From a virus, in the IMG/VR virus record IMGVR_UViG_3300025870_000004, positions 28,687 through 92,686 of that record: 64,000 nt of DNA. One strand, given 5' to 3'. The translations under genes were made by a program, and so were the position numbers. Within the stretch, counting starts at the first letter, position 1. Every line of letters begins with the position of its first letter. The notes beneath the pieces are model-generated. The model was given only the letters and a program-made list of their open reading frames with translations. It did no database searches and had not been told where the DNA came from. Positions 1 through 64,000 of the stretch are shown piece by piece.

Positions 1-746
1 TTACCAGATATGAAGATGTTCTGTTCAGATGCAATATCGATATCACCCTCAACCACATTCTGTTGATTACCCTTGACAACCTGATTATTATCTGCTAACA
101 TAACATCGGTATGCGTTCCGATAGTCTTGTTTGTCTTTGTTCCTTTGGTCGTATACTGAGAGTTCTCTGTAACAGTTGTGCGATGGTTCTGTTCAATCTG
201 TTCTACCAGATTACCCGCAACATTGACATTGAAGTTACCACCAACATCTATATTATAGTCACCCGATACCTTCATGTTCAGGTTACCGTGGTATACAAGG
301 TTACCGTTACCCTCGATGATGACAGTCTGGTCACCGCCCGTAACCTCTACCTTGTTGTTCAACGCAGAGATGACTACCGAACCATCTGCTCTCATCTCTA
401 CACCCGCACCCTTACGGTGACGCAGGAGAACTCGTTCCCCGCCTGGCGTATCGTCAAGTTCGATGACATGACCCGATGTAGTTTCCTGCACTTGGTTACA
501 AGGATATTGTGATGGTCTCTGTGGTGCAATGTTTAGAGGAACACCGAAGTCACCACCACCAACATACAGGTTGTTTACCTTTGTTCCTCGTGCCGCCTTG
601 TTGATTGACACATCATAGTTGTAGTCTCTCTTAGGTAATGCACCTGTAGGGTCTTGCATACCATCAATAGGAACACCCAGAGTCTCCTCTTGTCCTGTCC
701 CTAGATTTTCTACACGAAGTTCAAACTTATCTTTTTTTGTAGTCAT
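1..746 (-). CDS. Baseplate central spike protein, gp5 C-terminal beta-helix type (partial)
   Basis: Reading the minus strand from ATG at 746 gives an open frame of about 248 codons that leaves the window at base 1. A segment reading GHVIELDDTPGGERVLLRHR near residue 100 is typical of the start of gp5/VgrG-type spikes. It is followed by short alternating-polarity repeats rich in G, N, V and T, as in a triple-stranded beta-helix. The start overlaps the stop of the upstream amidase gene (ATGA). In T4 this module is the C-terminal part of gp5; here it is a separate protein. The far end, and hence the tip, lies outside the window. Confidence 0.75.
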   Translation of the reverse strand, partial: MTTKKDKFELRVENLGTGQEETLGVPIDGMQDPTGALPKRDYNYDVSINKAARGTKVNNLYVGGGDFGVPLNIAPQRPSQYPCNQVQETTSGHVIELDDTPGGERVLLRHRKGAGVEMRADGSVVISALNNKVEVTGGDQTVIIEGNGNLVYHGNLNMKVSGDYNIDVGGNFNVNVAGNLVEQIEQNHRTTVTENSQYTTKGTKTNKTIGTHTDVMLADNNQVVKGNQQNVVEGDIDIASEQNIFISG

Positions 747-2485
747 GATATTTCCGAAGGTTTAAGTGGCCCTGTATTCAACGGGTTAGTTGTCTTATTT
801 GTTTTTCTGAAGATTGACTCCACATAATCAGGCACATCAAAGTATGGGTCAAGTTCTGCGACATCCACATCGTTGTGACCGAACACCTGACCGCCTGGAA
901 ACTTACGATAGAACGACTCAAGGAACTGTTCCAGTGTCGTGAACTGTGCGCGAGTGAACGAGTGTGGAGAACGAGAAGGGTTCTCCTGACCAGATGCGGC
1001 CGCTAATCCACCAACCATTACGATACCGATAGAGAAGTTGTTGTGGTCATTCACGGGTGCGTGTTCACCCTTACGGTTGACAGGTCTACCTCTTTGCAAA
1101 CTGCCATCTCTACGGATGACATAGTGAAACCCGATACCATCGTGTCCCAGTTTGTTGTGAATGTCATTTATCTCTGGTGACCCGATGTTCTTATTAGAAT
1201 AAGTCTCTGTGGCGTGAATAATAACTTCTGTCACATCTCGTCTGACTGTAGAGAACTCTGCGTCTAGTTCCTCAACCGAAGATACAAGGGTGAATACATC
1301 TTGAGATGTCTGTCTACCATTCCATTTGTTCGCGGTTGATGTCAGAGGCGTTGGTGCGTCGAATAAACTTGCATCTACTACGGTTGAACCAGATATTGTG
1401 GTGTCAAGGCTATCAAGGGATTTATCAACCGAATTGATTTCATTAATCAAACCTTGAACCTCTACATCAGGAACACCCGTCTCTTTACCCTTCTTGGTCA
1501 CATCATCTACGAGTTCTTGGGTGGATGTTGCTTTACTATCTGCCGTGAGATTCTTTGCTCTGTCCGTAACATTCTCAGACTTGTTTACGACTGTATTGAT
1601 TACTTCTGTCTTTTGTTTTGGGTCTTTGGATGATACTTTACCTAATAGTTGTTTGACTTCTTCATCACTCAAAGAGATACCACCCGCAGTGATATTTCTC
1701 AGATATGCTCTAGAGTCACCTGTGATAGACTCTGTAACATTTTGTAAAAAACCACCAAGTCCTTTATCAACCGAAACGGACACATCATTAAAGAAGTCGG
1801 ATACACCTGTCTCGAATTTATTGACTGCCGATGTCACATCATTGAAAACTTTTTTACCCAGTGCAGTGACACTACCAATGGTGGTCAGTGAATTCTTTGG
1901 TTTTGTTACCTCTGCGGTCAGTCCACCAATACCTGTTGCGTTTGACACGGCATCTTTTTCATCAGCAACGACACCACTCAGGGATGGCACTGTTGTTACT
2001 TTTTTCACAGTATCCTTGATATCCGAAAACTTTGGTGACTGAGATGTGGCAGCCGAACCACCAATACTGCCAGTAAAGGAGTCAACTTCACCTTTCGTTT
2101 TAGACGCGAGTGTCTGTGCTTTCTTAGTTGCACTTTCAACACCAGCAGGCCCACCTTGACCAATTGCAAGAATACCACTCTTCGCTGTAGTGTTTGAAGA
2201 AAATCCACTTAGAGTATTTGCGTCTTCACTAGGAGTATCAAGACCACTCACACCGATATCATCAGTTATTTTTCCGACAGATGTATCTAACACTTCGTTG
2301 GGCGTGATACTCTCTTTACCAAGACTTTTGACACCACCAAGTATTTCACCGTCTTTTTGACCAACCTTAGTCGAGAACTTAGCAAAAATTTCTTCAGATG
2401 TTTCTGTTCCTAAGTCTACAGGTTTCACTTCTCGCCTTGAGAGAGATTTAAGTTTTGATTCTAAGTCTGATTTTTTTAATGCCAT
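743..2485 (-). CDS. Tail-associated N-acetylmuramoyl-L-alanine amidase
   Basis: This 580-residue protein has a long low-complexity, Ser/Thr/Val/Lys-rich N-terminal part (about 1-400) and a C-terminal amidase_2/AmpD-like domain (about 420-560). Visible metal-site motifs are VIIHATET, GFHYVIRRDG, then GHNDVD followed by LDPYFD, matching the His...His...Asp zinc pattern of the family. It would cut peptidoglycan between MurNAc and the stem peptide. It lies between the OB-fold hub gene and the spike gene with overlapping start/stop codons, so it probably does the job of the T4 gp5 lysozyme during cell-wall penetration. The N-terminal region is unrecognised and may be a linker or a trimeric stalk. 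Confidence 0.8.
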   Translation of the reverse strand: MALKKSDLESKLKSLSRREVKPVDLGTETSEEIFAKFSTKVGQKDGEILGGVKSLGKESITPNEVLDTSVGKITDDIGVSGLDTPSEDANTLSGFSSNTTAKSGILAIGQGGPAGVESATKKAQTLASKTKGEVDSFTGSIGGSAATSQSPKFSDIKDTVKKVTTVPSLSGVVADEKDAVSNATGIGGLTAEVTKPKNSLTTIGSVTALGKKVFNDVTSAVNKFETGVSDFFNDVSVSVDKGLGGFLQNVTESITGDSRAYLRNITAGGISLSDEEVKQLLGKVSSKDPKQKTEVINTVVNKSENVTDRAKNLTADSKATSTQELVDDVTKKGKETGVPDVEVQGLINEINSVDKSLDSLDTTISGSTVVDASLFDAPTPLTSTANKWNGRQTSQDVFTLVSSVEELDAEFSTVRRDVTEVIIHATETYSNKNIGSPEINDIHNKLGHDGIGFHYVIRRDGSLQRGRPVNRKGEHAPVNDHNNFSIGIVMVGGLAAASGQENPSRSPHSFTRAQFTTLEQFLESFYRKFPGGQVFGHNDVDVAELDPYFDVPDYVESIFRKTNKTTNPLNTGPLKPSEIS

Positions 2486-3348
2486 TATGTTATCCTCTCA
2501 ACCAACTCTCTTGCGATTCGTTCCGCACTACTGATTGTAGTTGCGTCAGGTTTCTTGAGATAGTATTTACAGAAGATACTACACGTCCCCTTATCGCCTT
2601 CAAGTTTATCGGACTGAAGAAGTCTGATGTTCGTTGCACTTTGTGTTCCTCTCAACTCATATGCAATGAATGAATTCTGTGTGAAGAAAGTTTTATATTC
2701 ATTAGAGAATGCTTTCAGGTCTGTGACTCTACTCTCCGACCAGTCTGCAAGTCCTTTGTTTTCGGTTGTGAGATTGGTCTTCATACCTGACACGAAAGAT
2801 AGAGACGCGACAATACCGATTGATTGTTTGATGGTATACCCCAGATTTAAGAAGAACTGAACCGAAACCTTCTCACGATTTCTCTTCACAGACCTACCAA
2901 TTGCACCCACTGTTTCATTCTTGATATCTATCTCCGATGGTTTATTCGCATTGAACACCTTCGTAAAGAAATCTTCGGGCATCTCTTCGGTCAACCCACT
3001 CTCAGGAATACCTAACTGAACCTGTGTTGGAAGTTCGATATGAGGTATCGACCCCAGAATGATTGGTGTCTGAGAATGAATACCATCCATGAAGAACCCA
3101 AACACCAATGCGTTTGGTAACAGGTGAGGCATTCTACCGATACCTGATACACCACCCTCTGTGGTCGGCAATACACACTGCGCCCACGGAAGGTCGTGTT
3201 GTGGAATATCTTTGGTGGACTCAGAATGCAGACCGTGAATACGAATCTTGAAACGACCCTCGTATCCAGCAGGAGCTATATTGTCTATAACAGTTGCAAC
3301 GAACCATCTGGTATTGTCACCGTAGTATTCTGATAGAATCGGGTTCAT
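2485..3348 (-). CDS. Baseplate hub OB-fold protein (gp5 N-terminal type)
   Basis: The first 110 residues match the gp5/VgrG OB-fold: WFVATVIDN near the start, GRFKIRIHGLH, an aromatic LPWAQCVLPTT segment, and VFGFFMDG...PIILGSIPH. In T4 gp5 this domain docks on gp27. The remaining 175 residues (Lys/Ser-rich) are not recognised; no lysozyme catalytic motif is visible. It overlaps gp27 upstream (ATGA) and the amidase downstream, fitting a hub operon. Confidence 0.75.
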   Translation of the reverse strand: MNPILSEYYGDNTRWFVATVIDNIAPAGYEGRFKIRIHGLHSESTKDIPQHDLPWAQCVLPTTEGGVSGIGRMPHLLPNALVFGFFMDGIHSQTPIILGSIPHIELPTQVQLGIPESGLTEEMPEDFFTKVFNANKPSEIDIKNETVGAIGRSVKRNREKVSVQFFLNLGYTIKQSIGIVASLSFVSGMKTNLTTENKGLADWSESRVTDLKAFSNEYKTFFTQNSFIAYELRGTQSATNIRLLQSDKLEGDKGTCSIFCKYYLKKPDATTISSAERIARELVERIT

Positions 3349-4682
3349 GCCTGTCTCTCCAGTTTACAAATATTCATAGAGACATTGTGTGTGGTATCAG
3401 AGAAGACATGTCTTGTTTCATAAACAAGGAAATCACCAGATTTGCCTTTGTCGAGCATTGTGTCTGAGGTAGATTTCTTGTTTACATTTGTGTTATCGTT
3501 TATTACATTCAGTTTGATTATATCTCCAACCCCAGCCTTTGATACAATCAGACCTACGCCTGGCACAACAACATTGAATAGGTTTTTATATAGGTGTGCT
3601 TTGATTGCATTGGTCTCAATCTTCTTCTTGAACCGAACCTCATCGTGTTCGTCGTGGTAACTCTTGTGTCTTTCGTATGTGCCTCTGGATGTAATCGTGT
3701 GAAAGTTCATAGAGTTATAATCATCAATGTGTTGTTCTCCAATTTTAAACTCATCATCAAAGACATTCTGATTTTTACCAATCACACTGTTCTTTTGTAG
3801 ACCTTCAAGGGTCTTGCGAATGGTATGTCGTTGCGAGAAGATTTGTCCTGTATTTAGATTTGTATTAGAATACTGAGAACCGACCAATCCTTGTTCAATA
3901 ATCTTGAGAGTGTTGGACATCTTGGTTGTCTTCATACCCGATACAATAAATGATTTCTTATCTTCTCCACCCTGTTCTGCAAGAGCAACGTTTGCAGGAT
4001 TGTAGATATATGGTAACTTGGCGTTGAATGCGTCCTGAGATAACATTGCGTCTAGATTACCAAACCTGATATTGTCATCATGCATTGACCCGTAGATAAA
4101 GAATGGTGACCCTGTGATGGTTGAAGCCCTTTTAGTCAACCATAGTGCTGCATCAATTGGATTTAGATTAGGAATGATACCTTTCATACTGGTCTGAATT
4201 GGTTTAGACTCACCCAGATAAGAGATGTCAATATTCTTTTTCATCTCTGACCCGATGAGTTTCACGATAATGTCATCGATGTTACCACTAAATGACTTAC
4301 TAATTCTCTTGGAACGAGCCAAGAATGCGTGTTCATCCATCAGTGTAATGTTGAGAATACTCGCCTTACCTTGTTCGGACTTGACTGACCGTTCAATACC
4401 TGTCATAATGAAACTACGTTCAAACACAGGTTGAAGGTCATTGGTAACAGACGCAATGTTTACCTTAAATCTTTCCGTTCCGTTGAAGTTGATTATATCA
4501 AATAAAGCGTTATCATCTAAGACAATCAACTGACCCGTCAGGTATGGTTTGTCAAGACTTTCAAAGATATTCAACTCAACAATAGAGGTGCGAACATCAA
4601 AGTCTTGTTCCAGCAATCGGTCTGCCGATATGACCGCCTCAGTAATCTTGAACTGTTGCGATTGTTTTTGATTAGATGCCAT
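3345..4682 (-). CDS. 27: Baseplate hub protein, gp27-like
   Basis: A 445-residue protein with the features of the gp27/GpD tube-like hub fold: an N-terminal strand-rich half (FKITEAVISADRLL, VELNIFESLDKPYLTGQLIV) and a middle segment PLDAALW-like (NPIDAALWLTKRA) shared by phage hub proteins. gp27 forms the trimeric ring joining the tail tube and the spike. Its place directly before the OB-fold gene and after gp53 supports the assignment. The family is divergent and the call rests on motifs and context. Confidence 0.7.
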   Translation of the reverse strand: MASNQKQSQQFKITEAVISADRLLEQDFDVRTSIVELNIFESLDKPYLTGQLIVLDDNALFDIINFNGTERFKVNIASVTNDLQPVFERSFIMTGIERSVKSEQGKASILNITLMDEHAFLARSKRISKSFSGNIDDIIVKLIGSEMKKNIDISYLGESKPIQTSMKGIIPNLNPIDAALWLTKRASTITGSPFFIYGSMHDDNIRFGNLDAMLSQDAFNAKLPYIYNPANVALAEQGGEDKKSFIVSGMKTTKMSNTLKIIEQGLVGSQYSNTNLNTGQIFSQRHTIRKTLEGLQKNSVIGKNQNVFDDEFKIGEQHIDDYNSMNFHTITSRGTYERHKSYHDEHDEVRFKKKIETNAIKAHLYKNLFNVVVPGVGLIVSKAGVGDIIKLNVINDNTNVNKKSTSDTMLDKGKSGDFLVYETRHVFSDTTHNVSMNICKLERQA

Positions 4683-5419
4683 TACGACTCTCTATGAAAT
4701 TTCGCGAACTCGCCCGCAACTTGATTTACAACATCGGATTTGAGAACAATAATCTCTTTGAGTTCATCATTCTTTTGTTCTAATCTATCTCTATACGTCA
4801 CTGGTATCCAACTTGCCGATGGACTACCAAAGTCATATATTGTCAGGTCTTGATGCACACCATCGGCATCTTCGTAGTGATGAATAGCATTGTATTGTTC
4901 AGACTCCGCAATGGCAGTCAGTGATTGTATATTTCCGTCTACATCAGTATATCGAATCAACTCAGTGTTGAAATTTGACCCACCATCAGTTTCTATAACA
5001 AGTTGACCCATGTCAGTAATTCTACGAATAACCGTTCCTGTCGTAGTGCTACTAACACCCGTCACTCTTTGACCGACAGGAAAGATACCTGTCAGGTTTG
5101 TGTTGGTTGTCACAACACGATAAGGATATTTTGATTTTGCGATACTCAGCATGTTGTAACTATCAACAGGCCAACCACTCTCACGAATGTGATTGTTCAT
5201 CATATAGAATGTCCAGTAGTAATCTGGAGTGCCATACAGTTTGTAAGATAGTGTGTCTGGTCTCTCGCCTGCACTGATAGTATACTTGTTGTAAAAAGCA
5301 ACATTCTCTTTTACTTGGTCAATTACATCGACATATGCAGTGAGATTATTAAAAAGGACTGGACTCTCGTTATCACCAAAACGATATGATACGATTCCAA
5401 AGTTGTCGAAATATGCCAT
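4682..5419 (-). CDS. 53: Baseplate wedge protein gp53
   Basis: 245 residues. The N-terminal half has the characteristic gp53 signature: AYFDNFGIVSYRFG at the start, YTISAGERPDTLSYKLYG around residue 47, and YYWTFYMMNNH at about 68, which is the LysM-like region conserved in T4-type wedge proteins. gp53 links wedge and hub during baseplate assembly. The gene sits between the gp48/54-type gene and gp27 with single-base stop/start overlaps, so it is translated as part of the hub operon. Confidence 0.85.
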   Translation of the reverse strand: MAYFDNFGIVSYRFGDNESPVLFNNLTAYVDVIDQVKENVAFYNKYTISAGERPDTLSYKLYGTPDYYWTFYMMNNHIRESGWPVDSYNMLSIAKSKYPYRVVTTNTNLTGIFPVGQRVTGVSSTTTGTVIRRITDMGQLVIETDGGSNFNTELIRYTDVDGNIQSLTAIAESEQYNAIHHYEDADGVHQDLTIYDFGSPSASWIPVTYRDRLEQKNDELKEIIVLKSDVVNQVAGEFAKFHRES

Positions 5420-6294
5420 TAGAATCCTGCCTCAATTTGTTTTCTGTCTAGTGTTCTAGATTCGGTAAATGATACACTCATGTCAATCTCACTAAAGTTT
5501 CCGTCATCATGCATTGCCATCGTTGATGGGTTGTATGTAATACTCACATCTCTGAGGAAACAAGGGAGAATTTTGTTTGTAACTTCTTTACCGTTATATT
5601 CAATTTGAATTTTAAATCTGTTTGGAAATCTATACCCCAGAGAAATACCAGCGTCAGAAATATCTTCGGGATAAAGTTCTTCTCTGAATAGTTGGATAAT
5701 ATTCTTGACCTCTTCTGCTTCTTTTGCAGAACAGGGTAAAAATTTGAATGTAAATGCAAACTCTCTTAGTGCAACACTCTTAAACAAGGCGCGACTGTTG
5801 GGATTTGTGGTAACTCGTGCTGCAGCCCTAGCAACATTACCTACTTCTTGATTTTTTTGTGCAAGACGAACAATAGCAAGACTCGCTTGTCGTTGAGCAT
5901 CAGCACCCTTCAGTCCTTCTGCACTAGAACCAGCACCAGCAAGAAAACCAGCAACACTTCCAGATAACAGGTCAGTATTTTCGTAAGCGACATTATCACG
6001 GAACTGAAGACCAACAGGAAGATAAAGAGAAACTCTACGAGTAGGTGCTTTTGGTGGTGTGCCTCTTAATGCTTGATTGACACCACCTTTGAATTGTTGT
6101 ATTAGATTAGTGCCAGGCACGTCACCTCCGACAACATCTTTTATGGCATCTTTTGCAGCTTTTGTCTTAGACTGAGCAGTTTGGGCAAGTTCACCCAAAT
6201 TTGGTTGTTCTTCCTCAAGAACTGAAAAAACAATCCGACCACCATAGTCAGAAGTATCTTCAATGGGATATTCTAAATCGTCTTTTAATGCCAT
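5419..6294 (-). CDS. Baseplate tail-tube cap protein, gp48/gp54-like
   Basis: Residues from about 85 on (RRVSLYLPVGLQFRDNVAYE) and the C-terminal block (FKIQIEYNGKEV, DVSITYNPSTM, FSEIDMSVSFTESRTLDR) match the T4-like tube cap/initiator group that starts tail tube polymerisation on the baseplate. The middle is Ala-rich. The frame extends to a GTG four codons earlier at 6306, but ATG at 6294 is preferred because GGA lies seven bases before it. A late promoter box lies 34 bases upstream. Which of gp48 or gp54 it matches is uncertain; gp48 is favoured because a second tube-fold gene at 7418 could be gp54. Confidence 0.6.
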   Translation of the reverse strand: MALKDDLEYPIEDTSDYGGRIVFSVLEEEQPNLGELAQTAQSKTKAAKDAIKDVVGGDVPGTNLIQQFKGGVNQALRGTPPKAPTRRVSLYLPVGLQFRDNVAYENTDLLSGSVAGFLAGAGSSAEGLKGADAQRQASLAIVRLAQKNQEVGNVARAAARVTTNPNSRALFKSVALREFAFTFKFLPCSAKEAEEVKNIIQLFREELYPEDISDAGISLGYRFPNRFKIQIEYNGKEVTNKILPCFLRDVSITYNPSTMAMHDDGNFSEIDMSVSFTESRTLDRKQIEAGF

Positions 6295-6327
6295 TTGTAA
6301 ATCCACTAAATAAAAATAATTCGATAC

Positions 6328-6335
6328 TATTTATA
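6328..6335 (-). promoter_or_regulatory. T4-type late promoter for the baseplate hub operon
   Basis: The minus strand reads TATAAATA, the exact T4 late -10 box recognised by gp55-type sigma. It lies in the short divergent gap between the hub operon and gp4 and would give a leader of about 28 bases before ATG at 6294. Confidence 0.75.
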
Positions 6336-6342
6336 AGGTTTT

Positions 6343-6819
6343 ATGGCATATTCTGGACGATATAAACCGAAAAATCCAAAGAAGTATAAGGGTGACTACA
6401 CAAAGGTCATCTATCGTTCTTTGTGGGAGAAACACGCCTTCAAGTGGTGTGATAACAACTCAAATGTGATTGAGTGGTCAAGTGAGGAAGTGGTCATACC
6501 ATATCTATATGAGGTTGACCATAAGTATCATCGTTACTTCATGGATTTGAAAATTAAATTCAAAGATGGTAGAGTCTTTCTAATTGAGATAAAACCAGAT
6601 GCACAGACACGACCACCGACAGGTCAACGCAGGACGAAACGATATATCACCGAAAGTCTGACTTATGTTAAGAATATGAATAAGTGGAAGGCAGCCAGTG
6701 AGTATGCAAAAGACCGTGGTTGGAGTTTTGCTATATGGACAGAGAAGACCGAACCATTGAAATCAATGATACCGAAATCAACAAAACAACTAAAACCTTT
6801 CAAAAGACGTAAGAAATAA
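6343..6819 (+). CDS. 4: Head completion protein gp4
   Basis: 158 residues, strongly basic. The motif order WEKHAFKWCDNN, VIPYLYEVDHKYHRYFMDL, FLIEIKPDAQTRPP and RRTKRYITESLTYVKNMNKW is the T4 gp4 (gp50/4) family, which resembles a small nuclease fold with the D...ExK line (FMDL...IEIK). gp4 completes filled heads before tail joining. AAGG four bases before ATG serves as ribosome site. It is the first gene of the plus-strand virion cluster. Confidence 0.85.
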   Translation: MAYSGRYKPKNPKKYKGDYTKVIYRSLWEKHAFKWCDNNSNVIEWSSEEVVIPYLYEVDHKYHRYFMDLKIKFKDGRVFLIEIKPDAQTRPPTGQRRTKRYITESLTYVKNMNKWKAASEYAKDRGWSFAIWTEKTEPLKSMIPKSTKQLKPFKRRKK

Positions 6820-6820
6820 G

Positions 6821-6828
6821 TATAAATA
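6821..6828 (+). promoter_or_regulatory. T4-type late promoter abutting the next start codon
   Basis: Exact TATAAATA, only five bases before ATG at 6834. A T4 late transcript would begin at or within a base or two of the ATG, so the message would be nearly leaderless. The same spacing is seen at 46633-46640. Confidence 0.65.
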
Positions 6829-6833
6829 CTGGC

Positions 6834-7418
6834 ATGAGTAACTTATTCCAAAGACTGGAACTGCAAGCATTCCGTGCTGGTATTACACCACGCACAAAGG
6901 AATCGCGTGAATGGTTTCGTAAGAAAGCAAAGAACCTTCGTTCTGTCAACCGTGAAGCGTTGATGCAAGAGAAGGAACTGAATCGTGGTGGTAAACAAAT
7001 CATTGGTTCGATGCAGATGTTCTTCTATGACCCGAAGACCAAAGACACCCTTCCATACTATGATGCGTTTCCTCTGGTGATTGTGGTTGGCCCTGCGGAA
7101 GGTGGGTTCTATGGATTGAACCTTCACTATCTTCCACCACTTCTTCGTGCGAAGTTCCTTGACTCTCTTCTGGATATCCAGTCCAGTAAGACAAGTGATG
7201 ATTCCAAGTTCAATATCACCTATAAGAGATTGCAGGCTGCAAGTAAGTTCAAGTATTTCAAACCATGTTTCAAACACTATCTGAATGACCATGTGAAGAG
7301 TAAGTTCGCAGAAGTCCAAGCACCAGAGTGGGAAATCGCAACCTTCCTACCAACCGCAGACTTCCGCAAGAGAAACTCTTCCAAAGTGTTCTCAGATTCA
7401 AGACGGATGATAGGATAA
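6834..7418 (+). CDS. Conserved T4-like virion protein, possibly DNA end protector gp2
   Basis: 194 residues, basic. Central block FYDPKTKDTLPYYDAFPLVI followed by GFYGLNLHYLPPLLRAKFLD is well conserved in marine T4-like phages as I remember them. Position next to gp4 matches gene 2 of T4, whose product caps the packaged DNA ends, but sequence similarity to T4 gp2 cannot be confirmed by eye. No clear ribosome site is present before ATG; the late box lies five bases upstream. The end overlaps the start of the next gene by one base. Confidence 0.45.
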   Translation: MSNLFQRLELQAFRAGITPRTKESREWFRKKAKNLRSVNREALMQEKELNRGGKQIIGSMQMFFYDPKTKDTLPYYDAFPLVIVVGPAEGGFYGLNLHYLPPLLRAKFLDSLLDIQSSKTSDDSKFNITYKRLQAASKFKYFKPCFKHYLNDHVKSKFAEVQAPEWEIATFLPTADFRKRNSSKVFSDSRRMIG

Positions 7419-8140
7419 TGGTATTTCGCGTAGACGATTTTAGAGCGCAAGTAAGCAGAGGTGGTGGGTTCGCATCACAGAACATGTTCCGTGTTCAACT
7501 GCCTCGTATTCAGGGTGCGCCTCTGGGTGGTAACGACCCAAGAGAATTAGACATGTTGTGTCGTGTAACTAGTTTGCCAGGCCGTCAGGTTTTGTCAACG
7601 GACAAACAGATTGGAACAGTTCTAACCAAAGTTGCAAACGGATATGCAGTCACAGACCTAAACATGACATTCTATTGTATGAACGACTATGGCATTCGTA
7701 AATACTTTGAGACATGGCAAAACCTCGCACACAATCAACAAACAAAAACGATTGGGTATTTCAAAGAATATACCAAACCAGTTGTCATTCAACAACTGAA
7801 GAAGGGTGTGTCATTCCCAATCAAAAAGAAGAAAGTTTTTGATACTGGTAGAATTCCTAGTGGTATTCGTAATCGTCTCCCTCGTATTGGGCCACTTGAC
7901 CTTGCACAGGGTGAGATTGATTTGAACGGTATCTTTGGTGACCAGATTGCATACAGTTGTGTTCTTGAGAATGCATACCCAACAACACTGAATGAAATTG
8001 CACTAAATAATGAAACACAAGAAGTTGTGGAAGTGTCAGTCCAATTGTCTTACAAGGACTGGCGTTCCGAACAAGGAGACATCTCCAGTGGTCTGGTTGA
8101 AGGTCTCGCAGGCGAATTGATTCGTAGAGTATTAAGGTAA
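7418..8140 (+). CDS. Tail-tube-fold protein, probable tube initiator (gp54/gp19-like)
   Basis: The frame opens 90 bases earlier, but ATG at 7418 is chosen because it overlaps the stop of the previous gene (TAATG) and the extra 30 residues are just its shadow. The 240-residue product has tube-protein features: SQNMFRVQLPRIQG, LCRVTSLPGRQVLSTDKQIG, then TDLNMTFYCMNDYGIRKYFETW and a final VVEVSVQLSYKDWRS. These match the gp19 tube fold also used by the initiator gp54. The true gp19 is expected elsewhere with gp18, so an initiator role is more likely. Confidence 0.55.
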   Translation: MVFRVDDFRAQVSRGGGFASQNMFRVQLPRIQGAPLGGNDPRELDMLCRVTSLPGRQVLSTDKQIGTVLTKVANGYAVTDLNMTFYCMNDYGIRKYFETWQNLAHNQQTKTIGYFKEYTKPVVIQQLKKGVSFPIKKKKVFDTGRIPSGIRNRLPRIGPLDLAQGEIDLNGIFGDQIAYSCVLENAYPTTLNEIALNNETQEVVEVSVQLSYKDWRSEQGDISSGLVEGLAGELIRRVLR

Positions 8141-8155
8141 TTATGGAGTTAAATT

Positions 8156-8863
8156 ATGGCACTACCTAAGTTAAATGAGTCGATAAAATATGAGATGGAG
8201 ATTCCTTCATCAAAAAATATTGTAACATATCGACCGTATCTTGTCAAAGAAGAGAAAATTCTTCTCATGGCATTTGAGTCACAAGACCAAAAACAAGCAA
8301 TGAGAGCAATGGTTGACACAATTGTTGCTTGTGTGTTTGAAGATATTACACCATCACAACTTACGACATTTGATGTTGAATATATGTTCACACAAATCCG
8401 TTCTAAGTCTGTCGGTGAAACATCTACAGTAAACGTAAAGTGTCAAGCAATTGATTGTGAAGAGACCGAAGAGGTTGAAGTCAATCTATCTGAACTAAAA
8501 GTTGAAGGTGAGGATGTTAGTAATGTTATTGAACTGACACCAACAGTTTCAATTGAAATGCGATACCCTTCATACAATACCTTTGTTGATAACTGGAGAG
8601 AAGATATCAATGAGAGTGAGTTTGGGTTCGTCATGATGGAAGATTGTATTTCAGCAATTCTGACCGAAGACGAAAGATATAACGCATCTGATGTTTCGAG
8701 GAAAGAAATGTCTGAGTTTATTGACTCGATGACAAACTCACAATTTCAAAAGGTGGGTGAGTATCTAAGAACAATCCCATCTATGAAAAAAGATGTTGAG
8801 TTTACATGTAAGTGTGGACACGAGAATAAAGTAACACTGGAGGGCCTTCAAGATTTTTTTTAG
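8156..8863 (+). CDS. 26: Baseplate hub/tail assembly protein gp26-like
   Basis: 235 residues. ITYRPYLVKEEKILLMA-type segment (TYRPYLVKEEKILLMAFES) near residue 25 and a C-terminal FTCKCGHENKVTLEGLQDFF are typical of the gp26 group of T4-like phages. Cysteine pairs (KCQAIDCEE, CKCGH) could bind zinc. The reading frame ends GAT TTT TTT TAG, eight T residues running into the stop, and a downstream frame continues a known partner (see 8860-9057). Directly before the tape measure gene, it has the place of a tail assembly chaperone. Confidence 0.7.
   Translation: MALPKLNESIKYEMEIPSSKNIVTYRPYLVKEEKILLMAFESQDQKQAMRAMVDTIVACVFEDITPSQLTTFDVEYMFTQIRSKSVGETSTVNVKCQAIDCEETEEVEVNLSELKVEGEDVSNVIELTPTVSIEMRYPSYNTFVDNWREDINESEFGFVMMEDCISAILTEDERYNASDVSRKEMSEFIDSMTNSQFQKVGEYLRTIPSMKKDVEFTCKCGHENKVTLEGLQDFF
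8854..8861 (+). promoter_or_regulatory. Putative -1 frameshift slippery site (T8)
   Basis: Eight consecutive T residues end one base into the TAG stop of the gp26-like gene. Slipping back one base on TTT codons moves translation into a frame that stays open for 65 codons until 9057. The downstream frame has no start codon before its Met-Gln at about codon 22, yet the residues before that Met look conserved. Confidence 0.55.
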
Positions 8864-9057
8864 TATGCCTCTCGCATGACAATTTGATAAACCATTTTGA
8901 AACTAACTTTGCATTAATGCAACATTTCAAATACTCATTATCAGATTTAGAATTCATGTTACCGTGGGAGAGAGAGGTTTACTTGTCAATGTTAAAAGAA
9001 CATCTGAAGGAAGAAGAAGAACGACTGCGTAAACAAGAACAACAAATGAGAATGTAA
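8860..9057 (+). CDS. 51: gp51-like hub assembly frame, expressed by frameshift from gp26
   Basis: In the -1 frame after the T8 run the product reads LVCLSHDNLINHFETNFALM, then a helical segment with YSLSDLEFMLPWEREVYLSM and a charged Glu/Arg/Gln tail. This matches my memory of the gp51-type sequence that follows gp26 in marine T4-like phages. The similarity begins before the only internal Met, so a fused product is more likely than independent initiation. The stop overlaps the ATG of the tape measure gene (TAATG). T4 gp51 is needed catalytically for hub assembly. Confidence 0.55.
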   Translation, partial: LVCLSHDNLINHFETNFALMQHFKYSLSDLEFMLPWEREVYLSMLKEHLKEEEERLRKQEQQMRM

Positions 9058-10658
9058 TGGCAGAAGCAACAATAACAGACCTAATCCTCACGATTCGTGA
9101 AGAGAATGAAAAGGGTAGAGATGAGACGAAGAAGAATACGTCTCAGATTATTACTCTGAACAAAACATTCTCAGATTACTTCACTATGTTGAAACGTCAA
9201 GCGTTGGATGTAGAAGAATCAAGACGGGATGCTGATAAAGGTATGTCAACTGGTGGAACTGTTGCGGCAAAAACACCTAAATCCGATTCATCTGGTGGGG
9301 GATTTCTTGGTATGGTCGCCGCTATTCTTGCAGCGGGTGGCGCACTTGTATTTGGTTTTGTTGAAGGTTTTGTTAATGCAACAAAAGATATAATCAAACT
9401 CATACGAATCATATTCAAACCAATTACAAAACCAATCGTTGCAGCGGTTCGTCTATTAATGGGCGCATATGCAAAGGGGATAAAAGCTTTAATTAACATT
9501 ACCAGATTGGGTATGTTCAAAGCTTTTGGTTTGGGTGTTGATGGTAAACCCGTTGTTGCAACAAGTAAATTTATGAAAGGACTCCTAAAAACACCTAGTG
9601 TTATTGGACAAGCGTTAAATGGTCTTGGACGTGCTTTTTCATTTCTTGGTCGTGAAGCTTCAAAACCATTTAAGATGTTATTCTTTGCTACACAAGCAAC
9701 AGGTAAACTTATTTCAAATGTTTTATTTAGACTTAGATTTCTATTCAGTAAACTGACTGCTCCACTCAGAGGTATATTCACTAGCACAAATCAATTCATC
9801 AAAGATATAAAAGAGTTGGGCACAAGATTCGGAGCAGTCTTCAAAACAGCTCGGGATGGAACAAAATCCGCTGGGGTGATAGGTCAGTTTTTCTCTGGTA
9901 TCGGTCAAACATTTAAGACTATTGTCAGCGCGGTCAAACCATTACTAGGTGTTTTCCGTCTCATTGGTCGAGTAGTATTCTTTCCACTAACTATTATCAT
10001 GGGTATTTTTGACGGTATCAAGGGTGCAATGGCCGGAGCGCAAGAAGAAGGGATATTAGGTGGCATTCTTGGTGCAGTAGGTGGTATCTTTGGTGGACTG
10101 ATTGGTATGCCTCTTGACCTATTGAAATCCGCAGTGGCGTGGATTGCTGGTAAAATGGGATTTGAGAATGTAGAAGAAACATTGAAATCATTTTCGTTCA
10201 AAGATATGTTCTTGAATCTGTTTATCGGTATCGCTGGTATGATTAATACCTTCGTTGATAATATCACATCATCGTTTCAAGATGGCATCGGTTCGGGTTT
10301 GTCTATGGTTTTAACATATTTGAAGAGAATGCTTTTATTCCCTGCGGCTGTCGCCGCTGGTGGCGTTGCGGCATTAGCGGCCGCATTGCCAGGCGGTAAA
10401 TCTCCGTCTGAAGCATTTTCAGATGCATTTAATGCCACCTTCAAACTTGGCGAAGGTAGTGTTCTTCCATCACCATCATCTAACACATCGGGTAGTGAAA
10501 TCAGTTCTCAAGTAAATGATAATGCATCGACACGAAATGGTTTCCTTGCTGGACAGTCATCAACACAAGTCATAGACACGAGTCAACAGAACAATGTCAA
10601 CATAACTCAGACTCAAGATGTTGCTGCAACCGACGATACCGACAAGAAGCCTAATTAA
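9057..10658 (+). CDS. Tail tape measure protein (gp29-like role)
   Basis: 533 residues: a helical charged N-terminus, then Gly/Ala/Phe-rich hydrophobic stretches (GMVAAILAAGGALVFGF near 85; further ones near 300, 340, 385 and 445) and a low-complexity Ser/Asn/Gln tail ending in DDTDKKPN. This alternation of amphipathic and membrane-like helices is typical of tape measure proteins. It directly follows the gp26/gp51 pair, the arrangement seen for tail chaperones and tape measures in other long-tailed phages. It is shorter than T4 gp29 (about 590). The call is from composition and context. Confidence 0.6.
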   Translation: MAEATITDLILTIREENEKGRDETKKNTSQIITLNKTFSDYFTMLKRQALDVEESRRDADKGMSTGGTVAAKTPKSDSSGGGFLGMVAAILAAGGALVFGFVEGFVNATKDIIKLIRIIFKPITKPIVAAVRLLMGAYAKGIKALINITRLGMFKAFGLGVDGKPVVATSKFMKGLLKTPSVIGQALNGLGRAFSFLGREASKPFKMLFFATQATGKLISNVLFRLRFLFSKLTAPLRGIFTSTNQFIKDIKELGTRFGAVFKTARDGTKSAGVIGQFFSGIGQTFKTIVSAVKPLLGVFRLIGRVVFFPLTIIMGIFDGIKGAMAGAQEEGILGGILGAVGGIFGGLIGMPLDLLKSAVAWIAGKMGFENVEETLKSFSFKDMFLNLFIGIAGMINTFVDNITSSFQDGIGSGLSMVLTYLKRMLLFPAAVAAGGVAALAAALPGGKSPSEAFSDAFNATFKLGEGSVLPSPSSNTSGSEISSQVNDNASTRNGFLAGQSSTQVIDTSQQNNVNITQTQDVAATDDTDKKPN

Positions 10659-10682
10659 AAAAGGGTGACCGAAGCCACCCTT
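10657..10682 (-). terminator. Rho-independent terminator for gp32 (bidirectional hairpin)
   Basis: On the minus strand a GGGTGGC stem closes on a TTCG tetraloop with GTCACCC and is followed by six T residues. It lies between the convergent tape measure and gp32 genes. On the plus strand the same hairpin lacks a clean T run (TTTCTC), so termination there is weaker. Confidence 0.8.
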
Positions 10683-10708
10683 TCTCATCATCCATAGGAG
10701 AATGAATC

Positions 10709-11629
10709 CTAGTCTTCCGCAGCGAGTTTCGCGAAGTAAGACAGTGTGTCATCATCGTCATCGGTTGATGCAATGACAGGTTCAGGCGCAGACTGAATGA
10801 CTTGCGGTTCTGTTGCTTTTGGTTCAACAGTCTCGGCAGTCTGTGTCAGTGCTTCGTTCTTGACAGTTGAACCACCACCTGTTGCTTGACCCAGAACAGT
10901 TTCGAGACGTGCTTTCAACTCATCATAGGTTTTGTAACTTGATGCATCGGTGAACTCAGTGACCTCGTGCAACTGATTGTAAGTTGCTTCGAGTTTTGTC
11001 TCATCAGCATCGAACAATGATGTCTGTGCTTTGAACTCTGACTTGTCATAGTTACGATATCCTGCAACGTTACGAATCTTCAGTTGGAAGTTCGCACCAG
11101 CCCAGAAGTCAAACGGATTGATTGGTGTTTCGCCAGGAAACTCTGGTTGCATCTTGTCCATAACCTTATCAAAGATTTTCTTACCATAGTCATACAGGAA
11201 TACCTTACCCTCATTCTGAGGATTGGCAGGGTCACTGATAACAATGATGTTAGAGACGTGATGCAGACGGCGTTTCTGTTTACGCGCAGTTTCTTTGTCT
11301 TCCTCGATACCAGAGTTCCAAAGGCGTGAGTTGTATTCACTCACAGGGTCATTGTTACCCAGAGTAGTCAGAGACTTCTCAACATACCATTGACCAGTCG
11401 GGCCTTTGAAGAAGTGGTCGAAGTAACGAACCCACGGGAGTTCCTGACCTTCGACAGCAGGAAGAAAACGAATCTCTGCGTATCCGTTACCAGCGTCATC
11501 GACAGTTGGTTTCCAGAAACGTAGGTCTTCATATTTGTTTTTGGTTTGTTTTGTGCCAGACATTTCTTGGGCAGCAGATGCCAGTTTAGAAATATCAGGA
11601 CGATTAGATTTTAGATTTGCAAAAGACAT
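10709..11629 (-). CDS. 32: Single-stranded DNA-binding protein gp32
   Basis: 306 residues. The N-terminus holds a LAST-like basic segment (KLASAAQ), the core includes LRFWKPTVDDAGNGYAEIRF, EYNSRLWNSG and FWAGANFQLKIRNVAGYRNYD, and the protein ends in an acidic tail (STDDDDDTLSYFAKLAAED) as used by gp32 to contact replication partners. The zinc site of T4 gp32 is lost: the segment SLTTLGNNDPVSEYN has no cysteine. A strong sigma70-like promoter precedes it and a terminator follows, so it is a single-gene unit. Confidence 0.92.
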   Translation of the reverse strand: MSFANLKSNRPDISKLASAAQEMSGTKQTKNKYEDLRFWKPTVDDAGNGYAEIRFLPAVEGQELPWVRYFDHFFKGPTGQWYVEKSLTTLGNNDPVSEYNSRLWNSGIEEDKETARKQKRRLHHVSNIIVISDPANPQNEGKVFLYDYGKKIFDKVMDKMQPEFPGETPINPFDFWAGANFQLKIRNVAGYRNYDKSEFKAQTSLFDADETKLEATYNQLHEVTEFTDASSYKTYDELKARLETVLGQATGGGSTVKNEALTQTAETVEPKATEPQVIQSAPEPVIASTDDDDDTLSYFAKLAAED

Positions 11630-11667
11630 ATTTGTATTCTCCGTATATTTGCGTATTATGTGTATTC

Positions 11668-11696
11668 ATTGTATCATAATATAGTGTATTTGTCAA
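11668..11696 (-). promoter_or_regulatory. Sigma70-like promoter of gene 32
   Basis: Minus strand TTGACA, 17-base spacer, TACAAT; followed by a leader with GGAG before ATG at 11629. Fits host RNA polymerase recognition for early expression. Confidence 0.8.
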
Positions 11697-11705
11697 TACA
11701 TTTAT

Positions 11706-11981
11706 TTATTCGGATAAGGATTTTGAGTTACCCTTATCCAGATAATTGAGTTTCATTGCTTCCATCTCAATTCTCTGCTTAATTGATGTGGAGAGATATT
11801 TCTTCACATCTTCAACCTCTATCGTATTTTCTAGACAGAGGTGAATTACAGCGTCCATATAGGACAGACTGTCTTGTTTAACGGTGTCCTCAATCATACG
11901 AGAGAACTTCTTCTTACTTAGAAAGTTTGCCTCCTCGTTTGAGTCAGAGTCAACACCACCAATAATTAAATCAACCTTCAA
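11706..11981 (-). CDS. 33: Late transcription co-activator gp33
   Basis: 91 residues, acidic and helical. YMDAVIHLCLENTIEVEDV and IEMEAMKLNYL match the conserved region of gp33, which joins RNA polymerase to the sliding clamp and works with gp55 at TATAAATA promoters. Position beside gene 32 is as in T4 (32-59-33). It overlaps the upstream gene by 11 bases. The presence of several TATAAATA boxes in this window fits a gp33/gp55 system; gp55 itself is not in the window. Confidence 0.75.
   Translation of the reverse strand: MKVDLIIGGVDSDSNEEANFLSKKKFSRMIEDTVKQDSLSYMDAVIHLCLENTIEVEDVKKYLSTSIKQRIEMEAMKLNYLDKGNSKSLSE
11712..11739 (-). other. Inverted repeat at the end of gene 33
   Basis: GGATAAGG and CCTTATCC form a perfect 8-base stem over the last codons of gene 33. 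No T run follows on either strand, so it is a weak terminator candidate or an mRNA end-stabilising hairpin upstream of the gp32 promoter. Confidence 0.4.
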
Positions 11982-12426
11982 GTTCTTCTTTCAACTCCTT
12001 AGACCACATACCAACATCATCATACCAGACACCGATTGTGCGTTTCACTTCACCGTATTCATCATAAGCTTTCGCAAGACAACGATATTTAATTTTACTC
12101 TCACGGTCTTCTCCATAACGAAAGTCTAACCAGACACCAGTGGTAAGGTATTTTTTCATATTATAGATGTAGACTTCAAGGTCTTTGTATTGGGCTCTCT
12201 CAGTATACTTAATAGATTTCTTGAGATGCCTAATACCTTTTAGTTCCAACTCACAGGACTTAATCCATTGCTTCACTTTCTTCCAATGAAGGTAATAGTC
12301 TTCAGGAAGGTCACGAATAGTCTCGTGAACTCCCATCCGACCATCATGGCCACGTGCTTCCCGTGCTTTTGCAAGACGTTCAGACGCAGCCTTCTTCTGT
12401 TCCGCAGTGAGTTTTCTCTTTGCCAT
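11971..12426 (-). CDS. Conserved phage protein of unknown function
   Basis: 151 residues, basic N-terminus (AKRKLTAEQKKAASERLAKAREARGHDGRMG as a helix-forming tail) followed by a Tyr/Trp-rich body (DYYLHWKKVKQWIKS, TTGVWLDFRYGED). Genes of this type sit beside gene 33 in marine T4-like phages as far as I recall. No catalytic motif is seen. A 14-base palindrome (12427-12440) lies just before its ATG. Confidence 0.6.
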   Translation of the reverse strand: MAKRKLTAEQKKAASERLAKAREARGHDGRMGVHETIRDLPEDYYLHWKKVKQWIKSCELELKGIRHLKKSIKYTERAQYKDLEVYIYNMKKYLTTGVWLDFRYGEDRESKIKYRCLAKAYDEYGEVKRTIGVWYDDVGMWSKELKEELEG

Positions 12427-12429
12427 ACA

Positions 12430-12696
12430 CTATATAGTGTCGAAAGTTTGCAAAGTATTTACACGGAAAGAACGCCACCCTTCTACATCAAGGTCATAGA
12501 CACGAACAGTTTCTTTCTTTTCATTAGCAACAACCTGAGTAGGTTTATGTTCATCAGGGATAAACTTCTCATTCAGTGTTGCTCGCATGTTGCGAACTTG
12601 GCCATCTTTCACTTTGATGAAAGACAGACGCACAATATTTTGTTGTAGTGTATCCATCACACTATCATATGTAAAATCAATTCCAGTCATTGTCAT
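12430..12696 (-). CDS. SH3-like barrel protein (WYL_2/DUF2693 type)
   Basis: 88 residues. The layout VRLSFIKVKDGQVRNMRATLN followed by VRVYDLDVEGWRSFRVNTLQ resembles the small phage WYL_2 family, Sm/SH3-like barrels of unknown role that may bind nucleic acid. Two close ATG codons (12696, 12690) are possible. The start overlaps the end of the small upstream gene. Confidence 0.55.
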   Translation of the reverse strand: MTMTGIDFTYDSVMDTLQQNIVRLSFIKVKDGQVRNMRATLNEKFIPDEHKPTQVVANEKKETVRVYDLDVEGWRSFRVNTLQTFDTI

Positions 12697-12838
12697 ATCC
12701 TACTGTGTCTTGATAAGAGTTGGTAACACCAATCTCATCGAAATAATCTTTTGTGTCGTTCCAATACAGAACGTCACGGTTATCATAGTCACCTTCGAAC
12801 AGGTCTTCAGCAACTTTCTTCTTTGGGTGGTTCATCAT
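12677..12838 (-). CDS. Small acidic protein, unknown
   Basis: A 53-residue frame from ATG at 12838 (or 12835) that fills the gap between two genes, overlaps both, and has no stop. The product is acidic with a central DVLYWNDTKDYFDEIG segment. It is supported by exact tiling (ATGATGA with the upstream stop, overlap with the downstream start) rather than by similarity. Confidence 0.5.
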   Translation of the reverse strand: MMNHPKKKVAEDLFEGDYDNRDVLYWNDTKDYFDEIGVTNSYQDTVGYDNDWN

Positions 12839-13038
12839 TCATCATTCTCCAATTCTGTAGGTGTCCAGATTTTATTGTTTACATCAAAATCGAAAGACCA
12901 ATCCATAAACTGTTGATATCTCATCCAAAAGAAATACGAAATATTTTCAGTCGGTGGCCAATTTGATAATGACCAATCTGATAACTTATACATAAAGTCG
13001 CCAATGTAATAACAGATATAAGCCAACATTGTTTTCAT
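12835..13038 (-). CDS. Small Trp/Tyr-rich protein, unknown
   Basis: ATG at 13038 overlaps the stop of the upstream gene (TAATG), so the shorter 67-residue reading is chosen over an upstream start. Residues 1-17 (MLAYICYYIGDFMYKL) are hydrophobic and could insert in or lie on the membrane; the rest is rich in Trp and acidic residues. No family recognised. Confidence 0.5.
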   Translation of the reverse strand: MKTMLAYICYYIGDFMYKLSDWSLSNWPPTENISYFFWMRYQQFMDWSFDFDVNNKIWTPTELENDE

Positions 13039-13577
13039 TATGCACACTCCTTCCACCAATCAGGTTCATCACGGTTTGTCCATTTAGCAAATGAACGTTT
13101 CTCATTCAAGTAGTAGAAGCGATATGCATCTACTGGGTCTTCGCGTTTGCAATAGTCAGGCATTGCTTGAGCGAATTTCGTCAATCCCACTTTGGGGATG
13201 TTCTTTGGTATGTTTAGTAGTATATCAGATAAACGAGTGTCTGTCAAGTGAAATTTACCATACCGATGAGTATATTCTTTACACGCACTACGAAAGTGAC
13301 GATACAACCAGAAGTAGTTATCATCAGACTCACGCAACCAGATGTTACTTGGATGATTGACATGAGATGCCTTGTAGAGTTGATTGTCAAGTGTTGGATG
13401 TTTCCAACGAGCAATCTTACGACCATTCGCAGTCTTACCATAATAGTGTTCACCATCAAGCACACGGTGTGCGGTTGACATTAGTTGAGCATACTCGACA
13501 ATCATTTTGACAACATGTTTGTCAAGCATCATCTGGGCTGCCTTGATAGGGTCATTGTCTAGGTGAAAGATATTCAT
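13038..13577 (-). CDS. Conserved phage protein with DKHVVKM motif, unknown function
   Basis: 179 residues from ATG at 13577, which overlaps the stop of the small gene upstream. The N-terminus NIFHLDNDPIKAAQMMLDKH followed by VVKMIVEYAQLMSTAHR is a pattern common in many phage and some bacterial hypothetical proteins. Conserved His residues (DKHV, STAHR, WKHP, HVNHPS) suggest a metal or nucleic-acid site. Function unknown to me. Confidence 0.6.
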   Translation of the reverse strand: MNIFHLDNDPIKAAQMMLDKHVVKMIVEYAQLMSTAHRVLDGEHYYGKTANGRKIARWKHPTLDNQLYKASHVNHPSNIWLRESDDNYFWLYRHFRSACKEYTHRYGKFHLTDTRLSDILLNIPKNIPKVGLTKFAQAMPDYCKREDPVDAYRFYYLNEKRSFAKWTNRDEPDWWKECA

Positions 13578-13717
13578 TTCGATAAACACCCCACGATTTG
13601 TTTGACTGTGTTGACTTCACTGAGATACTCATAGGCATTCGCACAGTGATTATAACTGGTGAACTCCACGACTTCGACACTACCTGTCATCGTAAATAAA
13701 ACTAGAAAATACATCAT
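13574..13717 (-). CDS. Small protein, unknown
   Basis: A 47-residue frame (ATG at 13717 or 13714) that tiles exactly: its start overlaps the TGA of the upstream gene and its TGA overlaps the ATG of the downstream gene. It starts MMYFLVLFTMTG, a short hydrophobic stretch, and continues with SYNHCANAYEYLSEV. No family recognised. Confidence 0.5.
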   Translation of the reverse strand: MMYFLVLFTMTGSVEVVEFTSYNHCANAYEYLSEVNTVKQIVGCLSK

Positions 13718-13977
13718 GCCAAATTCTCAATCTCTTTTAATACATCAGCAACTTCTTGAAAGGTCAAATGACCAATCACATCATCAGCGATAGTTGTATT
13801 GTAACACAAGTTTCCATTAATGTCAAGCACCGCGACTTCGAAAAGTCCATCGGTGTTGCCATACGAACTCTGATTACAAATCACAGATGCACCATACCCA
13901 TTATCAAAAGTATATGTATTCTGATACTGATTACGTTTCCTTATCGACACATGACTTACATTACGCTCCGACTGCAT
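13714..13977 (-). CDS. Conserved small phage protein, unknown
   Basis: Start chosen at ATG 13977 because GGAGGG lies eight bases before it; an upstream Met would overlap the neighbour further. The 87-residue product has the block FDNGYGASVICNQSSYG, then GLFEVAVLD and a DDVIGHLTFQEVADVLKEI tail, a layout I recall from hypothetical proteins of marine T4-like phages. Likely early. Confidence 0.55.
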   Translation of the reverse strand: MQSERNVSHVSIRKRNQYQNTYTFDNGYGASVICNQSSYGNTDGLFEVAVLDINGNLCYNTTIADDVIGHLTFQEVADVLKEIENLA

Positions 13978-14209
13978 TGTAGTAACCCTCCGCTTTGACA
14001 CGAAACTTCGCTTCATTCATAATCTGTTCTTTGACGAACAACTCTGAGCCTGTGAACCACGCACACGCATCCTGCATGTCGTTGAACTCAGCAATCGGAA
14101 TGACCGTATCAATCGGGTCTTTCCAGTTGTCCATGCCTTCTGTGAGAGTGTCAAACTTCTCACGGAGAACATCGATACGTTCATCAGTAGCAAATGTCAA
14201 TAACGCCAT
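13961..14209 (-). CDS. Small protein, unknown
   Basis: 82 residues, overlapping both neighbours (one base upstream, 17 bases downstream). Contains CAWFTGSELF and a C-terminal KFRVKAEGYYNAVGA. No motif recognised. It is the second gene of the operon that begins at the promoter near 14443. Confidence 0.5.
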   Translation of the reverse strand: MALLTFATDERIDVLREKFDTLTEGMDNWKDPIDTVIPIAEFNDMQDACAWFTGSELFVKEQIMNEAKFRVKAEGYYNAVGA

Positions 14210-14415
14210 TACAGAACCTCCACAACCATTTTGATAAAGTCTTCTAGGGGCATATGAACTTCCCAGTCTTTTAGACCCTCAACCGTAACATAGTCACGGC
14301 GGTCACTGCCAGTGCCAGGCCCATCAAGGACACCAGTGAGTGTGACAGTCTTCTCAACCGAACCCGCAACAGGCTCCCATGCATTCACAACAATTTGTTT
14401 ACCAATCAATTCCAT
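14209..14415 (-). CDS. Small beta-rich protein, unknown
   Basis: 68 residues, first gene behind the promoter at 14443-14471, with AAAGGA ten bases before ATG. Alternating hydrophobic pattern (KQIVVNAWEPV, KTVTLTGVLDG, YVTVEGL) suggests a small beta barrel. No family recognised. Confidence 0.55.
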   Translation of the reverse strand: MELIGKQIVVNAWEPVAGSVEKTVTLTGVLDGPGTGSDRRDYVTVEGLKDWEVHMPLEDFIKMVVEVL

Positions 14416-14442
14416 AATCTTTTATCCTTTCGACTATACTTG

Positions 14443-14471
14443 ATTATTACATATCTCGCGGAATTTGTCAA
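14443..14471 (-). promoter_or_regulatory. Sigma70-like early promoter
   Basis: Minus strand TTGACA, 17 bases, AATAAT, then CAAGTATAGT and a purine-rich leader. It lies directly after the TAA of the gene at 14475. Confidence 0.7.
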
Positions 14472-14474
14472 GCA

Positions 14475-14729
14475 TTATTTGTCCCACTTAGAGAAGTCCC
14501 ACCTGCCATCGAATGGTAAGTTCAATCCCCATTGACCCCTCTTATTGTATTTGTAGTTAGAAATATGCATCTTCAAAATGTTAGCCTTCTCCCAGTCTTT
14601 ATTCTTCCGTGCCACTCTCAGTTCTTCATTCAGATTCTTCCAGATACGCTTATTCGCTGCTTTACGCTCCGCCTCTAAACTCTTGAGATGGTCTCTGTGT
14701 TGCTTCCATTCGTGCCATATATACATCAT
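14475..14729 (-). CDS. Small basic helical protein, unknown
   Basis: 84 residues, rich in Lys, Arg, Trp and Glu; residues 10-55 form a likely long helix (KSLEAERKAANKRIWKNLNE). Possibly a nucleic-acid-binding or coiled-coil protein. Own promoter upstream and AGAGGAA ribosome site. Confidence 0.5.
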   Translation of the reverse strand: MMYIWHEWKQHRDHLKSLEAERKAANKRIWKNLNEELRVARKNKDWEKANILKMHISNYKYNKRGQWGLNLPFDGRWDFSKWDK

Positions 14730-14754
14730 AATGTATTCCTCTCATCTATAACTT

Positions 14755-14783
14755 AATATAACCTATTCCATCGAATAAGTCAA
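14755..14783 (-). promoter_or_regulatory. Sigma70-like early promoter overlapping a stop codon
   Basis: Minus strand TTGACT, 17 bases, TATATT. The TGA inside TTGACT is the stop codon of the gene at 14780-15043. Confidence 0.7.
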
Positions 14784-15043
14784 GCATTATTTAGAATTTC
14801 ACCGACAATCTCACGGTCAATGTTATTACCACCACCCCACCGATGCGTTCCATCTTCATAGAAGAAACGCTCATCGTTGCCTTGCAATTGCAAGCCACGC
14901 TGAGGTTGACTCTCATCGTCACCTTGCAAGTAGGTCAACATCGCACCCCAAATCTGGTCACGAGTTGCATGGTCACCGAAAGAACTCTCACAGAAGTTAA
15001 CGAAGGCAACTTGCTCGTGAAGGCTAATAATTTGTGCAGTCAT
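14780..15043 (-). CDS. Small protein with WGGG-DRE-VG-IL motif (paralogue of 38371-38625)
   Basis: 87 residues from ATG 15043, chosen over an upstream TTG because AGAGAGGAA precedes it at normal distance. The C-terminus HRWGGGNNIDREIVGEIL is repeated in the product at 38371 (QWGGGDSVDRENVGNIL), and the N-terminal layout (residues around FVNFCESSFGDHATRDQI versus FVDYCHMFYGEHGFATKQQI) also agrees. Both are behind the same promoter type. Function unknown. Confidence 0.6.
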   Translation of the reverse strand: MTAQIISLHEQVAFVNFCESSFGDHATRDQIWGAMLTYLQGDDESQPQRGLQLQGNDERFFYEDGTHRWGGGNNIDREIVGEILNNA

Positions 15044-15072
15044 AATGTATTCCTCTCTCAATCTCTATATAC

Positions 15073-15101
15073 ATAATACGACAAAAAACATCTTTTGTCA
15101 A
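15073..15101 (-). promoter_or_regulatory. Sigma70-like early promoter
   Basis: Minus strand TTGACA, 17 bases, TATTAT, leading into AGAGAGGAA and ATG 15043. It is back to back with the plus-strand late promoter at 15114. Confidence 0.75.
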
Positions 15102-15113
15102 GCGTTTTTTTCA

Positions 15114-15121
15114 TATAAATA
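15114..15121 (+). promoter_or_regulatory. T4-type late promoter
   Basis: Exact TATAAATA followed by a short leader with AAGGAG before ATG 15140. It opens the plus-strand unit 15140-17757. Confidence 0.75.
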
Positions 15122-15139
15122 GAAGAAAAGGAGACTGAC

Positions 15140-15409
15140 ATGTCTGACGAACTATTTGATTTTGGGTTTACCCTAGTAGATGAGAATGAACTGGAAGCAG
15201 TCCAGACTGCCACCGCACAGGTCGCATCGGTGTCCTCTAACGTGGAAGAGACCCAAGAGAAACTCAATAAACTCTATAATGCAATCCAACCGTTGTTGAA
15301 CAACCTGAAGTTGAATCCTGAAAAGGAATACATCCTATGGCCTAATCGCACGGAGAAGATTGAACAGTTCGAAGACCATATTCAATCAATCTATCAAGGC
15401 GATAAGTAA
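15140..15409 (+). CDS. Conserved late protein of unknown function, coiled coil
   Basis: 89 residues, acidic. Starts SDELFDFGFTLVDENELEAV, a sequence type I recall as widespread in marine T4-like phages, then a heptad region with ETQEKLNKLYNAIQPLLNNL. It is first behind a late promoter with an ideal ribosome site, so a virion or assembly role is plausible. The stop overlaps the next ATG by one base (TAATG). Confidence 0.6.
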   Translation: MSDELFDFGFTLVDENELEAVQTATAQVASVSSNVEETQEKLNKLYNAIQPLLNNLKLNPEKEYILWPNRTEKIEQFEDHIQSIYQGDK

Positions 15410-16218
15410 TGTTTCTTTATAGAACACAACCGAAATCAACTAGTGAATATAACATCATTAATCTGAAAAGAAAACAAGAAATGATGCATGAACTTCTGAT
15501 AGCATCGCGTTATAAATCAAATCATCGTCAGAGAAAAAGAAATGATTTTATAACTTTGTTAACTGATGGGTGTTTGTTAGATGGTATGTTGACACTTGCT
15601 GGTTATGACAATATTCTTGTTGTCACATCGTTTGAGGACAGGAACTATGACCGATTGAGAGATAGAACTCAGAGACCAGTCAATAGTGCAGGCGACCATA
15701 TGTTCCCTATTGTCAATAGTATGAACGGTTCTCATGGTAACATATATGCTACCTCAGTGCCTAATGGTGATAGTTTCTTTACTCACCTATATGGCCACTA
15801 TAACATCAACATGGTTGATTGTGACAGTTATTTCAAAGTCGATAATGATTTCAAATTGAGAAATGTGAGTGTGAAGTTTGACGCTGTGGTTTTGTTGGGA
15901 TGTGAGTCGATAAAGAAAGGTAATTTCCGTGCAAGTGATGTGAAGGCAAAGTTTGCGAAATACTGTATAGAAGACTTTGATATGATTGATGTGTATCGTG
16001 GTGACCGCAGAAAACTTACAGGTGGAACAAAGTCTATCACTGACACGAAGAAAAAAATGATTGAATGTGTCAACACTCCAATACGAGTTTATGATGAGAA
16101 AACTAGACTCAATGTAACAAAAGATGATGCAAATTGGCAGAGAACAAGACCGTGGTTACAATACATGAGATTGGCAATGAATATTGAGTCGCTGCAAAAC
16201 TACTACAAGGTTTATTAA
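15409..16218 (+). CDS. Unknown protein, member 1 of a tandem paralogous pair
   Basis: 269 residues. Aligns by eye with the next gene over most of its length: YDNILVVTSFEDRNYD versus YQNILIVPTFRDDKHE, GDHMFPIVN versus ASHLYPIIN, VKFDAVVLLGCES versus VEFDAVLLLGVDE, and CIEDFDMIDVYRG versus CVENFDVIDDFVR. The FDAVVLLG strand followed by a helix looks Rossmann-like. No metal or nucleotide motif is clear. Expressed late, after the coiled-coil protein. Confidence 0.55.
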   Translation: MFLYRTQPKSTSEYNIINLKRKQEMMHELLIASRYKSNHRQRKRNDFITLLTDGCLLDGMLTLAGYDNILVVTSFEDRNYDRLRDRTQRPVNSAGDHMFPIVNSMNGSHGNIYATSVPNGDSFFTHLYGHYNINMVDCDSYFKVDNDFKLRNVSVKFDAVVLLGCESIKKGNFRASDVKAKFAKYCIEDFDMIDVYRGDRRKLTGGTKSITDTKKKMIECVNTPIRVYDEKTRLNVTKDDANWQRTRPWLQYMRLAMNIESLQNYYKVY

Positions 16219-16220
16219 TT

Positions 16221-17075
16221 ATGATGATTTGTAAAACATCAAATGACAATATATTCAATTCTTTATTTGTGTCTGAAAGACTACAGACTGAGTTCCACTC
16301 TGAATTATCAAGCCACTTGAACGACTACTTGACAACAGTTGATTCCGATAACAATATGAATTCAATGTCAAATGAATGGACAGAATATTGGAAGACATTA
16401 CTCATCTCTGCCAATATAAGAAATACTTTAATGGTTTATAAAAAGTATCAAAATATTCTTATAGTCCCTACTTTTAGGGATGATAAACACGAATCAATTT
16501 TAACAACGGACAACACGGTAGTTCCCAATATTGCTTCACATCTATATCCAATCATTAACAAAAAGTATGATACTAGAACAAACCTTCACGTTGCATTTCC
16601 TACAGGACACAATAGTTTTATAAAGTTTCTCATGGAAGAATATGATGTAGATATCATTGAGTCTAACAAAAACTTTACTTTTGGTGATAATGATTATAGT
16701 ATTACAACTGATATGAATGGTGTTGAGTTTGATGCTGTTCTTCTGTTAGGTGTCGATGAACCAGAATCACCTGTGGATATCAGTGAAGTGAAAAATATTT
16801 TCCAATCTTTATGTGTAGAAAACTTTGATGTTATAGATGATTTCGTTAGACAATCTGTAACGGCGTCTTTCTATAATCCAGATATTGATAATAATGATGT
16901 GAACTATCATTATGATGATAGAGTAGTTGGAGACACAGAAGATTTGTCGGACATCTCTTCGTTTTTGGGAACTGCGTATGCGACATTTGACGAAAAAGAC
17001 TATGATGACAAATCTCGTCAATTATCTAAATACATGATAGATGTTATATCGAAAGGATATCGAATCTATGCTTAG
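16221..17075 (+). CDS. Unknown protein, member 2 of a tandem paralogous pair
   Basis: 284 residues, three bases after the previous gene and related to it (see that entry). Compared with member 1 it is more acidic and has an added Asp/Asn/Tyr-rich segment (SFYNPDIDNNDVNYHYDD) before the C-terminus. The divergence is large, so the duplication is old. The end overlaps the start of the kinase gene by eight bases. Confidence 0.55.
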   Translation: MMICKTSNDNIFNSLFVSERLQTEFHSELSSHLNDYLTTVDSDNNMNSMSNEWTEYWKTLLISANIRNTLMVYKKYQNILIVPTFRDDKHESILTTDNTVVPNIASHLYPIINKKYDTRTNLHVAFPTGHNSFIKFLMEEYDVDIIESNKNFTFGDNDYSITTDMNGVEFDAVLLLGVDEPESPVDISEVKNIFQSLCVENFDVIDDFVRQSVTASFYNPDIDNNDVNYHYDDRVVGDTEDLSDISSFLGTAYATFDEKDYDDKSRQLSKYMIDVISKGYRIYA

Positions 17076-17757
17076 TTTTAATCAATTCCAATATATCGAA
17101 GAGGGTGTTAACGACCCTACAATCTTCAAGGCAGTATTCCTTGCGGGCGGGCCTGGGTCTGGTAAATCGTTTATCGTAGGTAAGACTGGTCTTCCTGTTC
17201 TTGGATTCAGAGTCGTCAACTCTGATGATGCATTCGAGAATGCAATGAAGAAGGCTGGTAAAGCGATGACTCCTGACGAAATCTTCTCCGACGAAGGTCA
17301 AGATATTCGTGTTAGAGCAAAGGCGTTGACTGGTAAGAAACAAGACCTATACATGAAGGGTCGCCTTGGTTTAGTTATTGACGGAACTGGTAAAGATTTT
17401 GCAAAGGTGAGAAAACAAGCCAAGGTTCTTCAAGACTTGGGTTATGACACTGCAATGATTTTTGTCAACACCGACCTTGATACTGCAATCGAAAGAGATA
17501 AGTTGCGTGACCGTTCAGTTGGTGAAAAAGAAGTTACCCAGATGTGGAAAGATGTTCAAAAGAACATTGGTGCTTTCCAACAGATGTTCGGTAAGGAAGA
17601 TATGCTCGTAGTTGATAATTCAACTGGTAAAGACTTCAAGAAAGAAACGCTCCGTGCATATCGTGATGTTCAGAAGTTTATCAAACGTGAACCCGATAAT
17701 CCACTCGCCAAGAAGTGGATTAAACAAGAGAAAAAGAAGCGCGGTATTACTCGTTAA
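17068..17757 (+). CDS. P-loop kinase, zeta-toxin/polynucleotide-kinase-like, possible internal protein
   Basis: 229 residues from ATG 17068 (AAAGGA ten bases upstream); earlier starts would overlap the preceding gene more. Walker A is GGPGSGKS at about 25, followed by GFRVVNSDDAFE and a VIDGTG motif, then DRSVGEKEVTQMW in the lid region, the pattern of zeta-toxin/PNK-like kinases. The N-terminus LSFNQFQYIEEG resembles a T4 capsid-targeting peptide with an IEE/G protease site, so the enzyme may be packaged. Substrate unknown. Confidence 0.65.
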   Translation: MLSFNQFQYIEEGVNDPTIFKAVFLAGGPGSGKSFIVGKTGLPVLGFRVVNSDDAFENAMKKAGKAMTPDEIFSDEGQDIRVRAKALTGKKQDLYMKGRLGLVIDGTGKDFAKVRKQAKVLQDLGYDTAMIFVNTDLDTAIERDKLRDRSVGEKEVTQMWKDVQKNIGAFQQMFGKEDMLVVDNSTGKDFKKETLRAYRDVQKFIKREPDNPLAKKWIKQEKKKRGITR

Positions 17758-17939
17758 CCGTCAAGTGGATTTGGTCGCCACGAGGCGTTTCTATAACTGG
17801 CACTTATCTTTTCCAACTTACCTTCAAGAGTTACAACTCGTCTTTCGAGGTCTTGAATACGTTCTTTATCGGTCAACATGGCCTCACGAGACTCACGAAT
17901 CTTCCGACCCATATAGTCCCAATAACTCTCACGCTTCAT
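17754..17939 (-). CDS. Small coiled-coil protein, unknown
   Basis: 61 residues from ATG 17939. Residues 25-45 (IQDLERRVVTLEGKLEKI) have a heptad pattern. Overlaps the upstream gene by 11 bases and converges with the kinase gene. No family recognised. Confidence 0.5.
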   Translation of the reverse strand: MKRESYWDYMGRKIRESREAMLTDKERIQDLERRVVTLEGKLEKISASYRNASWRPNPLDG

Positions 17940-18099
17940 AACCAAATCTTCCTAGTCGGTGAAGAAGACTCGCAATCTTACGAGACTCTTCCTCATCCAA
18001 ACTATTACCATAGTTGTGCATATACACTTGTAGTGCTTTACGGATTGTTGCATAGTCATCTGGAGCGAAGACTGCACGAGGTCTTGAATTATCCGACAT
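17929..18099 (-). CDS. Small protein, unknown
   Basis: A 56-residue frame from ATG 18099 that fills the gap exactly, overlapping neighbours on both sides. Sequence includes APDDYATIRKALQVYMHNYG and EEESRKIASLLHRLGRF, mostly helical. No family recognised. Confidence 0.5.
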   Translation of the reverse strand: MSDNSRPRAVFAPDDYATIRKALQVYMHNYGNSLDEEESRKIASLLHRLGRFGYEA

Positions 18100-18302
18100 T
18101 AGTCTTGCCGTTCAAAGTATTGAATACCTTCAGCAAGAATCAGAAAGATACCAGCTAGAAGACCAAGCCATGTGAAGTTGACAATATTAGTGCCAACCAA
18201 TGCGCCACCAATACAAACACCAACCATGTTAGATGCTGGTGTTTCGAAGAATGTTTTTATGTATTGGCGCATTGGTAGTAAGGTAAAATTCCAATATTCC
18301 AT
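18099..18302 (-). CDS. Small membrane protein, unknown
   Basis: 67 residues with two likely membrane segments (MVGVCIGGALVGTNIV and WLGLLAGIFLILAEGI). Conserved tail YFERQD. Could be a small inner-membrane or lysis-related protein; nothing further can be said. Confidence 0.5.
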   Translation of the reverse strand: MEYWNFTLLPMRQYIKTFFETPASNMVGVCIGGALVGTNIVNFTWLGLLAGIFLILAEGIQYFERQD

Positions 18303-18305
18303 ATT

Positions 18306-18524
18306 CTAATCCTCAATGTAGATGATTTTGGAATTCTGAACAACAACCAACTTGTCACCTTTGACGAAGTTGTTGGCACGCTTGTAGTAAGCGATGTCGG
18401 TGTTAGACAGACGGTCAAGAGAGAACCCCTCGTTCAGTCTGAAAAGACGATAGGTGTTGTTGTCGGCAGAAAGTTCAGGATGAACGTCCTGAAGGACTTG
18501 TTCGATTGTTACAGTTTCACTCAT
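18306..18524 (-). CDS. Small protein, unknown
   Basis: 72 residues from ATG 18524, chosen because GGAG lies six bases upstream and earlier starts would run into the tRNA. Mixed alpha/beta with YRLFRLNEGFSLDRL and a C-terminal KLVVVQNSKIIYIED strand. No family recognised. Confidence 0.5.
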   Translation of the reverse strand: MSETVTIEQVLQDVHPELSADNNTYRLFRLNEGFSLDRLSNTDIAYYKRANNFVKGDKLVVVQNSKIIYIED

Positions 18525-18539
18525 TATATGCTCCATGTT

Positions 18540-18616
18540 TGGTGAACGCACAGGGACTTGAACCCCGAACCTACAGCTTAGAAGGCTGTTGCTCTATCCA
18601 GTTGAGCTATGCGTCC
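18540..18616 (-). tRNA. tRNA-Arg (anticodon UCU)
   Basis: Minus strand folds as a full cloverleaf: acceptor GGACGCA with TGCGTTC, D arm AGCTCAACTGGATAGAGC, anticodon stem ACAGC/GCTGT around a loop CTTCTAA giving anticodon TCT, and T arm with GGTTCGGGGTTCAAGTCC. The 3' CCA is encoded. It reads AGA/AGG. It has its own promoter upstream and is the only tRNA in the window. Confidence 0.95.
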
Positions 18617-18628
18617 GATTGTTTTTAT

Positions 18629-18657
18629 ATAATAACACAATTGGTTGTCAAAGTCAA
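18629..18657 (-). promoter_or_regulatory. Sigma70-like promoter of the tRNA
   Basis: Minus strand TTGACT, 17 bases, TATTAT, ending about 12 bases before the tRNA 5' end. Confidence 0.7.
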
Positions 18658-18689
18658 GGACTTTATGTTGTTTTTTTCTGTTTTCTGTA

Positions 18690-18842
18690 TCAACGGGTTT
18701 TGTTAAATACTTTTTTCCAATATTTTGCATTAATTTCACGAGCAATACGAAGTTTCTCAATCATTTGAGGGTCAGTAATCTTTCCAGAAGTTATATCTTT
18801 TTCATAAGTTCGTATGAAATATTTTACTTCTTTTATTTTCAT
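18690..18842 (-). CDS. Small basic protein, unknown
   Basis: A 50-residue frame whose ATG overlaps the TGA of the upstream gene (ATGA). Starts KIKEVKYFIRTYEKDITSGK and is helical and basic. Last gene of the island operon before the tRNA. Confidence 0.5.
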   Translation of the reverse strand: MKIKEVKYFIRTYEKDITSGKITDPQMIEKLRIAREINAKYWKKVFNKTR

Positions 18843-19474
18843 CTTTTCTTAGTCACTACGTTTATTTTTACGTTATCGGGAATGGGAATCTTAATCTTAT
18901 CATGACCATAATACAAATGGAAAGTGACATCATCAAATTCATTGAACATACCAATCCATACATGTCTCCAATTATCGTTCAGTCGAACCGTATTGGGTGT
19001 TGAACGGTCTGATTCTAATATCAAGTCTGTAAAACTCTCTAGGTTCATATCAAACAAACTATCGAAACCATAAATGTGAACCTCTGTTGCCTTCATCTTT
19101 TTACAGGCATAATGAACCGCAAAGTGACCACAGTTGAAATTGGTCGCCGCCTGTCCCATATTCTGCCCTTCTCGTGCTGCATACTCTGGAACTTCGAGAT
19201 GAAACCCCTTGATGAGATGTGAGTATTTCATGTAGAATGTTCCGCTTTGTTCCATCCAAATCTTTGGACGATTACCCAGAACCCAATCATACATGTCAAG
19301 TTTGATTTGACCTTCTTGTAACGCCATCATCATCTTGAAATCAACCATACAGGTCGCCCAGACTTCCTTACGAGGAATAGACATAGGAGGCATATTACAT
19401 ACTAGTAATTTACCCTTCGTTCCTCTCTGGAACATACCAGCGCTATTTCCGTTACCTAATACGTTAACTCTCAT
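18839..19474 (-). CDS. Rossmann-like protein with GNGNS motif, possible glycosyl/sialyltransferase-like
   Basis: 211 residues. Begins RVNVLGNGNSAGMF, similar to the GNGPS loop of DUF115/Maf-like and family-42 transferases. Later HIYGFDSLFD resembles their second conserved block (V-hydrophobic-GFD). It probably acts on a surface glycan given its neighbours (sulfotransferase, glycosyltransferases). Substrate cannot be told. Confidence 0.5.
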   Translation of the reverse strand: MRVNVLGNGNSAGMFQRGTKGKLLVCNMPPMSIPRKEVWATCMVDFKMMMALQEGQIKLDMYDWVLGNRPKIWMEQSGTFYMKYSHLIKGFHLEVPEYAAREGQNMGQAATNFNCGHFAVHYACKKMKATEVHIYGFDSLFDMNLESFTDLILESDRSTPNTVRLNDNWRHVWIGMFNEFDDVTFHLYYGHDKIKIPIPDNVKINVVTKKR

Positions 19475-20172
19475 TCATAGTCTCCATATCCGAACATCTC
19501 AATCTCATCACTATACTTTTCTGTAATCCATTTCTTCATGTGAGGTTGAATCAAATCGTTACTGTTTCTAATTCCCATCAGGTGCTTAAAACTTTTATTT
19601 CTATGAACACCCAAGTCGAGTTCGAACCCTAGATAATCATTTAGAATATGTATATCGTTTTTTAAGTTCTCAAACTTCATAATCGCGTCTGTATCTTTGA
19701 CCCATGTTGATAACGGGTGAACAAAGATGTGAGGCCATTGTTTCTCATGTTCTTCCTTCAACCAGTATTCGAAGTTGAAGTCATTCAGATAGTCTCCATC
19801 TTTCTCCCACACAGGGCCGTCCTTCATCACCCGATACAGAAACGCACCCATCAATCTATCCCACGGGTTTCGTATCACCGCAAAGATTTTGTAATCACGC
19901 CATTTCCCATTACGTTTCTCAAGAAGATGTCTCTCAAGGTGATGAGGATATTGTGCGAGGTCATGACTCTCCCGATGCGTCATCTTCTCAGAATGGAATG
20001 CAGGAGACCCGTCATTCTCACCCTTGAGATTTCGTAGTTCTTGTGCGACTGCCTTACCTCTACCGATATGATAGTCGTTACCAAGAGTTCTTTCTAGTTC
20101 ATCCTTGATGGTTGTTCCCGCAGATTTGGGAACATGGATGAACCCTATTTCTTTACTCGACGAGAGAAACAT
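19471..20172 (-). CDS. Sulfotransferase family protein
   Basis: 233 residues. The 5'-phosphosulfate loop IGFIHVPKSAGTTIKDEL at about 9-26 and the 3'-phosphate motif FAVIRNPWDRLMGAFLY near 100 identify the PAPS-dependent sulfotransferase fold (Sulfotransfer_2-like). It likely puts sulfate on a sugar of the phage or host surface. Overlaps the upstream nuclease by 20 bases. Confidence 0.8.
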   Translation of the reverse strand: MFLSSSKEIGFIHVPKSAGTTIKDELERTLGNDYHIGRGKAVAQELRNLKGENDGSPAFHSEKMTHRESHDLAQYPHHLERHLLEKRNGKWRDYKIFAVIRNPWDRLMGAFLYRVMKDGPVWEKDGDYLNDFNFEYWLKEEHEKQWPHIFVHPLSTWVKDTDAIMKFENLKNDIHILNDYLGFELDLGVHRNKSFKHLMGIRNSNDLIQPHMKKWITEKYSDEIEMFGYGDYE

Positions 20173-20569
20173 GTTTTCTATTCTCTAGGTGTTGTTCTTC
20201 AATGTCATCTTTGGACTGACCCATGTAACGAACCGCATGGTGCTTCTCAATCATATAGTCATTGATTGATTGGTCTGCGTAGTTTGTGGTTCTCCACAAC
20301 TCACCCAGAATACGACCAAACTTACCCTTACCGTCTTTATGTGTTTTCAAAACAATACCACCTTCATCATCCAACAAACTAGTCAGAAAGTCCTTTGCAG
20401 CAAGACCATATTTCTTTTCTTCTAAGTCGCGAGTTCTCGATTCAGGAGTGTCGATACCATACATTCGAATACGTTGTTTACGCATCCACACACCAAAGCC
20501 GAGGTCGATATCAACGTCAACTGTGTCGCCGTCAATAATCTTCACGACATTACATCTATATTCATACAT
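20153..20569 (-). CDS. Staphylococcal-nuclease-like thermonuclease
   Basis: 138 residues. IIDGDTVDVDIDLGFG, RIRMYGIDTPESR and GKFGRILGEL carry the family's calcium and catalytic residues (Asp, Asp and Arg in order). No signal peptide, so it acts in the infected cell, perhaps on RNA or host DNA. Found among surface-modification genes. Confidence 0.85.
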   Translation of the reverse strand: MYEYRCNVVKIIDGDTVDVDIDLGFGVWMRKQRIRMYGIDTPESRTRDLEEKKYGLAAKDFLTSLLDDEGGIVLKTHKDGKGKFGRILGELWRTTNYADQSINDYMIEKHHAVRYMGQSKDDIEEQHLENRKHVSLVE

Positions 20570-21212
20570 TCATTTGTTTCCTTATTGCTTGATTACCTTT
20601 TTCACCCGTGTGGTGAACAATTAGTGGCTTCCTCACCGCGATACCATCTTGATAGTCGATACGCAATGTATTATATGTGTGAGGTAATGGATTTATATAT
20701 GCAAGTTTTTTCAACTCATCTCCACCCATCATGAAGTAGAGAACCTCTTGGTCACCCTGAACTGGATTACGAACACAGTTACTTGCCCAGTCTCCAAGTA
20801 TTGTAGGTGTTCCCTCGACCAGAACAACACCAGAATTATACCATTTACCCATCTCATTCCTTCGAGCAGTCCACGGTCTATCCTCTACCATACCAAGTTT
20901 GTTTGGTTCAGACAGGTCAAAGATATGTTCTATATTCCCTTTGATTTCACAATCAGTGTCAAGCCAACAAACCTTGTCAACATCTCTGAGACGTGAGGCT
21001 GTCAGTATCGCACGGGGTTTTTTGAACCAACCCTTTTCCTGCGATTTAATCTCAATGATTTGATACATTGATATATGACTTAACATCTCTTCGGACATAC
21101 CAAAGTCAGCAATGATGAGGTGACCTTCATTGTGTCGTTCAAAGTTATGAATGAACCACGGGAGTTGCCACTCTGTGTTGATATCACATCCAGTTAGAAA
21201 TACTTCACGCAT
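20562..21212 (-). CDS. Glycosyltransferase, GT8-like
   Basis: 216 residues. KVCWLDTDCEI supplies a DxD metal/nucleotide-sugar motif near 80, preceded by KPRAILTASRL as in family-8 enzymes, and KWYNSGVVLVEG and PVQGDQEVLYFMM give the acceptor-side blocks. HHTGEKG near the C-terminus matches the GT8 His motif. Confidence 0.75.
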   Translation of the reverse strand: MREVFLTGCDINTEWQLPWFIHNFERHNEGHLIIADFGMSEEMLSHISMYQIIEIKSQEKGWFKKPRAILTASRLRDVDKVCWLDTDCEIKGNIEHIFDLSEPNKLGMVEDRPWTARRNEMGKWYNSGVVLVEGTPTILGDWASNCVRNPVQGDQEVLYFMMGGDELKKLAYINPLPHTYNTLRIDYQDGIAVRKPLIVHHTGEKGNQAIRKQMNV

Positions 21213-21852
21213 CGATAATCTTATACCCCTTCTTCCAGTTGTGCTTTGCGCGACAACCTTCTTCTACCTGAATCGTGGTGAAACTATCTTTCGCCTCTGC
21301 ACAGAATGGATAGTATTCCTGCAACCACGGGAAAGTATCAAGGTTCAGATACACATCAGTTGGTTTTGCGAACTTGGGTGCAGCCTCTACGAGTTTCTTC
21401 GCGCCTGCGGGCGTGACCATGTATGCGTGTGCGCCTGGAAAGTATTTCTTGGTTGTTAGTGGATTGATACCAAGAGTCTCTGGCGTATTCCAATTACCAT
21501 ATGATGGCGCACCAATGTTCATCGCATACTGAAATGGTTGGGTTGGGAGGGGTGCGGTGATGACTGCATCGTGTTCAAAGATTGCGTAGGTCTCTTTGCC
21601 TAATGCACATTCTTTCCACAACGAATAGTGTGACAGGAATGCAGAGATACAATTCAGATTGCGAGAGTATCTCTCGTCAAATGCGCTTGGTGGAATACGT
21701 TCATATTCCAGTAGTTCGAGTGGTTCGTCATTAGGTGTGATAGCACGAAACCATTCTACAGTCACACCGTGTTTTTTACCTGACGCAATACATCGTTCTG
21801 CGACATCGATACTTGATGAATTGTTGATTAGTGTAATTACTTTTGCTTTCAT
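21205..21852 (-). CDS. Glycosyltransferase, GT25-like (LPS glycosyltransferase family)
   Basis: Start set at ATG 21852, overlapping the TGA of the upstream gene. KAKVITLINNSSSIDVAERC, AFLSHYSLWKECAL, YAIFEHDAVI and GAHAYMVTPAGAKKLVE are the family-25 blocks. The EHD replaces a DxD motif as usual in this family. One of four GT25-like genes in the window. Confidence 0.75.
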   Translation of the reverse strand: MKAKVITLINNSSSIDVAERCIASGKKHGVTVEWFRAITPNDEPLELLEYERIPPSAFDERYSRNLNCISAFLSHYSLWKECALGKETYAIFEHDAVITAPLPTQPFQYAMNIGAPSYGNWNTPETLGINPLTTKKYFPGAHAYMVTPAGAKKLVEAAPKFAKPTDVYLNLDTFPWLQEYYPFCAEAKDSFTTIQVEEGCRAKHNWKKGYKIIDA

Positions 21853-22547
21853 GACGTTGTGGTTGAGACCAACCCCCTCTGAATAGTTGTGTAGTAAGGA
21901 TAGACCACTTGCATCCACGGAAAGAACTGTCTGTTCATGATTGCATCATTGGGCCACATTCCTACTTCCTTCACCTTCTTCAATACTTTCTTTGCACCTT
22001 TTGGTGTAACTATATATGCAGAATTTCCAGCGAGTCCGTGAGGATAGTTGTCCTCAAGGTCTGGAACTGGTTGTAACCCCATACGCGAACTGACCTTCGA
22101 ATGAAACAGACTCGCCTTTCGAGTTGCACCACGAGGGTCATTGAGTCCTACTATACCACCTTTGAACCCATCTGTCAAGTCCGAAAATCTAAACTTGCGA
22201 GTGAAGAGTGCATCGTGTTCCAGAACCATAATCGGTTCGTCAAGGTCGATTGACTTCTGCCACAGACGCATGTGACTCACCATACACGCAATACGATTCT
22301 GTAGGTCTGCGGTCTGATAGTGTTGAAGGTATAGTCCTGTCGCCATGTCCATACGGTCTTGACTTGCGTTGGTAGGGAATGTCCAGTCAAGTTTCAACCA
22401 CATATCTTCTTCGAGTGACTCAGGCGTGGTCGCACGAAAGATTATCGGTTCAAGGTCTGAACCTGTATCATCGATAGACTTGACCACGCGATTAGATGCA
22501 TCACGAGAGTCACGGTCATCAAGAAGAGTGATTATGTAGGCTTGCAT
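21849..22547 (-). CDS. Glycosyltransferase, GT25-like
   Basis: Start at ATG 22547, where the GT25 strand QAYIITLLDDRDSR begins; it overlaps the upstream gene by 29 bases. CMVSHMRLWQKSI, IMVLEHDALF and GNSAYIVTPKGAKKVLK are family blocks. Related to its downstream neighbour, probably by duplication. Confidence 0.75.
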   Translation of the reverse strand: MQAYIITLLDDRDSRDASNRVVKSIDDTGSDLEPIIFRATTPESLEEDMWLKLDWTFPTNASQDRMDMATGLYLQHYQTADLQNRIACMVSHMRLWQKSIDLDEPIMVLEHDALFTRKFRFSDLTDGFKGGIVGLNDPRGATRKASLFHSKVSSRMGLQPVPDLEDNYPHGLAGNSAYIVTPKGAKKVLKKVKEVGMWPNDAIMNRQFFPWMQVVYPYYTTIQRGLVSTTTS

Positions 22548-23280
22548 CTTTGTCTGGTATACCCCAAAAAAATTCATTTAGATATGCACCACCGATATAT
22601 GAACGATGATATAGATTATTAGGTTCTGATAAAACTTGATACCAACCCTCTTCAGCACCTTTTAATTTCTTATCCTTATATAGTTCATCAACTAAGTCAC
22701 AATCCCAAGACTTATATGGATGTATAATCAATGCGTCATTGATATAACATGTTGCCTTGTCTTGCATGGGATGAAGTTTATTGTAGGGTCTTCCACTCTT
22801 AATCACATTTATTGTATTAAATCCTATGGGAATTTCTTCATCATAAGATTGATTAATTTGTGAAGACCAATCAATTTGGTCAGAGACAATCGTATCAAAC
22901 CGACTTCTAATTACAATATCACACTTCGGAATATTCTTCATCATGTGATTGTGAATGAGTATCTGTTTGTGCCAATGAACTGCTTTGCGTTTGAAATCTA
23001 TAAGTGAAGTGTGAAAGGCACCTCTTTTGATGTCTTCGTCAGACAAACTGAAGAAATATCTACGTTCAAGACTTTCTGCGTCTGGATAAGCTTCTGTATC
23101 AAGGACAGGATGATATGTAACCTCTGGCTCTTCCATCTTAAATGTTGAGTCATGGTCACAATCAGTATAAGTCATTGTATAGTAATTATTATGAGGAACA
23201 ATTCTACGCAATCTTTCTGTGAAATCACACCAGTCCCCTTTCCACTTACCCGATACACACAATGAAACATCTATCGACAC
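22519..23280 (-). CDS. Putative glycosyltransferase, WavE-like
   Basis: 253 residues. Blocks EEPEVTYHPVLD, CDIVIRSRFDTI and GAEEGWYQVLSEP are shared with the gene at 30859 (EPEVTYHP, YIRVRYDT, AEDGWWQVL). The RxRxDT motif is like that of WavE-type polysaccharide synthesis proteins. Overlaps the HAD-nucleotidyltransferase gene by ten bases. Confidence 0.55.
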   Translation of the reverse strand: MSIDVSLCVSGKWKGDWCDFTERLRRIVPHNNYYTMTYTDCDHDSTFKMEEPEVTYHPVLDTEAYPDAESLERRYFFSLSDEDIKRGAFHTSLIDFKRKAVHWHKQILIHNHMMKNIPKCDIVIRSRFDTIVSDQIDWSSQINQSYDEEIPIGFNTINVIKSGRPYNKLHPMQDKATCYINDALIIHPYKSWDCDLVDELYKDKKLKGAEEGWYQVLSEPNNLYHRSYIGGAYLNEFFWGIPDKDASLHNHSS

Positions 23281-24596
23281 AGGTAAGTCTCCAAGTCTTC
23301 AGGTGTTCCCAGACCCCACATAGTATCAGCCTCATAGGTGTGTATTTGTTTACCATCTTTGATTGCGATGTTAAACACAGGACAAACATAGAATTCATTA
23401 TTCACACGAATATCATGGTAAATCATATCTTCGGCGTAGGTTACATAATCCTTACCACGTTTCCAGTAGTAGAACCCAACAGTCGCATTGTCACTGATAG
23501 GGTTCTTCTCTGCGACCTCTACAACCATTCCCATACCATCGGTCTTTGCGTATGACCATTTAGGATGGGTTGCCTTGAAGGTAACGATACCTGCGTGTGC
23601 TTTCTTCTCGTTCATCTTATACATGAAGTCAAGAACGTCCCACTCAACATACTGGTCAGAGTTCGCGATGAACAAGGGATATTCGTTGTCAATATATTCT
23701 TTTGCAAGAAGAGTTGTGCAGGCTGCACCTTCGGTCACACCATCGACCTCTACAATCTTACAGTTCGGTGCAATCAGGTTCAACATTGAGTCGAGGTTAT
23801 ATTGTTTGCGGTGTTCTTTTTGAACAACAAAGATATAGTTTGCATCAAACCCCAGATTATCCACAACCGTCTGAATCATAGGTTTACCCTCAACATCAAT
23901 CAAGGGTTTGGGAAAGGTATACCCAGCATCGGCAAAACGACTCCCTGCCCCTGCCATCGGAATCAGGACATTGAGTTTATCATCTTTCCACTTCGGTTTC
24001 ACGGGTTTACCTTTTATATTCTCTACTAGGTCAACGTTTACTTCTTCAGGTGAACTCACTCGTATCACATTCGCACCTGAACGATGAGCTGCGAGTAGAC
24101 CTGTTGGAGAGTCCTCAATAATTATAGTCTCTTCGGGTAACACTCCACATTGAGACATTGCTTTCCAGTATATCTCTGGATGTGGTTTTGCGTGGTCTAC
24201 ATCATCAGCAGTAATAAAAAATGAACATAGATGAATAACACCAATTCTGGATAGGCATTTCTCCACAGTTCTTTTAATCGCATTAGAGCATATTCCAATA
24301 TCATAACCATCTTCCTTTAGTCGTAAGAACAAATCTATAATGTCATCGTTCTGTTGTATCGTATCTAATCTATCATATGTGTTCAGTTGTTTTTCTTCGA
24401 ATATCTTTTTCGACTCTGATTCAGAGTAACCCATACGAGATAGTTTGTCTTTGGTGGTCATACCATCATAGACTCTCAGGTGTTCCTCCTGAGTTATTGC
24501 ACGGTCACCCAGTGCTTTGTTTAGTGCCTCGTAGTGGATATCCTTTGTATCAACCAGAACACCATCTAGGTCAAAGAGGACAAGTTTAATCGTCAT
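23271..24596 (-). CDS. HAD phosphatase-sugar nucleotidyltransferase fusion
   Basis: 441 residues with two domains. Residues 1-205 are a HAD hydrolase: LVLFDLDGVLVDT (motif I), ICSNA (motif II), KPHPEIYW and IIEDSPTGLLAA (motifs III/IV). Residues about 208-441 are a nucleotidyltransferase: LNVLIPMAGAGSRFADAGYT, PKPLIDVEGKPMI and FIANSDQYV. It could make an NDP-activated sugar or similar donor while the HAD part removes or prepares a phosphate. It is central to the glycosyltransferase island. Confidence 0.8.
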   Translation of the reverse strand: MTIKLVLFDLDGVLVDTKDIHYEALNKALGDRAITQEEHLRVYDGMTTKDKLSRMGYSESESKKIFEEKQLNTYDRLDTIQQNDDIIDLFLRLKEDGYDIGICSNAIKRTVEKCLSRIGVIHLCSFFITADDVDHAKPHPEIYWKAMSQCGVLPEETIIIEDSPTGLLAAHRSGANVIRVSSPEEVNVDLVENIKGKPVKPKWKDDKLNVLIPMAGAGSRFADAGYTFPKPLIDVEGKPMIQTVVDNLGFDANYIFVVQKEHRKQYNLDSMLNLIAPNCKIVEVDGVTEGAACTTLLAKEYIDNEYPLFIANSDQYVEWDVLDFMYKMNEKKAHAGIVTFKATHPKWSYAKTDGMGMVVEVAEKNPISDNATVGFYYWKRGKDYVTYAEDMIYHDIRVNNEFYVCPVFNIAIKDGKQIHTYEADTMWGLGTPEDLETYLCR

Positions 24597-25182
24597 ATTT
24601 TATTCTAGGTGTCCGTTTGATTACTGTGTATCCAACCCGTTGAATATAGTGGTCAACAATACTCCATTCCTGTTCAATCTCAGTGATATAGTTAGCAATG
24701 ATTGGGAACAGACCCTTCGAACTTTTGAAGTTCGCAGTATCGTGAAAGACGATATATTTCTTTACATGGGGTGCATGAAGCTTCAGTTCTTGTAACAGAT
24801 GCTGGGGTTGATGCAGACTGTCGATGTGAAGGAGGTCAACCTCACTGATAGATGATTTGTCATGACTTGACATATTCTCATACGAAAAATCAATATTATT
24901 TTCTTCTGCGTATTTTTCGAAGTGCTTGATATATGGAAGGAAATCATGCGGTGCTATATCAATACCAGTAATTTTCTTAGGATTAGTCATCAACATTGCG
25001 GCAAGGGTAGCACCCTGACAGACACCCAGTTCTTTGATTGTCTCGGATTCCTTGGCACATTTGACCAATGCATTGTGGTGATGCATATATTCTTTTCCGT
25101 GTGACCCTTGTTGTGATTTTGTGATTTCTTTATAAAATTCTTTGATGTCTTTCACATAAGTGATATCATGTTTAACAGCCAT
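24586..25182 (-). CDS. Class I SAM methyltransferase-like protein
   Basis: 198 residues. IKELGVCQGATLAAML (motif I), ITGIDIAPHD (motif II) and DLLHIDSLHQPQHLLQEL (motif IV) fit the Methyltransf_24/cephalosporin-hydroxylase-like group. Likely modifies a sugar. Overlaps the fusion gene by 11 bases. Confidence 0.65.
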   Translation of the reverse strand: MAVKHDITYVKDIKEFYKEITKSQQGSHGKEYMHHHNALVKCAKESETIKELGVCQGATLAAMLMTNPKKITGIDIAPHDFLPYIKHFEKYAEENNIDFSYENMSSHDKSSISEVDLLHIDSLHQPQHLLQELKLHAPHVKKYIVFHDTANFKSSKGLFPIIANYITEIEQEWSIVDHYIQRVGYTVIKRTPRIKYDD

Positions 25183-25185
25183 ATT

Positions 25186-25884
25186 CTAACTTCCTTTATG
25201 ACTTAGATTCGGATTTGTTTTTTGTAATTTTACAATACTTGGATTGAGTGCCTGTAGTTTCATAACTTTGCTGTTATATATGTAATCACTTTGGTCAAGT
25301 CCGTGTTTCTCGGCTGCCCGAAGTAACTTCTCAGCACCATAGGGAGTTAGGGCATAGGCAGAAGTGCCTGGTGTCATGTGTGCGCCAGTCCATCGATTGT
25401 TATGATAATACCTCAATGGATATTCGGTCGGAAACTCATATGTTACTTCAAGAGGAGGTGTGTATGATTGTTGCCAATTAGACCAAGATTTGTGGGCAAG
25501 AATAGAGGGTTTCTTAAATGCGTAATCGAAGGAGAGAAAAAGATAGTCCTCGAAGGAAGGTATATCACATTTACTAATTACCTGAATGTCATGTTCAAGA
25601 AAAATCATTGGTTCGCCCGCATTGATAACACGGGTCGCATGTCTTAGATTATTAAAGACACAAGACTTCTTGATAGGATACTTGCGTGGTTCATTCTTGG
25701 AGAAACACTCCAACCGACCACTATTGATATTAGAATAAGAAAACTCATTATCGTCAAGAGTCTTAGGGGTAATACCAGAGATTGGTTCATAATCCCAATT
25801 GAATTTCTGAAGAGACTTCTCTGCTATCTCTTTACATTGTTCACTGGCATTATTACCTTCAACATATATTAAAAATGATTTCAT
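25186..25884 (-). CDS. Glycosyltransferase, GT25-like
   Basis: Start at ATG 25884 (an upstream GTG is less likely, and the ATG overlaps the upstream TGA). KSFLIYVEGNNASEQC, PMIFLEHDIQVI and GTSAYALTPYGAEKLLR are family-25 blocks. More diverged than the pair at 21205-22547. Confidence 0.65.
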   Translation of the reverse strand: MKSFLIYVEGNNASEQCKEIAEKSLQKFNWDYEPISGITPKTLDDNEFSYSNINSGRLECFSKNEPRKYPIKKSCVFNNLRHATRVINAGEPMIFLEHDIQVISKCDIPSFEDYLFLSFDYAFKKPSILAHKSWSNWQQSYTPPLEVTYEFPTEYPLRYYHNNRWTGAHMTPGTSAYALTPYGAEKLLRAAEKHGLDQSDYIYNSKVMKLQALNPSIVKLQKTNPNLSHKGS

Positions 25885-26417
25885 TTTCTTTCCCACTTTA
25901 CATACATTCTATTCTGGTCAGGCATAAACTCCGTGACCCTATAACCCGTTGCTTCTGAAAGCATTATATGATGATTTATATGCCATTTAAAGAAGGGAAC
26001 TTCGTTCACATTCTTATTGTCATGGTCACGATGGCCTGGATTACATCTCCAGTAGATACGCGACTTATCTTTCATACAGAACTTAGTCAAGTTATCGATT
26101 TGTTTTGCAACATCCGTAAACTCACCAAAGTTAATACTACCTAGACAGAATGCAACATCAAACTTTTCGTCAGGTCGATAGTCTTCTATTGCTACTTGTT
26201 CGTCTGACCCAATGTCTGTAATATCGATACCATGTAAGTTTTTAAGGTGTCTTTTAAAAGGATTAACCCCACAACCCACGTCAAGCACAGATTCTGTATC
26301 ATTAATTTCATCAATCAATCTCCATCCAGTCCAGTAATAACTATCGAGTCCTGCGGTGCGAGAACTCGGCCAGTCATATGTGAAATAGTTCTTCAACCAT
26401 TCTCTGTTGTATTCCAT
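25881..26417 (-). CDS. Class I SAM-dependent methyltransferase
   Basis: 178 residues. SVLDVGCGVNPFKRHL is motif I, LHGIDITDIG motif II and FDVAFCLGSINFGEF motif IV. Its neighbours suggest a role in sugar or headgroup methylation. Overlaps the upstream P-loop gene by 25 bases. Confidence 0.75.
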   Translation of the reverse strand: MEYNREWLKNYFTYDWPSSRTAGLDSYYWTGWRLIDEINDTESVLDVGCGVNPFKRHLKNLHGIDITDIGSDEQVAIEDYRPDEKFDVAFCLGSINFGEFTDVAKQIDNLTKFCMKDKSRIYWRCNPGHRDHDNKNVNEVPFFKWHINHHIMLSEATGYRVTEFMPDQNRMYVKWERK

Positions 26418-26926
26418 ATGTAATAATCTCGCTTTCCGTCATTATGTTTTTCAAGTTCATGTTCTTGAACAAATTCCGTGATGAGAAGGTTCTGCATCTG
26501 TATCTGTTCTATCATATTGTCATCGTCACGATACCACTTGTAGTCAGGATACTTGATATTCCAACCACCACATTGATGCCACCAATCGAAACATTCTTGG
26601 TTAGTTCTATATACCAAATGAATAGGACAACCAAAGTCCATGAGATATGGTAAGTGATATGCAAATGTGTGAGACTTGATTACGCGAATGCCCTCACCAC
26701 TGAAAGGTTCGTCCCAGTGTTTCTCTTCGTTTCTAAACTCCATGCCGGGGTCAAAGTATGCACCTCGATGCATCAGGTTCTTACAACCCTCACGACCACG
26801 CCAATACTCTCGTTCAGGTGACATATCTGTCTTGTCAAGGTCATCACGAGTGTATAGGTGGTCTTCTACATACCCACTCCAACGACTGCCTGGCGCACCT
26901 GTTACGAAGATATACTTACCGTTCAT
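26393..26926 (-). CDS. P-loop protein, sulfotransferase-like
   Basis: 177 residues. KYIFVTGAPGSRWSGYVED at the N-terminus looks like a PAPS or nucleotide loop and IHLVYRTNQECFDWWHQ resembles the sulfotransferase 3'-phosphate motif (R...S-like). Catalytic status is uncertain because the canonical TGS/T loop is altered. Confidence 0.5.
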   Translation of the reverse strand: MNGKYIFVTGAPGSRWSGYVEDHLYTRDDLDKTDMSPEREYWRGREGCKNLMHRGAYFDPGMEFRNEEKHWDEPFSGEGIRVIKSHTFAYHLPYLMDFGCPIHLVYRTNQECFDWWHQCGGWNIKYPDYKWYRDDDNMIEQIQMQNLLITEFVQEHELEKHNDGKRDYYIWNTTENG

Positions 26927-27554
26927 TCTTTGGTCTTATCCCATTCCATACTTGTTCATCAAGCCAGTGAGAGTCAACATGCTTTACATACTTCTCATTC
27001 TGGTTCTCACTGATTGTCTTATTTATTCGTTCATCATCGTATGCAATTGGGAAGTCTAGAACCTTTGACAACCACTTCAGGTATGCACCGCCATAGAGAT
27101 AGAGTGACTCGTGCGATAGAAAGTGTAGGTCTGCATCTAGATTGTAATAGTATTGTAGTGCAGTCGGCATCGTGACTTCTTTTCGAACTCGTCTCTGTTG
27201 CTCTTTATTGATATTCTCTTCTCTTACAACGACACAGACTTTCACATCGTATCCCGCATTCTTCGCTTCGTTTACAACTTCTTGTATCTTCGGGACTTGT
27301 TTCACTCCGTCATACACAAAAGGCACACTGACGTTTGCGACAATCGCAGAACCCTTCAACATACTCTTTGTCTTTGACGGGTCAACCCAGCACTCTGCAA
27401 AGGGTTCTTCGTCACTTGGTATCCAATACTTGTCACCAAAGTCCCACCCATTCACATACGGATGATAACCAAGAACTTTACTGAATAGATGATTACCAGA
27501 CCCTTGTGGGCCTGTGACTATCAGTAGTCTTTTATACTCTTTGTTGCCCGACAT
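26916..27554 (-). CDS. P-loop protein, sulfotransferase/kinase-like
   Basis: 212 residues. RLLIVTGPQGSGNHLFSKVL is a clear nucleotide-binding loop; CVVVREENINKEQQRR may be the second conserved block. The phage relatives I recall are annotated as sulfotransferases, but a kinase cannot be excluded. Overlaps neighbours on both sides. Confidence 0.5.
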   Translation of the reverse strand: MSGNKEYKRLLIVTGPQGSGNHLFSKVLGYHPYVNGWDFGDKYWIPSDEEPFAECWVDPSKTKSMLKGSAIVANVSVPFVYDGVKQVPKIQEVVNEAKNAGYDVKVCVVVREENINKEQQRRVRKEVTMPTALQYYYNLDADLHFLSHESLYLYGGAYLKWLSKVLDFPIAYDDERINKTISENQNEKYVKHVDSHWLDEQVWNGIRPKNER

Positions 27555-28212
27555 AGGTTCTCACTTTCAATGGATTGATTTCATCTGTGGGGCCTGTTCC
27601 AGAGTCAGGACTGAATACAAACAACGTAACGTCCTCACCCTTATTACACATGAAATTGTGTAGAACGTTTCTTTCCATCACCCAACAGTCACCTGCTTTG
27701 ATAGGGAACATCTCATCATTATCGAGTTCAATCTCACCTTTACCTGAGAGAATCAATCCAATACGTTGACTTGGGTGGGTGTGTAGAGTTTGTTTCATCC
27801 CTGCGGGGAAGTGGACATAGTTGATGACGGGGAGTCCAAGACGGCCTGGGTTTACTGCGGTGGTGTTCGTGCCGCCATCCATGTATGATAGGTTGCCTTT
27901 TGGATTATCGTGTGGTATAAACATGCGGTCATCGTTGAGATGTAGACCATAGAACTTGATATGAGCAAATACAGATGTCTCGTTGTGTGTCTCAACAGTA
28001 AACTCATTATCTGTCTGTCCAGCAAAACTGTTTGTATCGACAGACCAGCCATTCTTCATATGGACACTACAATCTTTGCCCATGATATAACTTGTTCCGA
28101 TAGACTCGTGATTGTTGAGATAGGTCGTGCTGGTGCCTTTCACAACTTGAATGTCATAGTTCCATATATCAGTAACTTGATAGGTCTCTGTATTCTCAAT
28201 TTGTTTCATCAT
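27532..28212 (-). CDS. Cupin-domain protein
   Basis: 226 residues. Residues about 130-205 form a cupin_2 barrel: NYVHFPAGMKQTLHTHPSQR (motif 1 with two His) and GDCWVMERNVLHNFM (motif 2 with His). The N-terminal half is another strand-rich region and may be a degenerate second cupin. Could be an isomerase, dioxygenase or binding protein for a small metabolite made by neighbouring enzymes. Confidence 0.7.
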   Translation of the reverse strand: MMKQIENTETYQVTDIWNYDIQVVKGTSTTYLNNHESIGTSYIMGKDCSVHMKNGWSVDTNSFAGQTDNEFTVETHNETSVFAHIKFYGLHLNDDRMFIPHDNPKGNLSYMDGGTNTTAVNPGRLGLPVINYVHFPAGMKQTLHTHPSQRIGLILSGKGEIELDNDEMFPIKAGDCWVMERNVLHNFMCNKGEDVTLFVFSPDSGTGPTDEINPLKVRTYVGQQRV

Positions 28213-28760
28213 AATCCTGTCACCTCTCTAATCTCTTTAGGTATGAAAGGTCTAGACATTCTTTCGGGATGCCAGACAATCGCGCAAACGTTACCCTTCA
28301 TCCAAGACTCTGTGTTACCTTCATCATCAATGTATAATTGTATCACATTTTGGGGTAGTTTGTCAATAGAAATATTATGAAAACTGTTCACACGGGTGTG
28401 GGTAGGTATGTTACCATAGACGAGATGTTCGGTATCATAGTGACCCTCACAGTCTTTTGTGCTGCCACCGAGCATCTCTGTCAGTAGAAACGCACCATGA
28501 CATATACCGAGCATAGGTTTACCCAGTCTCGACATTTCGGTTATGAGGGATACTTCTGTGAGGATGCGAATCTCTTCGTTGTCCCCACCCGTAATGATGA
28601 GTAGGTCGAGAGACTCCGCAAGGGATTCATAATCTAAGTCTTCACGATTTGGGATGGGGATGAGTTCATGACCCTTCAACAACCTATACCAGTTGTGGTC
28701 TAAGGAGTCATGAACTTGTCCGTTGTGCGTGAGGACTCTTTGTGTGAGTCCTATTCTCAT
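28209..28760 (-). CDS. Class I glutamine amidotransferase (peptidase C26-like)
   Basis: 183 residues. LLIITGGDNEE, nucleophile elbow LGICHGAFLLTEML with catalytic Cys, RVNSFHN, and WHPER with the catalytic His/Glu are all present. The VNSFHN...ESW...WHPER arrangement is like that of the Campylobacter Cj1417 gamma-glutamyl-CDP-amidate hydrolase as I remember it. In context it could release an amine or phosphoramidate for glycan decoration. Confidence 0.75.
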   Translation of the reverse strand: MRIGLTQRVLTHNGQVHDSLDHNWYRLLKGHELIPIPNREDLDYESLAESLDLLIITGGDNEEIRILTEVSLITEMSRLGKPMLGICHGAFLLTEMLGGSTKDCEGHYDTEHLVYGNIPTHTRVNSFHNISIDKLPQNVIQLYIDDEGNTESWMKGNVCAIVWHPERMSRPFIPKEIREVTGL

Positions 28761-29459
28761 TTACCAACCGTAGGCTGCGTTTACGAGTTCGCGTGAACCT
28801 TTTGCTTCTACTGTGTTTTCGCACGAGATTTCAAACAGGTCTTTACGCATTGCTTCGATAATACGAAGAACACGACTCTGTGTTTTCTCATCAGTTGCAA
28901 CTTTGCGTAACTTGTATGCGCCGATACCACTGTGAAAACCTTCGTCTTTGGCAATCTCGCGATAACGACCAGAGATGAAACTATCTTCGATAGTGTCTGC
29001 CATCTGATTCCACACTGCTTCTGCACGACCTTCCGCGACCAACTGGTATGCGGCGAGGACTGCTTCGTCGTTCTCTGCGTCATACTTCTCAAGCAGTGAT
29101 GCACCTTTGGCAGTGTCTGCTTTTCTTTCAGCTTCAAGTGCTTGGGAGACGTTTACTTCTTCACCAGTGATATGTTCAATAACTTCCTTGACCATACGGT
29201 AGTGTTTTGCTTCGTCTGCTGCTTGTTTTGAAAGCAATTCTAATTCTCTTGGGTCTGCATCATCTTCTGCACTAGCAATCTGTGCAGAGATTTCCGACAT
29301 ATTCATACGTTCATTGACCATACGACCAATGAAGTGGTCAACCATTTCCTCTTTAGGAAGGTCGCCTTCGAAGTATGCCTTGACGTTCATCTTGGATGCT
29401 TCGAACAATGCTTGGTTTTCTTTGCGAATTTTCTTCACAAACTCTTGTGGATTTAACAT
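28761..29459 (-). CDS. Ferritin-like diiron protein, unknown substrate
   Basis: 232 residues, all helical. Two metal motifs are visible, DEAKHYRM (about 82) and DEGFHSGIG (about 180), plus Glu-rich helices with NERMNMSEIS and AEAVWNQMADTIEDSF that could supply the other ligands. This is a ferritin-like diiron oxygenase/oxidase layout. It starts an operon at the late promoter 29494-29501 with AAGGAA before ATG, followed by the amidotransferase and cupin. Confidence 0.65.
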   Translation of the reverse strand: MLNPQEFVKKIRKENQALFEASKMNVKAYFEGDLPKEEMVDHFIGRMVNERMNMSEISAQIASAEDDADPRELELLSKQAADEAKHYRMVKEVIEHITGEEVNVSQALEAERKADTAKGASLLEKYDAENDEAVLAAYQLVAEGRAEAVWNQMADTIEDSFISGRYREIAKDEGFHSGIGAYKLRKVATDEKTQSRVLRIIEAMRKDLFEISCENTVEAKGSRELVNAAYGW

Positions 29460-29493
29460 GTTAGTTCCTTATTCACTCTATTGACAATAACAG

Positions 29494-29501
29494 TATTTAT
29501 A
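29494..29501 (-). promoter_or_regulatory. T4-type late promoter
   Basis: Minus strand exact TATAAATA, overlapping the last codons of the upstream glycosyltransferase. Drives the diiron protein and the genes after it. Confidence 0.7.
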
Positions 29502-30276
29502 CAATTTGTTTCATCAACTCTCCAACATTCTCCCCCTTATTAGGAAGTTTGTCTTTGAGGAAGAAATGAATGAAGTGACAGTCCTTCAAGTTATCGACTG
29601 CACTATACAACCCATTCCATTTACCGTCCATGTGTTTGGTTGGAATGTTATATCTCTTGAGGAAGTAGTTCAACAGCGTTTGGTCAGTAGACCACTTCCA
29701 TGCACCCTGTCCATCAACAAAGTCCTTGAACTCCATACGATTGATGAAACTATGTGGGTCTTGGCCCTTGAGATATGGTTTGAAGAGTTCACTGTTCAAC
29801 AGAATCAGACCCATGTTGAAGAACTCAAACCCTAGACTATTCGGTTTGAAATCTAATTTATTACTATGGAGAGGATTATATTGCATACGAGAGTAATTGA
29901 TAATCTTGTCTTTATACCAATCCTGAATACTCATCTCACGTTCACACACAGCCCCAAAGGCTTGTTCTGTTCCAAAGTCCTCAAAGATATTTGGTGCGTC
30001 TGGTCGGATATAGATGTCTGCGTCGATGATTGCAATCTGGTCGTAATAATTCAGATACTCAAATGCATTCTCTTTCTCGTAGATAGGTAGATATCCACCA
30101 TATTTCATATAGGACTCTTCACTACGATTTGTCGCAAAGATATCTGGTTTGATACGCAACTTAGGCTGTGTCAATACAATGTGTTCAATATCATACTTCT
30201 TACAATAGTCTGCAACCGACTGAATACAGTGGTCGTATAGTTTTGACGGTTTACCTACCGACACTTGGTAAATCAT
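29497..30276 (-). CDS. Glycosyltransferase, GT8-like
   Basis: 259 residues from ATG 30276, which lies at the stop of the upstream gene. YYDQIAIIDADIYI holds the DxD motif, FFNMGLILLNSELF and WSTDQTLLNYFL are acceptor-side blocks, and CHFIHFFLKDK is near the C-terminus. Its product may form part of the surface glycan. Confidence 0.7.
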   Translation of the reverse strand: MIYQVSVGKPSKLYDHCIQSVADYCKKYDIEHIVLTQPKLRIKPDIFATNRSEESYMKYGGYLPIYEKENAFEYLNYYDQIAIIDADIYIRPDAPNIFEDFGTEQAFGAVCEREMSIQDWYKDKIINYSRMQYNPLHSNKLDFKPNSLGFEFFNMGLILLNSELFKPYLKGQDPHSFINRMEFKDFVDGQGAWKWSTDQTLLNYFLKRYNIPTKHMDGKWNGLYSAVDNLKDCHFIHFFLKDKLPNKGENVGELMKQIV

Positions 30277-30277
30277 T

Positions 30278-30886
30278 CTAGTGGCCAACTGTGCCTCCAA
30301 TTTCTGCATCATATACTGGTCTGCAATATTTAGTCACGAGATTAGTATCCCGATTTAGTTTATCGAACATGATATCATCGATGTATCTGGTGTGAACCTC
30401 AGTCACACACTCTAAGAGTAATTCCTCTGCGACCTCTGGTTCGATATAATATGCGGATGTGATAGGGCAGAGTTTTAAGTCCCACCAGTATGGGTGACCC
30501 TTGAACCTATCGCAATAGTTGTGAAACTCATCATCGTTCTGAAAATTACAGATTGAGAAGTATGGTGCGATTACAGGCATATCCGATGTCAGACATTCGG
30601 TGTCATGTTCTATCACCGTGATTGGTCTGTCCTCTTTCACACACTTTTCCCAGAGAAGATAGTGACTATACCAACATCCCATCTCTGACGGGGTGAAGTC
30701 TCGTTTGCCGTGATACTGGTCAATCTTAATATCATCATATAGATGAAGAGTCTCGGCAGTCACCGCATCAAACATGTTCACCTCAAACCCATGTTTCTTC
30801 CACGAGGGTAGAACCTTGTTCACATAATACTGCGACACCTCACTCTCAGGCATCTGTATCATCCAAATGTTGTCACATGTCTCCAT
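30278..30886 (-). CDS. Glycosyltransferase, GT25-like
   Basis: 202 residues from ATG 30886 where family similarity begins (CDNIWMIQMPESEVS). SEMGCWYSHYLLWEKCV and ITVIEHDTEC are diagnostic, and ITSAYYIEPEVAEELL is the C-terminal block. It overlaps the upstream gene by 28 bases. Confidence 0.7.
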   Translation of the reverse strand: METCDNIWMIQMPESEVSQYYVNKVLPSWKKHGFEVNMFDAVTAETLHLYDDIKIDQYHGKRDFTPSEMGCWYSHYLLWEKCVKEDRPITVIEHDTECLTSDMPVIAPYFSICNFQNDDEFHNYCDRFKGHPYWWDLKLCPITSAYYIEPEVAEELLLECVTEVHTRYIDDIMFDKLNRDTNLVTKYCRPVYDAEIGGTVGH

Positions 30887-31545
30887 AGTGTAACCCAACT
30901 CAGTATATTCCTTGTCTTCTCTTTGTGTAAGACTTGCCACCAACCATCTTCGGCTGGTAATAATTTTTTCTCATCGTATAGTTGAAATATCTTATTTGTA
31001 TCAACGCTCTTTGTTATAATAAGAAAGTCTCTCAGTTTATTCTCATCTACTACCCAATGATAATCCAATGGAACAGTAAGGTTTTGTAATGCCACTTCAA
31101 ATTGTTCGGGAGTCATCATAACAGGAACGGCTCCGAAACCTACAGTTTCACATTTATATTTTTCCATTATAACATTAATCACATCTCTTGTCAAGGGATT
31201 ATTGATGTAGGTGTCATATCTAACTCTGATGTAGTAATCAAATTCTTCGTCTAGACTATCAACCGCATGAGCAAACCCTAATATCTGAAAATGCCTTTTA
31301 TGGTGTTTGGTTACCTCGACCACTTTCTCTTCAGGTTCATATGGATGATATGTAACCTCTGGTTCTGGTGTGAACAAAACTTCATACTTGAAATCTTTGA
31401 ACTTATCCTTGTATTCTGTCCACGAATGAAAGACTGCCTTGTCGTGTGGAATATGATTTAGAATCCGTTCTGTCATGGCATTCACATTCATACCATCAGG
31501 CGGAACACCATTGAATATCAATACAATCTTTTTATCGGAATTCAT
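30859..31545 (-). CDS. Putative glycosyltransferase, WavE-like (paralogue of 22519-23280)
   Basis: 228 residues from ATG 31545, where the strand KIVLIFNGVPP starts. Shares EPEVTYHP, YYIRVRYDTYI and AEDGWWQVL with the gene at 22519. Its C-terminus after the last block is about 20 residues shorter than the paralogue's and diverges, so the end may have been reshaped by the overlap with the next gene. Confidence 0.55.
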   Translation of the reverse strand: MNSDKKIVLIFNGVPPDGMNVNAMTERILNHIPHDKAVFHSWTEYKDKFKDFKYEVLFTPEPEVTYHPYEPEEKVVEVTKHHKRHFQILGFAHAVDSLDEEFDYYIRVRYDTYINNPLTRDVINVIMEKYKCETVGFGAVPVMMTPEQFEVALQNLTVPLDYHWVVDENKLRDFLIITKSVDTNKIFQLYDEKKLLPAEDGWWQVLHKEKTRNILSWVTLWRHVTTFG

Positions 31546-32491
31546 TGAGGTCGAACTCCGTCCCATACATGTGGTGAAGGTCACGATTGTGATTCGAGTA
31601 AACTAGAACTTCAGGGTCATCAAGTAGAAAGTCGCACCCACGGCAGTAATCAGGATAATTTCCAGTAGTATGGTCATCACGGAGTTGACTATACTCATCA
31701 CCGAACCAGATTTCTTCAATTGTGTTTTCAGATGTGTGACCGAGAACCGCTTCCTCGTCTCTGCCCAAGACTTGACAACAAGGAGCGACAGCACCTCTTT
31801 TACCATCAAGGCCACCAACACGAATAACAACGTCTGGACTAAAAGGTCGCCCACAGGTCTTTACCTTACCTTCGCGTTTATAAGACGGGTCATACACACC
31901 ACTCCAGTTGTGTAGTTTCCAAATCTCTGTTTTAACGCCTAGGTCTTCGACCAATGCTTTGTATTCGTCTAGTTCATTCTGTAGATTGTCATTGTCAGTT
32001 ATCAGATGATATGTTGCAACTACACACTTTGAGTCGGTCTCATCCACATACGCCTTCATCTCGCGGATGTTTTGAATAATCTGTTCGTATGTGCCACCGA
32101 CTTTATTATACATCCACTCGTTGTATTTATCAGAATTAGAACCTATAAAGGAGAATCGATAGAAGTCAAGACCCGCATCAACACAATCCTTCATGTATTG
32201 ACCATGCATCTTGAATCCGTTAGAGAAGATAACAGCCTGTGCGTTATACTTCTTGACAATTCTGATATAGTCAGGTAGGTTGTTGACTGCGGTTGCCTCA
32301 CCACTACCATCAAGGTTTACGACCCGTAGACCATGTTGAGCGCAATCAGCAACATTCTTTTCAAACTCTTCAAGAGTCATCTTACCCTTGAATCGCATGT
32401 CACGTCCACCTGTTCGCATATCTTGAGGACACATACTACACGAGTAGTTACATCCACCATATACTTCTATTACTGCTCTATCAATCTTCAT
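31532..32491 (-). CDS. Radical SAM enzyme with SPASM-type C-terminus
   Basis: 319 residues. CNYSCSMC (CxxxCxxC) at about 14-21 binds the SAM iron-sulfur cluster; VNLDGSGEATAV follows as the GE-type motif. C-terminal cysteines (KTCGRPFSPD, VAPCCQVLG, YCRGCDFL) fit a SPASM auxiliary-cluster domain. Such enzymes modify peptides, sugars or lipids. Likely acts on a metabolite of the island. Confidence 0.8.
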   Translation of the reverse strand: MKIDRAVIEVYGGCNYSCSMCPQDMRTGGRDMRFKGKMTLEEFEKNVADCAQHGLRVVNLDGSGEATAVNNLPDYIRIVKKYNAQAVIFSNGFKMHGQYMKDCVDAGLDFYRFSFIGSNSDKYNEWMYNKVGGTYEQIIQNIREMKAYVDETDSKCVVATYHLITDNDNLQNELDEYKALVEDLGVKTEIWKLHNWSGVYDPSYKREGKVKTCGRPFSPDVVIRVGGLDGKRGAVAPCCQVLGRDEEAVLGHTSENTIEEIWFGDEYSQLRDDHTTGNYPDYCRGCDFLLDDPEVLVYSNHNRDLHHMYGTEFDLNEFR

Positions 32492-33329
32492 TCCAAAATC
32501 GTTCTATTCGTTTCATATGTCTGTGTGCTTTGTCTTTCATTCTATCTAGGTTAGGAACAAAATCCTTACCACCTGTTCCAAAGAAATCTTTCACTTCTTT
32601 TTGGGCGAATGGCTGTGCGGTTACAAAGTTAGAGTATTGATTATATCCATTTTCCAGTTGTATTGTATTAGGTGTATTATAACTAGTCACACCTTCCCAA
32701 GACGGAATATACATTGGTTTAGCAAAGTTCCTTGCAATGTAATGCCACATACCATCATAACAAACAATAAAGTCACACTCCTGTATGTGTTTATATGCTT
32801 CTTTAATCGGTGTTCTGTAGGTTAACTCCTGTAGTATCCAACCCTTCCAAGAAAGTAGCTTAATTATATCATACCAATCATCACTTGTCAAGAACCTTTT
32901 CCAACTTCTTGGTTTTTCTTTGTTGTAGTGGGGTGTCCACATCACAATCTTTTTCGTTTTAGGAACAAATTCTTCCTTATTGAATATCCAGTTATTATCA
33001 GGTGAACCAGATGGTTCATATGCTTTAGAGTCAAAATAAAATCTGTCTTTGTCTTGTCTATTATTGAAAGCACCACTCTCAAATAAATCAGAGTTATAGA
33101 CATGAGTAATCGTAACATCATCCTGTCGATGATATTTTGTATGCATCCATTTCATACGTTGAATTATTGTCTCAGGGTCTTGGGGATGATGAAGGTAATC
33201 CTCGTCATGCTCCCAGTGCATTTCGAGGTTTACTTTCTTACCTGTATCGTATGCATGTTTATGTGATGAATTCAGAGCCCACATAAAGTCGCCCACGCCT
33301 GGCGTGCCGCGCCACCTAATTTTTTCCAT
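32481..33329 (-). CDS. Glycosyltransferase, GT9/heptosyltransferase-like
   Basis: 282 residues. WRGTPGVGDFMWALNSSHKH at the N-terminus is the donor-site glycine loop, and CDFIVCYDGMWHYIARNFAK near 195 matches the D-G/S-x2-H-x2-A block of the ADP-heptose transferase superfamily. Central VMWTPHYNKEKPRSWKRF starts the C-terminal Rossmann domain. Confidence 0.65.
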   Translation of the reverse strand: MEKIRWRGTPGVGDFMWALNSSHKHAYDTGKKVNLEMHWEHDEDYLHHPQDPETIIQRMKWMHTKYHRQDDVTITHVYNSDLFESGAFNNRQDKDRFYFDSKAYEPSGSPDNNWIFNKEEFVPKTKKIVMWTPHYNKEKPRSWKRFLTSDDWYDIIKLLSWKGWILQELTYRTPIKEAYKHIQECDFIVCYDGMWHYIARNFAKPMYIPSWEGVTSYNTPNTIQLENGYNQYSNFVTAQPFAQKEVKDFFGTGGKDFVPNLDRMKDKAHRHMKRIERFWNED

Positions 33330-33658
33330 TATTTCTTAGTAAGTGCCGATGCGCCAAAGAATGCAGCTACGATTGCTGCAACTGATACAAAATAGACAGA
33401 TGCAATATCTGCTACGAGTTCAGCCGCCTTATCCAGACCAACCAAGCTTGTGAAGAAGATGCCAGCGGGGTATAACAACATACCCAAGAGAGCAAACCAT
33501 GCCATCTTGCGTTGTGCGTCTGCCTTCTCATCTTCATTCTCAAATCTACGCATCTCTTCGGCTCTCGCCAGTTCTTCGTCAGTCACTACACCATCTCCAT
33601 CTAAATCATATTTGTCATAAATTGATTGTTCTTGTAATTGTTTTTGTTTTTTTGCCAT
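33329..33658 (-). CDS. Membrane protein with a canonical EF-hand
   Basis: 109 residues from ATG 33658 (GGAGAG upstream; an earlier start is in the leader). Residues 18-29 form a perfect EF-hand loop (DLDGDGVVTDEE), followed by an acidic helix and two membrane segments (AWFALLGMLLYPAGIFFTSL; VYFVSVAAIVAAFFGASAL). A calcium-responsive membrane protein; a holin-like or pore role is possible. Confidence 0.65.
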   Translation of the reverse strand: MAKKQKQLQEQSIYDKYDLDGDGVVTDEELARAEEMRRFENEDEKADAQRKMAWFALLGMLLYPAGIFFTSLVGLDKAAELVADIASVYFVSVAAIVAAFFGASALTKK

Positions 33659-33686
33659 GATAGTCTCTCCGTAATTACGAAGGTAT

Positions 33687-34277
33687 TTAGTCAACTAAGA
33701 ACTCGTAGACATCTTTCCAGTTCTTCATCAGAGGAAAGTCTTTACAATCCATATTGTATGCATGTTCCATGACCAGAGGTTCAAGACCAACCTTTGCACC
33801 AGCAACTGCGTTCTCTACCTTATCTTCAATCCAGACATACTCAGTTCCTTCATAGGGCGCAAGAACTTCGTCTTTGTCTGCACCAGTATCAAGATAGATA
33901 AACTTCTCAAATGCAGTCTCACCGAACAACTTCTGAATGTTCAGCGTCCGTAACCGTTGTGCGTTCTGGTCTTTACTTAGACTTGTAATCAGGTGAAAGA
34001 CATATCCACATTCTTCGTGGAGTTTCTTGACATACTGAATAGCATCCCGAAGAGGCGGAATGAAACCGACTGCAGCACTTTCGTTGAAGTCCCGAACTAA
34101 CCGTTTTGCTTCTGCTTTGGGAATACCATACAGTTCGCTGATGTCATATGCGAACTTATCAGATACACGATATCCTTTCTCGTGCATCCAGACATCGAAT
34201 GCATAGCCCCAGTTCAACAGAACACCGTCTGCGTCAGTGAGAATGACTTTGTGATATTGTGTATTGTATTCTAACAT
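33687..34277 (-). CDS. HAD-superfamily hydrolase
   Basis: 196 residues. VILTDADGVLLNWG is motif I (DxDG), FHLITSLS motif II, and EYVWIEDKVENAVAGA motif III/IV. The cap segment is helical. Similar phage proteins are called 5'-nucleotidase-like or phosphatase; the substrate is unknown. Has its own sigma70-like promoter. Confidence 0.75.
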   Translation of the reverse strand: MLEYNTQYHKVILTDADGVLLNWGYAFDVWMHEKGYRVSDKFAYDISELYGIPKAEAKRLVRDFNESAAVGFIPPLRDAIQYVKKLHEECGYVFHLITSLSKDQNAQRLRTLNIQKLFGETAFEKFIYLDTGADKDEVLAPYEGTEYVWIEDKVENAVAGAKVGLEPLVMEHAYNMDCKDFPLMKNWKDVYEFLVD

Positions 34278-34304
34278 ATAAACTCTCTTTCTTGATTATG
34301 TCTT

Positions 34305-34333
34305 ATTATTACATAAAGAAAGAGAAATGTCAA
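34305..34333 (-). promoter_or_regulatory. Sigma70-like early promoter overlapping a stop codon
   Basis: Minus strand TTGACA, 17 bases, AATAAT. The TGA within TTGACA is the stop of the upstream glycosyltransferase. Confidence 0.7.
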
Positions 34334-35163
34334 GTCTTTTTTAGGTATTTGAACTTATTATTTTCGTAGTCTTTAAGCATAACTACCTTATTACCACCAC
34401 CCGTGTAGTGTAGGAAGTTCATATCGTATCCCCTGTCGTCTGGCCAGTGTGTAGGAGTATCATTCCACGTCTGGTCAATACTTTGAATATTGAATCCGTG
34501 TTTGATTAGTTGTCCTGATAACCAAGGTTGGTCGTTGTTTAACCAGAATGGGTCACCGTGTTTATCCCCGTCTTCCATATAGTCTTGCCAAGGGTCAAAG
34601 AGTTCTCTTGCTCTTAGTCTCGCTTCCTTAGTCCATACCAATACACCTGTGTTAAAGGTCATGACGCAAGAGGGTCTATATGGGGGTTTTGTAGGGACAA
34701 TAGGGATACCATTGCGTTCATACTTGGCAATCAGTTCGTTCTTAATTTTGTCATTGTAATCCCAAGTGTTATATCCACCACTCTTTTCTGTGCGGATTTC
34801 AGACTCAAATACACCCGTCACATCATGACCATTGGTCTCGTCGAAAATGTTCTCTTCGGTATTACAAATGATGTCCGCATCAACGAATAGAACCTTGTCA
34901 TAGTCGTCATACATTGGGTCATAGACCACTCGCATACATTCGAAAAGTAATACTGTAGAACCTGTTATACCTGCTGTGTGAACCTGTTTGGTCGAGTAAT
35001 GGTGTTGTGCGCCAATCTTGTCTGCATAGATGCGAAACGACTCGGCGGAAAGGTCTGCGGTTTTTCGATACAACTCTGCGCGTGTGCCTTGAGGATATTG
35101 AGGAACTCTACCACGTTTCTCGGTTTCCGCATTGGTAATCATATATTGAAAGATTAAATTCAT
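34330..35163 (-). CDS. Glycosyltransferase with DxD motif, GT8-like
   Basis: 277 residues. YDKVLFVDADIICN carries the DxD near residue 95; MTFNTGVLVWTKEAR and WLNNDQPWLSGQLIKHG are acceptor-side blocks and MNFLHYTGGGNK the C-terminal His motif. Overlaps the M15 peptidase stop (ATGA). Confidence 0.7.
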   Translation of the reverse strand: MNLIFQYMITNAETEKRGRVPQYPQGTRAELYRKTADLSAESFRIYADKIGAQHHYSTKQVHTAGITGSTVLLFECMRVVYDPMYDDYDKVLFVDADIICNTEENIFDETNGHDVTGVFESEIRTEKSGGYNTWDYNDKIKNELIAKYERNGIPIVPTKPPYRPSCVMTFNTGVLVWTKEARLRARELFDPWQDYMEDGDKHGDPFWLNNDQPWLSGQLIKHGFNIQSIDQTWNDTPTHWPDDRGYDMNFLHYTGGGNKVVMLKDYENNKFKYLKKT

Positions 35164-35621
35164 TCAATCAAACCAGTCTTGTATACCGTCTTACCATCTT
35201 CCTTCATGGCAGTCAATACAGACTTGCGATTATCTTCGGTCTTGTATGATACATGAACCCAACCAGAGTCAGGAATGCCAGGCGTATAGAACTCAAGGAT
35301 GAGTTGGTCAAAGTCCAGATTGTCTTCAATCCACTTTGCAACTTCGTAGTTGGATGTGCCTGGGCATTCAATGTCCACTGCCTCACCCTTACAATGTTGT
35401 GAACGTGATGAACCACCAACAGCTTCGTTCAGTGCAGGCCCGCGATAACCAGAGTTAATGACGGTGACACCGAAGTTCTCCCTGACGGGTTGAACAACAT
35501 TTTCAAATAGTTCTTTAGCAGCATCTAAATGTTCTCCTTCAGGAGTGTTATCGATACCTTGTCGCAGAGCAGTCTGGGACTTGGTAAATTCACTCAGGGT
35601 GAAGTTCTTTGATAATCTCAA
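35160..35621 (-). CDS. Peptidase M15-like D-Ala-D-Ala carboxypeptidase, endolysin candidate
   Basis: The frame is open further upstream, but the only site with a good ribosome signal is TTG at 35621 (AGAGGA eight bases before), which overlaps the TGA of phoH (TTGA). The 153-residue product has FTLSEF, VINSGYRGPALNEAVGG, SQHCKGEAVDIE and WVHVSY, giving the His...Asp...His zinc site of peptidase M15_3. It would cut peptidoglycan and may be the lysis enzyme. Confidence 0.75.
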   Translation of the reverse strand: MRLSKNFTLSEFTKSQTALRQGIDNTPEGEHLDAAKELFENVVQPVRENFGVTVINSGYRGPALNEAVGGSSRSQHCKGEAVDIECPGTSNYEVAKWIEDNLDFDQLILEFYTPGIPDSGWVHVSYKTEDNRKSVLTAMKEDGKTVYKTGLIE

Positions 35622-36304
35622 TTTAGTTTTCCTCTTTCGACCATTTCTTTGGTCATTATATAATCTCTTACAAAGTCTGACCTTACGATATCTGCCCATC
35701 CGAATTCTACCGTTGTAAAGTTATTCATGACTTCCATTATGTTTAGAAAGTCCAGAACACCGTTCTTGTCAGTCTCTTTATTTAGGTCTGATTGATAGTA
35801 GTCACCACTGAAGATAATGCGTGTGTTGCGTCCTACACGGGTGATAATACTATCCAGTTCGTGATATGTAAGGTTCTGCATCTCATCAACCAGAATGATT
35901 GCGTCATCGATTGTCTGTCCTCGAATGAATGAAGTGGACATAAACGAGATTGCACCCTGTGCCTCAAGCGCATTATATGCCATCTTCTCATTGAACAGTT
36001 CTGTAGCGATTGCACGATATGGCGCTGTATATGCGTCCACTTTCTCTTCAATAGAGCCGGGCAGATAACCCATCTCTCGTGTCGGAACAACACTCCTTAC
36101 GATAACAAGTTTGTCTTGTTCATACGACTTGTCAAGAACATCAGAAAGAGCGAGATACATTCCAATGAATGTCTTACCTGTGCCAGCAGAACCAGCGAGA
36201 ACCAAATGGTCTCCGTCATCCCACGAGTCGTATGCTATCTTTTGATTTTGTGTGATGGCATCGTAGTTGAGGAGATGGTCTATCTTGAGACGTTTCATAG
36301 TCAT
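35618..36304 (-). CDS. phoH: PhoH-like ATPase
   Basis: 228 residues. Walker A LAGSAGTGKTF near 35, VIVRSVVPTREMGYLPG, Walker B IILVDEMQN near 140 and RIIFSGDYYQSD identify the PhoH family, common in marine phages and related to RNA-helicase-type ATPases. Start at ATG 36304 overlaps the upstream stop. Role in infection is not settled. Confidence 0.9.
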   Translation of the reverse strand: MTMKRLKIDHLLNYDAITQNQKIAYDSWDDGDHLVLAGSAGTGKTFIGMYLALSDVLDKSYEQDKLVIVRSVVPTREMGYLPGSIEEKVDAYTAPYRAIATELFNEKMAYNALEAQGAISFMSTSFIRGQTIDDAIILVDEMQNLTYHELDSIITRVGRNTRIIFSGDYYQSDLNKETDKNGVLDFLNIMEVMNNFTTVEFGWADIVRSDFVRDYIMTKEMVERGKLN

Positions 36305-36519
36305 GTCTTGATAGTAGTCCCTTCGCCCGCACCCTTCTTGATATTCTTCATCAGGTCTTTCCAGTCACCCGATGTTTTATTGATTACGTTGCCTGTAGAT
36401 GAAACAAAGCCAGGTGTGCCTAAAACTTGTTCCATTGGTTCTTCTGAACCGATTGGATACCACTGGTCGTTGTCAGAATCCCAGAAGTAACCGTCTTCTT
36501 CAATGCGTTTTTTAGTCAT
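36301..36519 (-). CDS. Small protein, unknown
   Basis: 72 residues. N-terminus DGYFWDSDNDQWYPIGS is a WW/OCRE-like aromatic-acidic patch; the C-terminus is basic and glycine-rich. Sits directly before phoH with start/stop overlap. A hairpin lies in its leader. Confidence 0.5.
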   Translation of the reverse strand: MTKKRIEEDGYFWDSDNDQWYPIGSEEPMEQVLGTPGFVSSTGNVINKTSGDWKDLMKNIKKGAGEGTTIKT

Positions 36520-36540
36520 AATTAAACTCCAAGTAAGTAA

Positions 36541-36567
36541 CGTTGAGGGTGACCAGCACCCCCAACG
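36541..36567 (-). other. Strong hairpin between small genes
   Basis: CGTTGAGGGTG and CACCCCCAACG pair around ACCAG with one small bulge. No T run follows on the minus strand. It lies between the stop at 36588 and the next ATG at 36519, so it may be a processing or stabilising structure. Confidence 0.5.
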
Positions 36568-36587
36568 AGATACTTGACCACCTACCT

Positions 36588-36755
36588 TTATGCTAGAATT
36601 GAACTTTCGTATTCGGCAATAGTTTGATTGAGAAACTCTTTTTTCGCCGACATCTTTTGAGCAAGGCTAGTGCGTCCTTTTTTATGAAGTCGGTGAATAT
36701 AGTTGTCGAGTTCTCGACTGTCGTTCTTCAATCTCTCTATTTGGTTTCTTGGCAT
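36588..36755 (-). CDS. Small coiled-coil protein, unknown
   Basis: A 55-residue frame with ribosome site GGAG eight bases before ATG 36755. Product is helical and basic (IERLKNDSRELDNYIHRLHK). It fills the gap between two genes. No family recognised. Confidence 0.55.
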   Translation of the reverse strand: MPRNQIERLKNDSRELDNYIHRLHKKGRTSLAQKMSAKKEFLNQTIAEYESSILA

Positions 36756-36795
36756 ATTTGCTCCTTGTGTTAGAGTGAAAAGAACATAACGAAAA

Positions 36796-37215
36796 TTATG
36801 ATAATAGGTTCGGGAACGCCTCCTCTACTATCTTCTTAGTCAAACCTTTTACTGGTGCTTTCTTAGCGACCATATTGAGAACGATGATTGCATCTTCAGC
36901 GTGGATACTTTCCAATAACTGAATGAACATTGTCTCACGTCTCATGTTTGTAATCTTTTCCGATTGAGGTAAACCCTTTACAAAGTAACCAAAGTTGCGA
37001 TGTTCCTTACGCAGGGTCGAGGGAACACTCTCTGGTCTGTTTGGGTTGTAGGGTGGTTTACCTTCGGGTAAACTGAATTCCAGAGTCTCGTCATACGCGC
37101 CGCGACAGACATCTCGAATGGCAGGGATATTGTTTGCTTTAAGCAATTTAATTTTATCGGCTCTGGTAGTTTGTTGCCCAAACTGTTCCAGAATTTCGAA
37201 TACTTCTAATTCCAT
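36796..37215 (-). CDS. Conserved T4-like phage protein, unknown function
   Basis: 139 residues. LEQFGQQTTRADKIKLLKAN, then TLEFSLPEGKPPYNPN and a C-terminal DAIIVLNMVAKKAPVKGLTKKIVEEAFP. I recall this layout as a widespread unnamed family in T4-like phages of marine bacteria (DUF6433-like). No enzyme motif is visible. Confidence 0.6.
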   Translation of the reverse strand: MELEVFEILEQFGQQTTRADKIKLLKANNIPAIRDVCRGAYDETLEFSLPEGKPPYNPNRPESVPSTLRKEHRNFGYFVKGLPQSEKITNMRRETMFIQLLESIHAEDAIIVLNMVAKKAPVKGLTKKIVEEAFPNLLS

Positions 37216-37230
37216 TAGAATCCTCTTATA

Positions 37231-37482
37231 TTATATAGGGTTTTCAATCTCTTTATTGTGTAATTTACACACATAATTTATAAAATATTCACGCACACCA
37301 GACGAACTATAAGAGAAGCCTGGAACGGTATGAATACTTATATAGTCTTTATTTACATAACGAAAAATCTCAAACCAGTTCTTGACGAATCCATCTCCGT
37401 CAGGATAGTCGGAGCGGGTAAGAAGATAATCGCCAAGTGTTTCTACGATTTCGTCAAACGGTTTGGATGTCATAGTGTTCAT
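37231..37482 (-). CDS. Small protein, unknown
   Basis: 83 residues from ATG 37482, which has GGAG five bases before it; overlaps the upstream gene by 29 bases. FDEIVETLGDYLLTRSDYPD, then FEIFRYVNKDYISIHTVPG. No family recognised. Confidence 0.5.
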   Translation of the reverse strand: MNTMTSKPFDEIVETLGDYLLTRSDYPDGDGFVKNWFEIFRYVNKDYISIHTVPGFSYSSSGVREYFINYVCKLHNKEIENPI

Positions 37483-37645
37483 CAAACTCCTCTAACATCT
37501 GTTGGTATTCCATAACAAGGAATGTATAAGTTGCCACAGCTTCTTTGTTGTCATTCAGTTCTGCTTTTTCTAGGTCACGCTCGGCGTGTTCAAGAAATCC
37601 CACGATGGCATACCGTTTAGCTCGAATGTCCATTTCATCAATCAT
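37454..37645 (-). CDS. Small acidic helical protein, unknown
   Basis: 63 residues, helical throughout (RAKRYAIVGFLEHAERDLEK, LVMEYQQMLEEFDEHYD). Tiles with neighbours by short overlaps at both ends. No family recognised. Confidence 0.5.
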   Translation of the reverse strand: MIDEMDIRAKRYAIVGFLEHAERDLEKAELNDNKEAVATYTFLVMEYQQMLEEFDEHYDIQTV

Positions 37646-38070
37646 GCGGCTAACGCCTCCTCACCCATTTGGATGTAACCTTTGTCAAACTTGCCTACAT
37701 TGACGTTCACATAGTATGCGATGTCGAAGTAATCAATCATGATGTCGGTTTTGTTATACCACTCACCACGACTTGTCTTGCCCTTCATTGCGGCAACCAA
37801 CTCATTCAGAAAGTCAGCAGTCACTCCGTTATAGAACTTGTCAATGTGATAGGTATTGACTTGACTGTGGTGAAGACCATCAGTGGCAGCGTAAAAGATA
37901 TCATTGCCACGGTTATCTACACCTTCGAAGTTCAAAGGCCCTTGTTGTAGAGTCACAACCAAAGAACTGTGGTGATTGATGCCGATAGAACCTTTCATAC
38001 CATACTTCTTGAGAACTGCCTTAATGCCAGGCGCTAACTCTTTTTTCATCTCTTGTGATACATAAGCCAT
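37642..38070 (-). CDS. Conserved phage protein, unknown function
   Basis: 142 residues. AYVSQEMKKELAPGIKAVLK, KYGMKGSIGINHHSSLVVTL and a central HSQVNTYHID block are a pattern I recall from many phages of varied hosts. First gene behind the promoter at 38102-38130, so early expression. Confidence 0.65.
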   Translation of the reverse strand: MAYVSQEMKKELAPGIKAVLKKYGMKGSIGINHHSSLVVTLQQGPLNFEGVDNRGNDIFYAATDGLHHSQVNTYHIDKFYNGVTADFLNELVAAMKGKTSRGEWYNKTDIMIDYFDIAYYVNVNVGKFDKGYIQMGEEALAA

Positions 38071-38101
38071 AGTTTGTTTCCTCTCTCTTAACTATACTAT
38101 T

Positions 38102-38130
38102 ATATTACGACATCCCGCAAAGAATGTCAA
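38102..38130 (-). promoter_or_regulatory. Sigma70-like early promoter overlapping a stop codon
   Basis: Minus strand TTGACA, 17 bases, TAATAT. The TGA in TTGACA is the stop of the gene at 38127. Leader contains GTATAGT then AGAGAGGAA. Confidence 0.75.
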
Positions 38131-38369
38131 GCAAAAAGTGCCAAATATTCAGGATTATTTGTTTCTAAAGTAACAAACGGCCCGAAGTATCCTTCGAAAG
38201 TTGCAACAGGTGATTTGTAGTCACCCGCCTGCAAGTCTTCCATGACTTCATCTTTATTGTAATCAAGTTCCCGACACAGATTAGATGCAGCACCTAGAAG
38301 GACAAACGCATTGCCTTCAGGCCCATCTAGGTTGAGAACATATCCAGTATCATTGTTTTGACGTATCAT
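38127..38369 (-). CDS. Small conserved protein, unknown
   Basis: 80 residues from ATG 38369 (AGAGG six bases upstream, directly after the upstream TAA). TGYVLNLDGPEGNAFVLLGA, then LCRELDYNKDEVMEDLQAGD. Resembles small hypothetical proteins found beside the WGGG protein in other phages as I recall. Confidence 0.55.
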   Translation of the reverse strand: MIRQNNDTGYVLNLDGPEGNAFVLLGAASNLCRELDYNKDEVMEDLQAGDYKSPVATFEGYFGPFVTLETNNPEYLALFA

Positions 38370-38370
38370 A

Positions 38371-38625
38371 TTAAGCCTCTGCTTTCCAATTGTAAAGATT
38401 GATATCAAACTCTTCCATAAGAATATTACCAACATTCTCACGGTCAACAGAGTCTCCACCACCCCATTGTTCGCCTTTTATATTTTTGACGTAGATGTTA
38501 ATCGCTTCACGAATTTGTTGTTTGGTCGCAAATCCGTGTTCTCCGTAGATTTCGCCTTCACCATAAAACATGTGGCAATAATCAACAAACTGATTATACT
38601 CTTCTAATTTAATTTCGTAATTCAT
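38371..38625 (-). CDS. Small protein with WGGG-DRE-VG-IL motif (paralogue of 14780-15043)
   Basis: 84 residues. ATG 38625 is chosen because AGAGAGGAA lies at normal distance, while the ATG six bases earlier is too close to it. EQWGGGDSVDRENVGNIL repeats the motif of the 14780 gene; see that entry. Own promoter. Confidence 0.6.
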   Translation of the reverse strand: MNYEIKLEEYNQFVDYCHMFYGEGEIYGEHGFATKQQIREAINIYVKNIKGEQWGGGDSVDRENVGNILMEEFDINLYNWKAEA

Positions 38626-38654
38626 AATCATTTCCTCTCTCTTGACTATATCTT

Positions 38655-38683
38655 ATACTACGACATAGAACAGGAATTGTCAA
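38655..38683 (-). promoter_or_regulatory. Sigma70-like early promoter overlapping a stop codon
   Basis: Minus strand TTGACA, 17 bases, TAGTAT. The TGA in TTGACA is the stop of the adenylate-forming-enzyme gene at 38680. Confidence 0.75.
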
Positions 38684-39867
38684 GCACTTTTTTTAACTTT
38701 TTTTAGATATCCGCGAAGTTGTTCAAAGTTTATTTTCGTATCTTGATAGAAAGGTTCGAGGTCAACATCATCTGGGACTTCAGGCAAGTCTCGCGGTTCG
38801 ATAAAGAACTGACCATCGAATGTCAAATCGTCCTCGATATATCTTGGTTCGTCCCAGAGTTCACACCGAACTTCTTTACCATCAAACTGATAAAAGTCAT
38901 CTGCCAATACACCTAGACCATTCTCTTTGACTACACTGTCCTTATCAACAAAGTTTACCAGAAGTGGAATGGCCGTATCGATAGACCCGTAATGAGATTG
39001 AAAACGAACGTTATACTTTTCCGCGAGTTCTACGAACTCTTGGTCAAGTGCAAATCCACACATGTTAATATTCAGTGTTCTCTTGAATGGTTCGTTAATC
39101 GTCTCAAGAAAATCAATCAGTGTTGCCTTGTTTGGTATCATGATATGAGTCGTATTGATATTATGAATCCACCGATAACCTTGTAATAGAAGAAGGTCTT
39201 CTCCTGATAAGTCATGACCGATAGCAATATTAAAATGCCGTTGTGACCCCATCAGGGATGGGAACAAAGATGTTAGGAGTGCAGATGCGTGATGTAGATT
39301 GCGTGAGTGACATACAAAAGAACTAGGTTCGAAATCAAACACATTAATATTTCTCTTTGATATTGCATAAACTTCTTTGTGTGAGAATAAGACTGGTCGA
39401 GATGCCTTCGTTGTTCCTGATGTTGAACTCAAAAGAAGTGGGTCATCTGATGACACTTCTACATAGAAGTCTTCTGTTGACGAATCATCTCTGATATCGA
39501 TTGACTTACCACCATATCGTCTAATCATCTCGTCATGGAGACCATTGTAAATCTTTGTGGTGTCTTCCTGTGAGTCATGAATGTAATACTTACTTGGCCC
39601 GTGTAGTGCAAGTTTGGTAAACGGGAGTGACTCTATCGTTGCAGGACTATCCAGAATGATAATCTTCAGTCCCATTTCCGCACAGGCGAACAGAGATGCG
39701 ACATGTTCCATACTCACTCGCATAATGGATATGGTTACGAGGTCACCCTTCGTTGCGCCTGCGTCACGCAACATGTTCTTGATTCTGTTGATTGTGAAGC
39801 AGATTGTATCTTTGGTGTAATCATCAAAGATTATATCGTCTCCAATACAATCACGATTTACAAACAT
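38680..39867 (-). CDS. ANL-superfamily adenylate-forming enzyme homologue
   Basis: 395 residues. LLLSSTSGTTKASRPVLFSH at about 147 is the AMP-binding P-loop signature (STSGTTxxxxxxxxxH), and QSHYGSIDTAIPLLV near 290 matches the A5 motif. The C-terminal catalytic Lys domain seems short or absent (normal ANL enzymes have about 500 residues). It might activate a carboxylate as an acyl- or aminoacyl-adenylate. Overlaps its upstream relative by ten bases. Confidence 0.7.
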   Translation of the reverse strand: MFVNRDCIGDDIIFDDYTKDTICFTINRIKNMLRDAGATKGDLVTISIMRVSMEHVASLFACAEMGLKIIILDSPATIESLPFTKLALHGPSKYYIHDSQEDTTKIYNGLHDEMIRRYGGKSIDIRDDSSTEDFYVEVSSDDPLLLSSTSGTTKASRPVLFSHKEVYAISKRNINVFDFEPSSFVCHSRNLHHASALLTSLFPSLMGSQRHFNIAIGHDLSGEDLLLLQGYRWIHNINTTHIMIPNKATLIDFLETINEPFKRTLNINMCGFALDQEFVELAEKYNVRFQSHYGSIDTAIPLLVNFVDKDSVVKENGLGVLADDFYQFDGKEVRCELWDEPRYIEDDLTFDGQFFIEPRDLPEVPDDVDLEPFYQDTKINFEQLRGYLKKVKKSA

Positions 39868-40811
39868 TTTGGTAATGACTCCATGTCTCCATAGATGTGT
39901 TCATCATATCTCAATACTTTGGTTCTTTTAGGTATTCTGACATCGGAATGCACATCCTCGTCGTATCCAAATAAAATATCAATTCTGTTTTTTATCAACG
40001 CTCTCTCAAGTATTGCGATTATAATATCCATAGTTCCACCATAGTCCACATCAGGAAGAGGTAATTCATACACCTTTTTTGCAGACATCATACTGGGGAC
40101 AATCAATAGTTCTAGTGCCGACATATGTCCATGATTTTTTGTGAGAGCGATATTCTTATCGCGATAACCAAATATATCAACCACCTTTTCTGCTTTGTTT
40201 AGAACCTCTTGATGTGTATGGAATTTGGGTGTCCACCCCACACCCTTGTTCCAATCAGCGGTAGTCATACAAACAAGAGTGTCGGGTGTTACTTCCCACG
40301 GTTGATTATACTCATCACTAAACTCTTCAATCCTAGAAAATGGTATATGTTCTCGTGGAAAAAGACTCATAAAAAACTCGCCAAACCCAGAACCATCGAT
40401 ATCTCTTTTGGTTACACCGTTTGATATCTCTTCGTCTAATCCGTGAATAACGATTGCATTTGTCATGCCCCATCGGTTTGTTCTTTTATTGTATTCTGAA
40501 AAACACTCTAATACTTTATATCGGTTTTCCTCAGGCCACATATCATCTAGTGGTGTGTGTAATACGCAACCTAACTCAAACCCCGCAAACATAAATGCAA
40601 GATAATTAATTGATGTAGAAAAATCAATTACTGTTATGAGACTTTCTCGTTCAACCCCATAATCTATAAGAACATTTTTTGCTTGATTGATACGCAGACA
40701 CAGGTCATCGTAGGTATAGACTTTACCATCAAAGCCCTGAAACACAATATCTCGTTTTATTAGGTTACGACCTAAGATGTTTGGAATGGATTTTACAGCC
40801 GATGAATTCAT
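39858..40811 (-). CDS. Degenerate ANL-superfamily homologue
   Basis: 317 residues. N-terminal YTYDDLCLRINQAKNVLIDYG and LAFMFAGFELGCVLHTPL match the start of AMP-binding enzymes and of the neighbouring gene. The loop reads TTADWNKGVGWTPKFHTHQE, so the TSGTTG core is altered and activity is doubtful. Probably a partner subunit or an inactivated copy of the next gene. Confidence 0.6.
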   Translation of the reverse strand: MNSSAVKSIPNILGRNLIKRDIVFQGFDGKVYTYDDLCLRINQAKNVLIDYGVERESLITVIDFSTSINYLAFMFAGFELGCVLHTPLDDMWPEENRYKVLECFSEYNKRTNRWGMTNAIVIHGLDEEISNGVTKRDIDGSGFGEFFMSLFPREHIPFSRIEEFSDEYNQPWEVTPDTLVCMTTADWNKGVGWTPKFHTHQEVLNKAEKVVDIFGYRDKNIALTKNHGHMSALELLIVPSMMSAKKVYELPLPDVDYGGTMDIIIAILERALIKNRIDILFGYDEDVHSDVRIPKRTKVLRYDEHIYGDMESLPKCL

Positions 40812-41169
40812 TGTAATAATCGTCTCTTAGTAACACATCATATTGAAATTGTAGTTTCGCTTCATAGTATGAACAGTCCCCTTTGGTCTTACACAGTCTG
40901 AGAATCTCTCTATGGAACTCCTGTCCACCTTCTAGAAGTGTCTTTACTTGTTCTGACGAACCATAGTATTTCTTCCAGTCAGATTGAACTCTTGTCCGAA
41001 CTCTACGTTTTCTTGTCTTTGTCTTGGGGAGAATCTTGGGTTTCCAGAAGAACTTTTTACCGATATACTTCTTACCAGTAGACACCTCTGTAAGGCAGTA
41101 GACGAATCCTTGGTATTCCTCCAAGAACTCGTCTTCTGGTTCAAACTCTTTATCTTCATATATCCACAT
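40765..41169 (-). CDS. GIY-YIG-like nuclease
   Basis: 134 residues from ATG 41169. FVYCLTEVSTGKKYIGKKFFW is a GIY-YIG variant (VYC...YIG), followed by a basic segment and DWKKYYGSS with the Arg/Glu region (FHREILRL, YYEAKLQF). The family includes homing and repair endonucleases; an intact Glu in YYEAKLQF supports activity. Overlaps the ANL homologue by 47 bases. Confidence 0.65.
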   Translation of the reverse strand: MWIYEDKEFEPEDEFLEEYQGFVYCLTEVSTGKKYIGKKFFWKPKILPKTKTRKRRVRTRVQSDWKKYYGSSEQVKTLLEGGQEFHREILRLCKTKGDCSYYEAKLQFQYDVLLRDDYYNEFIGCKIHSKHLRS

Positions 41170-41183
41170 GAAGGTATATATGT

Positions 41184-41300
41184 TTAATTTATAGATGTCC
41201 CACACATGGGGCAGTATTGAGGTTCTTCCTCACTATTGTAAACAAGAACCTCAACAACACTCTCACATACGTCACATTCTATTTCGTATGTTTCATCCAC
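41184..41300 (-). CDS. Small zinc-ribbon protein
   Basis: A 38-residue frame starting with GTG that overlaps the TAG of nrdB (TAGTG). It has two CxxC knuckles, CDVC near residue 10 and CPMCG near the C-terminus, spaced 22 residues apart. Such a peptide after nrdB is, as I recall, present in related phages. May bind nucleic acid or a partner protein. Confidence 0.6.
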   Translation of the reverse strand: MDETYEIECDVCESVVEVLVYNSEEEPQYCPMCGTSIN

Positions 41301-42259
41301 TATGCTACTTCATCCCAACCCCAGTCACCTTCCATTCCATTGACGGAATATTCGGTAACTCGCTTCTCAAAGAAGTTGTCGTGGGATGCGCCATTCAATA
41401 CCCAGTCCAACCACGGTAGTGGATTGTCCTTGACACCGAACTTTGGTTTCATACCAAGTTGTAGAAGTCTACGGTCTGCGATGTGACGGATGTATTGTTT
41501 CACATCTTCTTCGGTCAGACCTTCCATCTCCATACCATCAAATGCGAGTTTGATGAATCGGTCTTCCAGTTTGACGACATCTTTTGCCATCTGATAGATT
41601 TTAGATTTCAGTTCGTCATTGACGATGCGTGGTTTCTCTTGACAGAATTCACGGAACAACTTCGCGTTGCCTTGGACGTGGAGAGTCTCGTCACGAATAG
41701 ACCACTCAACAACTGTTCCCATACCCTTCATCTTACCGAAGCGTTGGAAGTTCAACAACATCACAAACGATGCGAACACTGACAGACCTTCGTTGAAAAC
41801 AGACTGCGCGAGGGACAATGCGAGACCAGTATGACTGTTGATGTCACCTTGTTTCATAAAGTCAATCTTGTCTGCCATCTCAGAGTATTCGAGGAACATA
41901 TGAAAGTCCTCATCAGGCAGACCTAGCGTATCATTCAACAATGCATATGCACGTTGATGAACTGCTTCACGACCTGCAAACGATGATAACATGTTGCGGA
42001 CTTCATTGTTCTTAAACTTAGGAATCAAAAGTTCATGGTAGTTCTCACCAACCTGAACATCTGATTGTGTAAACAGACGAAGAACCTGTGTGATGAAGTT
42101 CTTCTCTACATCAGTAAGTTTGGTCTTCCAGTCTTGAACGTCTTCGCTCAATTCAACTTCGTCTTCTACCCAATGGACTTCCTCGTGTTTCTTTGACAGG
42201 TCTACTGCCCATGGGTGTTTAAATGGTTTATATGTTGTGCTAAAATCTAGTAGTGACAT
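41300..42259 (-). CDS. nrdB: Ribonucleotide reductase class Ia beta subunit NrdB
   Basis: 319 residues. Diiron and radical residues are visible: TQSDVQVGENYHE (Asp), REAVHQRAYALL (Glu, His and radical Tyr), QSVFNEGLSVFAS (Glu), and WSIRDETLHVQGN (Glu, His). The C-terminus is acidic and aromatic (WGWDEVA), as needed to dock on NrdA. Makes the tyrosyl radical for dNTP synthesis; eleven bases after nrdA. Confidence 0.93.
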   Translation of the reverse strand: MSLLDFSTTYKPFKHPWAVDLSKKHEEVHWVEDEVELSEDVQDWKTKLTDVEKNFITQVLRLFTQSDVQVGENYHELLIPKFKNNEVRNMLSSFAGREAVHQRAYALLNDTLGLPDEDFHMFLEYSEMADKIDFMKQGDINSHTGLALSLAQSVFNEGLSVFASFVMLLNFQRFGKMKGMGTVVEWSIRDETLHVQGNAKLFREFCQEKPRIVNDELKSKIYQMAKDVVKLEDRFIKLAFDGMEMEGLTEEDVKQYIRHIADRRLLQLGMKPKFGVKDNPLPWLDWVLNGASHDNFFEKRVTEYSVNGMEGDWGWDEVA

Positions 42260-42269
42260 CGTTTCTCCT

Positions 42270-44255
42270 CTAACCTTCGCAGGCTCTACATTCGTCGTCT
42301 TCTGTTGTCTCTAGTGGTTTGTTAAAGTGTTCCATAAGTTCATCATATCCCCCAATGTATTCACCCTCAATGTAAATCTGTGGGACAGTTTTAACTTCTC
42401 GACCTGTCACTTCACGGGCAGTCTTGCCAATTTCTTTTAGGTCGATGTAATCAAAAGGAATGCCACGCAAGCGAAGTTCTTCCTTTGCCATAGAACAGAA
42501 TGGACAATCTGACTTGCCATATACAATGGTTCGCATATCACCCGCAAGGGCAACACGTTCTACCTTCTCAGAGACGTTCTCTGCACGCTGTTTTGCTTCG
42601 GTGCGTAGATAGTATAGTCCTTTTAGACCTTTCTTCCACGCACTAAAGTGAACCTTATTTACATATGACTTCTCCGCACCAGCAGGGAAGAACAGGTTCA
42701 CTGATTGACCTTGACAAATAAACGGTTGACGTTCTGCGGCATGTTGAACAACCCACATCTGGTCTAGTTCGTCTGCGGTCTTAAAGATTGACTTCTCACC
42801 CTCATTGAGGAATGGTAAGTGTTGAACAGAACCCTTCTTGGTAATAATAGAAGTCCAATTGGATTCGTTGTTCTCACCCTTCTCAGTCAGAAGTTCATCG
42901 AGGTATTTGTTCTTTACCAAGAATGAACCTGCACGAGTTCGATGGGTGTATGCGTTTGCCTTCAATGGTTCGATAGAAGGACTTGTTGATAGAATTATTC
43001 CACTGGAGGCGTTTGGGGCGATGGCGAGCAAGTGTGAGTTGCGCCTTTTACTCCCAACACCATCAGGATACTCACCACGCTCTTCGGCAAGGAGTTTAGT
43101 TTCCGCAACCGCTTCTCTGTTGATGAAGTCGAACACGGTTTTGTTGATTTCTCGGGCTGCTTCTGATTCCCATGCGACTCCTTGTTTTTGGAGGAGGCTG
43201 TGGAATCCCATTGCTCCGAGCCCGATTGAGCGTTCTCGTTCTGCACTGTATTTGGCCCGTGAGATTGTGTCTGGTGCTTCGTCGATAAAGAACTGCAAGA
43301 CATTATCAAGCATCCGCACAAGGTCACGAATAATAGTTGTATCTTTCCATTCATCGTAGTATTCTAAATTCAGAGATGACAAGCAACACACAGCAGTTCT
43401 GTCTGCGTCTGTTGGTAGGTGAATCTCGTTACACAGGTTTGACCCGTGAATCTTTAGTCCTCTATCTTTTAACGGTTGTGGCAACGCTTTGTTTGCCGTA
43501 TCAATGAAGTTCAAGTATGGTTCACCTGTTCGGAAACGAATCTCAAGGAGACGTTCCCATAACTTACGAGCGTTGACCGTATCTTTTACTTCATCATTCT
43601 TTGGGTCACGCAAATCAAAGTCTTTGTTCTCAAACACACACTGCATGAACTCATCGCTGATATTTATAGCATTGTGTAAGTTGAGCGCTTTGCGTTGCAC
43701 ATCACCAGTAGGAATACGCATGTTCATGAACTCAACAACATCTGGATGTGAGATGTCCATGTATGCGGCATATGAACCCTTGCGTGTCTTACCTTGACGA
43801 TACGCAATCATGTCTGCATCTACTGTATGTAGAAATGGCATTGGGCCAGGTGCGATGTCTGAAACAGTTCGCACATCTGACCAGTGTCCTCCGACACCAC
43901 CACCATAGACGGATAACCAACGCAACTCTGACGAGTGACTAATCAGACCCTCAAGTGTATCAGGGACATAGGTGAGGAAACAAGAGATAGGCATCCCTTT
44001 GTCTTTCTTCTCACCGTTGGGTGCATTGGACAATACAGGAGAGGCAAACATGAACCATTTGTTAGACACATAGTCATAGAGACGTTGTGCAAGGTCTTCG
44101 TCCATCTCTTCTCTATACTTACTCCACGCTTCTGATGCCCGTCTAAATCCTTCTTGTGGACTCTTCTCATAATCATTTAGGTAAAAGTCTTTTAGCATCC
44201 CGACTGCGTATTCAGCGAGTAGGGAGTCTTTCTTCTTATCAATTTTAACGGACAT
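42270..44255 (-). CDS. nrdA: Ribonucleotide reductase alpha subunit NrdA with fused glutaredoxin
   Basis: 661 residues. Catalytic blocks: PISCFLTYVPD, SNLCNEIHLPT (Asn, Cys, Glu), VCCLSSLN, IVLSTSPSIEP-like and GLYYLRTEAK with the paired Tyr. No N-terminal ATP cone is seen: the protein begins in the catalytic domain. Residues about 574-645 are a glutaredoxin (TIVYGKSDCPFCSMAK, VKTVPQIYI, IGGYDEL), and the last residues hold the CRAC thiol pair that normally passes electrons to the active site. Strong promoter and structured leader upstream. Confidence 0.93.
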   Translation of the reverse strand: MSVKIDKKKDSLLAEYAVGMLKDFYLNDYEKSPQEGFRRASEAWSKYREEMDEDLAQRLYDYVSNKWFMFASPVLSNAPNGEKKDKGMPISCFLTYVPDTLEGLISHSSELRWLSVYGGGVGGHWSDVRTVSDIAPGPMPFLHTVDADMIAYRQGKTRKGSYAAYMDISHPDVVEFMNMRIPTGDVQRKALNLHNAINISDEFMQCVFENKDFDLRDPKNDEVKDTVNARKLWERLLEIRFRTGEPYLNFIDTANKALPQPLKDRGLKIHGSNLCNEIHLPTDADRTAVCCLSSLNLEYYDEWKDTTIIRDLVRMLDNVLQFFIDEAPDTISRAKYSAERERSIGLGAMGFHSLLQKQGVAWESEAAREINKTVFDFINREAVAETKLLAEERGEYPDGVGSKRRNSHLLAIAPNASSGIILSTSPSIEPLKANAYTHRTRAGSFLVKNKYLDELLTEKGENNESNWTSIITKKGSVQHLPFLNEGEKSIFKTADELDQMWVVQHAAERQPFICQGQSVNLFFPAGAEKSYVNKVHFSAWKKGLKGLYYLRTEAKQRAENVSEKVERVALAGDMRTIVYGKSDCPFCSMAKEELRLRGIPFDYIDLKEIGKTAREVTGREVKTVPQIYIEGEYIGGYDELMEHFNKPLETTEDDECRACEG

Positions 44256-44282
44256 ATTATCTTTCCATAGCGTATGGGTTAT

Positions 44283-44319
44283 CTCTGGGGGTGATACTAC
44301 TTATATCCCCAGAGTTTTT
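44283..44319 (+). other. Hairpin in the nrdA leader; terminator-like on the plus strand
   Basis: CTCTGGGG and CCCCAGAG pair perfectly around a 16-base loop and are followed on the plus strand by TTTTTC. On the minus strand the same hairpin lies in the transcribed leader between the promoter and nrdA. It could block antisense transcription or control nrdA. Confidence 0.55.
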
Positions 44320-44330
44320 CATATTGTCTT

Positions 44331-44359
44331 ATTATACCCTAAAAGGGCAGAAATGTCAA
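44331..44359 (-). promoter_or_regulatory. Sigma70-like promoter of nrdAB
   Basis: Minus strand TTGACA, 17 bases, perfect TATAAT. Follows directly on the TAA of the upstream lipoprotein gene. Confidence 0.85.
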
Positions 44360-44360
44360 A

Positions 44361-44705
44361 TTATTTTTTGCAGTAACCTACACATTTCTGTAACTTCAGA
44401 AATAGTTGGTTTTTGTAATACTCATCATCAGGATGAAAGGTATCGCTTGTGTGTGACAGACCAGCATCAATTTCAAAAGTGTCAGTAAACTTCCACTTAC
44501 CATAAATCATAGAGTTGGTTGACATGTCCTTAATGATATGAACATCGGTATTACTATCACGGCGACTAATACCATCGGCGTCTTCTTCAAACTTGAATCC
44601 CATAATCAAACCAGTGTAGAGACCTTGAAACTCAGCAGCCTCTGTTTTATATACAACACACGATGCTAGAAGCATAGCGGATGCTAATACTAATACTCTA
44701 ATCAA
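44361..44705 (-). CDS. Putative outer-membrane lipoprotein
   Basis: 114 residues. RVLVLASAMLLASC is a lipoprotein signal with lipobox LASC; the mature part is about 98 residues, strand-rich (GLYTGLIMGFKFEE, DTFEIDAGLSHT), and ends in CVGYCKK. Overlaps the DUF481-like gene (ATGA) and is probably co-translated with it. Confidence 0.65.
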   Translation of the reverse strand: MIRVLVLASAMLLASCVVYKTEAAEFQGLYTGLIMGFKFEEDADGISRRDSNTDVHIIKDMSTNSMIYGKWKFTDTFEIDAGLSHTSDTFHPDDEYYKNQLFLKLQKCVGYCKK

Positions 44706-45394
44706 AATTTATATCCTAATGTCATATATGTCACGCTATATTCTTCTTCAGCATCGTCAGTGATATACAAGTCTCTTACTTTAAAAGTTGTATTCGTTGA
44801 CAACTGATAACTAACAATCATTTCGTTCTTTGTGAGTTCGTGGACGTTAGACCCATTCTCAAACAAATACTTATTGGTGAATGACCACTTACTATCTGGA
44901 TGTTTGTATCTCACCCAAGTAGAGTTGCGCCATACCAACTCACTATATTCTTCTGTTCCCATCTGGGTCAATGTAAGTTCGTGAGACATCTTCCATCTAT
45001 CATTGCGGAAGAACTTCCAGCCCCAACCAACACCAGTGTGTGGACGGAACTCACCAATATCACGATTAGCATTATGATTGAAACCAAAGTTTGCGATACC
45101 ATAATGTGTAGGTGTGAAGTTTAGAATGAATTCATATTCACCATCAGCACGATTAGTAAGGTCTTCACCACCTACTTGTGTCTTGTATAGATTGGTCTCT
45201 GTCTCAACTTGAAAGTCTTTGCCTTCAGGTTCCCAGTTCCATTTCTGATGAACATTCAGGTTCTTGGTATTACTATCTTCAACCTTATATCCAATATCAA
45301 GTGAGCCTTTGGTTTTACTCTCTGCTTCAAAGGGGAATATAATTACACAGCCTGCGATGAGTGTCGCTAATGCTAAAACAACTAGTCTCTTCAT
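44702..45394 (-). CDS. DUF481-like outer-membrane beta-barrel protein with lipobox
   Basis: 230 residues. KRLVVLALATLIAGC is a signal peptide with lipobox, then KGSLDIGYKVEDSNTKNLNV and alternating aromatic/polar strands (THYGIANFGFNHNANRDIG, GWGWKFFRNDRWKMSHEL) up to a terminal YMTLGYKF ending in Phe, as in barrel proteins. Looks like YdiY/DUF481 proteins. May alter the host surface, for example against superinfection. Confidence 0.65.
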   Translation of the reverse strand: MKRLVVLALATLIAGCVIIFPFEAESKTKGSLDIGYKVEDSNTKNLNVHQKWNWEPEGKDFQVETETNLYKTQVGGEDLTNRADGEYEFILNFTPTHYGIANFGFNHNANRDIGEFRPHTGVGWGWKFFRNDRWKMSHELTLTQMGTEEYSELVWRNSTWVRYKHPDSKWSFTNKYLFENGSNVHELTKNEMIVSYQLSTNTTFKVRDLYITDDAEEEYSVTYMTLGYKF

Positions 45395-45852
45395 TTTTTA
45401 CGTCCTTTATCGATAGCACGAGAACCGAACCAGAATGAAATGATAGCAGCAAAGATTGCTTTTGTATCATCATCCCATAATACATTAAGTGACTCAGAGA
45501 TAGACTTCCCCTGACCCATTGCTTCTCTTAGAAGGGTAATTTCAATAACAACGAACAATCCAAAGAAGCAGTAAGTAATGACGGGTCGAACACTCTTTTG
45601 CAAACTGGCGACAAATCCAGTTCCCTGATTAATTGAGATATCATGTTGAACCAATCTTGCATGTTCACTGTCATCTGCCTTGGTTTCATACATTCGATAC
45701 TCTTGGTCAAAACCAGCAGCTCTTAGTTCTGCCATCTTCTCCATTTTCGCGAGTTCAAATTTCTGTTCGTTCTTTGCTTTGAAGTGGTCTGTGATTGCGG
45801 GAACAATTGAACCGCCGAATCCTAACGCACTTCCTAAAATACCACTTAACAT
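45391..45852 (-). CDS. Holin candidate (3TM type)
   Basis: 153 residues: Gly-rich N-terminus, a charged helix with KNEQKFELAKMEKMAELRAA, then RPVITYCFFGLFVVIEITLL and IFAAIISFWFGSRAIDKGRK as membrane segments. This is the layout of the 3TM holin family known from gene transfer agents and phages. It fits with the M15 peptidase elsewhere as a lysis pair. Confidence 0.65.
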   Translation of the reverse strand: MLSGILGSALGFGGSIVPAITDHFKAKNEQKFELAKMEKMAELRAAGFDQEYRMYETKADDSEHARLVQHDISINQGTGFVASLQKSVRPVITYCFFGLFVVIEITLLREAMGQGKSISESLNVLWDDDTKAIFAAIISFWFGSRAIDKGRKK

Positions 45853-46031
45853 TATCTACTCCACCTTTTTTGACTGTCCTCACGTTTATCTATAAATCGT
45901 TTAAGGACTTCGATATCTTTCTTGCGCTTCTTCTTCATGTGAACAGGAACAATCTTATCATCCCCTGCGCCTGCCACTGAAGTTGTTGATGTGCTTGGCA
46001 CATCTTCCATGAATTTCTTAAAGTTCTTCAT
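45852..46031 (-). CDS. Small basic protein with capsid-targeting-like start
   Basis: 59 residues from ATG 46031 (ATGA overlap with the upstream stop). Begins KNFKKFMEDVPSTSTTSVAG and ends with a very basic helix (HMKKKRKKDIEVLKRFIDKR). The N-terminus resembles T4 internal-protein targeting peptides, but lacks an exact protease site. Confidence 0.5.
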   Translation of the reverse strand: MKNFKKFMEDVPSTSTTSVAGAGDDKIVPVHMKKKRKKDIEVLKRFIDKREDSQKRWSR

Positions 46032-46627
46032 CGGGTAATCTCCCCTGTGGTGAAATACACCCATTGCTTTGAATTCATGTGAATACCTTTGTATATATCG
46101 ATACCAAGAATAGAATCAATAGGTTTGGCATCGGTCTCCACAACTCTGATTTGGTCGCCCTTTCGAACAATCTCTTCACACTGAACTGTCATTCCATCAT
46201 TCTTAATACGATAGATACCAGCGCCCAACTCCTTATCATCTAGGACAAACCACTGTGAGTCTTCTGCAAGAACATCAAGGATGTCAATACCTGTTGCATC
46301 GTGTATCTGCATCAATTGTTTATCAGACAGTTCACCGTGTTCACGAATAAGTGCCAGTGCTGAACCATACCTTGCGATTGCAGATTGTCCGCCTGGCACT
46401 TTTGCCATGATTTTTTTTATATTCACAACAAGTCTAATGAACGGTGTGTAGTGTGTTCTCAATGCATCACGGTTGTCTGCAACGTTCTGGTCGAAGTCTT
46501 TGACTTTCTTACCATCTGCATCGATAATGCCAGCCTTATACGCCCCTAACTTGTCGAATGGGGTGACGAGAAGTTTAAGGAATCTAATCGTAAATACGAG
46601 GTCGGCTGCTGATTTTAAAATACCCAT
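46028..46627 (-). CDS. Conserved T4-like protein, unknown function
   Basis: 199 residues. GILKSAADLVFTIRFLKLLVTP, YKAGIIDADGKK and IKKIMAKVPGGQSAIARYGSALALI make a pattern I know from many marine T4-like genomes as an unnamed late gene. A TATAAATA box lies five bases before the ATG with no ribosome site. Possibly a head component. Confidence 0.6.
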   Translation of the reverse strand: MGILKSAADLVFTIRFLKLLVTPFDKLGAYKAGIIDADGKKVKDFDQNVADNRDALRTHYTPFIRLVVNIKKIMAKVPGGQSAIARYGSALALIREHGELSDKQLMQIHDATGIDILDVLAEDSQWFVLDDKELGAGIYRIKNDGMTVQCEEIVRKGDQIRVVETDAKPIDSILGIDIYKGIHMNSKQWVYFTTGEITR

Positions 46628-46632
46628 AGTTC

Positions 46633-46640
46633 TATTTATA
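46633..46640 (-). promoter_or_regulatory. T4-type late promoter abutting the start codon
   Basis: Minus strand TATAAATA, five bases, then ATG 46627: a nearly leaderless geometry identical to 6821-6834. Confidence 0.65.
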
Positions 46641-46992
46641 TCTTTCTGAGTCTCTCAACGACTAATTTATCCATCTCAATATTAGTATATTCGGTATTTT
46701 TTATGGTCTTTAGAAAGATAAGGAACGGTTTGAGTGTTGGCCAATGGTCGAGTTCGACTTTGAGTTCGAGGATATCTAGTCCTGCCTCATTTCCAAATAC
46801 ATTAAAAATTACTATGAGATGGTTCAGTATGAGTCTCTCAGATAACTCACCTGAAGTTTTGTATCGATTGAGGAGTCTCTTGATATACTTAAATCTCTTT
46901 AAGTCTTCAAAAAACTCCTCGCTATCAATACACTTTGGATTGTAGTAATGCTTTGCTGCAAATACTATTAAGTTGTCTTTTGTCAGTTGCAT
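46636..46992 (-). CDS. Conserved T4-like protein, unknown function
   Basis: 118 residues. KDNLIVFAAKHYYNPKCID, EFFEDLKRFKYIKRLLNRY, and ERLILNHLIVIFNVFG followed by WPTLKPFLIFLKTI form a helical protein seen throughout marine T4-like phages as I recall (DUF7207-like). The ribosome site is weak and a terminator-like hairpin lies just upstream. Confidence 0.6.
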   Translation of the reverse strand: MQLTKDNLIVFAAKHYYNPKCIDSEEFFEDLKRFKYIKRLLNRYKTSGELSERLILNHLIVIFNVFGNEAGLDILELKVELDHWPTLKPFLIFLKTIKNTEYTNIEMDKLVVERLRKI

Positions 46993-46995
46993 TAT

Positions 46996-47030
46996 AAAAA
47001 ATCCAGATAAAGAGTAATATACCCTTATCT
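46996..47030 (-). terminator. Probable rho-independent terminator
   Basis: AGATAAGGG and CTCTTTATCT pair imperfectly on the minus strand, followed by GGA and six T residues. It overlaps the stop of the upstream gene and ends four bases before the next ATG. Confidence 0.45.
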
Positions 47031-47355
47031 AGTCTTTTAATAGGCCTGACATTCTCTCCACGAGAGTAGACTTTTTCTCTCTACGGTCAAGTTCTACGCC
47101 ATGTTGGCGACCCAGTGCTTCGAGTTCTACCTTTGACATCTCATCAAGTGACTTATCACCAACAGGTGCTTCGGTCAATGTTTGGACATTAACAGGAACT
47201 TCAACTTGTTCTACAACTGGTTTGACACCAAAGAACTCATCGATTTGTTCTTGGGTGAAACCACCAGATGCATACAACTCACCAGTGTTAGGGTCTTCCC
47301 ATCCACGGGCAGTAGGAATGGCGTTCTTACACCATGCAGGGGCTTTAATAGACAT
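47029..47355 (-). CDS. Small protein with C-terminal HeH/SAP-like motif
   Basis: 108 residues from ATG 47355, overlapping the upstream TAA. N-terminal APAWCKNAIPTARGWEDPNT GELY region and C-terminal SKVELEALGRQHGVELDRRE, which resembles the short helix-extended-helix DNA-binding motif. Co-transcribed with the processed structural protein upstream. Confidence 0.55.
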   Translation of the reverse strand: MSIKAPAWCKNAIPTARGWEDPNTGELYASGGFTQEQIDEFFGVKPVVEQVEVPVNVQTLTEAPVGDKSLDEMSKVELEALGRQHGVELDRREKKSTLVERMSGLLKD

Positions 47356-48476
47356 TAGCAATCATCCTTTTTATCATATCCACGGCGTCTCGCCATGCGT
47401 TCCAGAAACTTCTTGGCTTCTGTAGTTCTTGCGTCATGTGGGTTCTTTTCTTTTTGACCCAGTTCTTGTCTCAACTCACTCATTGTCTTACCAGACAAAA
47501 CGTCACGAGCCATGTCAACCAGAGAGACTGAACCCGCTCTTGCATCCATATCAACATCTTCTTTGACAGGTGCTTCGGTTGACTTGACAACCTGTGTGTC
47601 ACCAGCAGGATTGTCCTGTGGGCGTTTACCAGATTTTGCTTTGGTTGCTTGACCAGCTTTGAAAGTCTTATCGTGACCGTCTTCTTCGTTGTCTTCGATT
47701 TTCTTGTCAGACTTCTTGTGAGCGTTTGCAAACTCTTTGGACTTAGGAGATTCCTTGTCCATGATTTCTTCTGGTTTGGTTGCATTTGATTTCTGTTGCT
47801 TCGCAGCAGTCTCAATCATGTTCAACAACTCATCTGTTGCTTCACCGATTTTGGAAATCTCTGCTGTTTTCTCACCGTCATTACCGACAACTTTTTTCTT
47901 TTTCTTATCGTCTTTTGCTGGTGCTTCTCCACCTTCTTCATCGTCCATTGCTTTACCGATTGCTTTACGGCGTTTGTGCAGGAACTTGTCAGATGAATCA
48001 ACATCACCATCGTTGTCGATGTCTTTGTCTTTACGGTCTTTGAATTTCTTCTTAGCGGCTTTAGGGTCTGCTTTGTCAAGACCTTCGCCGTCATCTTCTT
48101 GGTCGTTAGAAGCATCTTCTTGTTTCTTCTTATATGCTTCTACATCAGCAGGGTTACACTTGCCTTCGTGTGCTTTACCACACGACTCGCACATTGCGCC
48201 TTCTTCGAGGGTGTCTTCGTCTGTTTCTACTGATTCAGCAGGAACAACTTTAACGCCCGACATAAACTTTTTGTCGTTTGTAAATCTGTTAGCGATACGC
48301 ATCTTTTTGAAAGCCTTGGCAATTGCCTCTTTCTCAGAACGCGCTCTGATGGTTGCACCACCTTCGCCTTTAATATTTACTTGAAATAATTCTGTTCCCT
48401 CTTCGAGAACTTCTACTGTGGGATTAACAACGGAATTCCATGCTTCACCCATTTTCTTGATATCTTGCTTATTCAT
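47355..48476 (-). CDS. Putative prohead core/internal protein with protease sites, zinc knuckle and calcium-loop motif
   Basis: 373 residues from ATG 48476 (GGAG six bases before it). Lys/Asp/Glu-rich. Three sites fit the T4 prohead-protease rule (L/I-x-E, then G/A): after residues 26, 92 and 212. Residues 96-107 are a CxxCxxxHxxxC knuckle, and 152-163 a DxDxDG calcium-like loop. Composition and sites suggest scaffold or internal-protein origin. Confidence 0.5.
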   Translation of the reverse strand: MNKQDIKKMGEAWNSVVNPTVEVLEEGTELFQVNIKGEGGATIRARSEKEAIAKAFKKMRIANRFTNDKKFMSGVKVVPAESVETDEDTLEEGAMCESCGKAHEGKCNPADVEAYKKKQEDASNDQEDDGEGLDKADPKAAKKKFKDRKDKDIDNDGDVDSSDKFLHKRRKAIGKAMDDEEGGEAPAKDDKKKKKVVGNDGEKTAEISKIGEATDELLNMIETAAKQQKSNATKPEEIMDKESPKSKEFANAHKKSDKKIEDNEEDGHDKTFKAGQATKAKSGKRPQDNPAGDTQVVKSTEAPVKEDVDMDARAGSVSLVDMARDVLSGKTMSELRQELGQKEKNPHDARTTEAKKFLERMARRRGYDKKDDC

Positions 48477-48487
48477 TGGTATCTCCG

Positions 48488-48802
48488 TTACATCCACATA
48501 AATTTAACCAGCCCAGCTATCATGGCTGCACTGATAAGGTATACTACTTTGTTAATGATTGCGACAGTGTGAGCGTTCTCGTCCACTTTCTTCTCAATCT
48601 CGTCTAGTTTTTTAGAAAATTTATTCATACGCTCGAAACTATTTTGGTTATTACGTTCAACTGAAATGAGTTTTTCTTCTACACGGGCAACAGCAATCAT
48701 CGCGTCAGCAAGTTTGTCAATCTTTTGTTCAAGACGGTCAAACCTTACTGCGGAATCTGCTTCAATCCGAGAAAGTCTCTCTAGTTGTGTTTCTTTAGCC
48801 AT
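48488..48802 (-). CDS. Coiled-coil protein with C-terminal membrane anchor
   Basis: 104 residues. Long heptad helix (RFDRLEQKIDKLADAM to KFSKKLDEIEKKVDEN) then INKVVYLISAAMIAGLVKFM as a tail anchor. Similar small proteins in phages act in lysis (spanin or hemolysin XhlA-like), which is only a guess. Late promoter 25 bases upstream. Confidence 0.6.
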   Translation of the reverse strand: MAKETQLERLSRIEADSAVRFDRLEQKIDKLADAMIAVARVEEKLISVERNNQNSFERMNKFSKKLDEIEKKVDENAHTVAIINKVVYLISAAMIAGLVKFMWM

Positions 48803-48812
48803 TTTATTCCCA

Positions 48813-49508
48813 TTAAACTATAGTGTTATTTATAAGTTTTTTGTTGTTGACTCGATACTTATCTATTTTTAATATCCATTCGTCCATCATATAATCGTCA
48901 AATTCTAGATAATCTATCAGTCCATTAAGTGCAAAGTCACAACGAACTCTACTTTTATGGAACAATTCACATGGGTCAATTTCAATATAGTCATGTCCAC
49001 TTGGAATCATATCCTTATATAGTATCGTCAGTTCTTGACAAGACTTCCAAGGTTGATACCAGAACTTATCAGCATCAAACCCTTGCTTTAGCATCCATTC
49101 ACCCAAATCATTTCGTGCTGGGTTATCTACAGAGCCTAGACCAAGTTTCACTCTTGCGAGTTGGTCTATGTATTTGACACTATTCTCTGAACGTGGTTGT
49201 AACAGAATCGTCTTTGTTTCTGCCCAATCATTCCAAAGGTAGTTCTGGTAATACTCTCTATGAACATGAAAACCATACCCGTGGTCTAGTCGTATGTTCC
49301 AGAGGTTGTCGTCCCAATCTTTGCCCGATATGGGTTGACTACCATCCATATAGTGGGTTGAGATTTTATCGTTTCTTTCTAAAAACCATCTCTCAACCGA
49401 CTCATCATGTTCCACCTTCTTTGTAACAACATCCTTATGTTGTGTCAGAAGACTTCCTAGAAACTCACCACCACCGCCACCGCGATAGAGAACATTAATT
49501 AACTTCAT
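48813..49508 (-). CDS. Unknown protein with glycine loop, weakly sulfotransferase-like
   Basis: 231 residues. The N-terminus KLINVLYRGGGGGEFLGSLL is a Gly-rich loop after a strand, perhaps binding a nucleotide; WYQPWKSCQELTILYKDMIP is in the middle. Overall layout resembles other P-loop/sulfotransferase-like phage proteins, without the canonical motif. Late promoter sits at its end. Confidence 0.45.
   Translation of the reverse strand: MKLINVLYRGGGGGEFLGSLLTQHKDVVTKKVEHDESVERWFLERNDKISTHYMDGSQPISGKDWDDNLWNIRLDHGYGFHVHREYYQNYLWNDWAETKTILLQPRSENSVKYIDQLARVKLGLGSVDNPARNDLGEWMLKQGFDADKFWYQPWKSCQELTILYKDMIPSGHDYIEIDPCELFHKSRVRCDFALNGLIDYLEFDDYMMDEWILKIDKYRVNNKKLINNTIV
48827..48834 (-). promoter_or_regulatory. 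T4-type late promoter
   Basis: Minus strand TATAAATA, followed by a leader of about 20 bases with GGGAA before ATG 48802. Confidence 0.75.
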
Positions 49509-49773
49509 CCCAAATCTTCAGTCTCAAGTCTCCCTCACCTTTGATGATTCTGTGATAGACCATCTTAGGTATGTGATACAATCGACCCTTCTCCATAACC
49601 ATAGGCAACTCATTATCCAGTTGCAATTTCCAGTTATCACCATCGAGAACAGTAACCTCACGATTACAGGAGTCACGATGCCATATCAAATCCATTTCAC
49701 TAACATCTTCTCCAAAGGTTCTGACTCGTTCTGTTTTGTCTGAACTGAAGATGTCCTTATAGGGGTTTACCAA
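49495..49773 (-). CDS. Small cupin-like protein
   Basis: 92 residues. LIWHRDSCNREVTVLDGD, then KGRLYHIPKMVYHRIIKGEG give a single small double-stranded beta-helix with His/Arg positions as in cupins or 2OG enzymes. Start overlaps the stop of the upstream gene. Substrate unknown. Confidence 0.55.
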   Translation of the reverse strand: MVNPYKDIFSSDKTERVRTFGEDVSEMDLIWHRDSCNREVTVLDGDNWKLQLDNELPMVMEKGRLYHIPKMVYHRIIKGEGDLRLKIWDEVN

Positions 49774-50300
49774 AAGAAGCTTCCGCCTCCAGACAGACCA
49801 AGTTGTTTCGCATATCTAGGCAAACGACATGCCCAGTATCCGGCCTTTGTCTTATCTGTTTTGTTTGCACAGTCGTGACGGGCAGCGAATGATTTACGCG
49901 CCTTCGGGTCATTGAGTTTAACTTTCAGACCTGTGGTATCACCCCAAGATACTTTCTTGATGTTACCACTTGATGGGTCTTTGACATATACATAATACTT
50001 CTTCGGCCCACCAGCTTTTGGTTTATTGAGTTCTGGTTGTTTTTTCTCTTCTTCAAAGATGCAGTCCAGCGCAACATTCTCACCACGCCATTGTGCAAAC
50101 TCACCAAGATTAGACTCGATGATATCCAAGTCTGCGGCATCTACTTCTAGATTACCAGCGTGATATTGTTCCCGTGCCTCACGGAAGTATTCGTAATATC
50201 TTTCCGACCCGACACGAAAGATGTTATTTTCAATAAGAGAGGAACAAGTGCCACAGCACTCAGGTGTTCCGCAGTTTGTATGTTCGTCAAATCTTTTCAT
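49767..50300 (-). CDS. Conserved T4-like marine phage protein, possible virion protein
   Basis: 177 residues. N-terminal Cys-rich segment (NCGTPECCGTC). C-terminal block YYVYVKDPSSGNIKKVSWGD, KARKSFAARHDCANKTD and GYWACRLPRYAKQLGL is strongly conserved among marine T4-like phages as I recall. Cysteines could bind a metal. It follows a structural gene. Confidence 0.55.
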   Translation of the reverse strand: MKRFDEHTNCGTPECCGTCSSLIENNIFRVGSERYYEYFREAREQYHAGNLEVDAADLDIIESNLGEFAQWRGENVALDCIFEEEKKQPELNKPKAGGPKKYYVYVKDPSSGNIKKVSWGDTTGLKVKLNDPKARKSFAARHDCANKTDKTKAGYWACRLPRYAKQLGLSGGGSFFW

Positions 50301-51052
50301 TAGTCGTTATCCACCAGTATTAAATCGAATGTTCCACCGATACTTATATTACCAGTATCTAGATTCTTACCACGAAGTTCAACATCAGTCTTCGCAGGAA
50401 TCTCGATAGGAACAGGAAAATCAACGACAACACTATTACGATATACTTCAATGAGTTGTTTCACTGAAAACACTGAATCTGCATTAGAACTACGAGTGAA
50501 AAAACCAACCATTGCGGCTTTGTTGTCTTTAGTTGATGTTGTTTGCATACGAATCAAATATCCTGTCTTACCAGCAGGAATAGTGTATGCTGCTTGAAGT
50601 GTTTGATTATCAAATTCAGGGTCAATACGGCCAAGTTCGTTGCCACCTATTGTCGCGGTGATAATTCCTTCTCCACCGTCAGATGAACCAGCGGTTTCAA
50701 CTTTCATACGAAACAAACGAAGGAAAGACTTTGTGGATGTTACATTAGTTGTTCCATTAAGTGTAACTGTTTCAGTAATCTGATTGTAGTCGCCATCTAG
50801 TCCCTGAAGACTTACCGTTCTTGCACCAGTGTCGCCGTCATCATCATTTGCATCTGTAGACACAACTGTTACAACACCAGCGGTTGTGGGGTATGTGAAG
50901 TTAGCAGAACCGACTGCAATGACTTCAAATGTGGTTGGCACTTGGTCATTGAAACCGAATTTGTTAATGTGTGAAATCGAAGCCATACCGCCACGAGCGA
51001 TGTGAACGCCCTCACCGATTACTCCGTCTCCGAGATAGTGCGACTTTGACAT
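50300..51052 (-). CDS. Beta-rich structural protein, putative virion protein
   Basis: 250 residues, Gly/Thr/Val-rich, with strands such as FEVIAVGSANFTYPTTAGVV and YTIPAGKTGYLIRMQT; no enzyme motif. Composition is that of a phage decoration or fibre-type protein. Lies in the late cluster between the Cys-rich gene and the internal-protein genes. Confidence 0.55.
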   Translation of the reverse strand: MSKSHYLGDGVIGEGVHIARGGMASISHINKFGFNDQVPTTFEVIAVGSANFTYPTTAGVVTVVSTDANDDDGDTGARTVSLQGLDGDYNQITETVTLNGTTNVTSTKSFLRLFRMKVETAGSSDGGEGIITATIGGNELGRIDPEFDNQTLQAAYTIPAGKTGYLIRMQTTSTKDNKAAMVGFFTRSSNADSVFSVKQLIEVYRNSVVVDFPVPIEIPAKTDVELRGKNLDTGNISIGGTFDLILVDND

Positions 51053-51054
51053 TT

Positions 51055-52269
51055 CTATCTACCCAAGATTTTCTTGATGTCAGCAAGTGACTTGATTGAG
51101 TTTTGGAACTTCTCTTTGTCTATTGGCTTCTGAAGACGATTGAACTTAGCGAGAACATTCTGTGCTGTTGCACGGTCAATCTTGCCTTTACCTTTTTCAA
51201 ACTCAATGTTCGCTCCAGTAGGTAGGTCAGATGCTTTACGCAACTGCATGATGATGTTCTTTGATGCAGACTTGCGGTCATCATCAGATGCCTCAGTATC
51301 TTTGTCTTTCTTAGTCGTTGCCATACCACGGGTTGCACTGCGAGACTTCATGCCTTTCATTGCATCACGATATGCACGAGACTCCTTGACAGTTTTATTT
51401 TTCTTCACCAAAGATTTTAATTTTGTTTTTAGTTTTTCAAATGATGTTGGTTTTGCGTTTCTTATTATCTTTAATGCATTATTTAATTTTTCTTTATCAA
51501 TAGAGTCAAGTTTATATTGTTTATTTTTTTGGATTTTTCTTTTTAGTCGGTCAATATCATTTTTAGCGGTCTTTAATTCACTTTCACTCCCCTTGATTAC
51601 TCCCAACTCCATTCCTACTGTCGTTATAAAAGTCAGTGCGACAGCACCGAACATAGCAAAATTAAGTGCGAGAAGAACTTCACCAACACCCTCATCGAGT
51701 GACTCTTCAACGGCTTCGACTTTGACTTTGTTTCTCGTAATTTTAGACATTGCCATGACACCATCAGCGTCATACTTGTCGAGAACCTTATCAAGCATCT
51801 TACCTTTTGGCATTGAGTTGATGGTTGCGAGTTTTTTAATCTTGCCGATACCAACCGATTTGTATACAACAAAAGTATCTTTTGCCTCTTCAATCTGAGT
51901 CATACCATCATCGTCTTTCATGATTTCTCTACGAAGTTTTTTCGCATCAACACCATCAACTTCGATTTCCAAATACGGGTCTTTACGGGTCGGTTTATTC
52001 ATAGACTTAACCTTACCACGAAGTTTCTTAATGACTGTCTGGAAGTATTTGAGGTCTCTTTGATAGTCTTCGCCTGGTTCATACTCTCTATAGATAGACG
52101 CTTCTTCAATAGATTCTTTCTTAGGCATCAATGCTTTAATCGTTTTGACATCAAGTTTCATCTTCTTGGCAATCTGTTGTGCGGACATACCACGTTCAAT
52201 GTAACCGTGCAGTTCTTTCATGCGACCTTCGTTCAGAGTCTTTTCTGTGAGTTCTTTAAAAGTTTTCAT
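51055..52269 (-). CDS. Putative internal/prohead protein with four protease sites
   Basis: 404 residues. The N-terminus KTFKELTEKTLNEG resembles a T4 capsid-targeting peptide. Four places fit L/I-x-E before G/A (after residues 14, 56, 128 and 193), so it could be cut into several peptides in the prohead. Residues 195-220 are hydrophobic (VLLALNFAMFGAVALTFITT); the rest is Lys-rich and helical. Confidence 0.5.
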   Translation of the reverse strand: MKTFKELTEKTLNEGRMKELHGYIERGMSAQQIAKKMKLDVKTIKALMPKKESIEEASIYREYEPGEDYQRDLKYFQTVIKKLRGKVKSMNKPTRKDPYLEIEVDGVDAKKLRREIMKDDDGMTQIEEAKDTFVVYKSVGIGKIKKLATINSMPKGKMLDKVLDKYDADGVMAMSKITRNKVKVEAVEESLDEGVGEVLLALNFAMFGAVALTFITTVGMELGVIKGSESELKTAKNDIDRLKRKIQKNKQYKLDSIDKEKLNNALKIIRNAKPTSFEKLKTKLKSLVKKNKTVKESRAYRDAMKGMKSRSATRGMATTKKDKDTEASDDDRKSASKNIIMQLRKASDLPTGANIEFEKGKGKIDRATAQNVLAKFNRLQKPIDKEKFQNSIKSLADIKKILGR

Positions 52270-52502
52270 TACGCTAAATCCTTATCGTGGTTCAGACCAC
52301 CCTTTTTCTTTTTGACTATAAATGCATTGACCCGTGCGTATCCCCACTGTGATGGAGTAGTGCCTGGTCTGTGTCCAGTTTTCCATGCGGCGACACCACG
52401 GTCATAGACCTTCTTCAGTGTGCCATATGAGATACCAGACTTATCCGATTTCTTTGTGAGTGCTTTATCTGCCTCAGTGATGAATTGACTAAACTTAATC
52501 AT
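52269..52502 (-). CDS. DUF5824-like small basic protein with targeting-like N-terminus
   Basis: 77 residues. IKFSQFITEADKALTKK matches a capsid-targeting peptide with an ITE/A site. The body SYGTLKKVYDRGVAAWKTGH and PSQWGYARVNAFIVKKKKG is a family found in very diverse phages. Overlaps neighbours on both sides. Confidence 0.6.
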   Translation of the reverse strand: MIKFSQFITEADKALTKKSDKSGISYGTLKKVYDRGVAAWKTGHRPGTTPSQWGYARVNAFIVKKKKGGLNHDKDLA

Positions 52503-54055
52503 TTCGTCTCTCTATTCTTTGCTTTTGCACGGGCGATTCTTGCACGGTCGAGCATTGTATCAAATTTCTTTTTATCAGTTTGCTTTTCGCGTTCGATTTT
52601 ATCTTTTGCCGTTGCGACGGCATCTTCTTCGACTTCATGGAGTGCAAGATGTTTAGGTAGAACGCCCTTCTTCACCATTTGGTCAAAGTATTTAATCATT
52701 TGTCTAGGACGCTCAACACCATACTGACGGAAGAAGTCCCATGCACCTGAACCGCCTTTATTTGGATTCTTGCGTCTCCAGTTAAGATATGCACGAACAG
52801 CATCTTTGTATTCTTTACCGTTCACAACTTTGTCAAGGAACTTATCAACACCCTTCATAAGAACTGCGCCATCGCCTTTGTTTCCGAACGGCCCAGTCTT
52901 ACCGAAAACTCTTTCGTCTACTTCGCATGGCGTGTCTTTTTCATACTTCTTGACTAGTTTGTCTGTGCCTTCTTCGCCAGCACCAGACTCACCATACATT
53001 GCCTTGAATGACCTAGTATACTTGGACGGTTTGGTCTTCGCACCCTTGTCACCTGGCGCTGGTTTATATGCAGACGCATCATCATCGTCCTTTGCAGTGC
53101 CTTTCTTGAAGTGCGCGGCGCGTTTCTTCTTGGTCGCGACAGACATATCGTCACCTTCAGCGTCTTTCGCATAATACTTCTTAGGTTGTGTCCCCTTGAC
53201 ATCCTTACCAATCTCAGAGTCTTGAGGTGCTTTCTTCTCAATCAGTTCTACTGCGTCCAACCACTTACGAAGTTTCTTGTCACCACATTCAACGATGACA
53301 TAGTTCGCACCCAATACAGATACGATACCGACTTCTTCGCTTTCTTTGACAACAACAGTATCACCAATTTCAAACAACTCACCAGAGACATATGCCTCAC
53401 GAGTGTCATCCAGTTTACCTAAGTCGATGTGTCGTTTGAAGGAGCGTTCCTCTTTCAGACCCATACCCTTGCGAACATCATTGAAGAGTCTGCGAGTGTC
53501 CTTGTCGGACATAGAGTTTGGAATACCCTGTGAGAATACTTGATAGTCATTGTCTGATACAGCTTGACGCATCTTACTTGCAGACATACCCTCAACACCT
53601 TCTGCATCAGGGTCGCGTCTACCAGCAGATACAACATCAATTGATTCGAAGTTATAGAATCCGTGACGCGCCTTCTTACCGTTGTATTTGTTCAACAGGA
53701 CTTCAAAGGTTCTTAACTGGTCGCCACCGACAACCATTGTGATTCTCTTATAACCCATGTCATACAGTTTGGTGGCAATGTCGATTGCGTTTCTTGCAGT
53801 CTTATCTACGATGATGTTACGACCATTCTTTGGGAACATCTTGCGTAGGTGTTTAATTTTATCTGAGTATGACAGGGGGTTTTTCTTTGCGTCTTGGGAC
53901 TGCGACACATAAATCTTATAGTCTGCACCCTTAGACTTCTTGACCAAAGCGTCAATCAGTTTGCCATGACCAATCGTTGGTGGATTCATCCGACCAAACG
54001 TAAAGAAGACTTCGCGTTCTTCTTCTACCAAATATTCACTGAAGTTCTTAATCAC
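52499..54055 (-). CDS. Nucleotidyltransferase (HxGH family) multidomain protein, probable internal protein
   Basis: GTG start at 54055 is chosen: GAGG lies upstream and the frame before it overlaps the basic gene. 518 residues. N-terminus IKNFSEYLVEEER is targeting-like. TFGRMNPPTIGHGKLIDAL (HxGH class), VVGGDQLRTFEVL and EGMSASKMRQA form a cytidylyl/NMN-adenylyltransferase domain (about 18-185). Then a KOW-like barrel (GDTVVVKESEEVGIVSVLG), a Lys/Asp-rich linker and a helical C-terminal domain. Confidence 0.65.
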   Translation of the reverse strand: MIKNFSEYLVEEEREVFFTFGRMNPPTIGHGKLIDALVKKSKGADYKIYVSQSQDAKKNPLSYSDKIKHLRKMFPKNGRNIIVDKTARNAIDIATKLYDMGYKRITMVVGGDQLRTFEVLLNKYNGKKARHGFYNFESIDVVSAGRRDPDAEGVEGMSASKMRQAVSDNDYQVFSQGIPNSMSDKDTRRLFNDVRKGMGLKEERSFKRHIDLGKLDDTREAYVSGELFEIGDTVVVKESEEVGIVSVLGANYVIVECGDKKLRKWLDAVELIEKKAPQDSEIGKDVKGTQPKKYYAKDAEGDDMSVATKKKRAAHFKKGTAKDDDDASAYKPAPGDKGAKTKPSKYTRSFKAMYGESGAGEEGTDKLVKKYEKDTPCEVDERVFGKTGPFGNKGDGAVLMKGVDKFLDKVVNGKEYKDAVRAYLNWRRKNPNKGGSGAWDFFRQYGVERPRQMIKYFDQMVKKGVLPKHLALHEVEEDAVATAKDKIEREKQTDKKKFDTMLDRARIARAKAKNRETK

Positions 54056-54530
54056 TCTTCTTTGCGCCTCTTTTTCTTGCGAGCTCTGACTTACGAACCG
54101 TTGGAAGAAGTTTCTTCGCGATTCTGTCAATGCGTGAACCCATTTTACTTACACGCTTCTCAATCTCTGCGCGGCGAGCTACTGACAACTCAGACTTATC
54201 TATACCCTTAGTAATCTTCTTGACGATTGCTCCACGGGCCTGACGGCGAGCGCGTTTCTTTAACGTATCCATATTCGCAACACGGCGTGCTGCAATCTTA
54301 CGTCCTCGCGCAATCTTCGCTTTATTCTTCTTGAGATTTCTTGCCAGTTTACGGCGTTGTTGGACAGTGAGTGCTTCTGTCTCTATAGGCGCGTGGGTGG
54401 AAGAATACTCTGCATCCGTTCCTGCACCGATATCACGCTTACGTTTCTTTGCGTTATATGCCTGTTGAGGGTCACCCGTTTGGGTGTAGTCCACATTCAG
54501 AAATGTCTTCAGGCTCATTGGTTTAGCCAT
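54048..54530 (-). CDS. Highly basic helical protein, putative internal protein
   Basis: 160 residues with about 30 percent Arg/Lys (RRKLARNLKKNKAKIARGRK, KKRARRQARGAIVKKITKG). N-terminus SLKTFLNVDYTQTGDPQQAY is conserved in related phages as I recall. Suited to bind packaged DNA. Start MAKP at 54530 after the ligase-like gene. Confidence 0.55.
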   Translation of the reverse strand: MAKPMSLKTFLNVDYTQTGDPQQAYNAKKRKRDIGAGTDAEYSSTHAPIETEALTVQQRRKLARNLKKNKAKIARGRKIAARRVANMDTLKKRARRQARGAIVKKITKGIDKSELSVARRAEIEKRVSKMGSRIDRIAKKLLPTVRKSELARKRGAKKSD

Positions 54531-54533
54531 GTA

Positions 54534-55766
54534 TTACCTCTTTGGTTTATCCCATCCCTTCAGTATGTCAGGACTGAAGTTATTATACGAAAATTCTAAG
54601 CGGTCAACCAACTTGACCGCATCACCACCTAATTTGTCAATAGCAACGAAACCTTCTGCACCAGTGCGAACCTTGTAACCTTTTGTGGTTTGCACAAATG
54701 CATCATAATTTGAAATACTATTAAGTTTATTTATAAGTTTTAATTTCGCTAATACAATACTTTTTTGTAAATCAAACATGTTTACGAGAGATTTCTTATT
54801 CTTTGGAGAGAAAAACTTCATGATTTCATCAAGTTTCTGCTGTTGAACCATGCGACCCTTCTCTGACTTACGTTTCTCCATCTCTTTGACAAACTTGTCA
54901 TTGACCCACTTGATGAGTCCTGTCACATGTATGCGACTATCTGGAATGACCTGACCCTCACGCACAAAGGTATTATTGTATTGTTCAATCAATTGTGCGA
55001 GTCCTTGGTTCTTTTCAAGTTCACGGAGTGTCGAACCAGCGATACTGTTGAAGAGTTTACCAGCCGTTGACAGATGCTTGGTCACCTCGGCGGTCTCTTT
55101 CTTGTTCATTGTCGCACCACCGACATCACGCAACATTGCATCCTGTGACCAGACATTCTTAGATTGTTTGAACTTAGATACGTCAACACCATACGAGGCT
55201 TTCAACGACTCGAAGTCATTACCTTTATATGTAGTGTGCCATACAATACCAATCTGTGCCTTACGAACAGCATCAGCTTGGTCATATGGGATTGCATAGA
55301 TGATTGTGTTTGGATGAAAGGTTGTATACTTCTCACCATCGATGACTTCATTCTTAACATCTTCTTTCGAGAACAAGAAGTCTCCCTGAATAATACCTTT
55401 AATACCAAGGTCTGGAAGATAACGTAGTGCAGCTTTCATCTTGTCTGCAAGGTCACCCGACATCTCTGCATCAATCTCTGCGGCAGACTTATAGATTTTA
55501 GGGTTCTTGGCAAAGATGCCCTTCTTCGCAACAAAGAAGTTACCGTCACTAGGGTCTTGTCCTGCGAAGATTGCAGGCGCACCATCCCACTTGACCGATA
55601 GTTTAGAACTGGTCTCACCCGCAAGCATGTCACGAAGTTCACGCAATGCATTGATTGCCTGACGAGTTCCGTTCACACCACCATAGAGAACCTTGTCCTC
55701 GATATGAGTCATGTGAGTATTCTTTTGCTCACGGAGAAAATCTGGGAAGTGAAGTATCGTGGTCAT
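54534..55766 (-). CDS. Ligase-like nucleotidyltransferase family protein (KxDG motif)
   Basis: 410 residues. SSKLSVKWDGAPAIFAG near 58 looks like motif I (KxDG) of covalent nucleotidyltransferases; IKGIIQGDFLFS could be motif III and NTIIYAIP motif IIIa. T4-like relatives are unnamed (DUF6267-like, from memory). N-terminus TTILHFPDFLREQ might be a targeting peptide. Substrate (DNA, RNA or protein) unknown. Confidence 0.55.
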   Translation of the reverse strand: MTTILHFPDFLREQKNTHMTHIEDKVLYGGVNGTRQAINALRELRDMLAGETSSKLSVKWDGAPAIFAGQDPSDGNFFVAKKGIFAKNPKIYKSAAEIDAEMSGDLADKMKAALRYLPDLGIKGIIQGDFLFSKEDVKNEVIDGEKYTTFHPNTIIYAIPYDQADAVRKAQIGIVWHTTYKGNDFESLKASYGVDVSKFKQSKNVWSQDAMLRDVGGATMNKKETAEVTKHLSTAGKLFNSIAGSTLRELEKNQGLAQLIEQYNNTFVREGQVIPDSRIHVTGLIKWVNDKFVKEMEKRKSEKGRMVQQQKLDEIMKFFSPKNKKSLVNMFDLQKSIVLAKLKLINKLNSISNYDAFVQTTKGYKVRTGAEGFVAIDKLGGDAVKLVDRLEFSYNNFSPDILKGWDKPKR

Positions 55767-57112
55767 TTCTTAAATATCTTCTTAAAGTCTGCGGTTGCCA
55801 TGGCTTGGAACTGTGGATTTGCTGAATAACTACCTTTATATCGCACTTCAATGTCAAGTATGGGTGAACCGTCTGAATAGATTGTTAGGAATACTTTAGC
55901 TGCACTAGCACCTTTCTCCCATGCACCTACCTTACCTGAAGTTCTTTCTACTTCGAGTTTACTATTATACAAGTCTTGTAAGACAGTAACAATATTACTT
56001 AACTCTTGACCATCAGCATCACTTACCTCTATCTGACCACGAACGAATTTACCGATACCTGTTAGTAGAGTAAACTGAAATTCGTTTGCATTCAGTGTGT
56101 CGTTCAGTTGTGTTCTAAAGACGAGTTCAAGAAACTTTTCAACAAATCCTTGGTCATGCGATTTGATTACACTGAAAACTTTTTTGAAGAATATATTTGT
56201 AGGTTTCTTGAGTTCTTTACCCCAAACATTTACAGGAATCTTATTGATAGCCTTTGTATATTCCATAGGTTTCATCTTACGGATTTCTTCTTTTGATAAC
56301 TTCAACTTTTCCATGAGAACACGTTCAAAGAATAACTTTTTCGCATTATCAATCAGAATGGTATCAGCACCAACAATATCCTGTAGAATACTTTCTTTAC
56401 CTGTAATCGGTTTGTTGATAAGTGTGGGGTCGGGTGCTTTGACCGAAGATTTCTTTTTTAGAGAGTATCCGTAAAACTTACCAGAACTTGATTTGACTAC
56501 TATATCAGATGAGTTATAATCTTTTATTCGACCTAATCTAGGATTGAACTTCGCAATCTCTTTATCCCATCCTTTACCAGTCCAGTAGACTTTAGATGCT
56601 GTTCCAACTTCATTTAGAATATATTTCGCCGCTGATATTGCAGTTGCAAGGTCGTTGAAGTTGTTTTGGAAAAAGTCTAGGAAGTCGGGTCTACGGTCTG
56701 CGCCATCTACTTTAGAATAAATCTTCTTTGCCTGTTCAATGAGGTCAACCGCTTCTTCTTCGGTGAGTGTAGAACCACCCTCATATTTCATGAGAACGAG
56801 ACAGGCGGTCATCATCTCTTGGACTTCGCCTGGGACTTTTTTACCACCTTCACCGATTGAACCATCGCCAAACATGGAAGATGCGAATGGAATTTTTAGA
56901 TTATTCTGTTTGATATAATCTTTGATATCTTTTTGTTGGTCGGTGAATGCTCTCTTTATTTTATATTTCTTCATATCAGGAGTCGAGACCATAACAATAT
57001 CATCGGTTGGCCCTTGAAGATAAGAGATTAGTTTCTTGATATCAGCATCATCGGACGAGTTGTGTCCTACATTGAATGCAGCTTCAGATAGATGTGTCTT
57101 AAACTTTTGCAT
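55763..57112 (-). CDS. Putative nuclease-like internal protein
   Basis: 449 residues from ATG 57112, chosen because the TATAAATA box at 57137 would begin the message after an earlier GTG. N-terminus QKFKTHLSEAAF is a targeting peptide with LSE/A site. Residues near 205-230 (SDIVVKSSSGKFYGYSLKKKS) resemble a D...SxK core of PD-(D/E)xK-like folds, and DIEVRYKGSYSANPQF is conserved-looking near the C-terminus. Function otherwise unknown. Confidence 0.5.
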   Translation of the reverse strand: MQKFKTHLSEAAFNVGHNSSDDADIKKLISYLQGPTDDIVMVSTPDMKKYKIKRAFTDQQKDIKDYIKQNNLKIPFASSMFGDGSIGEGGKKVPGEVQEMMTACLVLMKYEGGSTLTEEEAVDLIEQAKKIYSKVDGADRRPDFLDFFQNNFNDLATAISAAKYILNEVGTASKVYWTGKGWDKEIAKFNPRLGRIKDYNSSDIVVKSSSGKFYGYSLKKKSSVKAPDPTLINKPITGKESILQDIVGADTILIDNAKKLFFERVLMEKLKLSKEEIRKMKPMEYTKAINKIPVNVWGKELKKPTNIFFKKVFSVIKSHDQGFVEKFLELVFRTQLNDTLNANEFQFTLLTGIGKFVRGQIEVSDADGQELSNIVTVLQDLYNSKLEVERTSGKVGAWEKGASAAKVFLTIYSDGSPILDIEVRYKGSYSANPQFQAMATADFKKIFKK

Positions 57113-57136
57113 CGATTTCCCATTTATATTTACCAC

Positions 57137-57144
57137 TATTTATA
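57137..57144 (-). promoter_or_regulatory. T4-type late promoter
   Basis: Minus strand TATAAATA. Leader of about 20 bases with GGGA before ATG 57112; drives the internal-protein cluster. Confidence 0.75.
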
Positions 57145-57150
57145 AGATTT

Positions 57151-57831
57151 TTAACACCAACCGTTGGTGTAATCATCTTGATATAACACTTTTATATCAG
57201 AAATCGATTTAGATGTCAAGTCAGAAAGTTGCCACTTGGCTCTATTTTTTGATACGGTTGCGTAGATTGATGGTAGGTCTATCTGTAGGATGTCTTCCAT
57301 CAATGATTTACACTTATCAAAGTCGCGTATGTCGAATACATGGTCATAGTAATGTATGTTACCACCACAATGATATTGGGGATAGAATTCGGTCAGGGGA
57401 ATGCCCCAACGCACATGTTCCTTAACGATGTCGTTAATATCTTTGAATGTCCATTTTAATTTGACGAACTCTTCATATATCCCTGCGTCATATTGTTGGA
57501 TTGCAAAGTTCACTCCACTCAACCATCGTTCTACAGGGTCACGTTTGATAGCGAACCGCAATGTGTTGTCTCGCCAAAGGTCACCGTTTCTTTCCACAAA
57601 CTCTCGGCGACCATGAAGTTCTGACTGTCCGTGAGGAAAGTATCCGTGGGGATTATCGGAGGATGTTTGTCTGTAAGGCAGACCATTGAGGTCAGACCAC
57701 ATGACTTTCAATGTCGATGAACAGTTCTTCGGTATGATACGAAAGTCTATCTCGTCACCGAAGTATAGGACATTATACCTGTTATCAAAATAAGACTGTT
57801 GAGTCACCTTGTTCCTCGTTATACTTTTCAA
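57151..57831 (-). CDS. Sulfotransferase family protein
   Basis: 226 residues. IDFRIIPKNCSSTLKVMW is the phosphosulfate loop and RFAIKRDPVERWLSGVNFA the 3'-phosphate motif. ATG 57831 overlaps the nuclease gene by 47 bases; GTG 57807 with AGGA upstream is a good alternative start. Stands outside the main glycan island. Confidence 0.7.
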   Translation of the reverse strand: MKSITRNKVTQQSYFDNRYNVLYFGDEIDFRIIPKNCSSTLKVMWSDLNGLPYRQTSSDNPHGYFPHGQSELHGRREFVERNGDLWRDNTLRFAIKRDPVERWLSGVNFAIQQYDAGIYEEFVKLKWTFKDINDIVKEHVRWGIPLTEFYPQYHCGGNIHYYDHVFDIRDFDKCKSLMEDILQIDLPSIYATVSKNRAKWQLSDLTSKSISDIKVLYQDDYTNGWC

Positions 57832-58468
57832 TCGTATCCCTCAAAGAATTAATCCAGTTATCACGATGTTCGACAAAGATTTGAGGTTTATCTTCACCGT
57901 CAACACTGATGATAGTCACCAGCTGTGTGATAGGTTGACCTGTGCGTTCTTCCCACATGATAGCATATGCGGCTTCCTGCATGAAGTAGTTGTTAATCCA
58001 ACTCTTCTGTTTCTTCTTCATTGCAGTCTTGAAGTCAATGATGGATAGTTTACCATCAAACTCAGCAACACAGTCAACACGACCAGCGACACCCAAGTGG
58101 TTGGAATAGAGTGGTGCTTCCTGTGCATAGACAGTTCCAATCAACCCATCAAGAACTGGTTTCATAACATTGAATGAGTGAATAATATCTGGAGTATAAC
58201 CATCCTTGTAGTTCGGGTCATTGTCGATATACTTCTCAGTAATCTCGTGAACACGAGTTCCACGACCCGATGCACGACCAGAGATTCTGTTTGCCTCTGC
58301 TTCACCGACACGTTTACGCCACTTTGCGATAGAGTCACGAGATAGAATAGATAGGACAGTGGTGATAGATGGAAGGTCGATTCCTTCGGGGGTCTTATAC
58401 TTACGTCCAGACTCGGTTGTCACCGCATTCATTTCAGTTAGTTCTACTTGTTCGTGTATAAAGGTCAT
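57785..58468 (-). CDS. PD-(D/E)xK exonuclease, RecB-like
   Basis: 227 residues. GRGTRVHEITEKYI (GxxxHE), GRVDCVAEFDGKLSIIDFKT (D...DxK) and FMQEAAYAIMWEERTG (QxxxY) are the three RecB-family nuclease motifs. Likely degrades or processes DNA during recombination or host DNA breakdown. Confidence 0.85.
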   Translation of the reverse strand: MTFIHEQVELTEMNAVTTESGRKYKTPEGIDLPSITTVLSILSRDSIAKWRKRVGEAEANRISGRASGRGTRVHEITEKYIDNDPNYKDGYTPDIIHSFNVMKPVLDGLIGTVYAQEAPLYSNHLGVAGRVDCVAEFDGKLSIIDFKTAMKKKQKSWINNYFMQEAAYAIMWEERTGQPITQLVTIISVDGEDKPQIFVEHRDNWINSLRDTIEKYNEEQGDSTVLF

Positions 58469-58767
58469 GCTAATACTTTCAATAATCCAATCGCTAATAC
58501 GATTGATGCGGTTGTATTTAGAACAATCATTGCTCGGTCATGCCAGAGCATTGACACGACCAACCATAAGACTGTTCCGATTAGTCCAAAGATGAAGTCA
58601 TAGAGTGCATACTCAACACCAGCAGAACGACATATGATAGCAATCATAATGAACACTGTCGCAACCCATTTGATATACCAGTCAAGAGTATATAGAGGTG
58701 TTACTGTCTCGACCATTGTCGGTTCGACATACTCAAACTCTACTGTTTCTGTATTTTCATTATCCAC
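58465..58767 (-). CDS. Small membrane protein, unknown
   Basis: 100 residues: acidic N-terminus, then three membrane segments (WVATVFIMIAIICRSAG, LYDFIFGLIGTVLWLVVSML, MIVLNTTASIVLAIGLLKVL). Similar unnamed proteins occur beside the nuclease in related phages as I recall. Confidence 0.6.
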   Translation of the reverse strand: MDNENTETVEFEYVEPTMVETVTPLYTLDWYIKWVATVFIMIAIICRSAGVEYALYDFIFGLIGTVLWLVVSMLWHDRAMIVLNTTASIVLAIGLLKVLA

Positions 58768-59350
58768 GAATCATCTCCATTTTATTTCGTGCTGCTTTCC
58801 ACTGAGCAAAGGTCAATGGTTGACGAGCCTTACCATACTTGAGTTTGCGTTTCGTAAACTCTTCCTTGAGTATCTTCTTGGCATCTGAACCGATGAACGC
58901 ACCGACCAGTTCTAACAACGCACGGCGGAAAGAACGACCATGATGCATGTGACCCAGACAATGTGTCAACTCATGCAACAGAGTATATTCGTCCAACCCT
59001 GCTTTACTATCTAGTGTCACTGACCAACCGTCAGTCCAACCAGCAGTTCCCCGACCCGTGTTGCGTTCTTTGAGAACAACTGCGGGTTGTTTCATCAGGT
59101 CACGGTCTGTGCGACTTTCTAGTTTCCAAACCTTCTGCCACTTCTTGGTCGCATAGATTTGCTTTGCACGTTTCTGTGCTTCTTTCAGATTTTCAAACTC
59201 TTTGACTTTGACACGTTTCTGAAAGGCAAACTCTGCTTGATAGGTCTTAGACTTCTCTGAGTCTACTCGACCAGCAGCACCACGGTTTTGTTTGTGACTA
59301 TGCTTTCGCTTATATTCAGCATACAGTAATTTCAACGCATCTAGTTCCAT
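58760..59350 (-). CDS. Metallopeptidase-like protein, SprT-type HExxH
   Basis: 196 residues. LLHELTHCLGHMHHGRSF at about 128-145 is HExxHxxxxxHG, like SprT/zincin peptidases; the N-terminal half is basic and helical. DNA-linked SprT-like enzymes remove protein-DNA crosslinks, but no such role can be shown here. Ends overlap the membrane protein start. Confidence 0.65.
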   Translation of the reverse strand: MELDALKLLYAEYKRKHSHKQNRGAAGRVDSEKSKTYQAEFAFQKRVKVKEFENLKEAQKRAKQIYATKKWQKVWKLESRTDRDLMKQPAVVLKERNTGRGTAGWTDGWSVTLDSKAGLDEYTLLHELTHCLGHMHHGRSFRRALLELVGAFIGSDAKKILKEEFTKRKLKYGKARQPLTFAQWKAARNKMEMIRG

Positions 59351-59787
59351 TGTGCAATCATCTCCTTTGCTTGCTTTGCTACTTGCGCTTCACGACCATA
59401 TGCATCGATTTCCCAAGGCTGGTCATCATACTTGACGTTGGTATAATACTCACCGTCCCACTGCTGGGCTTTGACAAGACACTCATCTACAATTTGCAGA
59501 CCATGGTCGATGAGACGACCAGTTGCCATTTGTTGAGCGTGAATCATCTCGTGAGCGATGTTGACTTTGATGGTCTCGATATCAAGAGCCTCACCTTGAA
59601 CGTGAGTAGCAATCTCGATATCGATATCATCAGCATCACCGTAGCAGTAACCACCAGCGTCACCATCACACTTCTTCATCAAGTCAATGCGAAGGTCACC
59701 CTCATGACTGTCAAGATTGAGAATCACAGCAACTGCGTTGATGTAATCCTCAACCTCATAACCATTGTCTTCCAAATAAATATTCAT
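59341..59787 (-). CDS. Metallopeptidase-like protein, HExxH
   Basis: 148 residues from ATG 59787 (AGAGG upstream). VNIAHEMIHAQQMATG is HExxH and WEIDAYGRE a possible third-ligand Glu. Asp-rich segment GDAGGYCYGDADDIDIEI before it. Overlaps the other HExxH gene by ten bases, forming a pair. Confidence 0.6.
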   Translation of the reverse strand: MNIYLEDNGYEVEDYINAVAVILNLDSHEGDLRIDLMKKCDGDAGGYCYGDADDIDIEIATHVQGEALDIETIKVNIAHEMIHAQQMATGRLIDHGLQIVDECLVKAQQWDGEYYTNVKYDDQPWEIDAYGREAQVAKQAKEMIAQWN

Positions 59788-59814
59788 AACAACCTCTCTT
59801 CTCACTATACCTTT

Positions 59815-59843
59815 ATAGTATCAGCTTGGGCAGAAATTGTCAA
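59815..59843 (-). promoter_or_regulatory. Sigma70-like early promoter
   Basis: Minus strand TTGACA, 17 bases, TACTAT, then GTATAGT and a GAGAGG leader. Confidence 0.75.
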
Positions 59844-59872
59844 GAACTTTCTTTCATAACAATATCAATGGC

Positions 59873-60442
59873 TTAGACAGGAACTCCAGTCACTTCAAGA
59901 CTTTCCAGAACTTCAAGGACATTTTGAGGTGATGATTCGCCATACGGGTCATCATCCGCATTGTCACGGAAACCCTCTTCGGGTAAGAATGCCTCGATGA
60001 CACCATTCTTGACAATCATCGCATAACGCCATGAACGCATACCAAAACCAAGATTGTCTTTGTCAACGAGCATACCCATCTTGCGAGTGAACTCACCCGA
60101 ACCATCTGGAACGACTTTCACGTTATCCAGTGCTTGGTCTTGAGCCCACTTGTTCATCACAAACGAATCATTGACAGAGATACAGTATACGTCATCGATA
60201 CCATATTCAGCAAACTCACCTTCGTCCATCAGTTTCTCAAAGTCTGGTAACTGATATGTCGAACACGTTGGAGTGAATGCGCCTGGTAGTGAGAACACTA
60301 CGACACGCTTCTTGATATCCGCACTACCAAACAGAAACTCACTGTTCACTGTCTGCCAACGGAATGGGTTGTCCCCACCGATTGACTCGTCCCGCACACG
60401 AGTCTGAAAGTTTACTACGGGAAGTTTTACACCTTTATTCAT
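59873..60442 (-). CDS. Peroxiredoxin (Prx5/AhpC-TSA type)
   Basis: 189 residues from ATG 60442 (family start; an in-frame ATG 57 bases upstream is possible). VVVFSLPGAFTPTCSTYQLP contains the peroxidatic Cys in TPTC, with a conserved Arg in GMRSWRYAMIV. Reduces peroxides; may protect the infected cell or pair with glutaredoxin-type donors such as the one in NrdA. Confidence 0.85.
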   Translation of the reverse strand: MNKGVKLPVVNFQTRVRDESIGGDNPFRWQTVNSEFLFGSADIKKRVVVFSLPGAFTPTCSTYQLPDFEKLMDEGEFAEYGIDDVYCISVNDSFVMNKWAQDQALDNVKVVPDGSGEFTRKMGMLVDKDNLGFGMRSWRYAMIVKNGVIEAFLPEEGFRDNADDDPYGESSPQNVLEVLESLEVTGVPV

Positions 60443-60513
60443 CATCTTCACTTTCTCTAATTCGATATGGGCGAACATCCTCACCCAAGTTTTCATCATA
60501 ATCTATGTCATAG

Positions 60514-60538
60514 TAGGCAGGATAAAATACCCTGCCTA
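60514..60538 (-). other. Hairpin after the DUF932 gene, terminator-like without T tail
   Basis: TAGGCAGG and CCTGCCTA pair perfectly around a nine-base AT-rich loop just after the stop at 60544. No T run follows, so it may be a weak terminator or RNA stabiliser. Confidence 0.5.
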
Positions 60539-60543
60539 TCCAG

Positions 60544-61494
60544 TTAAGAAGCGAGTGCATACTCTACTGCTTTCTCGACTGCTTTGACTTTGCGTGATTG
60601 GTTTGCACCAAACCATGCAGAAGTCAAACGTGTGTCTGCCTCACGACCCATCTTGTGGTCAGTCAGGTAGGTCACGCTATTTAGTGCTTGCCACCATGTG
60701 CCTTCACCAAACTCTGCGCCAGGCTGAGTTTCCAGAACCTCATATGCTTTTTTCGCATTGGTGGTCAGGTCTTCGACAGACTGGACATTAACTTCACTCT
60801 TACCTTGATAGGTGCGAGGGAATACTTCGTTGTAATACTCAACCAGTGAACCAACCGTGAAACGTTTGGACGAAAGAAACTCTGCGGTCTCTTTATACTG
60901 TTGGAACTTCTCATGAGCAATACCCAGAGTTTCTTTCACGGAGTCAGGATTGAATGCAGTGCGGTGATTCAGAGATACCGAATTTGCAACCTTCTGACCA
61001 AGCGACAGTGACAGTGTGTTGTTGCACACTACACGAATCGGAGTGAACCGAACATCGATGGACTTACCATACTGATGCGGGTTAGAGAACAGAAGGTATG
61101 AGTCAACTTGGTCACCACCAAGAATGTCAAAGGTGTCTTTTACTTTCGCGAGACCCCATACCATGTTACCATCTTTGAGTGAACCAGCGGTGTGCATTTC
61201 CATATCACCCGCAAGAACATACTCAGAGAAGAACTCAAACGCTTCGCTGTTCTGAACTGGATTCCATCCTTTACCGATGACATCCAGAACTTTGTTGTCA
61301 GAGGAACGAACAAGTGCTTGTTTGCCTTCCACTGTTGCACCAGACGATGTTACGAGGTCTTCCTTCTCAACTGTCCAGTCCAGACCAGCCTTCTCCATCA
61401 TCTGACGGGGAGTCAGGTCATTTGATACAGGAACACCGAGACCGTGCCACGGAACTTCTCCTGCGTATGCCATTGTTTCTACTGCATGTGCCAT
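60544..61494 (-). CDS. DUF932 family phage/plasmid-like protein
   Basis: 316 residues from ATG 61494, with AAGGAG upstream. MAYAGEVPWHGLGVPV at the start, TPIRVVCNNTLSLSL in the middle and ENVQSVEDL-like and ADTRLTSAWFG at the end are typical of DUF932/TIGR03299. Found in many phages and plasmids, function unknown. Own strong promoter suggests early expression. Confidence 0.8.
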   Translation of the reverse strand: MAHAVETMAYAGEVPWHGLGVPVSNDLTPRQMMEKAGLDWTVEKEDLVTSSGATVEGKQALVRSSDNKVLDVIGKGWNPVQNSEAFEFFSEYVLAGDMEMHTAGSLKDGNMVWGLAKVKDTFDILGGDQVDSYLLFSNPHQYGKSIDVRFTPIRVVCNNTLSLSLGQKVANSVSLNHRTAFNPDSVKETLGIAHEKFQQYKETAEFLSSKRFTVGSLVEYYNEVFPRTYQGKSEVNVQSVEDLTTNAKKAYEVLETQPGAEFGEGTWWQALNSVTYLTDHKMGREADTRLTSAWFGANQSRKVKAVEKAVEYALAS

Positions 61495-61528
61495 AATCAA
61501 TCTCCTTCTATTTCTCGATTATGTTCTT

Positions 61529-61557
61529 ATAATAACACAAACTTATAATAAAGTCAA
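61529..61557 (-). promoter_or_regulatory. Sigma70-like early promoter overlapping a stop codon
   Basis: Minus strand TTGACT, 17 bases, TATTAT. The TGA is the stop of the oxygenase gene at 61554. Confidence 0.75.
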
Positions 61558-61997
61558 GCGTTTTTTGCAAAAAAAGTTAAAACAATTCTATCTTTTCCAC
61601 CAAAGCAAGGATTGTGTAGTGTTTTAGCATCGAAACATATGATACGATTTGTTTGAAATTCTGTGTATTGGTCATCAACGATAGTTCCCATACCCTCATC
61701 TCCAATCAGATATAGGACACCAGAACTCTCGGAATCCCAATCGATATGTTGTTCCAACCCTTTGAGCTCTGGGATAGGAAAGTTTTCTTTAGGATGTTTG
61801 AAAAGAGACATTCTTATAATTCTGACATCAAACTCTGTCTCTATCTTTTCTTTGATGTCATCATACACATGAATCAAATTTTTACTTCGATAACAATTGG
61901 AAGCAAATCTACATTCGTCAATCAACCAATCATCAGAATCATCAATAATTTCTTGTAGAGTTTTCTCGTCTAAAAAGTTATCTCGAACTCTGACCAT
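61554..61997 (-). CDS. 2-oxoglutarate/Fe(II) oxygenase-like protein
   Basis: 147 residues. QHIDWDSESSGVLYLIGDEG carries the HxD metal pair and FDAKTLHNPCFGGKDRIVLTFF the distal His and the Arg that binds 2-oxoglutarate. Close to the PKHD/hydroxylase group of marine phages. Could hydroxylate a protein or lipid. Overlaps the desaturase by 20 bases. Confidence 0.7.
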   Translation of the reverse strand: MVRVRDNFLDEKTLQEIIDDSDDWLIDECRFASNCYRSKNLIHVYDDIKEKIETEFDVRIIRMSLFKHPKENFPIPELKGLEQHIDWDSESSGVLYLIGDEGMGTIVDDQYTEFQTNRIICFDAKTLHNPCFGGKDRIVLTFFAKNA

Positions 61998-62745
61998 CGA
62001 AAACTCGTCTTAACATGATATTTAACTCATCATCTCTACTTGGATTATCGTGGTGGTCAGAGTGATTTTGTTCGCCATAGAATAACCACCAGCCCAGAAA
62101 CTTATTATAACCTTTGTGCCTTTTACTATTATTCTCGCCACCCAAGAATCCACCGTGGTTTATAATAGTCCACACCAGACCCATGTGACCATAGATGACT
62201 GGAATGACATAGAAGTATATCACATAACTTGGATTGATTGCAAACAAAATCGTAGCATATAACAGGTTTATCAACAGATAGTATTTCTCGAAGAACAACA
62301 AGACAGGGTCTTTGGATACATGACTCATTGACACAAGAAGTTTCTTACGGTCACGAAACGATAGGCCTTGGACAATCTTGGTGACTGATTTATGAAAATA
62401 CATGAAAGATGATTTGAACAACCCCAGTTGAACAGGACTGTGTGGGTCTTGTTCCGTATCGGAGAACCAGTGATGTAGTGTATGAATACTCACCCATGCG
62501 ATTGGGGGAGCGGTGAATGAGATTGACCCGATGATACTATACAGTGTCTTGAAGATATTACCTGTCTTCACCACGCGATGTGACAGAATTCTATGGTATC
62601 CTGCCATCGCAATGATGTAGAATAGGTAACCTGTGACGAGTGATGCAATTAGTAATGTTGGGTCAATACCATAGTTCCAGAAGTATACCCCCGCGATGAG
62701 AGGCATTATAATCTGAAACAAACCTGTAATCTTTTGCTTATCCAT
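61978..62745 (-). CDS. Fatty acid desaturase (membrane acyl desaturase)
   Basis: 255 residues from ATG 62745. Three His boxes in order: HRILSH, HTLHHWF and QNHSDHH, with four hydrophobic stretches (GVYFWNYGIDPTLLIASLV, TLYSIIGSISFTAPPIAWV, LLINLLYATILFAINP, YFYVIPVIYGHMGLVW). This is the delta-9-type diiron membrane desaturase. It could change membrane fluidity during infection. Stop/start overlaps tie it to both neighbours. Confidence 0.85.
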   Translation of the reverse strand: MDKQKITGLFQIIMPLIAGVYFWNYGIDPTLLIASLVTGYLFYIIAMAGYHRILSHRVVKTGNIFKTLYSIIGSISFTAPPIAWVSIHTLHHWFSDTEQDPHSPVQLGLFKSSFMYFHKSVTKIVQGLSFRDRKKLLVSMSHVSKDPVLLFFEKYYLLINLLYATILFAINPSYVIYFYVIPVIYGHMGLVWTIINHGGFLGGENNSKRHKGYNKFLGWWLFYGEQNHSDHHDNPSRDDELNIMLRRVFDGQSSR

Positions 62746-64000
62746 GCGTGTATATCTCAATTAGTTCGTCTTTACCCTTCACCTTGATATCTCCAATCTT
62801 CTTGGACAACATAGTATCGGGTAACAAATCTTTCGTATAACTCGAATAGATTGTCTTATAATCTATATAGTCACCCCGTGCGGCAGTGGCTTCTAGTCTT
62901 GCTGCAAGATTTACTGCGTCACCGATGACAGAATAATCGAATCTAGATTCAGAACCCATATTACCAACAATACAATCCCCAGTATTAACTCCAGTCCCCA
63001 CGTTGATAGGAGGGAGACCAGCTTCTTCATATTTTTTTCTAAGTTCATTGGTCTTTTCCTCAATCTGAATAGCAGACTTCACTGCCATCTCTGCGTGGTT
63101 GGGACAAGGTAACGGTGCGTTCCAGAATGCCATGATGCAATCACCCATATACTTATCTATAGTTCCACCATTGTCTTGAATGATTTTAGTCATCTGATTC
63201 AGATAATCATTGATAAGATGCACGAGCCCTTCGGGGTCATCGTTGTTTTTGTAGTGTTCGCTGATAGGTGTAAACCCACAGATATCCATAAACAGGAATG
63301 TCATCTCTTTGCGTTCACCACCCAGTTTCATCAGCGATGGGTCTTTGGCTAACATGTCAACCATGTCAGGACTTAGATAAGTTCCGAACTGACCTTTAAT
63401 CATTTGTTTCGCTTTGAACTGCGTATAGAACTGAACAAACGAACCGTGTGCAAAGATTATAACAAATGTTATAACGGGGAAGATTGGGTCGAGTAACATA
63501 TATGTTACATCAAACATATGTGATGCACCATACACGAAACTTGAACTAATCAACACAAATAATCCACCCGAAATCACGATAGAGAGTTTAGATAACATGA
63601 ATAGTATCACTATCGATACCACTATCGTTGTGAAAAGTTCATAAAACTTAAACTCTGGCATTCGTGTGATAGTCACACCATCAATCATCGTCTTCAACAG
63701 GTTTGCCTGAATGTCGTGGGGATACATCGCACCGACAGGGGTTGATACAACAGATGTCCCCTTGAAGGTCGCGCCCAGTATTGCAATACTTCCCGCTGGT
63801 ATCTGGTCTATCTCTGTGAAGGAATATCTCTTGAACTCGTTCCAGAATGCGATACGCACATTACTATTATCGTCTGTCTGAACTACATCGAACTTCGGTA
63901 TGCGAACAAATCGTATTCCATAGTCATCTGTCTTGACTTGATAGGATACATCACCCGCAGCCACACGAAGGATATCCAATGCAAAGGCAGGATACATGCG
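62738..64000 (-). CDS. CHASE2-type membrane class III nucleotide cyclase (partial)
   Basis: The frame continues beyond the right edge; 419 or more residues are visible. An N-terminal extracytoplasmic part (FALDILRVAAGD, PAGSIAILGATFKGT, ANLLKTMIDG) is CHASE2-like, followed by three membrane segments near 120-195, then a cyclase domain: FLFMDICGFT and YMGDCIMAFW (metal Asp pair), VIGDAVNLAARLE (Asn/Arg), and a Lys in GERKEMTF. A Ser sits in the DYSVIGD position where related cyclases have Thr. Likely makes cAMP. Confidence 0.85.
   Translation of the reverse strand, partial: RMYPAFALDILRVAAGDVSYQVKTDDYGIRFVRIPKFDVVQTDDNSNVRIAFWNEFKRYSFTEIDQIPAGSIAILGATFKGTSVVSTPVGAMYPHDIQANLLKTMIDGVTITRMPEFKFYELFTTIVVSIVILFMLSKLSIVISGGLFVLISSSFVYGASHMFDVTYMLLDPIFPVITFVIIFAHGSFVQFYTQFKAKQMIKGQFGTYLSPDMVDMLAKDPSLMKLGGERKEMTFLFMDICGFTPISEHYKNNDDPEGLVHLINDYLNQMTKIIQDNGGTIDKYMGDCIMAFWNAPLPCPNHAEMAVKSAIQIEEKTNELRKKYEEAGLPPINVGTGVNTGDCIVGNMGSESRFDYSVIGDAVNLAARLEATAARGDYIDYKTIYSSYTKDLLPDTMLSKKIGDIKVKGKDELIEIYTHG

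Follow-up and report, generated by a model that had tools for sequence, protein, structure and literature searches.

Described phage curli clusters and CHASE2 receptors

Curli genes have been reported in pelagimyophages (PMC7029224), and a T8SS/curli cluster with FecR and an adenylate cyclase, present in podo- and myophages alike, was published in 2022 (PMC9599517). For the phage Melnitz the cluster has been proposed to act as a pinholin/secretin, and no clumping was seen in culture (PMC9004378). PMC9599517 terms FecR a ferric citrate regulator and lists histidine kinases upstream of the cluster; we found no such kinases in the myovirus cluster, where a Pfam search detected no histidine kinase domain in the 93-aa proteins of phage HTVC008M. 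CHASE2 goes unmentioned in the passages of these three papers that were consulted, and a full-text search combining CHASE2, phage and adenylate cyclase did not retrieve them.

Two bacterial systems and one solved structure are the nearest points of comparison for the cyclase described below. The CHASE2 cyclases CyaD1, CyaD2 and CyaK of Sinorhizobium meliloti act with the outer-membrane protein NsrA (PMC13001267); as in the phage, a CHASE2 membrane cyclase goes together with envelope signalling and an outer-membrane partner, but NsrA is a predicted β-barrel, no curli genes are described, and the bacterium has a cAMP receptor of its own, Clr. In the biofilm-linked BiofilmReg operon of Burkholderia, which encodes a FecR-LysM protein and a CHASE2 kinase (PMC5192318), an exported FecR-domain protein likewise lies beside a CHASE2 receptor, whose output is a histidine kinase whereas that of the phage is a cyclase. 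CyaB of Pseudomonas aeruginosa (3r5g) has a similar catalytic domain with a Lys plus Thr/Ser selectivity pair; the crystallised catalytic-domain construct is without the CHASE2 and transmembrane (TM) part found in the phage protein.

A CHASE2 cyclase at the end of a virus contig

The stretch of DNA analysed here (“the window,” 64,000 nucleotides) is the final 64 kb of a 92,686-bp IMG/VR virus contig, bases 28687-92686, and it stops at position 64000 because the contig stops there. Tail, baseplate, ssDNA-binding and other genes of the contig are held in common with the Pelagibacter phage HTVC008M, and the contig therefore derives from a T4-like phage. Host DNA at the contig end can be ruled out: the record is a virus contig with T4-like gene matches, and related cyclases are present in two complete isolate genomes, those of HTVC008M and of Melnitz, a phage of OM43. 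The window closes with the following gene:

62738..64000, minus strand: CHASE2 class III (IIIb-like) adenylate cyclase (Pfam, PHROG, catalytic residues, AF2 model of the relative L002, CyaB 3r5g)

The 5′ side of this gene is open because the contig ends inside it, and the CHASE2 domain cannot be completed from this genome. Judged from the closest relative (L002), whose cyclase is 605 aa long and 96% identical, the window holds 420 of about 605 residues, with about 185 N-terminal residues missing. The reading frame matches Pfam Guanylate_cyc (E 2.4e-20), the C-terminal half of CHASE2 (profile positions 129-254 of 257, E 3e-6) and the 681-position phrog_35576, which carries no functional annotation (E 8.7e-145); the full-length HTVC008M cyclase, 48% identical to that of the window, matches PF05226 at E 9e-39. 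An AF2 model of the complete L002 protein (pLDDT 86.8) has an N-terminal TM helix, a periplasmic domain, three TM helices and a cyclase domain. This is the layout of a CHASE2 receptor with cytoplasmic output, seen in full in the L002 model; HTVC008M contributes the CHASE2 match of a full-length protein and the window the C-terminal half of the domain. The closest solved relative is CyaB (3r5g, E 2.4e-35), which is also among the best structural matches of the L002 model (TM-score 0.85 to 3r5g_A).

The sequence-only reading had described a CHASE2 class III cyclase with all main catalytic residues, and the comparison with 83 phage sequences bears this out. Both metal-binding aspartates (D239 and D287) and the base-selecting K283 are present in 83 of 83; the second selectivity position, S357 in the window, is Ser in 79; the transition-state residues N364 and R368, both present in the window, recur in 81 and 82. 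The protein thus has the two metal Asp and the transition-state Asn and Arg of class III enzymes, as well as an ATP-selecting Lys with a partner of the Asp/Thr/Ser type, a Ser that aligns with the Thr of CyaB. A Lys plus Ser/Thr selectivity pair is typical of class IIIb adenylate cyclases. By its conserved active site the enzyme should be functional, and the earlier suggestion of a phage membrane cyclase responding to a periplasmic or outside signal finds here an intact, conserved protein that should make a cyclic nucleotide. The suggestion had left cAMP and cGMP side by side; because the pair is Lys plus Ser, like that of class IIIb cyclases such as CyaB, cAMP is much the more likely product and cGMP far less so. 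The cyclase is under purifying selection, with dN well below dS both between the window and L002 (0.024 and 0.177) and between L002 and its relative L004 (0.081 and 0.639). Phage cyclases form a single clade (SH-aLRT 100), separate from 40 bacterial ones.

The cyclase almost certainly closes a phage curli cluster

IMG/VR yielded at least 598 candidate stretches with a relative of the cyclase, of which 80 were retained. In every retained locus with at least 4 kb of upstream sequence (45 of 45), genes for CsgF, CsgG, a curlin-repeat protein and a FecR-domain protein precede the cyclase on the same strand, and 43 of these clusters also encode a pair of small proteins, both with a single hydrophobic segment. 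The order in the relatives is the two one-TM proteins, CsgF, CsgG, curlin-repeat protein, FecR-domain protein, in some a second curlin protein, and the CHASE2 cyclase. The same cluster lies upstream of the cyclase in L002 and in the isolates HTVC008M and Melnitz, and in genes and order it matches the published one (PMC9599517; HTVC008M gp14-gp19), with the cyclase last. The window itself contains no curli genes, since the contig ends first, and their presence is taken from the relatives; compared with HTVC008M, the upstream genes lie off the contig and a desaturase gene is inserted after the cyclase. The window cyclase is almost certainly the last gene of a marine T4-like phage curli cluster whose preceding genes fall outside the contig.

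The setting was misread earlier because the contig stops within the cyclase, leaving the desaturase and the oxygenase as its sole visible partners. The accompanying statement that no phage system of this type had been described does not stand either, given that a cyclase of this kind comes last in the cluster published in PMC9599517 and is annotated in HTVC008M and Melnitz. What is new here is that this cyclase is identified as a CHASE2 receptor within the published cluster; that the phage FecR is an exported, PupR-like protein; that bacterial relatives of the cyclase often lie behind FecR or HlyD genes; and that the cluster stands behind a T4-type late promoter. The late-promoter motif TATAAATA was found no more than 120 bp ahead of the cluster in 29 of 43 loci (expected: 0.72).

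Some further features of the cluster may be recorded. At L084:6900-7462 the cluster begins with two proteins of 93 aa, each again with a single hydrophobic segment; the L002 copies of these small proteins belong to phrog_18771, and one of them weakly matches a holin family (E 3e-4). The product of L084:10638-11963 (HTVC008M gp18) carries a PA14 domain as well as curlin repeats and is possibly a carbohydrate-binding fibre subunit.

The phage FecR protein and bacterial relatives of the cyclase

All 21 phage FecR proteins contain a FecR domain, the sole domain that Pfam detects in them, and this follows at once on a hydrophobic N-terminal segment. The cytoplasmic anti-sigma region that precedes the TM helix in the FecI/FecR type of anti-sigma factor is missing. 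An AF2 model of moderate confidence (pLDDT 62.6) finds its best match in the cell-surface-signalling domain of PupR (6ovk, E 3.7e-5). These features are consistent with an adaptor in the periplasm rather than with a complete anti-sigma factor of the FecR type.

Bacterial relatives of the cyclase come mostly from Alphaproteobacteria, in a sample that is biased to Bradyrhizobium and whose loci are not independent. At 17 of 73 loci the gene immediately before the CHASE2 cyclase is a FecR reading frame, a minority arrangement dominated by Bradyrhizobium, and 16 of the 33 upstream proteins scanned match HlyD. Neither CsgG nor CsgF was found near the cyclase at any of 80 bacterial loci; conversely, no FecR or cyclase gene turned up within about 8 kb (or a shorter distance at contig ends) of 20 bacterial curli loci from 299 sampled Pseudomonadota genomes, so curli export itself does not need a FecR-cyclase relay. 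The combination of a FecR-CHASE2 cyclase with curli genes was not seen in the sampled bacteria, where the two occur apart, which makes the phage cluster look like a curli exporter joined to an envelope-sensing FecR-CHASE2 module.

In six marine alphaproteobacterial loci (L112, L120, L132, L134, L136 and L140) the CHASE2 cyclase lies directly behind a HlyD-profile protein of about 574 aa, encoded about 1.7 kb upstream; cNMP-binding domains were found in six scanned upstream proteins, probably those of the same loci, pointing to a secretion adaptor under the control of cAMP there.

A proposed relay from the curli pore to the host cytoplasm

Taken as a whole, a curli-cluster cyclase joined to a FecR-CHASE2 relay is the explanation we consider probable; the mechanism by which the relay would work is a closer call, and we place it slightly on the doubtful side. 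The cluster would be switched on late, from the T4-type late promoter, and CsgG and CsgF would form an outer-membrane pore exporting the curlin-repeat proteins. Periplasmic FecR, with its fold like the PupR signalling domain, might report the state of the pore or its cargo to CHASE2, which would drive a rearrangement of the cyclase dimer and hence the production of cAMP in the host cytoplasm. Observation supplies the gene content and order of the relatives, the intact active site, purifying selection, the fold similarities, the promoter motif and the bacterial FecR-CHASE2 neighbourhoods; contact between FecR and CHASE2, the signal, cAMP as product and the host target are inferred. The cAMP would probably act on a protein of the host, for example a CRP-family regulator, because no cyclic-nucleotide-binding protein (PF00027) was found in the eight phage records searched, several of them incomplete; our literature search for a Pelagibacter cAMP receptor returned nothing useful. 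More tentative still, and in our view possible rather than probable, is the specific proposal that the phage installs FecR and the CHASE2 cyclase as a trans-envelope receptor which reads the state of its own curli pore and converts it into host cAMP.

The main rivals to the relay concern lysis timing and FecR-independent sensing. Extending the proposal of PMC9004378, the pore and cyclase could time or tune lysis, CsgG acting like a pinholin or secretin and the cyclase altering host physiology ahead of it; the late-promoter motif before the cluster, the holin-like match of one small head protein and the unclumped Melnitz cultures agree with this, but models built on a pore alone have no need of the curlin-repeat and FecR proteins that all 45 clusters encode, and we regard it as unlikely. 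Equally unlikely, to our mind, is that the cyclase is a lone environmental sensor and FecR serves curli export only. Most of the sampled bacterial CHASE2 cyclases do stand without a detected adjacent FecR; against this, FecR is present in 45 of 45 phage clusters and, in bacteria that have no curli genes nearby, is repeatedly encoded just ahead of the cyclase.

A Pycsar-related enzyme of defence or counter-defence making cCMP or cUMP, for example against superinfecting phages, is very improbable: PADLOC PycC models do match the catalytic domain (E 6e-25), but this reflects the class III fold shared with CyaB, to which the match is E 2.4e-35, and in place of a PycC with an adjacent Pyc effector we found a membrane protein with CHASE2 and TM helices, secretion genes adjoining it in every checkable relative, and an HTVC008M cluster in which none of the genes encodes a Pycsar effector.

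The desaturase and oxygenase genes behind the cyclase

Downstream of the cyclase, the window encodes the following:

61978..62745, minus strand: membrane fatty acid (acyl-CoA type) desaturase (PF00487, 4ymk, His boxes)
61554..61997, minus strand: 2OG-Fe(II) oxygenase-like protein (HxD...H...R, alignment with 13 phage relatives)
60544..61500, minus strand: DUF932 protein, a synteny anchor (PF06067, E 5.8e-40)

The desaturase has the hydrophobic membrane segments of its family (PF00487, E 1.4e-13; acyl-CoA desaturase 4ymk in the PDB, E 1.6e-6) and all three His boxes intact (HRILSH, HTLHH and HSDHH). The 2OG-type protein has no Pfam match; it aligns with its phage relatives and retains the iron-binding HxD and distal His as well as the Arg. 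About 25 residues conserved in the N-terminal half of 13 phage relatives are missing from it, and its activity is uncertain. Both this protein and its L002 counterpart (L002:7235-7735) match phrog_274, whose label, DNA endonuclease V, may be misleading for the 2OG-type family.

In the sequence-only reading, cyclase, desaturase and oxygenase formed one operon for signalling and lipid remodelling. The gene overlaps on which it drew are real, 8 nt between the desaturase ATG and the cyclase stop and 20 nt between desaturase and 2OG-type gene, all on one strand; the desaturase His boxes are intact, and the motif TATAAATA is absent from the final 6.8 kb. Yet no desaturase lies behind the cyclase in any of 71 viral relatives with 2.5 kb of downstream sequence, and a 2OG gene lies directly there in only 13. 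In L002-L004 and L025 the desaturase is absent exactly between cyclase and 2OG gene, as the DNA breakpoints show, the differing segment spanning the end of the cyclase to the middle of the 2OG gene. The desaturase had no match in INPHARED and no close relative in IMG/VR, in a scan that detects close relatives only; a stearoyl-CoA desaturase is reported from freshwater relatives of pelagimyophages in PMC7029224. A three-gene operon is accordingly most improbable and its reading an accident of the contig end, and what ties a change of membrane lipids to the cyclase is adjacency in one contig. The desaturase is an insertion specific to this contig, outside the conserved cluster, while the 2OG-type gene is variable and often found behind the cyclase in the closest relatives. 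In terms of the proposed relay the desaturase would be a local passenger, co-expressed by virtue of lying behind the cyclase stop.

Beyond the insertion the gene order of L002 is largely that of the window (DUF932, peroxiredoxin, SprT-like protein and exonuclease, without the desaturase), and DUF932 follows on the cyclase side by side with such neighbours in most of L002-L017 as well as in L021, L025 and L030, always on its downstream side. A gene for a sulfotransferase-like protein (57151-57831; PF03567, E 8e-5) overlaps the exonuclease gene of the window.

Implications for marine phages

Curli clusters are carried by phages that abound in the ocean, and HTVC008M with HTCC1062 and Melnitz with H5P1 are cultured phage-host pairs in which the function of the cluster is testable. 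Were the cyclase to relay signals from the envelope to the cytoplasm, infection would give the cell a second-messenger circuit wired by the phage.
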